Below, in pieces: positions 1 through 38,503 of a stretch of 38,503 bases of DNA. Positions within the stretch are counted from its first letter, which is position 1, and the number at the start of each line of letters is the position of its first letter. The notes beneath the pieces were generated by a model. That model saw only the letters and a program-made list of their open reading frames with translations. It did not search any database and was not told the origin of the DNA. A program made the translations under genes and the position numbers. Source of the stretch: Deltaproteobacteria bacterium (lineage in GTDB: Bacteria > Desulfobacterota > Desulfovibrionia > Desulfovibrionales > Desulfomicrobiaceae); the NCBI GenBank assembly GCA_009929795.1, contig RZZR01000009.1:1-38503 (forward strand). Direction: 5' to 3'.

Positions 1-1
1 C

Positions 2-28
2 CTGTATCTGGTTCTGGTCGGGGCATGA
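2..28 (+). CDS. possible 3' end of an upstream gene (partial)
   Basis: Reading frame 2 gives eight mostly hydrophobic codons (LYLVLVGA) followed by TGA, 33 bases before the next start. This could be the tail of a membrane protein cut by the window edge. Eight residues cannot identify a family, so this is a weak call based only on position and an open frame. Confidence 0.2.
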   Translation: MYLVLVGA

Positions 29-61
29 CCGGAGCCGACGGCAGAAGATAGGAAGAACCCC

Positions 62-973
62 ATGTGTGCACGAGATGACCAGGGTCTGGTTTTGATCGTC
101 GGGCGATGTCCGGAGGAGACTGGAGCTCTGGCTCGGCAGTTCGAAAAGGAGTTCAGGACTTTGATTGTTTCTTCCGTGGACGAGGCTATGGAGCGGATCA
201 ACGAGGTCGAGAATCTTGACGCCGTAATCCTTGGCGTCGAAACCGCCCAATGCGACGGATACACCGAATGCCTTCGCCTGGCCCGGTATTGGGCCGGCAG
301 GCAGATCCCAATCCTGCTTTTCTCCAATTCCGATCGCGAGTTGGATCCTCTTCGTGCCCTGGAATGCGGAGCCGTGGACGTTTTGACCGGGCCTTTGCCG
401 GAGAATCTTCTGTTGGCCAGACTTCGGGTCCATGTGGGTCTCAAGCGGCAGCGGGATCTCCTGGAGCGCATGGCCACTTTAGATGCCCTTACAGGCATGG
501 CCAATCATAGGAAGTTCGAAGAGATGCTGACCAGGCATTGGCGGCACGCCGCACGATACTGCTCCCCCATCTCCATCATTCTCTTGGAACTCGTCAAACC
601 CTCCGGCCAAGAACTTCCCGGCTGGGAACCTGAGGAAAACCGCCTGATCCATGTGGCCGAGGTGGTCAAGGACGGTGGTCAGAGGCCCCTCGACGTGGCG
701 GCCAGATTGGAGACGTTGCGCTTTGGCCTGTTGCTGCCCGAGACCGAACACGAGGGGGCCATCCATGTGGCCAGGGTCATTCTGGAAAGTGTGTCGGGAG
801 TTCGGGAGGCCTGTCCAGGTACGGATGACAAGGCGACGGCCGTCTGCATCGGTGTCTACTCGGCGAGCCCGGAGCAGGGAGACGAGGTAAGCGATTTCTT
901 GGGCCGGGCCGAGACGGCCCTGCGCGAGGCCAGGGAATCCGGGCCGAACACCATGAAGGCCTGTTTCGATTGA
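62..973 (+). CDS. Degenerate receiver plus degenerate GGDEF-domain protein
   Basis: The 303-residue protein has an N-terminal receiver-like half (about residues 8-125) and a GGDEF-like half (about 135-300). The GGDEF half keeps the family opening DALTGMANHRKF (141-152). The signature itself is replaced: ETLRF stands at 217-221 where GGDEF is expected, within the frame A-R-x-(GGDEF)-x-LLP. In the receiver the phospho-acceptor Asp position appears to be Gly58, before the DG pair. The protein therefore probably neither accepts phosphate in the usual way nor makes cyclic-di-GMP. It may be a binding or scaffold protein, but the role is unknown. The start is supported by AGGAAG just upstream. A bidirectional terminator separates it from the convergent binding-protein gene. 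Confidence 0.75.
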   Translation: MCARDDQGLVLIVGRCPEETGALARQFEKEFRTLIVSSVDEAMERINEVENLDAVILGVETAQCDGYTECLRLARYWAGRQIPILLFSNSDRELDPLRALECGAVDVLTGPLPENLLLARLRVHVGLKRQRDLLERMATLDALTGMANHRKFEEMLTRHWRHAARYCSPISIILLELVKPSGQELPGWEPEENRLIHVAEVVKDGGQRPLDVAARLETLRFGLLLPETEHEGAIHVARVILESVSGVREACPGTDDKATAVCIGVYSASPEQGDEVSDFLGRAETALREARESGPNTMKACFD

Positions 974-989
974 AAGGGGGCAGCATCCA

Positions 990-1023
990 AATGAAAAACC
1001 CGGCCAAAGCCGGGTTTTTCATT
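990..1023. terminator. Bidirectional intrinsic terminator
   Basis: The 15-base arms 990-1004 and 1009-1023 pair perfectly around a CAAA loop. A GC core is flanked by an A-run on the left and a T-run on the right, so it can stop transcription from both the GGDEF-like gene (plus) and the binding-protein gene (minus). It lies between their convergent 3' ends. Confidence 0.9.
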
Positions 1024-1039
1024 TCAGGGCAGGTTTCGG

Positions 1040-1867
1040 CTAGGGCCAGATCTCGATTTTTTCGGTCATGGGGAAGTAGTAGGGAGTCTCGGGGCCGTAC
1101 CATTTGTCGTAGATTTTCTGGTAGGTGCCGTCGAGCCACATGTCCTGGATGGTGAAATTGATGGTGTCCCGCCATTTGGAATCGTCCTCGGGCAGGCCGA
1201 TGCCGTAGGGCTCGTCGCTGAAGAAGTCGCCCACCAGTTCATACTTGCCCGGCTCCTGGGCGGCGTAGCCCAGAAGTATGGTGCTGTCGGTAGACCATCC
1301 GGCGACGCGGCCCATCTTCAGCGCCTGGAAACACTCGGATTCTTTCTGATAGGAGATGACGTTCTTCTCGTAGTCAGGATCGCCGAGGTCCTTGAGCAGC
1401 TTTTTGACATTGATCTCCGAGGTCGTGCCCTGCATGGTGGCAATCTTCTGGCCGACGAAGTCCTCAGACTTCTTGAATTTTCCTCGAGGGGCCAGGATCT
1501 TCTGGCCGTCGAAGAAATAGGTGATGGAAAAGTCAATGGATTTGTCACGTTCCCGTTTGTGGGTCATGTTGGCCACGGACATGTCGATGCGGCCCTGCTG
1601 GACGAAGGCGATGCGGGTCTTGTTATTGACCTGGACACGCTCCAGTTTGCAGCCTAGGCGCTTGGCGATTTCCTCGGCGATGTCCACATCGAATCCGACC
1701 CATTCCTTGTTTTCGTTGTAGAAGCCCCCGGGGATGGAATCGGACATGATTCCGGCCCGGATGACCTTGTCCTTCATGACTTTGTCATAGGTGGGGCCGG
1801 CCGTGGCGGTCTGGGCCAGAATCAGACACAGGGCCGCGGCAAGGACGACTGGTTTCCACATGCGCAT
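1040..1867 (-). CDS. Periplasmic amino-acid-binding protein of an ABC transporter
   Basis: This 275-residue protein belongs to bacterial extracellular solute-binding family 3 (polar amino acids such as glutamine, glutamate/aspartate or cystine). Residues 1-23 form a classic Sec signal peptide ending in TATA-G, so the mature protein is periplasmic. Family features include GFDVDIAEEIAKRLG (about 58-72), the AFVQQGRIDMSVANMT segment and a C-terminal WYGPET. The start has an excellent ribosome site, AAAGGAGATT, about 7 bases upstream. It lies just downstream of an ATPase gene, but no permease gene is present nearby. A terminator-like hairpin sits between the two genes, so its supply of transcript is not simple. 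The exact substrate cannot be read from sequence. Confidence 0.9.
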   Translation of the reverse strand: MRMWKPVVLAAALCLILAQTATAGPTYDKVMKDKVIRAGIMSDSIPGGFYNENKEWVGFDVDIAEEIAKRLGCKLERVQVNNKTRIAFVQQGRIDMSVANMTHKRERDKSIDFSITYFFDGQKILAPRGKFKKSEDFVGQKIATMQGTTSEINVKKLLKDLGDPDYEKNVISYQKESECFQALKMGRVAGWSTDSTILLGYAAQEPGKYELVGDFFSDEPYGIGLPEDDSKWRDTINFTIQDMWLDGTYQKIYDKWYGPETPYYFPMTEKIEIWP

Positions 1868-1897
1868 TTTTTAATCTCCTTTGGTTGATGGGGTTGC

Positions 1898-1936
1898 AAA
1901 AAAGACCCATTGGCCGGAAGTTCCGGTCAATGGGTC
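1898..1936 (-). terminator. Intrinsic terminator or attenuator between ATPase and binding-protein genes
   Basis: Arms 1904-1919 and 1921-1936 are complementary with one mismatch, and six T follow on the minus strand (1903-1898). The stem contains the ATPase stop codon. Only about 30 bases separate the T-run from the binding-protein ATG, which leaves no room for an ordinary promoter. The structure must therefore be read through, act as an attenuator, or shield a processed 5' end. Confidence 0.75.
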
Positions 1937-2655
1937 AAAATTTTGTCCAGAAAGGCCCGAGTCCGCTCGTTTTCAGGGCTGGAGAAGAAAATGTCCGGGG
2001 TGTTTTCCTCGACCAGGCGGCCACCGTCCATGAAGATGACCCGGTCAGCTACCTCCCGGGCGAAGCCCATCTCGTGGGTCACGCAGAGCATGGTCATGCC
2101 CTCCCGGGCCAGGTTTTTCATGACGTCCAGGACTTCGTTGATCATTTCCGGGTCCAGGGCCGATGTTGGCTCGTCGAAGAGCATGATCTTTGGCTGCATG
2201 GCCAGGCCCCGGGCGATGGCCACACGCTGCTGCTGTCCCCCTGAGAGTTGGGCAGGATATTCGTGGGCTTTTTCGGGGATGTTGACTTTACGCAGCAGAT
2301 CCATGGCCAGGTCCTTGGCCTCGGTTTTCGAGAGTTTTCGGACCAGGGTAGGGGCTAGAACGACGTTCTCCAGGACGGTCATGTGGGGGTAGAGGTTGAA
2401 CTGTTGGAAGACGAAGCCGATTTCGGCCCTAAGAAGCGTCAGGTTGACGTCCTCGGCGTTGATGTCCACGTCATCGACGACGATGCGGCCCTGTTGGATG
2501 GGTTCAAGACGGTTGATGCAGCGGATCAGGGTGCTTTTGCCCGAACCGCTGGGCCCGCAGACGACTATGACCTCGCCCTTGGAGACCTGCAGGGATACAT
2601 CCTGCAGAACATGCAACTCACCGAACCATTTATGGATATGTTCAATTTCGATCAA
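1927..2655 (-). CDS. Amino-acid ABC transporter ATP-binding protein (GlnQ-like)
   Basis: A 242-residue ABC ATPase of the polar-amino-acid uptake class. Walker A is GPSGSGKST (about 34-42), the Q-loop is [17 protein letters not shown], the signature is LSGGQQQR (about 138-145), Walker B is [12 protein letters not shown] and the switch His is in CVTHEMGFA. The length is normal for GlnQ/HisP/ArtP proteins, and it would power import from the cytoplasmic face. It precedes the binding-protein gene on the same strand. The integral-membrane permease that should complete the transporter is absent: the gene upstream is a divergent regulator. The subunit either works with a permease encoded elsewhere or the permease was lost. 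Confidence 0.93.
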
Positions 2656-2769
2656 TGAGGATTCCCCTTCGGCCTGTAAGCCAGAACTCCACTAGCAGAA
2701 GAGCCGACGGGGGGCAAGCAGGGTTGGAACTGTGTTGCAATCGCCTGTTCTTGAGGCTATGAACCGTCC

Positions 2770-4155
2770 ATGTCCCAGCAGAAGAGCGTGTTATTCGTCT
2801 GTCGTCCTGAGATCGTCACCCCGATGTTTTCCGAGTTCAAGAAGTCGGGGGTTGAGCTGACCATGGCTGACGGAGTGCAGGAGGCCTTGCGGGCCATTGT
2901 GGGCAGACGGCCTGATCTGATCGTCTCCCAGGCCTTTCTTCCCGGGTACCGGGCTCTGGATCTCCTCAAGGCTCTCCCCGAAGACGGTCCTCCGGTAGTG
3001 GTCTTTTCAGAACAGGCGACGGCTGAGGAGGCCCGACGGACGATGGAGGAGGGGGCCGTCGACTATTGGTCCGGCCGTCCGGATGCGGAACGCATCCGCC
3101 TGGTCATGCCCAGGTCTGAACCCGAGCCTATGGCTACGGCGTCCGTGCCTTCGGCCGCCACCGGCCCAACCCGGATCATCGGGGGACACCTTCTGGTTCG
3201 CCAGGTTCTTCAACTGGCCAGGCAGGTGGCCAGGTCCAAGGCCACTGTGCTCATCTCCGGCGAATCGGGCACAGGCAAGGAGATGTTTGCCCGTTTTCTG
3301 CACCAGCAATCGGATCGTCGGGACGGACCTTTTGTGGCCGTTAATTGTGCGGCCCTGCCCGAGCATTTGCTGGAGAGTGAGCTTTTCGGGCATGAAAAGG
3401 GGGCCTTCACCGGAGCCATCAACCGCAAGATGGGCAAGTTCGAGCTGGCCAGCGGCGGGACCCTGCTCTTGGACGAGATATCGGAGATGGATCTGTCCCT
3501 GCAGGCCAAGCTTCTTCGGGCTCTTCAGGAGGGGGAGATTGACCGAGTGGGCGGAACCGAACCGGTTGCCGTAGATGTCCGGGTCCTGGCCACGACTAAT
3601 CGAGACATCGAGGAGAGCGTACGGAACAAGGAATTCCGCCAGGACCTCTACTATCGTTTGAACGTTATTCCCCTCAAGCTTCCTCCGTTGCGGGAGCGAG
3701 GTGAAGACATAATGCTGCTGGCCAAGTATTTCGTTGACCGGAACTGCAAGACCTACGGGCTGAATAGACTCGAACTCTCCGATGAGGCCAAATCCTGGAT
3801 GCTCGGGCACGACTGGCCGGGAAACGTCCGGGAGCTTCAGAATCTCATGGAGCGGGCTGTGCTTTTGGCCGGACCGGGACCCATTGGCCCAGTCCACTTC
3901 CTGCTGGACGGGGAACTGCCTCTTCTGGATGACGAACCTTCTCTCGGCTCCGAGACATCGGGAGAGGGCCCTGCCGGGACCATGGAAGTGGCCGAGGTCA
4001 TGCCCCTGCACGAAATGGAAAAGCTGATGATTTTAAAGAGCCTTGACCGGACATCAGGTAACCGGACCCAGGCCTCACAGCTGCTGGGCATCTCGGTCCG
4101 GACCCTGAGAAACAAGCTGAACGAATACCGCAAGCAGGGCTTCGACGTCGAGTGA
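2770..4155 (+). CDS. Sigma-54-dependent activator with a degenerate receiver domain
   Basis: The 461-residue NtrC-family protein has a receiver-like N-terminus (1-115), an AAA+ activator domain (about 135-370) and a Fis-type DNA-binding helix-turn-helix at the end (ASQLLGISVRTLRNKL). The AAA+ part is complete: Walker A GESGTGKE, the sigma-54 contact loop GAFTGA, Walker B LLLDEIS and the arginine-rich sensor region. The receiver lacks its acidic pair (CRPE at 11-14), and Gln54 replaces the phospho-acceptor Asp. Control by phosphorylation is thus unlikely. Flagellar regulators FleQ and FlbD are known examples of activators with atypical receivers; assignment here to such a role is only a guess. 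The ribosome site is weak. It is followed 40 bases later by an aminotransferase gene. Confidence 0.88.
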   Translation: MSQQKSVLFVCRPEIVTPMFSEFKKSGVELTMADGVQEALRAIVGRRPDLIVSQAFLPGYRALDLLKALPEDGPPVVVFSEQATAEEARRTMEEGAVDYWSGRPDAERIRLVMPRSEPEPMATASVPSAATGPTRIIGGHLLVRQVLQLARQVARSKATVLISGESGTGKEMFARFLHQQSDRRDGPFVAVNCAALPEHLLESELFGHEKGAFTGAINRKMGKFELASGGTLLLDEISEMDLSLQAKLLRALQEGEIDRVGGTEPVAVDVRVLATTNRDIEESVRNKEFRQDLYYRLNVIPLKLPPLRERGEDIMLLAKYFVDRNCKTYGLNRLELSDEAKSWMLGHDWPGNVRELQNLMERAVLLAGPGPIGPVHFLLDGELPLLDDEPSLGSETSGEGPAGTMEVAEVMPLHEMEKLMILKSLDRTSGNRTQASQLLGISVRTLRNKLNEYRKQGFDVE

Positions 4156-4195
4156 GGTCCACATGGCGGTCAAAACGATACGAAAGAGGGAGACG

Positions 4196-5401
4196 ATGGG
4201 AGTACTGAACAGACAGGTTGGCGGGTTCATTGAAAACTCATCCTGGATCAGGAGGATGTTCGAGGCCGGGGCCGAACTCAAGAAACGTTACGGCGAAGAG
4301 AACGTCTTCGATTTCAGCCTGGGGAATCCGGACCTTCCCCCTCCGCCAGACGTGGGGGCGGCCCTGCGGGCTCTGGCCGACACGGCTGACCGGCCCTTTG
4401 CCTTCGGGTACATGCCCAACGCGGGCTATCCCGATCTGCGGTCACGTCTGGCCGGACATTTGGGGGCCGAACAGGGAGTCGTCCTGGAACCCGGCCATGT
4501 CCTGGTGACCTGCGGCGCAGCCGGGGGCCTGAACGTCATCCTCAGGGCCGTTCTCGAACCCGGGGAGGAAGTCCTCTGCCCGGCCCCGTTTTTCGTAGAA
4601 TACACATTTTATGCTCAGAATTTCGGTGGGGTGCTTCGGCCAGTTCCGTGCAGAACTCCGGACTTCGGTCTCGACCTTGAGGCCATGGCCGCAGCCCTCA
4701 GCGAAAAGACCAGGGTCGTGCTCATCAACTCCCCCAACAATCCCACCGGTCGGATCTACGGCAGAGACGAGCTCGAGGCCTTGGCCGGTATGCTTCGTGA
4801 GCATGGAGCCAAGACCGGGCGGCCGGTTTTTCTGATTTCGGACGAACCGTACCGGTTTCAGGCCTACGACGGCATTGAGGTTCCATCGGTTCTGCCCCTC
4901 TACGGCTACGCTCTGGTGGTATCGTCGTTTTCCAAGAACCTGTCCCTGGCCGGAGCCAGGCTGGGCTACGTCATCGTTAATCCGGCCATGCCCGAAGGGG
5001 TGACCCTGATGAACGGACTGATCCTGGCCAACAGAATTCTCGGTTTCGTCAATGCCCCGGCCATCGCCCAGCAGATTCTTGGCCGAGTGTTGGGTTCCGG
5101 AGTGGACGTGTCCGTGTATGACGCCCGCCGTCGAGCCATGGCCCGAATTCTGACCGAGGCCGGGCTGGAGTTCTGCATGCCCGGTGGAGCGTTCTATTTT
5201 TTTCCCAGGGTTCCGGTGGACATGCCTGATCCGGAGTTCACCGCCCGTCTCATGGAGGAACGAATTCTGGCCGTGCCAGGCTCGGGGTTCGGCATGCCGG
5301 GATATTTCAGAATGGCCTTTTGCGTCGACGAGAAGGTTATTGCCGGGGCCGGACGTGGGCTGGCTCGGGTGGTCCAGGCTCTGCGGTCCGAGCGATCCTG
5401 A
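4196..5401 (+). CDS. PLP-dependent class I/II aminotransferase
   Basis: This fold-type I aminotransferase resembles aspartate and other broad amino-acid aminotransferases. Visible landmarks are DFSLGNPDLPPP near the N-terminus, the GAAGGLN cofactor phosphate segment, NSPNNPTGRIYG (substrate and PLP binding), SDEPYR and SSFSKNLSLAGARLGY, whose Lys is the Schiff-base residue. The start at 4196 has AGAGGGAG close upstream and gives 401 residues. An in-frame ATG at 4163 would add 11 charged residues and has a weaker site. The substrate cannot be fixed from sequence. It converges with the purine gene on the opposite strand with only 4 bases between stop codons. Confidence 0.88.
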   Translation: MGVLNRQVGGFIENSSWIRRMFEAGAELKKRYGEENVFDFSLGNPDLPPPPDVGAALRALADTADRPFAFGYMPNAGYPDLRSRLAGHLGAEQGVVLEPGHVLVTCGAAGGLNVILRAVLEPGEEVLCPAPFFVEYTFYAQNFGGVLRPVPCRTPDFGLDLEAMAAALSEKTRVVLINSPNNPTGRIYGRDELEALAGMLREHGAKTGRPVFLISDEPYRFQAYDGIEVPSVLPLYGYALVVSSFSKNLSLAGARLGYVIVNPAMPEGVTLMNGLILANRILGFVNAPAIAQQILGRVLGSGVDVSVYDARRRAMARILTEAGLEFCMPGGAFYFFPRVPVDMPDPEFTARLMEERILAVPGSGFGMPGYFRMAFCVDEKVIAGAGRGLARVVQALRSERS

Positions 5402-5405
5402 GGGC

Positions 5406-6005
5406 TCAATCCCGGTTGGCGGCTAGATATTCGGAGATGGCTCGGTCGTAGGCCGAGAGCAGGGAAAAGGTCCGGGCCGCTAAATTCCGTCTGGTCACCA
5501 GACCCAGGATCATGCCGTTGGTTGTCAGTTCCTTCATGATCTCCGGGTACAGGTCGATTTCGGGAACCACGGCCACGGAATGGTAGTTCTTGGCCGAGGC
5601 CCTGAGCATGGTCGGCCCTCCGACATCAATGGATTCCACGGCGGTCTTCAGGTCGGCCCCGGCCCGGACGGCCTTGTCGAAGGCGTAGAGGTTGACGCAG
5701 ACTAGGTCGAAGGGCCGGAGGCTGAATTCATCCAAGATCCCCATGTGGCCCGGATTGTCCTTGTCGGCCAGGATGCCGGCGTGGACATGAGGGTGCAGGG
5801 TCTTGACCCGACCGTCGAGCATCTCCGGAAAACCGGTCACGGATTCGACGGCCGTGACCGGAAGGCCAGCCCCGCTCAAAGTCTTCATGGTTCCGCCGGT
5901 GGACACCAGCTCCACTCCCTGTCCGGAAAGAAATCCGGCAAACTCCGTAAGCCCGCTTTTGTCCGTGACGCTCAAAAGCGCTCTTCGAATCCGCAACTCT
6001 TTCAT
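5406..6005 (-). CDS. purH: IMP cyclohydrolase, stand-alone N-terminal half of PurH
   Basis: The 199-residue protein matches only the methylglyoxal-synthase-like cyclohydrolase domain of bifunctional PurH, which closes FAICAR to IMP in the last step of de novo purine synthesis. Characteristic segments are ALLSVTDKSGL, ELVSTGGTMKTL, VTGFPEMLDGRVKTLHPHVHAGIL and VNLYAF, plus ESIDVGGPTMLRASAKN. It ends where the formyltransferase domain normally begins. That missing domain is encoded separately at 31277-32551. The start has AAGGAGTAAA upstream. hemW lies upstream on the same strand with 31 bases between, so the genes from the RNase gene to this one may share a transcript. Confidence 0.95.
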   Translation of the reverse strand: MKELRIRRALLSVTDKSGLTEFAGFLSGQGVELVSTGGTMKTLSGAGLPVTAVESVTGFPEMLDGRVKTLHPHVHAGILADKDNPGHMGILDEFSLRPFDLVCVNLYAFDKAVRAGADLKTAVESIDVGGPTMLRASAKNYHSVAVVPEIDLYPEIMKELTTNGMILGLVTRRNLAARTFSLLSAYDRAISEYLAANRD

Positions 6006-6036
6006 GTTGTATTTACTCCTTGATTTGTGTTTGGGT

Positions 6037-7176
6037 TCAGTTCTCTCGGTCGAGCATGAACCGGGTGATGATCTGGTTGCCGACGACCATGCCGGTCTTG
6101 GTCAGCCGAAGGTGTGACGCCGTTAACCTGGCCAGGCCTGCGGAGCGGAGGGCCCTGATGGTCTGCCTGTGCCGAGTCCGGATGTCATGGCCGGTTCGTC
6201 CGGTGTATTCCCGGATATCCAGTCCCTTGGTCGTCCGCAGGGAGAGCATGATGAATTCGTTGGTCCGGTCGATGGGAAGCAGGTCTTCCCGGTTCTCATC
6301 CCAGAGTCCAAGGGACATGGCCCGGAGGTAGTCATCCAGGGGAAAGGGGTTCTTCCAACGACGGCTTCCGATGGTGGACACCGCTCCCGGCCCGAGACCG
6401 ATGTAGTCCTCCCCGGCCCAGTATCCAAGATTGTGGCTTCCCGTGTAGTCCATGACGCTGAAATTGGAGACCTCGTACTGGATGAGTCCGACGGATTCAA
6501 GGTATTCGGCTCCTAGGACATACATCTGCGACTGTTCCCGCTCTTCGGGCAGGGCCAGAAGCCCCGATTCCACGTCCCGGGCCATGGGAGTGCCGGGTTC
6601 GAGGCTCAGGCCGTAGCAGGACAGATGACGGGGGCGGAGCCGGACTGCCTCCTTAAGCTGGCCCAGCCATTGGCGAAGGCTCTGGCCGGGCAGACCCCAG
6701 ATGAGGTCGAGGCCGATATTGTCCAGCCCAGCCCGTCGGGCCAGGTCGATGGACCGCAGAGCCTGAGCCCGGGTGTGGGTTCGGCCGAGGAGGCGAAGCA
6801 TCTCGTCGTCCAAAGCCTGGACCCCCAGGCTCAGACGATTGACCCCGAGCCGAACCAGTGTGGAGTGGAACTCTTTGTTTTCGGCCGACTCCGGGTTTGC
6901 TTCCACGGTGATTTCGGCCGAAGGGGCCAGATCAAAGGACGATCGGACGGTCTCCAGGATTCTGGCCAGGCTGGTCGGGGTCAGAAGGGAAGGGGTTCCG
7001 CCTCCGACGTAGAGGGTCCTGACTTCTAGAGAATCCAAACCGTTGGCCCGGACCCGGGCCTCGTGGCAGACACCTCGGACGAAAAGCTCCTCCTGGCCCG
7101 GTCCGGGCGGAGCCGATTCAAAGCCGCAATACCGACATTTTTGACGACAGAATGGGACGTGGATGTAGAGGAGCAC
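6037..7176 (-). CDS. hemW: HemW-like radical SAM heme chaperone
   Basis: A radical SAM protein of the HemN/HemW group, about 379 residues from a GTG start at 7176. The cluster motif is C-x3-C-x2-C (FCRQKCRYC) followed by G-F. HemW proteins have Cys-x-Phe at this point, whereas true coproporphyrinogen oxidase HemN has a fourth Cys. HemW proteins bind heme and pass it to targets such as respiratory enzymes; they are often misnamed HemN. Other family segments are YVGGGTPSLL, EANPES, GVNRLSLGVQALDD and GLDLIWGLPGQS. The open frame runs to 7305, but that extension lies inside queH, and GTG directly before LLYIHVPFC fits the family start. No clear ribosome site is present; the start lies 8 bases after the queH stop, so coupling is likely. 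Confidence 0.9.
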   Translation of the reverse strand: MLLYIHVPFCRQKCRYCGFESAPPGPGQEELFVRGVCHEARVRANGLDSLEVRTLYVGGGTPSLLTPTSLARILETVRSSFDLAPSAEITVEANPESAENKEFHSTLVRLGVNRLSLGVQALDDEMLRLLGRTHTRAQALRSIDLARRAGLDNIGLDLIWGLPGQSLRQWLGQLKEAVRLRPRHLSCYGLSLEPGTPMARDVESGLLALPEEREQSQMYVLGAEYLESVGLIQYEVSNFSVMDYTGSHNLGYWAGEDYIGLGPGAVSTIGSRRWKNPFPLDDYLRAMSLGLWDENREDLLPIDRTNEFIMLSLRTTKGLDIREYTGRTGHDIRTRHRQTIRALRSAGLARLTASHLRLTKTGMVVGNQIITRFMLDREN

Positions 7177-7184
7177 GGTGAAGG

Positions 7185-7763
7185 TTAGACTCGGCTCAAA
7201 GACTTCATGTCGCCCTGGAAACGCTCGAATTCGCTGTAGATGCAGCCGCAGTAGTCCTGGCGATAGATGCCCCAGGCCAGGGACTGTTTGATACCCCGCT
7301 GCCATCCGGTGCGGTAGTCCTCGTAGTGAAATCGGAGTCGTCCGCTTCCGGCTATGTCCCGGGCCAGTTCCCGGATTTGATCGTGGCGCTGTTGCCGACT
7401 GTAGAGAAGGGAGGTGGTGAAGGCCTCAAACCGGCCCCTCCTGGCGATCTGAATGGTTTTTTCCAGGCGGAGGCGGTGGCAGAGGAGGCAACGGCTGGCC
7501 TCTCGGAAGGCTACCTCTCGCAGGAAGGTTTCGGGCCGGGCCTCGTCGTCGAGACAGATGATCCGGATTCCGAATCGCTCGGCGACCTGCACGGCCCCTT
7601 CGCGGCGGCGGAGATATTCCCGCAGCGGATGGACATTGGGATTGTACCAGAGAGCCGTTACCTCATGGCCATCAGACAGGAGGCGTTCCAGGGGGTGGAT
7701 GGAGCAGGGTCCGCAACAGACGTGGATGAGAATTTTTTCCCGGATCGGGAGGTCGTCATTCAT
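7185..7763 (-). CDS. queH: Epoxyqueuosine reductase QueH
   Basis: The 192-residue protein is QueH (formerly DUF208), the non-cobalamin enzyme that reduces epoxyqueuosine to queuosine in the wobble position of certain tRNAs. It shows the expected cysteines: CCGPC near the N-terminus, CLLCH in the middle and the late QDYCGC, which together bind an iron-sulfur cluster and a second metal. The start at 7763 (MNDDLPIREK) overlaps the end of the RNase gene by 8 bases, indicating translational coupling. A longer reading to 7814 would lie inside the RNase gene and add unrelated residues. Confidence 0.93.
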   Translation of the reverse strand: MNDDLPIREKILIHVCCGPCSIHPLERLLSDGHEVTALWYNPNVHPLREYLRRREGAVQVAERFGIRIICLDDEARPETFLREVAFREASRCLLCHRLRLEKTIQIARRGRFEAFTTSLLYSRQQRHDQIRELARDIAGSGRLRFHYEDYRTGWQRGIKQSLAWGIYRQDYCGCIYSEFERFQGDMKSLSRV

Positions 7764-9222
7764 CGCCTGTGAAGAGAATGTGCACGGTGATATCGAACTC
7801 CGCCTCCAGGCCATCCAGCACCCGACGTTTCCTGTTCAGAAGGTATTGGGCAAGGTCGGGGTCGGTCCTGATAATCAGGGGATTGGGGCAGCCTTTTTGC
7901 CTGAGCTGCCGGTAGATGGACTTGATGGTCTGGAGGGCGCGCCACTCGAGATTTCTTCTGATCCCCGAGCCCTGACAATGGGGACAGGTTTCCTGGGTCA
8001 GGGAAAGAGCCGAAGTCCCCAGTCGCTGGCGGACGAGTTCCATGAGTCCAAATTTGGAGATTTTACCGACGTCGATGCGGGCCTTGTCCTCCTTGACGGC
8101 AGTCCGGATGGTCTTTTCCACTTCCCGGACGTGGTTTTGATCGCGCATCTCAATGAAATCAATGACGATCTGGCCGCCGATGTCCCGCAGGCGGATCTGT
8201 CGGGCGATGGCCTCGGCGGCTTCCATGTTTGTCTTGAAGGCCATGTCCTTGAAATTCTTCTTGCCCCCGATGCGACCGGAATTGATGTCGATGGCCGTCA
8301 GTGCCTCGGTGGGGTCGATGCAGATTCGGCCGCCGCTGGGGAGTTCGACTTCCCGGCTGTAGATCTCCCTGAGCAGATGGTCCAGGTTGAAGCGCTCGAA
8401 AAGGGTCTTGTCCGGTTCGGCGTGGGCCTTAACCAGTTTCTTGTGCCGGGGAAAGAGCAGATTCAGGGTCTCCTCGATCTGCCGGGCCGTGGCCTCGTGG
8501 TCGACCCAGATTTCGGCCACCTCAGGCGTGAGGTAGTCGCGAACGGCTCTGTAGGCCAGATCCTTTTCCTCGTGGACGAGGCTCGGACTTTCGGCAACCT
8601 GGCCCCGCTTGCGGATGTCCTTCCAGAGCCGTTTTAGAAACTGAAGATCCTGAGACAGACTTTTCTTGGGCTGTCCCTCGCTGACGGTGCGGACGATGAG
8701 GCCCAGACCGGGATCGATCTTGAATTCCTCGACGATGGACTTGAGCCGGGCCCGCTCCTTTTCGTCCTCGATCTGGCGGGAAACCCCGAGCTGCTCACGG
8801 CCCGGGGTGAGCACGAAATAGCGGCCGGGCAGGGAGATGTAGGTCGTCAGGAAGGCCCCCTTGTTTCCGGCAGGATCTTTGACGATCTGGACCAGAAGTT
8901 CCTGTCCGGGTTTGAGAGCCTTTTGAAGTGGAGGATATTTCCCGGACTTGGCCTCGACCTGGGCCTGGTAGTACTCGGGATGTACCTCGTCCACCTGGAG
9001 GAATCCGTTTCTAATCCCACCGTATGAGACGAAGGCGGCCTGCAGGGCAGGATCGACATTGTGGACTACCGCCTTGTAGATGTTGCCCTTTGTCTTGCTC
9101 TGATGGAGCATGTCCACATAGTAGTCCTGGATCTTGCCGTCCCGGGCCAGGATCATTTCGACCTGTTCTCCGGGCAGGACGCTGACGAACATTTTTTTGC
9201 GTGATTTGGGGGGGGTCGGCAT
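7756..9222 (-). CDS. rng: Ribonuclease E/G family endoribonuclease
   Basis: This 488-residue enzyme has RNase G-like length and no long RNase E-type C-terminal scaffold. The order is an S1-like RNA-binding region (GNIYKAVVHNVDPALQAAFV, about 45-65), the catalytic core with metal-binding aspartates in TAIDINSG (about 310) and VIDFIEMRD (about 355), and the zinc-link cysteines CPHCQGSG near residue 430. It processes rRNA and decays mRNA by cutting single-stranded AU-rich sites. It is first in a minus-strand group with queH, hemW and possibly the purH half. The 154 bases upstream carry its promoter region, shared divergently with the tRNA methyltransferase gene. Confidence 0.93.
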   Translation of the reverse strand: MPTPPKSRKKMFVSVLPGEQVEMILARDGKIQDYYVDMLHQSKTKGNIYKAVVHNVDPALQAAFVSYGGIRNGFLQVDEVHPEYYQAQVEAKSGKYPPLQKALKPGQELLVQIVKDPAGNKGAFLTTYISLPGRYFVLTPGREQLGVSRQIEDEKERARLKSIVEEFKIDPGLGLIVRTVSEGQPKKSLSQDLQFLKRLWKDIRKRGQVAESPSLVHEEKDLAYRAVRDYLTPEVAEIWVDHEATARQIEETLNLLFPRHKKLVKAHAEPDKTLFERFNLDHLLREIYSREVELPSGGRICIDPTEALTAIDINSGRIGGKKNFKDMAFKTNMEAAEAIARQIRLRDIGGQIVIDFIEMRDQNHVREVEKTIRTAVKEDKARIDVGKISKFGLMELVRQRLGTSALSLTQETCPHCQGSGIRRNLEWRALQTIKSIYRQLRQKGCPNPLIIRTDPDLAQYLLNRKRRVLDGLEAEFDITVHILFTGDE

Positions 9223-9323
9223 GTCTATTCCTAGCAGACGAAGATGTGTCTGGTTGTGTTCGGAGTGATTTATAGTAAGCTGGCATGGAGAGGAGGCCAG
9301 ATCAGGAAGGCCGGATGCCGTCC

Positions 9324-9352
9324 TTGACAGGCCGTGCGGCCGAGGCTAGTCC
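9324..9352 (+). promoter_or_regulatory. Candidate sigma-70 promoter for the tRNA methyltransferase gene
   Basis: A perfect TTGACA -35 (9324-9329) is followed by a 17-base spacer and a weak -10, TAGTCC (9347-9352), 25 bases before the start codon. The -35 and spacing are ideal but the -10 is poor, so the call is tentative. Confidence 0.35.
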
Positions 9353-9376
9353 CGTGCGACCCTCAGGAGGTGTCCC

Positions 9377-10216
9377 ATGCTCAAAACCGGGCAATTGGTA
9401 CTGTTAGTCAGCCCCAAGGGCAAGCATTACTTTCGGGTTCCCAGGCCCGGGGAAGTCTTGAATACGCACGACGGGACCATCCAGATGGATGAGGTGATCG
9501 ACGTCGGATTCGGGGGAGAGATCAAAACCCACCTCGGGCGGGTCTATACGGTGCTTCGTCCATCTTTGTACGACGTGGTCAAGGGTGTTCGTCGCAAGAC
9601 CCAGATTCTTTATCCGAAGGAAATCGGCTATCTGGTCATGAAACTCGGGATTGGCCCGGGGGCCAGGGTGGTCGAAGCCGGCTGCGGATCGGGCGGACTG
9701 ACCACGGCCCTTGCCTGGTTCGTGGGCACCGAAGGGCGGGTCGTCACCCACGACCGGCGGCCCGAGTTCTGTTCCTTATGTCGGGACAACCTGGAATGGG
9801 CCGGTATGGCTGACCGGGTGGAGATTCACGAGCGCGACGTCGGGATCGATGGGTTTGCGGCCACCGATGCCGATGCACTGTTCCTCGATGTTCGGACCCC
9901 CTGGGAGTATCTGGACAAGATTCCAGCTTGTCTCGTGCCGGGATCTCCCCTGGGATTCCTGCTTCCGACGACCAATCAGGTCCAGGAACTTCTGGCCGGC
10001 CTGGAAAGAGGCCCTTTTCTCCAGATTGAAGTCCTTGAAATTCTGCTTCGCAGGTACAAGCCAACGGCCGAACGATTTCGGCCCATGGACCGAATGGTGG
10101 CCCATACAGGTTTTTTGGTGTTTGCCCGCCTGGCCGGTGCGAATGCGGTCTCTTCCGAATGTGTGTCCGAGAGGTCCGGTTCGGAATCAGTTGATGTTTT
10201 TCTTGATTTTTCCTGA
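9377..10216 (+). CDS. trmI: tRNA (adenine-58-N1)-methyltransferase, TrmI family
   Basis: The 279-residue SAM-dependent methylase matches the TrmI/Gcd14 family, which makes m1A at position 58 of the tRNA T-loop. The N-terminal barrel (1-65) is followed by the family segment TQILYPKEIGYLVMKL (about 76-91). The SAM loop VVEAGCGSGGLTTALAW and the acidic strand end ALFLDVRTPWEYL follow. The ribosome site CAGGAGG sits 7 bases before ATG. Residues after about 262 form a low-complexity acidic tail outside the family core. It leads the long plus-strand gene series. Confidence 0.9.
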   Translation: MLKTGQLVLLVSPKGKHYFRVPRPGEVLNTHDGTIQMDEVIDVGFGGEIKTHLGRVYTVLRPSLYDVVKGVRRKTQILYPKEIGYLVMKLGIGPGARVVEAGCGSGGLTTALAWFVGTEGRVVTHDRRPEFCSLCRDNLEWAGMADRVEIHERDVGIDGFAATDADALFLDVRTPWEYLDKIPACLVPGSPLGFLLPTTNQVQELLAGLERGPFLQIEVLEILLRRYKPTAERFRPMDRMVAHTGFLVFARLAGANAVSSECVSERSGSESVDVFLDFS

Positions 10217-10288
10217 GTATTTTTTTATCCTTAATATCTTATGTTGAGATTTCTTGGTCGATGATTCTCGAGAAGGGAGAAATGGAGC

Positions 10289-11554
10289 ATGACCCGAAAA
10301 GATCGCACCGAAGGCATATACAGCCGGCGCGAGGTTTTGGACGAAGGGGAGCGGAACAAATACTACCAGATCCAGACGAAGGATCTGCTCACCTACGCCT
10401 ATCGCTATTCCGAGGATGTCAAGAAGCGGTTCGACAGGGCCCAGTTTCTGGTCGAAAAGTTCAAGACACTCAATGATCTCAAGTACATTCCGATTCTGAA
10501 GAAGAAGGAGCTCATCTTTCTTCAGTCCATGGGCCCCCGCCTTGGCGGTCTCCTGACCAAGGATCTGGGTGAACTGCGCAGGATCTTCCTCTCTCCGGGT
10601 CCGATCTTCGATCCCGAAGACCGTAGCGATGACTATTGGGGCTGGACGGAGAGTTTCTACGCGGCAGGATTTCGGCCGGGAGACATCGCTCAGATCACCT
10701 TTAGTTACCATTTGGCCCCGGCGGGTCTCATGTTCGAGGAGCCCCTTAAAAATCTTCAATGCTCGGTTATTCCAACCGGTCCTGGGAACACGTCAACCCA
10801 GCTCGAGATTATGCAGAAACTCCGGGTCACAGGCTATGTGGGCACTCCGAGTTACCTCATGCATCTGGCCCAGAAAGGCGAGGAGAAAGGACTCAACCTC
10901 CGCAAGGATCTCTATCTGGAGGTCGCTTTTGTCACCGGCGAGAAATTTTCGGAAAAGATGCGTTCGACTCTGGAAAAGAAGTTCGATCTGATCATGCGCC
11001 AAGGATATGGGACGGCAGACGTGGGCTGCATAGGCTACGAGTGCTTCCACAAGAACGGACTACACATCGCCAACAGGGCCTATGTCGAAATCTGTCATCC
11101 GGACACGGGTATTCCTTTAAAGGACGGCGAGGTCGGGGAGATCGTGGTCACGGCCTTCAACAAGACCTACCCGCTGATTCGGCTGGCCACGGGTGATCTG
11201 TCCTACATTGACCGTAGCCCCTGCCCCTGCGGCCGGACTTCTCCCAGGCTGGGCACAGTAGTTGGCAGGGTGGACACCACGGCCCGGATCAAGGGCATGT
11301 TCGTGTATCCGCATCAGGTTGAGCAGGTTCTGGCGGGGTTCGAGGAGATCAAGCGCTGGCAGATCGAGGTGACCAACCCCGGAGGCATCGACGAGATGAC
11401 CCTGTTCGTGGAGGCCAGTTCCTTCAGGCGAGAGGAGGAACTGCTCCACATCTTCAGAGAGAAGATCAAGATCCGGCCTGTCCTCAAGACCCTCGCCCCC
11501 GGAACTCTGCCTCCTCAGATCAGGTTGATCGAGGACAAGCGGACGTGGGATTGA
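10289..11554 (+). CDS. PaaK-like (phenylacetate-CoA ligase family) protein lacking the P-loop
   Basis: The 421-residue protein resembles phenylacetate-CoA ligases over most of its length. It has the N-terminal RYSEDVKKRF region, GTPSYLMHLA, a YGTAD motif near 250, IRLATGDLS, and the CPCGRTSPRLGTVVGRVD to KGMFVYPHQVEQVL stretch typical of the C-terminal subdomain. The serine/glycine-rich ATP-phosphate loop of the family (SSGTTGKPT in PaaK) is replaced by SPGPIFDPE at residues 102-110. Related P-loop-less paralogues occur in anaerobes as far as I recall. True acyl-CoA ligase activity is doubtful and the substrate is unknown. A good ribosome site (GAAGGGAGAA) starts some 20 bases upstream. The lipoprotein gene begins inside its last codons. 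Confidence 0.8.
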   Translation: MTRKDRTEGIYSRREVLDEGERNKYYQIQTKDLLTYAYRYSEDVKKRFDRAQFLVEKFKTLNDLKYIPILKKKELIFLQSMGPRLGGLLTKDLGELRRIFLSPGPIFDPEDRSDDYWGWTESFYAAGFRPGDIAQITFSYHLAPAGLMFEEPLKNLQCSVIPTGPGNTSTQLEIMQKLRVTGYVGTPSYLMHLAQKGEEKGLNLRKDLYLEVAFVTGEKFSEKMRSTLEKKFDLIMRQGYGTADVGCIGYECFHKNGLHIANRAYVEICHPDTGIPLKDGEVGEIVVTAFNKTYPLIRLATGDLSYIDRSPCPCGRTSPRLGTVVGRVDTTARIKGMFVYPHQVEQVLAGFEEIKRWQIEVTNPGGIDEMTLFVEASSFRREEELLHIFREKIKIRPVLKTLAPGTLPPQIRLIEDKRTWD

Positions 11555-12696
11555 GTTCTGTCCGGAGTCTTTTTTTTTCCGTTCTGATCATGGCAGCCGG
11601 TTGTTCGCCTGTTCGAGGCCCGGTTTCGGGGAATGTTCCCGGGCCGGGCCCATTTTTTTTCCACGGCCAGCCACTGGCGCTGGAGGAGGCCGTGGAGGTC
11701 GGGCTGGCCCACGACTATGTCTTGATCGGAGAGACCCACACCAATCCATGCGACCACGAATTTCAGGCTCAGTTCCTGGACCGGTTGGTTCTGGCCGGCG
11801 CGTCTCCGGTGGTCGGACTGGAGATGGTCGGCGCGGACCGGCAAGAGGTTCTGGACCGCATCTCAACAGGGGAGATTGCCTTGGACGATGCGTCCTCGGC
11901 CCTGGAATGGGCCGACTGCTGGGGCTTCGACTTCACCCTGTATCGTCCGATCTTCGAGGCGGCCCGCGAGCACGATCTGCCTCTGGTGGGACTGAACATG
12001 CCTTTGGGCAAATCAAGAAAGGATCGGACCGAGCGGCTTTTCGTGCCGAGGACCGTGATTCTTCCCCCTGAAGCCCAGATGGAGGAACTCAGAGATCAAT
12101 ACGAAGCCCACAAGTTCTTCGCCTCCAACGGGACCTGGGCAGGCGAGAACAGGTTCGTGGAAGTTCAGGCTCTGCGGGACACTATGATGGCCGAGACCGC
12201 CGTCAAGGCCCGGGAGAGTTTTTTGAATCGGCCGGTGGTAGTTCTCGCCGGGACCGGTCATGTGGAACATGGGTGGGGGATCGAGCATCGACTTCGAATC
12301 CTCGATCCTGGCAGGTCCGTCCTGCGAATCATGCCTACCAGAATGAATGGCCCCGCAGGTCGAAGGCTAATTGACACCGGAGCCCTTCTGTTTTTTTGTC
12401 CGTCCAGAAGCGAGAGCCAGCTCGGGTTTGTTTTGGAGGGGACCGATGGTCTGGTCAGGGTGGTGGCTGTTCGTCCCGACAGCAAGGCAGCCAGGGCGGG
12501 GTTCATGCCCGGGGATATGATTCTCAAGGTCGGAGATGCCGAGGCGAAAGGCCTCGGAGTCCTTCATTCTCAAGGGGTCAAGGCGGCCAGGGCAGGAAAG
12601 GCTCTGGACTTCGATGTCCTCCGGGGCCGAACGAACCATAGCCTCTCGATTCCCTTGACCATCGGCCGGGAGACAACCACCGGGGCGGGCGAGTGA
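11545..12696 (+). CDS. ChaN-type lipoprotein fused to a C-terminal PDZ domain
   Basis: The protein of about 383 residues begins with a lipoprotein signal (lipobox MAAGC, Cys near residue 20). It then carries a ChaN-like domain (PF04187-type) with YVLIGETHTNPCDHEFQ, GLEMVGADRQ and AGTGHVEHGWGI. It ends in a PDZ domain (about 292-375: LGFVLEG, VRPDSKAARAGFMPGDMILKVG). ChaN proteins are haem-binding lipoproteins linked to iron uptake in Campylobacter; the exact role here is inferred. PDZ domains bind protein tails, so the fusion suggests a periplasmic partner or protease link. The start is GTG at 11545, overlapping the previous gene by 10 bases; TTG at 11551 lies in the same frame and could serve instead. 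Confidence 0.85.
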   Translation: MGLSSVRSLFFSVLIMAAGCSPVRGPVSGNVPGPGPFFFHGQPLALEEAVEVGLAHDYVLIGETHTNPCDHEFQAQFLDRLVLAGASPVVGLEMVGADRQEVLDRISTGEIALDDASSALEWADCWGFDFTLYRPIFEAAREHDLPLVGLNMPLGKSRKDRTERLFVPRTVILPPEAQMEELRDQYEAHKFFASNGTWAGENRFVEVQALRDTMMAETAVKARESFLNRPVVVLAGTGHVEHGWGIEHRLRILDPGRSVLRIMPTRMNGPAGRRLIDTGALLFFCPSRSESQLGFVLEGTDGLVRVVAVRPDSKAARAGFMPGDMILKVGDAEAKGLGVLHSQGVKAARAGKALDFDVLRGRTNHSLSIPLTIGRETTTGAGE

Positions 12697-12699
12697 ACT

Positions 12700-13560
12700 A
12701 TGCCGGAACTTCCGGAGGTTGAAACCATCGTCCAGGGCCTGGCTCCGGTATTGACCGGGCTGACTGTGGCGGATCTCTTCATCCTCGACGCGAGGGATGT
12801 TCTCGGGGATGTTGTGTCTTTCCAGCAACGGGTTCTCGGTCAGGCCATCACGGCGGTCCGGCGCCGGGGTAAACTTGTGGTCGTGGATCTGGCCAGTCAG
12901 GATGTCCTGGTCTTCCATCTGAAGATGACCGGGCGGTTATGGTTCGCCCCGAATGACGCGCAACCCGGACCGCACACGGTCGCTGCTTTCGTGTTCGACA
13001 GTTTCGAGATGCTTCTCTTCGATGACCAGAGGCGATTCGGGTACACGGGGGTTTTCTCGCCGGACGGTCTTCGTCAGTGGGACTATTGGGCCGGTCTCGG
13101 TCCCGAACCTCTTCAGATTACGCCGCAGGAGATGGCTGAAAGTTTGGCCGACCGGAAGGCTGTCATCAAGGCCATGCTGCTCGATCAAACTGTGGTCGCA
13201 GGCGTGGGAAACATCTATGCCGACGAGTCCCTACACCGGGCCGGAATCCATCCCCGAGAGCGGGCCAACACAATCGGAACAGCCAGACTGGAGAGGCTTT
13301 TTTCCTGTCTTCAGGAGGTTCTTCTCGAGGCTTTGGCCGCCGGAGGGAGCTCTATCCGAGACTACAGAAATGCCTTTGGGCGACATGGCCGGTTTCAGGA
13401 GGATTTCGCCGTCTACGGCCGGGCTGGGAAGCACTGCCGAATTTGTAGTACGACCCTGGAAAAGGCCTCGGTGGCCGGGAGGACGACGACCTTTTGCCCG
13501 CAGTGTCAGCCCTTCTCGTTAGGCGGGTCTGTTTTGAGAAATTCGGCCCGGATGCGTTGA
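12700..13560 (+). CDS. mutM: Formamidopyrimidine-DNA glycosylase (MutM/Fpg)
   Basis: The 286-residue enzyme removes 8-oxoguanine and formamidopyrimidines from DNA and nicks the abasic site. The N-terminus MPELPEVETI carries the catalytic Pro1 (after Met removal) and Glu2. The conserved lysine lies in RRGKLVVVDL. The helix-two-turn-helix segment has QTVVAGVGNIYADE, and the C-terminal zinc finger has two C-x2-C pairs (CRIC and CPQC). It starts 3 bases after the lipoprotein stop codon, so the two are co-transcribed. All key residues are present and the length is normal. Confidence 0.96.
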   Translation: MPELPEVETIVQGLAPVLTGLTVADLFILDARDVLGDVVSFQQRVLGQAITAVRRRGKLVVVDLASQDVLVFHLKMTGRLWFAPNDAQPGPHTVAAFVFDSFEMLLFDDQRRFGYTGVFSPDGLRQWDYWAGLGPEPLQITPQEMAESLADRKAVIKAMLLDQTVVAGVGNIYADESLHRAGIHPRERANTIGTARLERLFSCLQEVLLEALAAGGSSIRDYRNAFGRHGRFQEDFAVYGRAGKHCRICSTTLEKASVAGRTTTFCPQCQPFSLGGSVLRNSARMR

Positions 13561-13646
13561 CGACCGATGCAAGGGTGTGGTAGTGCGCCTCAACTTGTGA
13601 ATGAATGCACGACCGTGTTTGGTTGTTTGGGTCAGCGGGGGGGCCG

Positions 13647-13877
13647 ATGGTTTTCGGAATCAAGGACAAGAAGCAGTTGCGGTCTCTCGGTACGGCCTCG
13701 ATGATGGGGCTGCAGGTCGTGTGCGGTACCTTCGTTGGATTGGCCATGGGATATTATCTTGACCGATATTTTGGGACGAAGCCGTGGCTCACCTTGATTT
13801 TTTTGATCTTTGGCATCATCGCCGGTTTCAAAAACATGTTCCGGGAACTCAAGAAGCTGGATCAAGATGAGAAGTAG
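13647..13877 (+). CDS. atpZ: AtpZ-type ATP synthase accessory membrane protein
   Basis: A 76-residue protein with two membrane helices (about 18-38 and 46-65) and the AtpZ/AtpI-family pattern GxxxGYYLDRYFGTKPW between them. Such proteins precede F0 genes in many bacteria and, with AtpI, are implicated in c-ring assembly or magnesium transport. The start at 13647 follows a run of G that can act as ribosome site; an earlier in-frame start at 13605 is less likely. The last 11 bases overlap the next gene. Confidence 0.8.
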   Translation: MVFGIKDKKQLRSLGTASMMGLQVVCGTFVGLAMGYYLDRYFGTKPWLTLIFLIFGIIAGFKNMFRELKKLDQDEK

Positions 13878-14304
13878 GCTGGTCAAGCTCAACCGATCTC
13901 TGGAGAAGTCCCTCTTCCAGAAAGGGTTCCAGGAACCTGAGGTTCGGGCCATGATCCGCTGTCAGTTCTATCTGGCAATAATCAGCACCCTCCTTGTGCT
14001 GGGTTTGGTCAGGAACGAATGGGCCCTCGGATTCCTGGCGGGAACCTCGCTGGGAACCTTGAATTTTCTGGCTCTTGCCAGGGTCATTCAGGAGTTGGTC
14101 CACGCCAGACATGGTGGGGTAACGGCCCTGCTGGTTAGTTTTTACGGCCGTCTGATCCTGACCGGGGGACTACTGTTCGCCCTGCTCGTCTGGGTTAGGA
14201 TACCGGTCACCGGATTATTGAGCGGTTTGAGTACGGTGGTGATTTCGATTTTTCTCTGGGGTGGAATCCATTTTGTCTATGGGAAAAATGTAAAGGAGGC
14301 ATAA
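13867..14304 (+). CDS. atpI: ATP synthase subunit I (AtpI-like)
   Basis: The 145-residue protein has four predicted membrane helices (roughly 40-55, 60-80, 92-115 and 118-135) and sits directly before atpB, the standard position of the F0 assembly protein AtpI. AtpI helps c-subunits form a ring. The sequence is poorly conserved, as is usual, so the call rests mainly on topology and position. It starts inside the end of atpZ and stops 3 bases before atpB, whose ribosome site AAAGGAGG lies in its last codons. Confidence 0.78.
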   Translation: MRSRLVKLNRSLEKSLFQKGFQEPEVRAMIRCQFYLAIISTLLVLGLVRNEWALGFLAGTSLGTLNFLALARVIQELVHARHGGVTALLVSFYGRLILTGGLLFALLVWVRIPVTGLLSGLSTVVISIFLWGGIHFVYGKNVKEA

Positions 14305-14307
14305 CAC

Positions 14308-15024
14308 ATGGCTGCGGATCTGCATCCGATTTTCCTGGTCGAGGAACTCGTTAAACTTGTCGGTTTGAGTACCGTTGACGCCCATGGGCATCTGGTTTCC
14401 CTCATTCCCCGCAACGTCCTGTACTCTTGGGTGATCATGGGGGTGCTTTTTCTTTTCAGTTGGCTCGCGACCCGGAACCTGTCGATGGTCCCGGGGAAAG
14501 TTCAGAATTTTTTTGAGTTCCTTATCGGGTCGTTGGAAAATTTCGTAGTCGCCACCATGGGCGAAAACGGCCGAAAAGTTTTCCCGGTTTTGGCGACCCT
14601 TGCTATCTACATCTTTTGCTGCAACATGGGTGGCCACATTCCCGGCGGTGATGCTCCGACGGCGAACATCAACACCACGGCATCCATGGCTATTTTTGTC
14701 TTCTGCTACTACCAGTTCTGGGGTATCCGGCTCCACGGGGTGAAGTACATAAAGCACTTCATGGGCCCCATTTGGTGGATGTCCCCCCTGATGATTCCAA
14801 TCGAGGTCATCGGTCATTTTGCCCGGGTGCTGTCATTGTCCCTGCGTCTTTTCGGCAATATCATGGGTGAGGAAATTGTTTTGGCTCTGCTCTTTATTCT
14901 GGCTCCGGTCCTGTCCACATTGCCTATGACCTTTCTATTCTTTTTGTGCGGCACGATCCAAGCGTTTATTTTCTTCCTGCTGTCCATGCTTTACTTACGC
15001 GAAGCCTTTGAGCACGCCCACTAG
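14308..15024 (+). CDS. atpB: ATP synthase F0 subunit a
   Basis: The 238-residue integral membrane subunit provides the half-channels for ion flow across the c-ring. The hallmark helix is SLSLRLFGNIMGEEIVLALL (about 172-191), whose Arg faces the c-ring carboxylate. A second conserved block follows, LCGTIQAFIFFLLSMLYLREAFEHAH at the C-terminus, containing the usual Gln. Five to six hydrophobic segments are visible. The ribosome site AAAGGAGG is strong. The upstream atpZ/atpI and downstream atpE make up an F0-only cluster; subunit b and all F1 genes are absent from this window. Confidence 0.96.
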   Translation: MAADLHPIFLVEELVKLVGLSTVDAHGHLVSLIPRNVLYSWVIMGVLFLFSWLATRNLSMVPGKVQNFFEFLIGSLENFVVATMGENGRKVFPVLATLAIYIFCCNMGGHIPGGDAPTANINTTASMAIFVFCYYQFWGIRLHGVKYIKHFMGPIWWMSPLMIPIEVIGHFARVLSLSLRLFGNIMGEEIVLALLFILAPVLSTLPMTFLFFLCGTIQAFIFFLLSMLYLREAFEHAH

Positions 15025-15062
15025 GCGGGCATTGTAATAGGGGAAATGGGTTGAGGCCCTGA

Positions 15063-15419
<357 letters not shown>

Positions 15420-15426
15420 TTCGAGT

Positions 15427-15468
15427 CTTGAAAAGAAAAGGAGGCCTAGGCCTCCTTTTCTTTTCAAG
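15427..15468 (+). terminator. Perfect 42-base palindrome, probable terminator between atpE and rex
   Basis: The segment is a perfect inverted repeat with 21-base arms centred at 15447/15448. The core is a GGAGGCCTAGGCCTCC block flanked by A-rich and T-rich arms. It starts 8 bases after the atpE stop and ends about 30 bases before rex. It should form a strong RNA hairpin with a T-rich 3' arm. Termination, or stabilising the atpE message, are both possible; if it stops transcription fully, rex needs its own promoter downstream. Confidence 0.75.
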
Positions 15469-15497
15469 ATACTCGTTCAAAATTTCACGAGCTCATT

Positions 15498-16163
15498 GTG
15501 CAGGGTTTTCCCAAAAGCAAGCATATTCCGCGGGCGACCATCCAGCGTTTGGCTATCTACGTCCAACTGCTGGAATCTCTGGCCCATGATGGGGAGAAGA
15601 TCATCTCTTCCGAAGGACTGGCCAGCGCCTGCGGGGTCAATCCCTCTCAGATCAGAAAGGATCTTGCCTATTTCGGCGAATTTGGCGTTCGGGGGGTCGG
15701 GTACTACGTAAGTGATCTTCTGACGGCCATTCGACAGGCCCTCGGTGTCGACAGGACATGGAACGTCGCCTTGGTGGGTGTCGGCAATCTGGGCAGGGCT
15801 TTATTGCGGCACAGCATGCTTCGGAAGAGGGGATTCATGCTCGTGGCGGCCTTTGACTGCGATCCTTTCAAGATCGGAGAGGATGTCGGAGGAATGGAGA
15901 TCCTGTGTACTCGGAGGCTCAAGGAGAAAGTCGAAGAATGTCGGATCGAGATAGGGATCATCACGACACCTCCCGAGCGAGCCCAAAGGGCGGCCAACTA
16001 TCTTGTCGACGCCGGGATTCTGGGTATCATCAACTTCGCCACGACGCGTATCGACGTGCCTGGCTTCGTGGCTGTCGAGTATGTCGACTTTATTCACCAT
16101 ATGTTTTCTGTCGCCTTCACCATCTCATCCAATGTGGCGCGGGGCGTCATTTCATCAACCTGA
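15498..16163 (+). CDS. rex: Redox-sensing transcriptional repressor Rex
   Basis: The 221-residue protein has an N-terminal winged helix (about 5-80: PRATIQRLAIYVQLLESL, SEGLASACGVNPSQIRKDLAYFGEFGVRGVGY) and a Rossmann domain binding NADH/NAD+ (VALVGVGNLGRALL). It ends in the domain-swapped C-terminal helix (FVAVEYVDFIHHMFSVAFTI). Rex represses energy genes when NAD+ dominates; in Desulfovibrio it controls sulfate-reduction genes. The start codon is GTG with a poor ribosome site. Its place next to atpB-atpE matches the order I remember from D. vulgaris. No clean Rex operator was found next to the F0 genes. Confidence 0.95.
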   Translation: MQGFPKSKHIPRATIQRLAIYVQLLESLAHDGEKIISSEGLASACGVNPSQIRKDLAYFGEFGVRGVGYYVSDLLTAIRQALGVDRTWNVALVGVGNLGRALLRHSMLRKRGFMLVAAFDCDPFKIGEDVGGMEILCTRRLKEKVEECRIEIGIITTPPERAQRAANYLVDAGILGIINFATTRIDVPGFVAVEYVDFIHHMFSVAFTISSNVARGVISST

Positions 16164-16195
16164 TCGACCACAAATCTTCAGATTGACGATTTTCC

Positions 16196-16222
16196 TTGCC
16201 AATCGACCGAGCAAAGTATAAG
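16196..16222 (+). promoter_or_regulatory. Weak candidate promoter before rpmE
   Basis: TTGCCA (16196-16201) and TATAAG (16217-16222) are separated by 15 bases, a little short for sigma-70. The -10 is close to consensus and lies 34 bases before the rpmE start, in the 93-base gap after rex. Offered only as a possibility. Confidence 0.3.
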
Positions 16223-16256
16223 AACCTCGATTCTTCATCTTCAAGGAGGCAAGGAC

Positions 16257-16481
16257 ATGAAAAAGAAAATTCATCCTAAACTGTTCGAATCCAAAATCGT
16301 CTGTTCCTGCGGCAACGAGTTCACGAGTTTGTCCTCAGCCGGCGAACAGATTCATGTCGAGATCTGTTCCAACTGTCATCCGTTCTATACCGGAGAACAG
16401 CGTTTCGTCGATTCCGCCGGACGCATTGATCGGTTTCGGAAGAAATACGCCAAGTTCGCTGAGACCAAGCAGACTTCTTGA
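16257..16481 (+). CDS. rpmE: 50S ribosomal protein L31 (zinc-binding form)
   Basis: The 74-residue protein is L31, which bridges the large and small subunits. It keeps the zinc cysteines (CSC at 17-19, CSNC later) that define the C-plus form; cells often also carry a zinc-free paralogue for zinc starvation. [24 protein letters not shown] is the family hallmark. The ribosome site CAAGGAGGCAAGG is excellent. It is followed by prfA and prmC, a common grouping. Confidence 0.97.
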
Positions 16482-16538
16482 TTTTTTTTTTGATCTTTAA
16501 AAGGGTCAACGTCTTCGATTCGAGGTTCGAGCCTGTCA

Positions 16539-17618
16539 ATGATCGAAAAGCTTGAAGCCCTTGAGCAGCGTTTTCAGTTGCTCGATGCCGAATTGGGTTC
16601 GCCGGATGTCTACGCCGACAAGGAACGCTATCGGACCTTGGCTAAGAAGAGGTCCGGTCTGGAAGATGTCGTGCTCACCTACCGGGAGTTCAAGCGGATA
16701 CGAAGTGAAGCTGCGGACAATGAAATTCTTGCCAGAGATCCCGACCCGGAGATGCGGGCCTTGGCCCAAGAAGAACTTCGGGTGCTCAAGACCCGGCTTG
16801 TTGAGACCGAGGCTCGGCTCAAGGATCTCCTGACGCCTCGTGATCCTCTCGATGAAAAAAACGTTATCCTTGAGATACGGGCCGGGACTGGTGGAGACGA
16901 GGCTGGTCTGTTCGCCGCCGATCTGTTTAGGATGTACTGTCGGTACGCCGAGGCCCAGGGCTGGAAGGTGGAACTTGTTGATATGCACGATTCCGGAGCA
17001 GGGGGCATTAAGGAAGTGGTGGTCTCTGTTGCCGGCGACCAAGTATATAGCCGCCTTAAATTTGAGTCGGGAACTCACAGGGTTCAGCGGGTTCCGGCCA
17101 CTGAATCCCAGGGCCGTATTCACACCTCTGCCGTTACCGTGGCTATTTTGCCGGAGGCTGAAGATGTCGAGGTAGACATCCAGCCGTCGGATCTTCGGGT
17201 TGATGTCTTCAGGTCTTCCGGTCCTGGCGGCCAAAGCGTTAACACCACGGACTCTGCCGTTCGCCTGACCCATCTTCCGTCGGGCCTGGTAGTCATCTGT
17301 CAGGACGAGAAATCCCAGCACAAAAATAAGGCCAAGGCCCTCAAAGTCCTCAGAGCCAGGCTCATGCAACAGGTTCAGGACGAGAAGAAGCGTGAGTACG
17401 ACGCTAACCGCCGTTCTCAGGTCGGGAGTGGCGACCGTTCCGAACGGATCAGAACCTACAATTTTCCGCAGGGTCGAATTACCGACCACCGCATCAACCT
17501 CACGGTCTACAACCTTGAGGTTATTCTCGAGGGGGACCTAGATCCCATCGTCGACCCCCTGATCCAGCACTACCGGGCAGAAGCCATGCGTGACGATGGG
17601 TCCGGAATGTCCACCTAG
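16539..17618 (+). CDS. prfA: Peptide chain release factor 1
   Basis: The 359-residue RF1 reads UAA and UAG. It carries the tripeptide anticodon PAT (in [14 protein letters not shown], about 187-189) and the universal GGQ ([17 protein letters not shown], about 228-230) that triggers hydrolysis of peptidyl-tRNA. The length and domain order are normal. PrmC, encoded immediately downstream, methylates the GGQ glutamine. The ribosome site before ATG is weak. A T-rich gap (16482-16538) without a hairpin separates it from rpmE. Confidence 0.97.
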
Positions 17619-17629
17619 CCTTTTTCGGA

Positions 17630-18472
17630 ATGATCATCCGCGAGGCTTTGGCCTGGGCCAAGACCCTTTTGTCCGCGACGTCAGCGGATTCACCAATTCT
17701 GTCAGCCGATGTTCTTCTGGCCCATGTGGTCGGATGCAAGCGCGTCGATCTCTACACTCGTTCTGAAACGGTTCTTGATGCTGTCCAGCAGGCCAGATTT
17801 CGAGATCTGATATGCCGTCGAGCGGCACTCGAGCCAGTGGCTTATCTGACCGGCGTCAAGGAGTTTCGAGGGCTCGATCTGTCAGTAGGCCCGGATGTTT
17901 TGATCCCAAGGCCGGAGACCGAGGAGCTTGTCGATCTTGCTCTGTCGTTGATTTGCGAAAGGGACCCGTTTCGATTTCTCGATGTTGGCACCGGAAGCGG
18001 GGCCATTGCCGTAGCCATGGCCGTCGAACGAGCGCTGGCTACAGGACTGGCCATGGATCTTTCCATGAGCGCTTTATCGTTTGCTACCAAAAATCTCAAG
18101 CGTCATGGAGTGTTGGAGCGGGTTTTCCTGCTTTGCGCCGACATGGTCTCGGCCCTCAAGGCAGGACCATGGTTTGATCTGGTCGTGGCCAATCCTCCCT
18201 ATCTATCCAATACTGAATATGGATCTCTTGATCCGGGCGTGGCGGCATACGAACCATATCTTGCACTGGTGTCCGGGGTTGGGGGCTGCGAGATGCCGAT
18301 CAGGACCGGAATCGAAGCCCGTCAACTGGTCAAGAGAGGGGGAAGTTTGGTCATGGAAATTGGGTGTACACAAGGTGAAGTGGTGCGAGAGGCCTTGGAG
18401 GGACTATGGGCATGCGTTGACATCTGTCCGGACACGAGCGGCAGAGGTCGCTTTGTTCTGGCCAGGGCCTAG
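17630..18472 (+). CDS. prmC: Release factor glutamine methyltransferase
   Basis: The 280-residue enzyme N5-methylates the Gln of the GGQ motif in release factors. It has an N-terminal helical domain (1-75), then VLIPRPETEELVDLAL, the SAM loop FLDVGTGSGAIAVAMA and the catalytic NPPY (in VVANPPYLS). It starts 11 bases after prfA, the usual arrangement for enzyme and substrate. One variation from many homologues is a long hydrophilic stretch after NPPY, but this stays within family limits. Confidence 0.96.
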   Translation: MIIREALAWAKTLLSATSADSPILSADVLLAHVVGCKRVDLYTRSETVLDAVQQARFRDLICRRAALEPVAYLTGVKEFRGLDLSVGPDVLIPRPETEELVDLALSLICERDPFRFLDVGTGSGAIAVAMAVERALATGLAMDLSMSALSFATKNLKRHGVLERVFLLCADMVSALKAGPWFDLVVANPPYLSNTEYGSLDPGVAAYEPYLALVSGVGGCEMPIRTGIEARQLVKRGGSLVMEIGCTQGEVVREALEGLWACVDICPDTSGRGRFVLARA

Positions 18473-18601
18473 CATGTGTCGTAAGAGCCACAGGTGTGTG
18501 AAGAAATACATTCGTTACCGTGAATTTTTAAAATAAAATTATATGATTTCAAATGGTTGAAGCGAGAAATTTCAGGCATCATATTTGCTTTAGCCATGCT
18601 C

Positions 18602-19522
18602 ATGAAACAAACAACTCTCAGAAAATCAGTGTGTTGTTCGGGAATTGGGCTGCACAGTGGCCAGAAGATTGAACTGACTCTCAGGCCGGCCGATTCGGAT
18701 ACGGGTATCCTCTTTGTTCAGGTCGATGGCCCGGAACGCCAGCATCTTTCTTTGGGGCCGGAACGTGTCGTTAGCACTGGCTTGGCCACGTCCATCGGCA
18801 ACGGAAATGCCAAGATCTCGACCGTGGAGCATCTTTTGGGAGCTGTGCAGGGCATGGGCATCGACAATCTCGTTGTCGAAGTCTGCGGGCCGGAGATTCC
18901 GATTCTCGACGGAAGTGCGGCCCCCTTTGTCTTTCTCTTCCATCAGGCCGGCTTGCGGACGCAAAATGTCGGAAAAAAGGTTTTTGCCCTGAAGAAAACC
19001 ATCAGGTATGAGCAGGGTGGCAAGTGGATCAAGGGACGTCCCTATGATGGTCTGAAGGTCAGATACACAATTGATTTTGGACACCCCAGGGTCGGGCGGC
19101 AGGTAAAGACCTTGGTCCTTGATCCTGATGTATTTGTTCAGGAAATTTCTCGGGCCAGAACTTTCGGGTTTCTCCGGGACGTTGAGGCGCTGCAGCGAAG
19201 CGGCCTCGCCCGGGGTGGTTCCCTTGAGAACGCCTTGGTTCTTGACGAGTACGATGTGGTCAATCCCGAAGGGATGCGCTTTGATGACGAGCCTGTTAGG
19301 CACAAGATTCTGGATTTTTTGGGAGACATGTTCATGCTCGGCCGCCCTATCCGGGGAGATTTTTTGATTCATTGCTCTGGACATGCCCTGAATAATGATT
19401 TTTGCCGTTTCTTGTTTCAAAACCGTGACGACTACCTCAGCTTGATTGATCTTGGAACATCCAGCGGGCAATGGTCCGAGGTGACCGCCCCGCATCCCGG
19501 GACCGAGCCTGCCTGGGTCTAG
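18602..19522 (+). CDS. lpxC: UDP-3-O-acyl-N-acetylglucosamine deacetylase
   Basis: LpxC carries out the committed step of lipid A synthesis, which shows an outer membrane with lipopolysaccharide. Zinc ligands are visible in STVEHLLGAV (His) and RHKILDFLGD (His and Asp), and the general-base His is in HCSGHALNN. GIGLHSGQKIELTLRPA and EISRARTFGF are also typical. The 306-residue start at 18602 (MKQTTLRK) fits the family; ATG at 18596 is equally possible. No good ribosome site is seen, and the 120 bases upstream are AT-rich, so it may have its own promoter. A strong terminator follows. Confidence 0.96.
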   Translation: MKQTTLRKSVCCSGIGLHSGQKIELTLRPADSDTGILFVQVDGPERQHLSLGPERVVSTGLATSIGNGNAKISTVEHLLGAVQGMGIDNLVVEVCGPEIPILDGSAAPFVFLFHQAGLRTQNVGKKVFALKKTIRYEQGGKWIKGRPYDGLKVRYTIDFGHPRVGRQVKTLVLDPDVFVQEISRARTFGFLRDVEALQRSGLARGGSLENALVLDEYDVVNPEGMRFDDEPVRHKILDFLGDMFMLGRPIRGDFLIHCSGHALNNDFCRFLFQNRDDYLSLIDLGTSSGQWSEVTAPHPGTEPAWV

Positions 19523-19537
19523 CAAGGTCCTTTGTGG

Positions 19538-19580
19538 AAAAAGGCCGGCTGGTCATTTTTGACCAGCCGGCCTTTTTTTT
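19538..19580. terminator. Strong intrinsic terminator after lpxC
   Basis: An 18-base stem with core GGCCGGCTGGTCA and a TTTT loop is followed by eight or more T. The A-run on the left makes it usable from the dnaA side as well, whose stop lies about 60 bases to the right. It closes the plus-strand gene series. Confidence 0.93.
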
Positions 19581-19642
19581 TGCGCCAATGCCTATCCTGC
19601 GGATCGAGCGAAGAAGTTAGACCCATCCGGCATTGAAAAGGA

Positions 19643-21019
19643 TTATGGGGAGCGAAGGGTAGGGACGTGCCCTTTAGGGTCAGGGGCGAGAAGATGGCCA
19701 ATGGTCCGCTGAACCTCCTGCCCGAATCGGGTATCGTCCTTGATGGCTTTTTCCAGATTGGCGATGCCCTTGAGGACTGTCGAGTGCCTGCGATTCAGGG
19801 AGGCTCCGATTTCATTAAGGGAAAGCCCCGTATGCTGTCTCGCCAAGAGAAAAACCGTGTTTCTTGCCAGAACCAGATGACGTTTCCGACTCTTTGACTT
19901 CAGCTCCTGCGGGCTTAACGAATATGTCTTGCAGACGAAGTCGACTATGCGGGGAAGATCAAGGATGGTATTTGACGTTTCGTAGTGGCTCAACACATCC
20001 ACAAGCATGTCCCGGTCGGCCGGACGGTTCAGGAGTTTGACCTTGAGGGCCAAGTTCTTGATGCAGCTCTCAAGTTGCCGCACGTCATGATTGAGGTGCT
20101 CGGCAAGGATATTCTGAATCCCCTCAGGCAGGGCAATCTGGAACTTTTTAGCCTTGCAGGCCACGATTTTTCGGCGAGTCTCAAAGTCTGGCGGAGCGAT
20201 CTCGGCCATGAATCCTTGGGACAAACGCGAGGCCAAATGCGGGTTGACGGCTTTCAGTTCCTTGGGGAAAAAAGTGCTGGTAAAGACGACCTTACTTCCA
20301 TGCTGGGCCAATGCGTTCAAGGTGCAGATGAGTTCGTCCTGAATTTTTTCCTTGCCTTGGAAAAAGTGGATGTCTTCAAGGAGTAGAACATCGACCTGCT
20401 CACGATACCGTGCCTTGAACCGTTCAATTTCACGTGCCTTCAGGGACATGATCATCTGGTTGGCAAAATCTTCGGCTGAAAGGCAGGCTACTCGAAGCCG
20501 AGATCGGTTGGAGGCTTTGATCACGCTGTGCCCGATGGCGTGGATCAAATGTGTTTTTCCAAGCCCGGTCGGGGCGCACAGGAATAGTTGATCCGAAGCA
20601 AAATTTCTGGAACTGAAATGATGGGCAGCCATGTACGCCATTTCGTTGCTAGGGCCGACGACAAAATCCTCGAATCGGAAATCGGCATTGAAGGCCATCT
20701 CGGCAGTCTTGATGGCGGGATCCATGGGCAGGGTGAGAGGCTCATTAGGTTCATGGCGACGACTGGACTGGCCGCGAGTTCCTTTTTTGGCCGTGATCTG
20801 CACTGAAGTTTGGGATCCAAGGACCTGGCGGACCGCTGTCAAGATGTCCTCAAGCATATGCTGGCGAATCCAGCCGGCCACGAAGGGATTGGGGGCCTCA
20901 AGAATCAGGTCGGATCCTTGAATGTTTCCAACTAGGGGTCTGATCCAAGCCTGAAAAATTCCGGGTTTCAGTTGGTTTTTGAGAATATGTTGGATGGCGT
21001 CCCAATCTTTCGGCATCAT
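19643..21019 (-). CDS. dnaA: DnaA replication initiator, divergent
   Basis: The 458-residue protein shows all DnaA domains: N-terminal domain I (1-75), a short linker, an AAA+ ATPase (about 110-340) with Walker A APTGLGKTH and Walker B LLLEDIHFF, the arginine finger in ASRLSQGF and sensor II in VRQLESC. A C-terminal DNA-binding domain ends in RRHSTVLKGI (410-419). Several conserved positions differ: the DD of Walker B is ED, the first box-VII Arg is His, and Arg411 stands where base-reading Asp433 of E. coli DnaA should be. The gene is isolated from dnaN, recF and gyrB. It could be the sole initiator or a second paralogue, since some Desulfovibrio genomes carry two. Confidence 0.9.
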   Translation of the reverse strand: MMPKDWDAIQHILKNQLKPGIFQAWIRPLVGNIQGSDLILEAPNPFVAGWIRQHMLEDILTAVRQVLGSQTSVQITAKKGTRGQSSRRHEPNEPLTLPMDPAIKTAEMAFNADFRFEDFVVGPSNEMAYMAAHHFSSRNFASDQLFLCAPTGLGKTHLIHAIGHSVIKASNRSRLRVACLSAEDFANQMIMSLKAREIERFKARYREQVDVLLLEDIHFFQGKEKIQDELICTLNALAQHGSKVVFTSTFFPKELKAVNPHLASRLSQGFMAEIAPPDFETRRKIVACKAKKFQIALPEGIQNILAEHLNHDVRQLESCIKNLALKVKLLNRPADRDMLVDVLSHYETSNTILDLPRIVDFVCKTYSLSPQELKSKSRKRHLVLARNTVFLLARQHTGLSLNEIGASLNRRHSTVLKGIANLEKAIKDDTRFGQEVQRTIGHLLAPDPKGHVPTLRSP

Positions 21020-21362
21020 GGAGAGTTATCTACGTAGGGATACGCGGGCAAGGCAACGTCAAAAATGTGCGGCCACTCGGTGCTTAGCTGGTTGACTGTC
21101 TACATTCTATCTATTTGAAATTTTGTATTATATATCGAATCACCTCTGTAACGCACGAATTGAACTGGCAAGCGAGATTCCCCGCTTACTATGGCTTTCA
21201 GGCTGTCAAGGAGAAAGTTATCAACATATTGTTTATTATTTATCTACGATAAGTTATCATATTTCTCTTGAAAATCATCCAAATACGAATTGAATCGTCA
21301 AAGGTGACATCAATGAGAACAGGAGCAATGTGAGCGGATTTCAGTAACTGGAAAGTTGGCCA
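21020..21362. other. AT-rich region upstream of dnaA with TTATC motifs; dnaA promoter and possible origin
   Basis: This 343-base gap holds no gene and is far richer in A+T than its surroundings. TTATCTACG occurs at 21026-21034 and 21240-21248, TTATCAACA (close to the DnaA box TTATCCACA) at 21218-21226, and GATAAGTTATC, a palindrome, at 21249-21259. ACGAATTGAA is repeated at 21155 and 21285. A minus-strand TATAAT (21132-21127) about 110 bases before dnaA could be its -10. These features suit dnaA autoregulation or an origin. Against an origin, gene series on both sides point toward this site, whereas genes usually point away from an origin. Confidence 0.5.
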
Positions 21363-22757
21363 CTATTCGAAGTTTTCCCCAAGGGTCAGTCGAGTCCATC
21401 TTCTGTGGACATGTCGGTCGTAGCCACCTGGGACGCAGGGCCAGAGGGATTTGTTCTGGAACAGGGGCTCTTCCTTCAAGGGATAGGGCGAGATCTGGCA
21501 GGCCCTCTCGAAGAATGCAGTGCCAGGGATGGGGCTGTACAAGGCTAATTCAGGGCGGATTCCATGTTTTTTGACCTTTTGTATGGCGGAATGGATTTCT
21601 TTGGGATTTTGGTCCGGGAGGCCGAACAATATGTATGTCCGGATCAAGGTTGGATTGATGCCAGCCTGAAAGATATTTTTCAAGGCCCAGGTCCATTCAT
21701 CCTCAGTCAGTTTGTGATCGCGCCTGCCCTCAAAATCGGTCGTTTCAAGGCCAAGTCGCAGGGTGGTCAGGCCAGCGGCGGCCAGGCGGCTACACGTCTT
21801 GGCATCCAGGAGACGGATGTGAACGGCATTGGGGGTATGGAGTCGGATCTTGCCTGCAGAAGCCCAGTCAAGAAAGGAATCAAGCCAGGCTTCTGGCCGA
21901 ACAAGAAGGGCGTCGTCGTAGAAGGCGAAGTCACGGACACCGAGATTAAATTGGTGTTCGGCCAGTTTCAAAGGGATGGAAGGATCGGACTGGACAAAAT
22001 CGGGATGAAGAATGGAACTGGCACAGTACGGGCAGTGGTATGGGCAGCCCCTTGAGCCGATTACCGGGGAGAAGGCCGGAGAGGGATAGAGGTCAAGGGC
22101 TAGGTCGAAGTAGGGGATTGGCGGCAAGGGTGGAGCCGCCTGTCGTCCCAATACGGCCCAAAATGAGGTCCAGTTGTCTGGTCGTTCGAGAGGGCCGGAA
22201 ATGACGAGATCGGCCCCGATGTGGGTCGCAATATCTGGGCAGAGTGAGGGAAAGACGCCCCCGAGGACGATGGGGGTTCTGGGCCAAACATGTCTGGCAA
22301 GGCGTATTGCCTCGACCGTGCCAGGATACCAATAGGTCATGATCGAGGTGACCATGACGAGATCCGGGGAAGGATCAAGCGCAGTAAGGGCATCCTCTAC
22401 GGCCCCCGCGTCGAGACCGTAGCGGGCGAATTGTCTGGGGATGCCTTTCAGAGGGCCTGGAACAGGCAGAGGTTGTCTCGGGTATCGGCCTCGGCCAAAG
22501 GGGTGTTGTCTAGGCCAGGGATGGTCCTCCCAGGTCTGGTCCAAACAGTCCAAAAGAGAGATGGAACACCCGGCCCGGCGGAGCATGGACAGGCATGCAA
22601 GCAACCCGACCGGTCGGGACCAGAGGTTGTAGGCCGTGAAATCGTGGATCCATGGGTTGATTCCTAGAACTCTTGGCCCATGGTCTCCCCGCTTGTCAGG
22701 GCAGAAGGTCCAGGTAATCTCCGGCCATTTTGGCTTCCTGGGTTTCTGGAAAATCAT
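21363..22757 (-). CDS. B12-binding-type radical SAM protein, start probably disturbed
   Basis: The protein has a Rossmann-like N-terminal half of the cobalamin-binding type (VLGINPWIHDF, then GLLACLSMLRRAG, VLGGVFPSLCP, GADLVISG). A radical SAM domain follows with C-x3-C-x2-C in GSRGCPYHCPYC, plus LGLETTDF and TYILFGLPDQ. Homologues in this group begin just before VLGINPW. Here no ATG, GTG or TTG precedes that point in frame until 22757, deep in the previous gene. An ATG at 22681 behind GGGGAG is one base out of frame. The coordinates use the first open start, but the natural start is probably 22681 with a one-base loss. The substrate is unknown. Confidence 0.75.
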   Translation of the reverse strand: MIFQKPRKPKWPEITWTFCPDKRGDHGPRVLGINPWIHDFTAYNLWSRPVGLLACLSMLRRAGCSISLLDCLDQTWEDHPWPRQHPFGRGRYPRQPLPVPGPLKGIPRQFARYGLDAGAVEDALTALDPSPDLVMVTSIMTYWYPGTVEAIRLARHVWPRTPIVLGGVFPSLCPDIATHIGADLVISGPLERPDNWTSFWAVLGRQAAPPLPPIPYFDLALDLYPSPAFSPVIGSRGCPYHCPYCASSILHPDFVQSDPSIPLKLAEHQFNLGVRDFAFYDDALLVRPEAWLDSFLDWASAGKIRLHTPNAVHIRLLDAKTCSRLAAAGLTTLRLGLETTDFEGRRDHKLTEDEWTWALKNIFQAGINPTLIRTYILFGLPDQNPKEIHSAIQKVKKHGIRPELALYSPIPGTAFFERACQISPYPLKEEPLFQNKSLWPCVPGGYDRHVHRRWTRLTLGENFE

Positions 22758-23457
22758 TGGCGATGCGGGTGAACCATGTTCGGGCCTCGGCATTGTTTCC
22801 CTTGCGGACAAGATTCTCGGCAAGTGCCAGTTGGAGGGCCGGACTCTCGAGGTTGGATTCGACCCCCTTCTCGAGCCATTCCTGGGCCTCATCGACCCTA
22901 TCTATGGACACCAGGGTCCTAGCCAGGAGTACGTAGGCAGGGGCATAGCGCCAATTCTTGTCGATGCTGATTCTGGCGTACTCGATGGTCATGGTTTCGT
23001 CTCCCTGCTCCAGATAGGATCTGGCCATGTTGTAGGCCGGAAGCTCAGGGGTCAGGTAGTCGATCATGGCCAGGGCCTTGGCGAAGGCCTCCTGGGCTTG
23101 GGCAATCTTGTTGCGGCTCATCAGGACGAAACCAAGGGAGTTCCAGCCGTCGCCAGATCCGGGTTCGATTTTGACGCAGGCCTGGAATTCCTTCTCGCTG
23201 GCCGCAAGTTCGTCCAAAAGGAGATAGGCGTGTCCGAGGGCATAGTGATAGCGCCAGTCCTTTTGTCCCTGATCGGCCAGAGGCAAGAGTTCCTTGACGG
23301 CCCTGCGGGGCTCTCCGCTTCGGATGTAGGACTCGGCAAGGTCGATGTGGATTTTTAGTTCCCTTTCAGACACGGTTTGCCCTCCGCGGGGGGTGGCGCA
23401 GCCTATCGAAAGACTGAGCAGAGCAAGGAGGCAGAAAAGAACAATGTGGAGTTTCAT
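22696..23457 (-). CDS. TPR-repeat lipoprotein
   Basis: The 253-residue protein opens with a lipoprotein signal (lipobox SIGC, Cys20). It is then built of about six tetratricopeptide-like helical pairs (for example YHYALGHAYLLLDELAASEKEF and AYVLLARTLVSIDRVDEAQEWLEKG). It is PilF/PilW-like in architecture, and PilF-type lipoproteins help assemble type IV pilus secretins. No other pilus gene apart from a PilR-like regulator lies in the window, so a pilus role is only suggested. It starts 3 bases after the hisG stop and is likely co-transcribed with the his genes. Confidence 0.82.
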   Translation of the reverse strand: MKLHIVLFCLLALLSLSIGCATPRGGQTVSERELKIHIDLAESYIRSGEPRRAVKELLPLADQGQKDWRYHYALGHAYLLLDELAASEKEFQACVKIEPGSGDGWNSLGFVLMSRNKIAQAQEAFAKALAMIDYLTPELPAYNMARSYLEQGDETMTIEYARISIDKNWRYAPAYVLLARTLVSIDRVDEAQEWLEKGVESNLESPALQLALAENLVRKGNNAEARTWFTRIANDFPETQEAKMAGDYLDLLP

Positions 23458-23460
23458 GGC

Positions 23461-24342
23461 TTAGATGACCTTGTTCAAGGAGTATTCGATGATGGCCTCG
23501 GCTCCGACCTTCTGAAGTTTGGGCACTAGTTCTCGAACCAGATCGGACTCGACGACGATCTCCACGGACAGCCATTTGGAGTTGTAGAGGTGGGCGATGG
23601 TCGGGGAGGTCATGCTCGGAAGGATGGCCATGATCTCCTCCATGGCCGAGGAAGGGGCGTTCATTTTCAGGCCGACCATACGCTCGGCCCGCAGTGCCCC
23701 CTGGAGGAGAGTGTTCATGTTTTCGATGCGGATCCGTTTCCAAGGGTCTTCCCATGCCTGGCGGTTGGCGATGAGCTGGGTGTTGGTCTGAAGAAGTTCG
23801 GCAATGATGCGCAGACCATGGGCCTTGATGGTCGTGCCGGTTTCGGTGATTTCGACGATGGCATCCGCCAGGCCTTCGACAACCTTAGCCTCGGTGGCTC
23901 CCCAGGAATACTCGACTTTGACCGGAATTCCGGCATTTTTGAAATAGTTCCGGGTGAAGTTGACGAATTCGGTGGCAATGACCTTGTCGGCAAGGTCCTC
24001 GGGCCGACGAAAGGGAGAGTCTCCCGCTACGGCCAGGACCCAGCGGGCCGGCCGGTTACTTGTCTTGGAGTAGATAAGGTCGGCGACAACCACGACGTCG
24101 GATTCGTTTTCCAGAACCCAGTCCTTGCCGGTCAGGCCTACGTCCAAAACTCCTGATTCTACGTATCGTGACATCTCCTGGGCCCGGCACAGGCTGCAGG
24201 TCATGTACTCGTCGTTGATTTCGGGGAAATAGTTGCGGTGATGTGATGTCAGCTTCCAGCCCGCCCGGGCGAAGAGCTTGATCGTGGCCTCCTCAAGGGA
24301 TCCTTTGGGGATGCCGAGTTTGAGACGTTTTGTTTCGAGCAT
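23461..24342 (-). CDS. hisG: ATP phosphoribosyltransferase, long form
   Basis: This 293-residue enzyme makes the first intermediate of histidine synthesis from ATP and PRPP. It begins KLGIPKGSLEEATIKLF and has GVLDVGLTGKDWVLE, EFVNFTRNYFK and the phosphate-binding ETGTTIKAHGL. The length and the C-terminal ACT-like domain (last 75 residues, with MTSPTIAHLYNSKW) mark the long form, which is inhibited by histidine and does not need HisZ. The start at 24342 has AGGAGG inside the end of hisI, one base apart. An open frame to 24459 lies inside hisI and is not used. Confidence 0.96.
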   Translation of the reverse strand: MLETKRLKLGIPKGSLEEATIKLFARAGWKLTSHHRNYFPEINDEYMTCSLCRAQEMSRYVESGVLDVGLTGKDWVLENESDVVVVADLIYSKTSNRPARWVLAVAGDSPFRRPEDLADKVIATEFVNFTRNYFKNAGIPVKVEYSWGATEAKVVEGLADAIVEITETGTTIKAHGLRIIAELLQTNTQLIANRQAWEDPWKRIRIENMNTLLQGALRAERMVGLKMNAPSSAMEEIMAILPSMTSPTIAHLYNSKWLSVEIVVESDLVRELVPKLQKVGAEAIIEYSLNKVI

Positions 24343-24343
24343 G

Positions 24344-24730
24344 CTATTTATATACCTCCTTGGGGTCGAAGACGAGAGGGGAACATTCGGACCAAAGACC
24401 GTCTTCCGGGGAGAGCTGTCTGAAAAAGCAGCTCCGGTAGCCTTTGTGGCAGGCGGCACCGCCGATCTGTTCGACTTGAATCAAAATGGTGTCCGCGTCG
24501 CAGTCTATCCGGACGGACAGAACCCGCTGGACATGTCCGGAGGTGCCTCCTTTGCGCCAGAGTTCGTTTCGGCTTCGACTATGATAATGGGCCTCGCCCG
24601 TGGCCAGGGTGGTCTCCCAGGCCTCCTCGTCCATGTATGCCAGCATGAGGACTTCTCCGGTTGCGTGGTCTTGGGCGATGGCCGGTAGCAAGCCATTTCC
24701 TTTGGCGAAGTCGGGTCGAATATCTGTCAT
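24344..24730 (-). CDS. hisI: Phosphoribosyl-AMP cyclohydrolase
   Basis: The 128-residue enzyme catalyses the third step of histidine synthesis. It carries [35 protein letters not shown], the metal-binding DCDAD and the zinc cysteines ([13 protein letters not shown]). It is the single-domain form without the HisE pyrophosphohydrolase half. It overlaps rlmN by the ATGA sequence and is followed after one base by hisG, so translation of the three is likely coupled. Pathway order (step 3 before step 1 here) is not colinear. Confidence 0.96.
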
Positions 24731-25764
24731 GCGTCCTTCCGGTGAGGGTTAGAGGGTCGGATGAGCAATTGCCCGCAGGCTGCGGCGATGTCCAGACCCT
24801 TGCTTTTTCGAACCGTGGCCGTCAAGCCTTTGCCCCAAAGCAGGTCGGCGAATGCGTTCACCGCCTGAAGGGTAGGGGGTTCGTAAGGCAGGCCGGGCCC
24901 CGGGTTGTATGCGATTAGGTTGATCTTGCACCGCAGGCCGTTCAGAAGCCGGACCAGCCCCCGGGCGTGCTCCAGCCGGTCATTGATTCCGCCCAGAAGC
25001 AGGTACTCGATGGTGATCCGTTCCCTCGGCTCCAGGGGGTAGGCCTTGAGTTCGGCCATCAGCCGGTCCAGCGGCAAGGCCTTGGCGGCCACGGGCATGA
25101 TTCGTTCCCGAAGATCCTGATTTGGAGCGTGAAGGGAAATGGCGAGCATGGCCAGTCGGGACCGGGCCACCTGACCGATGCGATCCTCCACCCCGCAGGT
25201 CGACAGGGTGATCCGGCGTCTGGATAGACCGAGTCCCATGGGGTCGTGGAGGGTTTCCAGGGCTGGTTCGGTGGCCTTCCAGTTAAGGAGGGGTTCGCCC
25301 ATGCCCATGACGACGACGTTCCTGATCTCGGTCTCCCGCCCCGAGGCCTGAAGATGGGCGAGTCCGGCCAGAAGCTGGCCAGCGATTTCGCCAGCGGTCA
25401 TGTTTCTTGTCAGGCCCATGGTTCCGGTGGAGCAGAAGGTGCAGGCCATGGGGCAGCCGACTTGGGTGGAGATGCACTGGGTGACCCGGCCCCGATCGGG
25501 GATGAGGACCGTTTCAACGAGAGCTCCGTCGGCAAGCGCGAGGGCGAGCTTTACGGTACCGTCGGCGCTGGCGAGGGCCTTAGCTATCTGCGGTGGTCTG
25601 ATGGACCACGACCGGGCCATGAGCTTCCGGAACGCCTTGGAAACGTTGGTCATCTCGTCGAAGGTGGCGGCCCTGCGTTTCCACAGCCATTGCCAGACCT
25701 GGTCGGCCCTGAACCCGGGTTCGTTTCGTTCGGCGACCCACCGGGTTAGTTCGGAGCGGGTCAC
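24727..25764 (-). CDS. rlmN: 23S rRNA/tRNA adenine-C2 methyltransferase RlmN
   Basis: The radical SAM methylase modifies A2503 of 23S rRNA and A37 of some tRNAs. Motifs are C-x3-C-x2-C (CPMACTFC), STQVGC before it, [13 protein letters not shown], the late ITLSTCG, and the second catalytic Cys near the end (AAACGQL). The length of 345 residues is usual. The annotated start is GTG at 25764, but the codons just upstream read NILE, as in many homologues. The real start may therefore be slightly earlier with a rare codon. The gene begins 20 bases after the HD gene ends. Confidence 0.93.
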
Positions 25765-25784
25765 TTCAAGAATGTTGGGCCGGT

Positions 25785-27119
25785 CTATCGGAGCAACTCC
25801 TCGTTTTTCCGGTAGGCCAAGACAAAGGCCTTGGCCTGCTCGACGTCGTTCACATCTCCGGCGATCTGGGCCTGGAGCAGGGCGTCCCTGATCAGCCCCA
25901 CCTCTGGGCCCGGCTTGATGCCTGCCAGCTCCATGATCATTTGACCATTGACCAGGGGCTCGAGCATCTCTTCATCAATGTCGGCCCGTTCGAGCATCTT
26001 CATGTTGTGGTTGAACTCTGTGTATTTGCCGTCCCTGGCCTTGATGTCCGCCCGGGCCATCTCAATGAGTCTCGGGTACTCGTCCAGGGATTTGAAGCGT
26101 CGGATGCCCTTGTCGTTGAGCATGAAGTGCAAACGCATATGGTGTCTGACTAGGTGGCAGATGAGATCGATGTCCTCGGTCTCGAAACGCAGCCGTTTGA
26201 GGATTTTGCGGGTGACCTTGGCCCCGACCCGATGGTGCTGGTAGAAGGTCATCCGGTTTTCAAAGCTCTCGCCCGTGAAGAGCTTGCCGATGTCGTGGAA
26301 CAGACAGGCCATGGTTCCGTACCAGTCATAGGGCAGTTCCTCAGGGTAGTACCGCATGACCTGCAGGGTGTGTTCCCACACTGTCTCTTCCTGGTTTGCC
26401 TCGGGATTGCGAATTTGCTTGACTCGACTCAGGGCGGCAAGTTCGGGAACGAGACCGTGGAGGATCATCGAGTCGAAAAGGAGCCGGGCAAAGGTCCACA
26501 TGTTTTCGGCCTCGACCTTGCGCCATTCGTCCATGATATCGGCGATGGGTACGTAGTCGACAACCCGCCGGGCGGCTCTGAGGATGGCCAGCCAAGTGTT
26601 CGCCTCAATGGGCAGATGGTAGTTGGAGGCGAAGCGCAGAGCCCGAATGGCCCGAAGATAGTCCTTCTTCAGGTTCTCGTCGGGTATGCCCTGGAGCCGG
26701 ACAACACCCGATCCCAATTGTTCGAAGCCCTCGTAAACAGCCTCTGGACCGGGGATGTAGGGGCAGGCCACAGCCAGGGAGAGCTCTCCGGTCCGTTCCA
26801 GCTTGCGGAGCAGACGAGGGGTGAGTCTGGCCACGCAGCCTTCGACATAGGCTCCTTCGGCCGTGGAAGACCGGTAGAAATTGATATGGGTCCCACCCTG
26901 GCGGAGCAGGGCGAAGATCTCGCCGTCGTTCACGACGGCAAGGTCCGGGAAGATGGATTTCAGGTTGTCGAAGTCAATGTCCGTGCCGATGTCCACCTCC
27001 ATGACGGAGGAGAGATCGATGATTCGCTGCTGGAGTGGTGTATTGATGATGTAAGCGTCATAGCCGTTTCTCATGATGGTTTTGGCTATGGAGGCCGCTT
27101 CCTTGATCGGTTGTGGCAT
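25785..27119 (-). CDS. HD-domain protein with a degenerate CCA/poly(A)-polymerase-like head
   Basis: The 444-residue protein follows the layout of class II tRNA CCA-adding/poly(A) polymerases with a C-terminal HD domain. The head begins KTIMRNGYDAYI, but the family's GG motif (VGGxVRD) reads INTPLQQ, and DxD appears as EVD in EVDIGTDIDF. The head is therefore probably inactive as a nucleotidyltransferase. The RNA-binding segment RAIRALRFASNYHLPIEANTW is retained. The HD domain is complete: WEHTLQVM, FHDIGK, YQHHRVGA and HLVRHHM, suggesting phosphohydrolase activity. It lies between a PilR-like regulator and rlmN. Function is inferred only; a true CCA enzyme should exist elsewhere. Confidence 0.78.
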   Translation of the reverse strand: MPQPIKEAASIAKTIMRNGYDAYIINTPLQQRIIDLSSVMEVDIGTDIDFDNLKSIFPDLAVVNDGEIFALLRQGGTHINFYRSSTAEGAYVEGCVARLTPRLLRKLERTGELSLAVACPYIPGPEAVYEGFEQLGSGVVRLQGIPDENLKKDYLRAIRALRFASNYHLPIEANTWLAILRAARRVVDYVPIADIMDEWRKVEAENMWTFARLLFDSMILHGLVPELAALSRVKQIRNPEANQEETVWEHTLQVMRYYPEELPYDWYGTMACLFHDIGKLFTGESFENRMTFYQHHRVGAKVTRKILKRLRFETEDIDLICHLVRHHMRLHFMLNDKGIRRFKSLDEYPRLIEMARADIKARDGKYTEFNHNMKMLERADIDEEMLEPLVNGQMIMELAGIKPGPEVGLIRDALLQAQIAGDVNDVEQAKAFVLAYRKNEELLR

Positions 27120-27151
27120 GTCTGTCCTCGTGGGGTGAGTGTTCGTCAGGT

Positions 27152-28510
27152 TCAGTCCAACCCGACCTTGACCAGCCGGTATCGGAATTGGCGCAGGTTC
27201 AGACCGACGAGTTCGGCGGCGTTGCCCTTGTGGCCTCCGGTACGGCGAAGGGCCTCCTGGAGAATGCGTTTCTCGCGCTCAACAAGAAATTCGTCCAGAC
27301 TCAGACGTCCGTCAAGCACGGCTTCCTCCCCACCACCATGGGGCGGGACGGCCTGCTCGTAGACGACCAGGGACTCGGGCTGGATGAGCTGGGCGTTTTC
27401 AAGGGCCACGGCCCGCTCGACGATATTTTCAAGCTCCCGGACATTGCCGGGATAGTCGTAGCGCTGGAGCTTCGATCTAGCCTCGTCCGTGAATCCGGAG
27501 GTGGACTTGTTCTGGGAGCGGCAGGCCCGGGTCAAGAAATGGTCGGCCAGGGCAGGGATGTCCTCCCTACGGTCTCGAAGCGGGGGGATGTGAATGATGA
27601 CCCCGCTCAGGCGGTAGTAGAGGTCTTCCCGGAGAAGACCCGAGGCCACGTCTTCGTCCACAGGCCTGTTGGTGGCCCCGACGATCCGGACGTCGCTTTT
27701 GACCTCTTCTGTGGCTCCAAGGGGAATGAAGCTCTTGTCCTGGATGCATCGCAGGAGTTTTACCTGCAGCGACGGGTGGAGGTCTCCGACCTCGTCGAGG
27801 AAAAGAGTTCCCTGGTCGGCGATCTCGAAAAGGCCCTTCTTGGCCTTGTCGGCTCCGGTGAAGGCCCCTTTCCTGTATCCAAACAATTCGCTCTCGATCA
27901 GATTCTCGGGCAACCCTCCGCAATTGATGGGCAGGAAGGGCTTGTCGCGACGATGGCTGCGGCCGTGCAGGGCCCTGGCTACAAGTTCCTTGCCCGTTCC
28001 GGACTCGCCTGTGACCAGGACGTTGATGTCCGTGGGGGCGATCTTGTCGATGAGGGTGAAGACGGTTTTCATGACAGGGCTGGTTCCCACGATGGTCCCG
28101 AAGCGGTCGGTGATCCGGTCTCGGAGCCAGCGGTTTTCCTGGCGCAGCCGAGATGCCTCCAGGTTTCGGTCCACGGTCAGCATGAGATCGTCGAGATCGA
28201 AGGGCTTGCCGATGTAGTCCCTTGCCCCGCATTTCATGGCCGTTATGGCGCTCTGGGTCTCGGCATAGGCCGTGATCATGATCACCGGCAAATCGGGCCA
28301 TTTTTCCCGGATCTCCTGGAGCAGGGTGAGGCCGCTTTCCTGGCCCAGGCGAAGGTCCAGCAGGGTCAGGTCCGGGGACTTGCTGGCCAAAAGGCTTTTG
28401 GCCCCGGTGCAATCGGCTGCGGACCAGACCTTGTGTCCTCTTCGGAACAGGGCGATCTCCAGAACCTCCCGCAGGCTGGCGTCGTCGTCGACGATCAGGA
28501 TCGTGGCCAT
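27152..28510 (-). CDS. Sigma-54-dependent response regulator, NtrC/PilR-like
   Basis: The 452-residue activator has an intact receiver (acidic DDD at 8-10, phospho-acceptor Asp52 in LTLLDLRLG and the Lys in GKPF). The AAA+ domain has GESGTGKE, GAFTGA, LFLDEVG and the ATNRPV sensor. The Fis-type HTH (AELVGLNLRQFRYRLVKVGLD) resembles PilR. It would respond to a histidine kinase and drive sigma-54 promoters, but no kinase gene is near. The TPR lipoprotein of PilF type in the same gene series is the only other hint of pili. It follows plsY with a 12-base gap. Confidence 0.9.
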   Translation of the reverse strand: MATILIVDDDASLREVLEIALFRRGHKVWSAADCTGAKSLLASKSPDLTLLDLRLGQESGLTLLQEIREKWPDLPVIMITAYAETQSAITAMKCGARDYIGKPFDLDDLMLTVDRNLEASRLRQENRWLRDRITDRFGTIVGTSPVMKTVFTLIDKIAPTDINVLVTGESGTGKELVARALHGRSHRRDKPFLPINCGGLPENLIESELFGYRKGAFTGADKAKKGLFEIADQGTLFLDEVGDLHPSLQVKLLRCIQDKSFIPLGATEEVKSDVRIVGATNRPVDEDVASGLLREDLYYRLSGVIIHIPPLRDRREDIPALADHFLTRACRSQNKSTSGFTDEARSKLQRYDYPGNVRELENIVERAVALENAQLIQPESLVVYEQAVPPHGGGEEAVLDGRLSLDEFLVEREKRILQEALRRTGGHKGNAAELVGLNLRQFRYRLVKVGLD

Positions 28511-28522
28511 GTTCAGCCCGGA

Positions 28523-29125
28523 TCAGTCCGGCTCGACCGCCTGGGTCTTGCGCCAGGTGTTTTCGTGCCCGCTTTTCAGCCGTTCGATGTTCTCCCCGTG
28601 GGCCCAGAAGACCAAGGCGAAAATGATCAGGGCTAGAGGGAGGTAGCCGAGGTTCAGGGAAACCAGGAGGAAAAGGGGCAGCAATCCGGTCAAGCAAAGA
28701 GAGCCCAGGGAGACGTAGCCGGAATAGTAAATGACCCCGAGACCGCAGGCCACGGCCAAGAGGGTCGAGATGGGTGCCAGGGCCAGGAAGATGCCGATGG
28801 TCGTGGCCACGCCCTTGCCTCCTTTCCCGTGAAGGAAGAAAGACTTCATGTGTCCGATGAGAACGGCGAGGCCTGTCAGGGTAACGAAGGTATGGGATTC
28901 GGACATGGCCGTGGCCACGAGCACCGGGAAGAAGCCCTTGGAGATGTCCAGGAGGAGAGTGGCCACTCCGTAGCGAAGGCCGCAGATTCTGGCAACGTTG
29001 GTGGCCCCGATATTCCCGCTGCCGGTCGTACGGGGGTCGACATGGCAGAGGGTTCGGGCAATGATGAGCCCGAAGGGCACGGCTCCGATGAGATAGCTGA
29101 GGATGAGCCAGAGGATGACGGTCAT
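28523..29125 (-). CDS. plsY: Glycerol-3-phosphate acyltransferase PlsY
   Basis: The 200-residue membrane enzyme transfers the acyl group from acyl-phosphate to glycerol 3-phosphate, the first step of phospholipid synthesis. The three family motifs are clear: TTGSGNIGATNV, the glycine-rich GKGGKGVATTIG and the late HGENIERL. About five membrane helices are predicted. Its ATG overlaps the stop of the RNB nuclease gene (ATGA), so the two are translationally coupled. Confidence 0.96.
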   Translation of the reverse strand: MTVILWLILSYLIGAVPFGLIIARTLCHVDPRTTGSGNIGATNVARICGLRYGVATLLLDISKGFFPVLVATAMSESHTFVTLTGLAVLIGHMKSFFLHGKGGKGVATTIGIFLALAPISTLLAVACGLGVIYYSGYVSLGSLCLTGLLPLFLLVSLNLGYLPLALIIFALVFWAHGENIERLKSGHENTWRKTQAVEPD

Positions 29126-31260
29126 GAAGAAACTCCTTGGTCTTGAATCTTGCCTGGTTCGGAATCGATTCCGCTCTCACGGGTATGGCCTCCGTCGACG
29201 GCCTCTGCCGGGTCCAATTCCCTGGCCTCGGCCACCTTGATTTCGTTCCCAAGGGGGTCGACCCTGGCGAAACGCACGAGAAAGGATTGCCCCGGATGGA
29301 CCTTGGTTCCGAACAATCCCTTGGGGGCGCGGAGGAAAAGCTGAAAGCCGGACAGGGAAAAGGTCGCCTGGGCGGGACTCGCATCGACGATGGTCACCGG
29401 CCACCAGTGATCCCGGCCCTGATTTCTGATGGCCAGAAATTTCCAGTATCTTGGGCGGGCCCTCTGGACCCTGGCCACGGCCTCGGCCCGGGAAACCAGG
29501 CCCGGCAGGCGTTCGTCGAGCTGACCTTTGGTCCACCGGGGCCGTCCATTGTCCAGCCAATGGAGAATCTGGGCCACGTTCATGAAATCCGAGTACCGGC
29601 GCAGCGGAGAGGTGATGGGCGCGTAGGCCGGGACGCCAATGGTGGCGTGTCGGCGGGGAGTCGTTTCGAGCAGGGATGGACCCATGGTCCGTACAATGCG
29701 GTAGATGTCCTCGGGGGACGACCAGACGCCGGGACTATCGGACGGCAGTCCGATGTTCTGGGTCCGAAACAAGAGGGGCAGACCCTGGTCATTGGCCCAG
29801 AACGCTATCTGGGCATTGGCCAGGATCATGAACTCGCTGACCAGATTCTGGGCCCGGACGTGTGGTTCCTTGATCTCCATCGAAATTTGAACTTCTTCGG
29901 GATAGCCGGAGACCCGGATTTCCGGCTCGTCCTGCAGTAGAACCACGGCACCCAGCGCGATGCGCCGGCGCTGCAGGATTTCGGTCAGGGCCGAGGCGGT
30001 ATCGAGCCGGGGATCGCTCCCCGGTGAGGACAATGCCCGCTCCACGGCGGCGTAGGACAGGTTCTCCTCGATTCGGATGTTCGTGACCCTGGGAGTGAAG
30101 GCCGTCACCTCCCCTGAGAAGTTCAGATCCATCTCAAGGATCAGGGCCGGCCGATTTTGTCCGGCCCGCAGGCTGTAGACGTCCGTGCCCAAATTTTCGG
30201 GCAGGAGGTGGAGATCTCCTTCGGGGAAATAGAGAGACGAGAATCTGTGGGCCACGGCCCTGTCCAAATCGGAATCAAAGGGCCAGTGCCTAGCCGGGCA
30301 GGCCAAGATGAGCCGCAGATGGTACCCGGTATCGGTTTCGTGAATATCGAAGGCGTCGTCGATGTCCTTGGTACTCGGGCCGTCCACGCTGACGCCTGCG
30401 GTCTGGGCCGGGTCAGGACGGCTCGCCCGGTCGCGGATGCCGGCAATTTCTTCGGCGTGGGAAAGGGCCCAGGAGTCGGTCCCGTCGTACTGGGCCTGGT
30501 CCAGCGCATAGTTGTAGTGGGGGGGGACGAGTCCCCATGCCTCGGCCAGGATCACGGGCAGATACTCCAGTGTCGGAAGAGGAGCCACGAGTTTTTTCCA
30601 GACTGGAGGACCGTCAAGGGCCGAAGTCTGGCCGATACGTTCCATCAAAAGCTCGCGGAGCCTTTGGCCGACTTCCTCGGGGGGGGGCAGCGGAAGCGGC
30701 CGGCCGCGTTCGAAATACTCCCAAAGGGACTTGAACCAGGACTGGCCGACAGCCACCAGGCGTTCCTGTTCCAGCGCCTGGGCCAGCTCAGCCTCGCGTT
30801 GACGGACCTTTTCCTCGGAATAGATTTCGAAGAAAGGAGGGGCAAAGCGGAAATGGGTCTTGCTTTCCAGGAGTGAGCGCCCCAAGGCGGCCAACTGGTC
30901 GGGCTCCGGCTTGTCCCAGAGCAGGGTCGCCAGCCATTCCAGGGAAACCGTGTCCATTTCCCCCTGGGCCAGTTCCCACAATTCCATGGTGTCGATGGTC
31001 TCGGCGATCTTCTCTCGGGCGGAGTTGTGACGCTTGACGGCCAGGACCATTTCCTCCCGCGAGGCCGAGGTGGAGAAGGACGGCCCTGTCCAGGGTAGAA
31101 TCCGGGCAAGAGGGAGTTTCATTTCCCGCTGATTGATGTTCAGCACCCTGAGCCGGGCGGCTTGGGCCTCCATGGTCCATGCTGTGACGGCCTGGTTGTT
31201 CTGGAGATACTCGACGATGCACCCCTGGGTCACAGGCACGGAGAATTCCTCGATCTTCAT
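29122..31260 (-). CDS. RNB-domain 3'-5' exoribonuclease (RNase II/R family)
   Basis: The 712-residue enzyme degrades RNA from the 3' end. The catalytic acids are complete: Asp293, Asp299, Asp301 and Asp302 in DGPSTKDIDD, and the SPLRRYSD arginines are present. The first 290 residues show only a short barrel-like start and a long helical region, without the two clear cold-shock domains and Lys-rich tail of RNase R. It resembles the RNB proteins I remember from cyanobacteria and organelles more than E. coli RNase II. It lies 16 bases after the purH formyltransferase gene and overlaps plsY by ATGA. Confidence 0.9.
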   Translation of the reverse strand: MKIEEFSVPVTQGCIVEYLQNNQAVTAWTMEAQAARLRVLNINQREMKLPLARILPWTGPSFSTSASREEMVLAVKRHNSAREKIAETIDTMELWELAQGEMDTVSLEWLATLLWDKPEPDQLAALGRSLLESKTHFRFAPPFFEIYSEEKVRQREAELAQALEQERLVAVGQSWFKSLWEYFERGRPLPLPPPEEVGQRLRELLMERIGQTSALDGPPVWKKLVAPLPTLEYLPVILAEAWGLVPPHYNYALDQAQYDGTDSWALSHAEEIAGIRDRASRPDPAQTAGVSVDGPSTKDIDDAFDIHETDTGYHLRLILACPARHWPFDSDLDRAVAHRFSSLYFPEGDLHLLPENLGTDVYSLRAGQNRPALILEMDLNFSGEVTAFTPRVTNIRIEENLSYAAVERALSSPGSDPRLDTASALTEILQRRRIALGAVVLLQDEPEIRVSGYPEEVQISMEIKEPHVRAQNLVSEFMILANAQIAFWANDQGLPLLFRTQNIGLPSDSPGVWSSPEDIYRIVRTMGPSLLETTPRRHATIGVPAYAPITSPLRRYSDFMNVAQILHWLDNGRPRWTKGQLDERLPGLVSRAEAVARVQRARPRYWKFLAIRNQGRDHWWPVTIVDASPAQATFSLSGFQLFLRAPKGLFGTKVHPGQSFLVRFARVDPLGNEIKVAEARELDPAEAVDGGHTRESGIDSEPGKIQDQGVSS

Positions 31261-31276
31261 GGACGGGCGAGCGGCC

Positions 31277-32551
31277 TTAGTGCCTGAATGACCGTTGGCC
31301 GGTGAAGGTCATGGCCACCTGGGGGTCGGCCTGGTTCACGGCCTGGATGACCTCGAAATCTCGGATGGAGCCCCCGGGCTGGGCGATGGCCGTGACGCCC
31401 TGGGACACGGCCAGATCAACCCCGTCCCGGAACGGAAAAAACCCGTCGGAAACCAGGACCGAGCCGGGAATACCTCCGAAAGCCGAGGATGTTTCGTCTT
31501 CGATGTCCTGAAGGGACCGGTGCATGGCCTCGTCGTTTTCGGCCTGTTGCCGGAGCTGATAGATGGACAGGCCGTGACGCTCGAAGGCCAGGATATCGGC
31601 GAATTTTGTGTGGGCCTTGCGAATGGTAATGTCAACGCATCCGACCCGGTCCTGTTCACCGGTGCCGATGGCCACGGTGGCTCCGTCCCTGACAAAGATG
31701 ACCGAGTTGGAGGTCACTCCGGCCTCCACGGCCCAGGCGAAGAGCAGGTCTTCGGCCTCGCGGGGGTCCGGAGACCGAGCAATGATTGTTTGTCCGTCCT
31801 TGTCGGCTCGGGCCGGCAGGAAGTCAGCCGGGGTCCTGATTCGATTCTGGAATGAAAACTGGGCGACAAGGCCTCCGTCGCACAGGGATTTGAGGTCCAG
31901 AAAAGGGGTCTCGGTCAGAAAGGAGAGGTCGGCCAGGTTGGGAATCTCCAGAATGCGGAGGTTTTTCTTGCGCTTCAGAATATCCAGGGCTCCGGCCTCG
32001 TAAGCAGGGGCGGCCACGACCTCGAGGTATTGGCTGGTCGCGAACTCTGCCCAGGATATCGTGATCGGGGAGTTGGTGACCACGGCCCCTCCGAAGGCGG
32101 CGATACGGTCGGCGAAAAAGGCCTTTCGAAGGGCCTCTTCCGGTCCCTCGTCAGACCAAGCCGCTCCGCAAGGGTTGTTATGCTTGAGGATGACCACGGC
32201 AGGTTTGGCCGCCAAGTATTGGAGAATGTTAATCCCGTTGTCCACGTCAGTCAGGTTGGTCTTGCCGGGGTGCTTGCCTGCCTGGAGCATGTGGGTTTCG
32301 CCAAGGGATGATACCAGGCCGGAACTGGGGCCCCGGAACGTTCGGCCAGCCAGGGTCAGGGTCCCACGTTTCAGTTCGTAGAGAGCGGCCGACTGGTCGG
32401 GATTCTCTCCATAGCGAAGTCCTTTGGTCTGTCCATCGATGTTCCAAGAGCGTTTTCGGAACACGAGAGTCTGGTCGCCCAGGGTGATGGTCAGGTCCTG
32501 GGGAAAGGGGTCGTCCTGGATGGTCTGATACATTTTTCGGAGATCGTTCAT
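31277..32551 (-). CDS. purH: AICAR formyltransferase, stand-alone C-terminal half of PurH
   Basis: The 424-residue protein covers the formyltransferase part of PurH, which formylates AICAR with 10-formyl-THF. It has LRYGENPDQSAALYEL at the domain start, the catalytic KHNNPCGAA (Lys-His), SDGFFPFRDGVDLAVSQGV, QPGGSIRD and the C-terminal MTFTGQRSFRH. The cyclohydrolase half is at 5406-6005. The start is ATG at 32551 (MNDLRKMYQT) with GGAAT before it. The frame remains open to 32854, but that stretch overlaps a divergent gene. A 17-base TTGTG/CACAA inverted repeat spans the start codon. It heads the minus-strand gene series. Confidence 0.93.
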   Translation of the reverse strand: MNDLRKMYQTIQDDPFPQDLTITLGDQTLVFRKRSWNIDGQTKGLRYGENPDQSAALYELKRGTLTLAGRTFRGPSSGLVSSLGETHMLQAGKHPGKTNLTDVDNGINILQYLAAKPAVVILKHNNPCGAAWSDEGPEEALRKAFFADRIAAFGGAVVTNSPITISWAEFATSQYLEVVAAPAYEAGALDILKRKKNLRILEIPNLADLSFLTETPFLDLKSLCDGGLVAQFSFQNRIRTPADFLPARADKDGQTIIARSPDPREAEDLLFAWAVEAGVTSNSVIFVRDGATVAIGTGEQDRVGCVDITIRKAHTKFADILAFERHGLSIYQLRQQAENDEAMHRSLQDIEDETSSAFGGIPGSVLVSDGFFPFRDGVDLAVSQGVTAIAQPGGSIRDFEVIQAVNQADPQVAMTFTGQRSFRH

Positions 32552-32708
32552 TGTGAATTCCGCACAAGGGCTTGTTGCCGGAGGGTCGGCGTTTTCGATC
32601 AAGGATTCGGGTTTGCGCTTTGGCAGCAAAGCATCTAGCATAGCCCCTCCCAGGGGGCAAATGAAAAGGCGGCCCCCGGAGCGCTGCTGGTATTGAGGGG
32701 ATGAAGGG

Positions 32709-33014
32709 ATGGAAAAGGCATTGGAGAAATTGGCCGAACAGCTCAACAGCCTGGACGAGGCCTCTCTGGTCAAGCTCTTCGACCGATACGAGGCCGTTGT
32801 CAGACAGTTTCGTCCCGGCCGGAACTGGGAGAGGGCCGTACTCGTCTTGTCCATGATTCAAGCCGTTCGGTGGAAAAATCAGCTTTTCAACCATCACTGG
32901 AAGGAATTACATGGTCCTTCGTCCGATGACCCACCAGAACCAGAGCCGGACCGGGAGCCGACCTCCCTTTCGGAGCAGGGTAAGGGTAGGGTGTTACGAT
33001 TTCCTGGCACGTGA
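32709..33014 (+). CDS. Conserved-looking small protein of unknown function
   Basis: A 101-residue soluble protein not recognised. Residues 1-70 are predicted mostly helical (EKALEKLAEQLNSLDEASLVKLFDRYEA, then WERAVLVLSMIQAVRWKNQLFNHHW). The tail is acidic and proline-rich (SSDDPPEPEPDREP) and ends in a basic GKGRVLRF. No membrane segment or signal is present. It is divergent from the purH formyltransferase gene and ends in a strong terminator, so it forms a single-gene unit. The purine-like bases before ATG offer a weak ribosome site. Coding status is supported by the clean terminator and a well-formed helical sequence. Confidence 0.65.
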   Translation: MEKALEKLAEQLNSLDEASLVKLFDRYEAVVRQFRPGRNWERAVLVLSMIQAVRWKNQLFNHHWKELHGPSSDDPPEPEPDREPTSLSEQGKGRVLRFPGT

Positions 33015-33030
33015 CGATCGAAGAGCGTTA

Positions 33031-33068
33031 AACAAAGAGGGCCACCCGTGGGTGGCCCTCTTTGTTTT
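33031..33068. terminator. Bidirectional intrinsic terminator
   Basis: Perfect 18-base arms (33031-33048 and 33051-33068) with core AGAGGGCCACCC around a GT centre, flanked by AAACAAA and TTTGTTT. It serves the small plus-strand gene and the minus-strand lipoprotein gene whose stop lies 23 bases away. Confidence 0.9.
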
Positions 33069-33090
33069 CGAAGCATTGAAACGGACGAAG

Positions 33091-33636
33091 TTAGTTCGCG
33101 TATCCGATGATCTCGGGAACGAGGAAGCCCATGATGCTCTGCAATTCCTGGGTCAGGGCCTGTTCGCGGCTGGTGGTCGTGGCGTCGAGGCGCTGCCGGC
33201 CCTGATAGGTGTTGATGTAGGCAAGATTGCCGTTTTGGTAGATTTTCAGCCTAAGTTGGCTTTTGGCCTTGAAGCTGGCCATGGCCGGCTGGTAGAGGTA
33301 GGTTTCCTCGACAAAGCCTTGTACGGCCAGGCCGGTGTCCGGAACGGAGCTGGAAACCTGCGTGATGCAACCGGCCTTGTCCAATTCCTGGATCATGGCG
33401 TTCTGCATCCACTCGGCCACAGAAGACGTTGGTTCAAAGACGCTGACCGGGGCCTTGCCCAGGCTTTTGTCAGTGCGGTTGTCCTCGAAGGGCAGGATGG
33501 TGACCTTTCCGGCGCAGCCCTTGATGTCGGCATCTGTCGGGCTGTAGAGCAGGTTAACCTTTTTGACGTTAGAGCATCCGGCGATAAGGGCGATGAAGAA
33601 CACGGCACAAATCAGTTTGACGACGGAATTTTTCAT
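33091..33636 (-). CDS. Small lipoprotein of unknown function
   Basis: The 181-residue protein has a lipoprotein signal with lipobox LIAGC (Cys21). The mature part is a single mixed alpha/beta domain (VTILPFEDNRTDKSLGK, ELDKAGCITQVSS, GLAVQGFVEETYLYQP, AKSQLRLKIYQNGNL). The pattern, a lipoprotein with FEDNR and a strand series, recalls the YajG or curli-secretion CsgG-like lipoproteins, but similarity is weak. It has its own ribosome site (AGGAGAG) and a terminator behind, so it is probably a single transcript. Confidence 0.72.
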   Translation of the reverse strand: MKNSVVKLICAVFFIALIAGCSNVKKVNLLYSPTDADIKGCAGKVTILPFEDNRTDKSLGKAPVSVFEPTSSVAEWMQNAMIQELDKAGCITQVSSSVPDTGLAVQGFVEETYLYQPAMASFKAKSQLRLKIYQNGNLAYINTYQGRQRLDATTTSREQALTQELQSIMGFLVPEIIGYAN

Positions 33637-33726
33637 GGCATCTCTCCTGTTGTTTGATATGTAGAGGGATCAAGGAACCGTTTCCTTCATAGTTCACTAT
33701 TCGGCGAAAGGCAAAGAAAATGTTGG

Positions 33727-34008
33727 CTAGGCCTTGTCGGTGCGATCAGTCTGCCGGAGGGGGGCACCCTCTTTGCGGGCCAGGATGAGACCGGTAACGG
33801 TCAGACCGCATCCAGCCAGACAGAGGGTCAGAAAGAGCATGGGAATGTTCGTTCCTGCAAAGACCAGAGGAGGGAAGTCCCCGGTTATGATCCAGAGGGT
33901 GGATTGGTAGATGGTCAGCAGAACCCAGATCGCCCCGGCTCCGCCTGTTAGTATCCGGCCCGAGGTCAAAAGGAGAAGAGCAAGTCTAGGTCTGGGCATT
34001 GAAGGCAT
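33727..34008 (-). CDS. Small two- or three-helix membrane protein
   Basis: A 93-residue protein with hydrophobic stretches at about 9-35 and 53-77 and a charged tail (KEGAPLRQTDRTDKA). No family recognised. Its start (34008, or 33999) lies inside the last codons of recD2, so it is probably translated by coupling. It could be a weakly conserved reading frame. Its length, membrane pattern and gene spacing favour a real gene. Confidence 0.55.
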   Translation of the reverse strand: MPSMPRPRLALLLLTSGRILTGGAGAIWVLLTIYQSTLWIITGDFPPLVFAGTNIPMLFLTLCLAGCGLTVTGLILARKEGAPLRQTDRTDKA

Positions 34009-36178
34009 CCTGAAGTCTGTAGCGGAGATGGGTGTTGCGGTTGGCCCCTTCCGTGTTCCTGAGACCGATTGCCAGGGCCTTTTTTGTGCCGATGAGGACG
34101 GCCAGGCGGCGGGCCCTGGTCAGAGCGGTGTAGATCAGGTTCCGCTTGAGGAGCATGTAGTGCTGGGTGACCACGGGCATGACCACGGCCGGATATTCGC
34201 TTCCCTGTGACTTGTGGACGCTGACTGCATAGGCCAGGACGATCTCGTCCAGATCCTCGGTCTCATAGACGGCCTCGAGGTCGTCAAAAGCCACGACGAT
34301 CCGCTGCTCCTCGGGGTCGACGTCGATGACCCGGCCCAGATCGCCGTTGAAGACTTCCTTGTCGTAGTTGTTTCGGGTCTGAAGGACGCGGTCTCCGACC
34401 CGGAATCGTCTTGGCCCTCGCTGGAACTCCCTGCCGTCTGGGTTCAAGCGGTCCTGCAGAACCCGGTTCAGGACCAGTGTGCCCACGTCGCCCTTGTGCA
34501 TCGGGGTCAGGACCTGGACGTCCTTAAGGGGGTCCAGTCCGTAGACTTGTGGGATCCTTTCGGCGACCATGCGGACGATGAGCTCCTGGACCTTGTCCGT
34601 GTCCGGATTCTCGATCCAGAAGAAGTCTGCGTCCGGCGGTTCCCGGTCGCAGGGTAGGGGGAACTTGCCCTCGTTGATGAGGTGGGCGTTGACCACGATC
34701 ATGCTGTTCTGGGCCTGGCGGAAGATCCGGGTCAGGGTGACCCCGGGGAGGACGGCGCTGGAGATGATGTCGCCAAGGACGTTGCCAGGGCCGACCGATG
34801 GTAGCTGGTGCATGTCTCCGACCAGCACGAGACGGCAGGGCAGGGGCAGGGCTCGGAGGAGGTGGAGAAACAGGGGGCAGTCGACCATCGAGGCCTCGTC
34901 GACGATGAGGACGTCGGCTTTCAGCTTCCTGGCCTCGTTCTGTTCGAACCCCTGCTTGGCGTTGAAACCCAGAAGCCGGTGAATGGTGGAGGCCGTCTGC
35001 CCCGTGGCCTCGGCCAGACGCTTGGCGGCCCGGCCGGTGGGGGCTGCCAGAGCGACGCTGAGGCCGAGGTCGCGGAGGGTGTCGACGATCATGCGGGTGA
35101 TGGTGGTCTTGCCTGTCCCGGGACCTCCGGTGATCACGTAGACCTTGTGCCCGCAGGCCTCGAGGACGGCCCGTCGCTGTTCCGGCGAGAGACGGATGCG
35201 GGCCCGGTGCTCGGCCTCGCTGACGGCCCGGTCGAGTTTTTGCGGATCGAGCCAGCTTGCGTGGGTGGCCACGGCGTGAAGCCGTTCGGTGATCTCCCGT
35301 TCCAGAAGATAGAAGAAGGAGAGATAGACGGCCTCGTCGATGTCCTGCTCGGGCAGGGGGAGAATGGTCACCTTCCTGCGATCCTTCAGCCGTTCCAGTG
35401 CCTCGTTCAGAGGCTCATGGTCGTCGATTTCGAGCATTTCCGCCGCCCGGGCCAGAAGACTTCTCTTTTCCTGAAACATGTGGCCGTTTTCGGTCTCCCT
35501 GGTCAGAGCGTAGTAGAGCCCGGCTTCAAGACGTCTGGGACTGGTCCGGTCCAGTCCAAGCTTTAGGGCCATGACGTCGGCGGTCTTGAAGCCGATGCCG
35601 CGGATGTCGTAGGCCAACTGGTAGGGATTGTCGCGCAGGAGATCCACGGCTTGGCTTCCGTAGAGTTGGTGGATCTGGCCGGCGAAGGTTGGGGGGATGG
35701 CGTGGCTTTGGAGAAAGAGCATGAGCCCTCGGACCTCCCTGTGCTTTTCCCAGGATTCTCGAATTGATTGAATTTTTTTTGGACCTATTCCCTCGACCTG
35801 GAGGAGACGCTCGGGGGTCTCATCGAGGATGGTCAAAACCTCGGCCCCGAAGGCCTCGAGCATCCGGCCGGCCATGACCGGCCCGAGTCCCTTGATCATG
35901 CCCGAGCCAAGATAGCGCCTGATGCCGTTGACTGTGGCCGGAAGAAGCTGAACGCAGGTCTCGACCTTGAACTGGGGGCCAAATTTGGGGTGTTCCGTCC
36001 AGGTCCCGGTCAACTCGAGCATCTCGCCGGGGGCCAAGGATCCGAGGATGCCGACCACGGTGGTCAGGCCGGGGTGCTCCTTGGTTTTGATTCTGGCGAT
36101 GGTGAACCCGCTGTCTTCGTCGGAGTAGGATATGGTTCGGACCTCCCCCCGGAGGAAGCGGTCGGTCTCGGGGGCCAT
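33986..36178 (-). CDS. recD2: RecD2-type ATP-dependent 5'-3' DNA helicase
   Basis: The 730-residue enzyme is the RecBC-independent RecD2 form. In order: an OB-like N-terminus (FLRGEVRTISYSDEDSGFTIARI), helix-hairpin-helix repeats (LGSGMIKGLGPVMAGRML, VEGIGPKKIQSI), Walker A GGPGTGKTT, APTGRAAKRL, Walker B LIVDEASMVD, motif QLPSVGPGNVL and the UvrD-like end AVSVHKSQGSEYPAVV. The start is the ATG at 36178 that shares one base with the recR stop (TGATG), favouring reinitiation. The frame is open to 36520, but that part is recR antisense-frame sequence and low in complexity. It acts in DNA repair. Confidence 0.95.
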   Translation of the reverse strand: MAPETDRFLRGEVRTISYSDEDSGFTIARIKTKEHPGLTTVVGILGSLAPGEMLELTGTWTEHPKFGPQFKVETCVQLLPATVNGIRRYLGSGMIKGLGPVMAGRMLEAFGAEVLTILDETPERLLQVEGIGPKKIQSIRESWEKHREVRGLMLFLQSHAIPPTFAGQIHQLYGSQAVDLLRDNPYQLAYDIRGIGFKTADVMALKLGLDRTSPRRLEAGLYYALTRETENGHMFQEKRSLLARAAEMLEIDDHEPLNEALERLKDRRKVTILPLPEQDIDEAVYLSFFYLLEREITERLHAVATHASWLDPQKLDRAVSEAEHRARIRLSPEQRRAVLEACGHKVYVITGGPGTGKTTITRMIVDTLRDLGLSVALAAPTGRAAKRLAEATGQTASTIHRLLGFNAKQGFEQNEARKLKADVLIVDEASMVDCPLFLHLLRALPLPCRLVLVGDMHQLPSVGPGNVLGDIISSAVLPGVTLTRIFRQAQNSMIVVNAHLINEGKFPLPCDREPPDADFFWIENPDTDKVQELIVRMVAERIPQVYGLDPLKDVQVLTPMHKGDVGTLVLNRVLQDRLNPDGREFQRGPRRFRVGDRVLQTRNNYDKEVFNGDLGRVIDVDPEEQRIVVAFDDLEAVYETEDLDEIVLAYAVSVHKSQGSEYPAVVMPVVTQHYMLLKRNLIYTALTRARRLAVLIGTKKALAIGLRNTEGANRNTHLRYRLQDAFNAQT

Positions 36179-36783
36179 CAGAAGTTCTGCCGGAACTGCA
36201 GGGACTGTCGAAGGGTCTCGCGGTCCATGAATTTGACTTCGGCCCCGAGGGGGATGCCCTGGGCCAGTCGGGTGACCGGCAGGCCCGGGGCCAGGCCGTG
36301 CAGGTGGTTCTTGAGGAAGGAACAGGTGATCTCGGCTTCGGTGGTCGCCCCCAGAGCCAGAATGATTTCTTTGGCCTGGCCGTTCAGGATCAGGCGTCGA
36401 AGCTTGTCCAATTCCAGACGGGCCGGTTCGAGGCCGTCCAAGGGGGAGAGCAGACCTCCAAGGACGAGGTAGCGTCCCCGGAAGGCCGAGGAACTTTCCA
36501 GGGTAAGGAGGGAGTCCCATTCAGCGACCACGCAGATCTGGCCGTTGTCCCGAACCGGATCCTGGCAGATGGGACAGGGGTCCGAATCGGCCAGGGCGGC
36601 GCAGATCGAGCAGCGGCAGAGCTGGTCCCGGAGGGCCTGGATGGACCCGGCCAGGGCAAGGGCCCGGTCACGGGGCCAGTCCAGGACGGCCAAGGCCATC
36701 CTGAGAGAGCTTTTGGGCCCGATGCCGGGCAGGGACTGGAATCTGTCGACGAGATCCTGAAGAGGAAGGGGCAGGAAACTCAC
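36178..36783 (-). CDS. recR: Recombination protein RecR
   Basis: The 201-residue protein works with RecF and RecO to load RecA on gapped DNA. It begins with a helix-hairpin-helix (LPGIGPKSSLRMALAVL), followed by a zinc finger (C-x2-C pairs in CRCSIC and CPIC) and a Toprim domain (ICVVAEWDSLLTLE, LVLGGLLSPLDG, LALGATTEAEIT). The start lacks a strong ribosome site. It follows ybaB by 33 bases and shares a base with recD2. Confidence 0.96.
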   Translation of the reverse strand: MSFLPLPLQDLVDRFQSLPGIGPKSSLRMALAVLDWPRDRALALAGSIQALRDQLCRCSICAALADSDPCPICQDPVRDNGQICVVAEWDSLLTLESSSAFRGRYLVLGGLLSPLDGLEPARLELDKLRRLILNGQAKEIILALGATTEAEITCSFLKNHLHGLAPGLPVTRLAQGIPLGAEVKFMDRETLRQSLQFRQNF

Positions 36784-36816
36784 GTTGTTGGGTCCGATGG
36801 ATGGAGCAGACAGGGC

Positions 36817-37119
36817 TCAAAACATACCGGGAATGTTGATGCCCCCGGTCAGTGCCCCGATCTCCTGCTGCATCATGTCCTTGCCTTTTTTAATGGCCTC
36901 GTTGACGGCGGCGGCCACCAGGTCCTGGAGCATGGTCACGTCTTCGGGGTCGACTACGGCCGGGTCGATAGTCACGGAGAGGATTTCCTGTTTGCCGGTG
37001 GCCTTGACCGTGACCATGCCTCCTCCGGCCGAGGCTTCAATGACCCGCTGGCCGAGTTCTTCCTGGGCCTTGGCAATTTTTTTCTGCATGATCTGGGCTT
37101 GGCGGAACAGTTCGTTCAT
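36817..37119 (-). CDS. ybaB: YbaB/EbfC-family nucleoid-associated protein
   Basis: The 100-residue DNA-binding protein has the usual two helices around a beta sheet: FRQAQIMQKKIAKAQEEL, the GGGMVTVKATGKQEILSVTIDP strand region and LQDLVAAAVNEAIKKGKDMM. It dimerises as a tweezer that binds DNA without strong sequence preference. The position between dnaX and recR is the standard one across bacteria. The ribosome site is GGAGAT before ATG. Confidence 0.96.
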   Translation of the reverse strand: MNELFRQAQIMQKKIAKAQEELGQRVIEASAGGGMVTVKATGKQEILSVTIDPAVVDPEDVTMLQDLVAAAVNEAIKKGKDMMQQEIGALTGGINIPGMF

Positions 37120-37182
37120 GGGCGATCTCCTGGATTCAGTGGGTGTTTGTGGATTTGGTCCGACGGTTCAGGAAAGGCTGGG

Positions 37183-38503
37183 TCAGGCCCTTGAATCGGA
37201 TCGCGGCGGGATTTCGGTCACGTCGATGATCCGGGCGTCGAATTCACGGAGCAGGCGGTCTATGTGTGGGTTGGTCTGGGCCATGGCTAGAAGCTCCTCG
37301 CGGGTCCGCCTCTTTTTTTCCGGTCTTGCCTCTACGGTCAAGTCCCAATTGAGCCCGAAATAGTCTTGGACCAGATCTTTCAGTGCCTGGCCGTGGTCTC
37401 CGTTGGTCAGGGTCCGCTCGTGGACGGACAGGGGGCATGACAGGACCAGACTGCTTTCACCGACCATTGCCGTGGCCTGACGCAGGCAGGAGTAGAGACC
37501 GTTTTCGCCCTTGCGTTCGCGGACATAGGCCGTGAAGCCCTCGAAGGTCCCCGAGCCCTCCACGGCCGGCTTCGTCTTTGGCAATACCTCGGCCGGGTCG
37601 GGCAGGGTCTGTTCGGACGTGTCATCCTTTTTCGAGACCTGCGGACCGGATCTGGAGGGGAGAGATCCACCGGCCTTGTCCGGAGGTGGGGGCAATGGTG
37701 TCGGGCCATTTTCATTTTCGGCTGAGTCCGGACCGGGAAAGTCCACTCGTTCGATGGGCAGCAGGGTCGGGAGATAGGCCAGGTTCAGAAGGAGCATCTC
37801 CAGGGCCGTGCCTGGTTCCGGAGCGGACATGACCCGGCGCTGGCCCTCGAGAGTGACCTGCCAGCAGGCGTGGACGTGGGCCGGACTGAAACCCTGGGAC
37901 AGCTCCTGCCAGACGGCGATTTCCGGAGCAGGAAGGTCGAGAAGCCCATGAGCCTCCTGGCCGCATTGCCCGAGGAGGAAGAGGTTTCTCCAGCTCTGAA
38001 TCAGTTCCCGCAGGAAGAAGCCGAGGTCAAGGCCCTGTTCGAGAAGCGAGTTGGACAGGCCAGAGAGGCGGACAGTATCCCGGTCCCGAATAGCCTTGAC
38101 GACGGCCTGGAGGGTTTCCTGGCCAGCCAGGCCGAGGACTTCGCGGGCGTGGCGCTCCTCCAGGGTTCCTTCACAAAAGGCCAATAGTTGGGAAAGAAAG
38201 GACATGCCGTCTCGGACGCTACCGGCGGCTCGGCGGGCGATGAGGTTCAGGACCGAGGGTTCGGCATTGATCCCTTCCTGTTGGAGAAGCCAGGCTAGAT
38301 GGTCGCGGATGGCGGCCTGGGAGAGATGTTTGAACACATAGTGCTGGCAGCGACTGATAATGGTCCGGGGAAATTTTTCGGCCTCGGTGGTGGCCAGGAT
38401 GAAGGTCACGTGGCCCGGCGGTTCCTCCAGGGTTTTCAGCAGGGCGTTAAAGGCCTCCCGGGTCAGCATGTGGGCCTCGTCGATGATGAAGACCTTGTAG
38501 CGG
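37183..38503 (-). CDS. dnaX: DNA polymerase III gamma/tau subunit (5' end outside window)
   Basis: The clamp-loader ATPase is cut by the window edge; what is visible starts [13 protein letters not shown] (Walker B DEAH) and continues with [25 protein letters not shown]. These are followed by sensor I, the arginine finger SRC and the lid domain ([19 protein letters not shown]). A proline-rich linker ([11 protein letters not shown], to about 300 residues into the fragment) leads to a C-terminal domain of about 120 residues ([14 protein letters not shown] to the end) like tau domain V. A slippery A-AAA-AAG lies in frame near the 3' end. It is followed by ybaB, recR and recD2 in the classic order. 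Confidence 0.95.
37312..37318 (-). other. Candidate -1 frameshift heptamer in dnaX
   Basis: Codons GAA-AAA-AAG at 37320-37312 contain A-AAA-AAG in the zero frame, the same heptamer that directs programmed -1 shifting in E. coli dnaX. A GAGG sequence lies about 10 bases upstream. In the -1 frame, [11 protein letters not shown] and a few further codons lead to a stop at 37244, versus 37183 in the zero frame. No convincing downstream stem-loop was found. Confidence 0.4.

Follow-up and report, generated by a model that had tools for sequence, protein, structure and literature searches.

The window, which is the whole 38.5-kb stretch of DNA that was analyzed (38,503 nucleotides), contains a dnaA gene that is called W here, for window type, to distinguish it from the dnaN-linked type, N. 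The gene and its promoter features are as follows:

19643..21019, minus strand: dnaA of the window type (W), 458 amino acids from an ATG start, assigned by open reading frame, domain searches, alignment, and a structure model.
19775..19795, minus strand: codons 409–415 (NRRHSTV), the DnaA signature; coordinates calculated from the position of the start codon.
21217..21248, minus strand: degenerate three-box array in the W promoter, about 200–229 bp before the start codon; the boxes at 21240–21248, 21230–21238, and 21218–21226 match TTWTCMACA at 7, 7, and 9 of 9 positions, respectively.
21218..21226, plus strand: TTWTCMACA box TTATCAACA, the only exact one in the W promoter.
21026..21034, plus strand: weak site TTATCTACG resembling a box, immediately ahead of the start codon, a candidate by sequence.

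One flank of W carries prfA, prmC, and lpxC; the other carries a radical SAM/B12-binding gene, a TPR gene, and hisG. Neither dnaN nor gyrB adjoins it in the window, and the neighborhood agrees with the preliminary description of this DNA, which had placed the gene between lpxC and a radical SAM gene. In 25 context loci, all of which carried W itself, none of seven neighbor genes from the window turned up close to it. Where W and lpxC converge, at 19540–19585, inspection by eye showed a strong inverted repeat and then a run of T, which together look like a shared terminator.

W is a full DnaA, with Pfam domain I, ATPase, and C-terminal matches (DnaA_N, Bac_DnaA, and Bac_DnaA_C) all above cut-off and in the three-domain order. 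It scored 350.3 bits against the DnaA model TIGR00362 (cut-off 343.9) and 86.8 bits against the Hda model TIGR03420, below the cut-off of 194.8; W is not placed in the Hda family. An AlphaFold model made with 25 sequences (mean pLDDT 87.4, pTM 0.58) matched domain III of Thermotoga maritima DnaA with Z 29.2 and rmsd 2.0 over 240 residues, and Bacillus subtilis DnaA with Z 28.7 and rmsd 11.5 over 332 residues, the domains being placed differently in the latter comparison. The unusual residues first pointed out in W were all found as described: RRHSTV occupies residues 410–415 (NRRHSTV from 409), with Arg411 at the position of E. coli Asp433; Walker B is Glu215-Asp216; and His261, within HLASRLS, sits at the position of E. 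coli Arg281, the first box-VII arginine. Walker A (APTGLGKT) begins at residue 149, and its first Gly (E. coli 172) is also changed, to Ala in the window protein and to Ser in 42 of 46 relatives. The ATPase motifs are otherwise retained (GKT, the acidic Walker B ED, and the equivalents of Arg285 and Arg334), and the H/B single-strand-binding positions carry Ile at E. coli Val211 and Lys at Arg245. The canonical Asp433 signature is absent from W, but T. maritima DnaA, with Ser, also lacks the Asp, so this absence is not decisive for membership of the DnaA family.

The source genome has two genes with a DnaA C-terminal domain, which answers the count of dnaA genes that the preliminary description had suggested. 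The second gene, N, belongs to the gene series HcyBio (divergent), dnaA, dnaN, gyrB, gyrA, where HcyBio, DnaA, and dnaN were called by Pfam and gyrB and gyrA by reading of the sequence. Its product matched Bac_DnaA at 81.8 bits and Bac_DnaA_C at 94.8 bits and has both the ATPase and C-terminal DnaA domains. Profile searches of 294 genomes from the order recovered W in 279 (in 234 of the 243 high-quality genomes), almost always as a single copy, and N at E < 1e-60 in 248, counted by hand from the profile-search list; scored with the N profile, W proteins themselves reach about 1e-41 to 1e-58. W was first seen as an isolated oddity but is an order-wide type. The preliminary description had also considered that relatives might share the altered residues and have one dnaA each; they share the residues, but not the single dnaA. 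In a quick tree, W and N each formed one fully supported group, both on long stems that were flagged as possible artifacts. Desulfovibrio vulgaris has dnaA-1 and dnaA-2. Among the open-licence PMC papers listed, there was no account of an additional DnaA, or of one with an altered box, in Desulfovibrio or its relatives, nor of a pair like W and N. At least two long DnaA_C proteins were also seen in G311, G314, G348, G383, and G386, genomes from other families of the phylum, and judging by these proteins DnaA duplication may extend beyond this order. A 285-aa ORF near W in G099 (L062/L099) gave a weak W match of 56 bits.

Residues were compared, in E. coli numbering, among 46 W, 40 N, and 26 outgroup sequences, the sequences being mostly the best-scoring ones plus chosen context loci rather than a random draw. 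The available text of PMC5742627 describes Val211 and Arg245 as binding the single-stranded unwinding element, Lys243 as acting in oligomerization and unwinding, Arg285 as the Arg finger, and Arg334 as sensor 2; the base contacts given in an accessible part of PMC5043019 are 399, 423, 432–435, and 438–439. W keeps the single-strand positions (Val/Ile211 in 46/46, Lys243 in 46/46, Lys/Arg245 in 44/46) together with Arg334 (46/46), Arg285 (37/46), and Trp6 (46/46). It has D235E and Q408N and has lost Asp269, each in 46/46, and in domain IV nearly every sequence has D433 changed to R or K (45/46), and Pro423 is lost, Gly430 is deleted, and H439K is present in all 46. Asp433 itself presumably contacts the DnaA box, as the preliminary description stated, which fits the 432–435 contact range. 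Because these features are fixed across the order (D433 to R/K in 45/46, D235E in 46/46), they lie far beyond chance.

N has the canonical reading residues Asp433 and Gln408 in all 40 sequences and Pro423 in 39, and the ATPase residues Arg285 and Arg334 in 39 of 40 each, whereas its H/B residues are mostly lost: position 211 is Ser or Thr in 31/40, 243 is Tyr or His in 29/40, and 245 is His or Tyr in 27/40. No residue of the 40 N sequences aligns with Trp6. Set against the published contact and function positions, W is altered at three contact positions (423, 433, and 439), and N is mostly without the strand-opening residues. Judged by sequence, W is a DnaA in which the ATPase and single-strand residues are kept and the DNA-binding domain is rebuilt, and N is its mirror image. 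A dead ATPase in N was considered, as Walker B of the source-genome N reads Asp-Asn, and was rejected, as Asp is kept at both 235 and 236 in 37 of 40 N sequences; by this comparison the general loss in N is of the single-strand residues, not the ATPase.

The two genes are not lost alike. In G012, G027, and G032, the HcyBio gene adjoins dnaN on one contig with N absent between them, and in the f4 genomes a short ORF occupies the place of N. This ORF (L197, L199, L200, L261, L265, and L267), directly upstream of dnaN, is conserved, about 140–167 aa long with a WFDR-like motif; the copy in G010 matched no Pfam family, and the ORF could be what is left of N or a gene unrelated to it. Genus g29 has, ahead of dnaN, either a degenerate N (scoring 82 bits in G254) or a 230–309-aa ORF without a match. 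W retains its altered signature in the N-less genomes G010, G012, G025, G027, and G032. N without W was found in eleven drafts and in no one-contig genome. Eight apparently N-less genomes also had no dnaN in the assembly, and their N status was set to unknown; neither DnaA type was found in G097 and G178, drafts that are 98–99% complete. The origin region is probably missing from the assemblies of G097, G178, and the eight dnaN-lacking drafts.

The location of the origin was estimated from GC skew, with closed genomes sampled in 19-kb pieces. In G118, the change from negative to positive skew falls at 1.87–2.04 Mb, with N at 1.93 and W at 3.08 Mb; in G099, it falls at 2.98–3.40 Mb, with N at 3.09 and W at 2.42 Mb, and a single positive sample at 2.55 Mb, close to W, disagrees; in G044, it falls at 3.15–3.55 Mb, with N at 3.51 and W at 0.00 Mb. 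In G010, a closed genome with W and no N, the change lies at 2.51–2.72 Mb and the terminus side points to about 3.0 Mb; with dnaN at 2.90 and W at 3.58 Mb, the skew origin is nearer dnaN than W. The region upstream of W had been a candidate for the chromosome origin, being AT-rich, having boxes, and being where several closed records begin, but it was rejected because the skew sign turns near N/dnaN; W is most likely not at the origin. The first contig begins at W in G114, G109, G068, G044, G029, and G094, which are closed or near-closed, apparently as W is annotated dnaA, and the skew origin of G044 lies elsewhere than its record start at W. Clusters of TTATCCACA were also tried as an origin mark and set aside, as none occurred at N or dnaN among the matches listed (G118 and G099 are among the genomes outside that list).

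TTWTCMACA is strongly enriched upstream of W, where it forms a three-box array of alternating orientation with steps of about 11 bp, mostly 215–265 bp before the gene. As a triple pattern with up to 3 mismatches, the array was found in 50 of 247 genomes at 52 places, and those that could be matched to listed W coordinates were W promoters; the reversed control pattern gave no occurrences. In the window, the array scored 23/27 against a shuffle mean of 17.4, and 0 of 60 shuffles scored as high. The only other exact TTWTCMACA in the window is at 19533, and TTWTCTACA sites like TTATCTACG precede W in relatives.

The array depends on N. The N status of G008, G018, G030, G069, G158, G220, G262, G272, and G290 was reset to unknown, eight for absent dnaN and G018 without a dnaN test; G018, which has no recognized N, retains the array and was left out of the later N-less count. 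Array scores of at least 22 were reached in 30 of 53 genomes with N and in 2 of 34 N-less genomes before this reclassification, or 0 of 26 after it. G162, G280, G281, and G288 were excluded from the test for too little upstream sequence, and G114, G109, and G068 (contig starts), G030 (a run of N), and a Humidesulfovibrio locus were left off the locus list. Exact TTWTCMACA matched 63 times at W promoters of N-containing genomes against 2.2 expected (43/53 loci), and once against 0.9 expected in N-less genomes (1/26 loci; Fisher p 1.6e-11, uncorrected for relatedness).

A different motif was found at dnaN. Repeated TTANGAACA was first read upstream of dnaN in six N-less genomes, the discovery set, and was fixed as a prediction before held-out genomes were examined; 30 were asked for, of which 8 had no dnaN and G060 was too short, leaving 21. 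In these, TTANGAACA matched 20 times in 11,625 bp against 0.53 expected (0.45 in the comparison of both motifs across locus types), a number to be read, like all motif counts here, with related genomes not independent and loss of N following lineages. Of 400 permuted motifs, none scored as high as TTANGAACA in the held-out set and none exceeded 4. At least one copy was present in 12 of the 21 genomes, and 9 had no exact copy; zero were found in the four g12 genomes, G242, and the g15 genomes of the set. Genera outside the discovery set (g29, g26, g36, and g5) contributed 14 of the 20 matches, the five g29 genomes being mutually related. Both orientations occur, and some N-less genomes have several copies in a span of 500 bp.

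The motif is also found where N is present. Forty N loci were read, and the 32 with an N–dnaN gap of 60–400 bp were counted: TTANGAACA matched 9 times against 0.27 expected (8/32 loci, the other 24 having no exact copy) and the looser TTWNGAACA 17 times against 0.93 expected (13/32 loci). The 117-bp gap of the source genome has two TTWNGAACA and no TTANGAACA, and the flanks of GAACA show the same TTAn preference in N-less dnaN upstream regions and in gaps of N-containing genomes. In most genomes of genus g4 (G044 and relatives), the N–dnaN spacing is only 19–22 bp, and no TTANGAACA was found near N in G044, G048, or G061, so the origin box was not located there. TTWTCMACA occurs 0 times in the 32 gaps against 0.6 expected and twice in N-less dnaN upstream regions against 0.8 expected. 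In turn, TTANGAACA at W promoters matched once in N-containing genomes against 0.8 expected and 3 times in N-less genomes against 0.37, a small excess. Flanks of outgroup dnaA genes, whose DnaA has Asp433, had 57 TTWTCMACA against 1.9 expected and 2 TTANGAACA against 1.2, which is no excess, and in 1.14 Mb of sampled background pieces TTANGAACA matched 11 times and its reversed control 23 times.

TTANGAACA is most simply the box of W, because it persists where W is the sole DnaA and lies near the skew-defined origin, and TTWTCMACA is most simply that of N, because it goes when N goes and N has the canonical reading surface. TTANGAACA is framed like a DnaA box (TTA...ACA) around a different center, and W is basic at the Asp433 position. 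The loss of the dnaN-linked copy, rather than W, also argues that W is the primary initiator and not an accessory one; the suggestion that W is a second initiator holds insofar as there are two dnaA genes, but W looks primary. W probably reads a start-site sequence other than the usual one, and the altered-box reading proposed in the preliminary description has good computational support, with TTANGAACA as the named candidate. We lean toward a model of two specialized DnaA paralogs in which W would initiate replication through TTANGAACA beside dnaN, and N would read TTWTCMACA and regulate W. W, as the actual initiator, would still bind ATP and retain sensor 2, the H/B residues, and in most sequences the Arg finger, and its rebuilt domain IV would read the altered 9-mer TTANGAACA in the origin beside dnaN, favoring it over TTATCCACA or TTTTCAACA. 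We infer that N would bind the canonical-type TTWTCMACA array about 220–260 bp upstream of W and most likely regulate W expression rather than open DNA.

Four other explanations were weighed. It is doubtful, though the best placed of these, that TTANGAACA belongs to the dnaN promoter or is the site of another dnaN regulator, and that W binds DNA with little sequence specificity. TTANGAACA is close to dnaN, and in N-containing g22 genomes it sits in a conserved block, GGAACAAAGGAACC (11/32 loci), that could be a promoter element; however, it has the frame and length of a DnaA box and, in some N-less genomes, occurs in both orientations and several copies, and the reading-surface residues of W are highly conserved, which non-specific binding would not need. 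It is unlikely that N and W co-assemble at the origin as a split initiator, with N on double-stranded boxes and W capturing the single strand through ATP/Arg-finger contacts. Such an arrangement would suit the complementary residue losses of the two proteins, the position of N at the origin locus, and the retention in both of Arg285 (39/40 N, 37/46 W) and Arg334 (39/40 N, 46/46 W), but N has been lost in several lineages with the W DNA-binding domain unchanged, and canonical-type boxes, the likely N target, number 0 in 32 N–dnaN gaps. The reverse assignment, in which W autoregulates through TTWTCMACA and N reads TTANGAACA, is very improbable: the array does lie at W's own promoter, and DnaA autoregulation is common, but TTWTCMACA is at the W promoter in 1 of 26 N-less genomes although W is present, TTANGAACA persists without N, and the canonical reading residues belong to N. 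That W is an ordinary DnaA with neutral drift in its signature and unchanged function can be given hardly any weight, for although W is still over the DnaA equivalog cut-off, its substitutions are fixed across the order, and TTATCCACA occurs in 0 of 32 N–dnaN gaps, once in 21 N-less dnaN upstream regions, and 7 times in the source genome against 10 for the reversed pattern (it is higher than the reversed pattern in, for example, G099 and G032).

The model of W as an altered-box initiator and N as its regulator can be compared with known DnaA systems. W shares domains I, III, and IV, the Walker motifs, sensor 2, the H/B residues, and the fold with canonical DnaA (E. coli; B. subtilis, 8btg; T. 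maritima, 2z4r) and differs from it in Asp433 to Arg/Lys, the loss of Pro423, the deletion of Gly430, His439 to Lys, Gln408 to Asn, and its location away from dnaN. Hda, a DnaA-derived ATPase that acts as a regulator, resembles the role proposed for N; Hda has no domain IV, whereas N keeps a canonical one. Chlamydiales have two dnaA genes per genome, as in genomes with W and N, but we know of no split of box alphabets there. T. maritima DnaA, like W, has no Asp at the 433 position (Ser in the alignment), and its box is given as the strongly altered ACCTACCAC in an excerpt of PMC10316083, which differs from TTANGAACA. In Epsilonproteobacteria, the core box is TTCAC with a fixed T at position 5, according to the portion of PMC5043019 at hand; this is, like that of W, a lineage-specific box shift tied to domain IV, but it is smaller, and that portion of the paper has no paired DnaA. 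By analogy, T. maritima and the Epsilonproteobacteria are precedents for altered boxes. For Chlamydiales, PMC2878342 speaks of "two copies of dnaA".

DnaA is the near-universal bacterial initiator, and the DnaA box is what origin-finding programs look for. In practice, several closed genomes of this order are numbered from W and not from the skew origin, and the true origin would go unmarked in a search for TTATCCACA. We hold it an evenly balanced proposition that the order split DnaA into two box-reading systems per cell, an initiator with a re-coded box and an ex-initiator at the origin locus that has lost strand-opening residues, reads canonical-type boxes, and governs the expression of its replacement, and that the box and the basic residue at 433 co-evolved. 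If this is true, a whole order would have moved its initiator to a new box while the old origin-linked copy became a regulator, a natural experiment in changing an essential protein–DNA code that would provide two orthogonal DnaA/box pairs.
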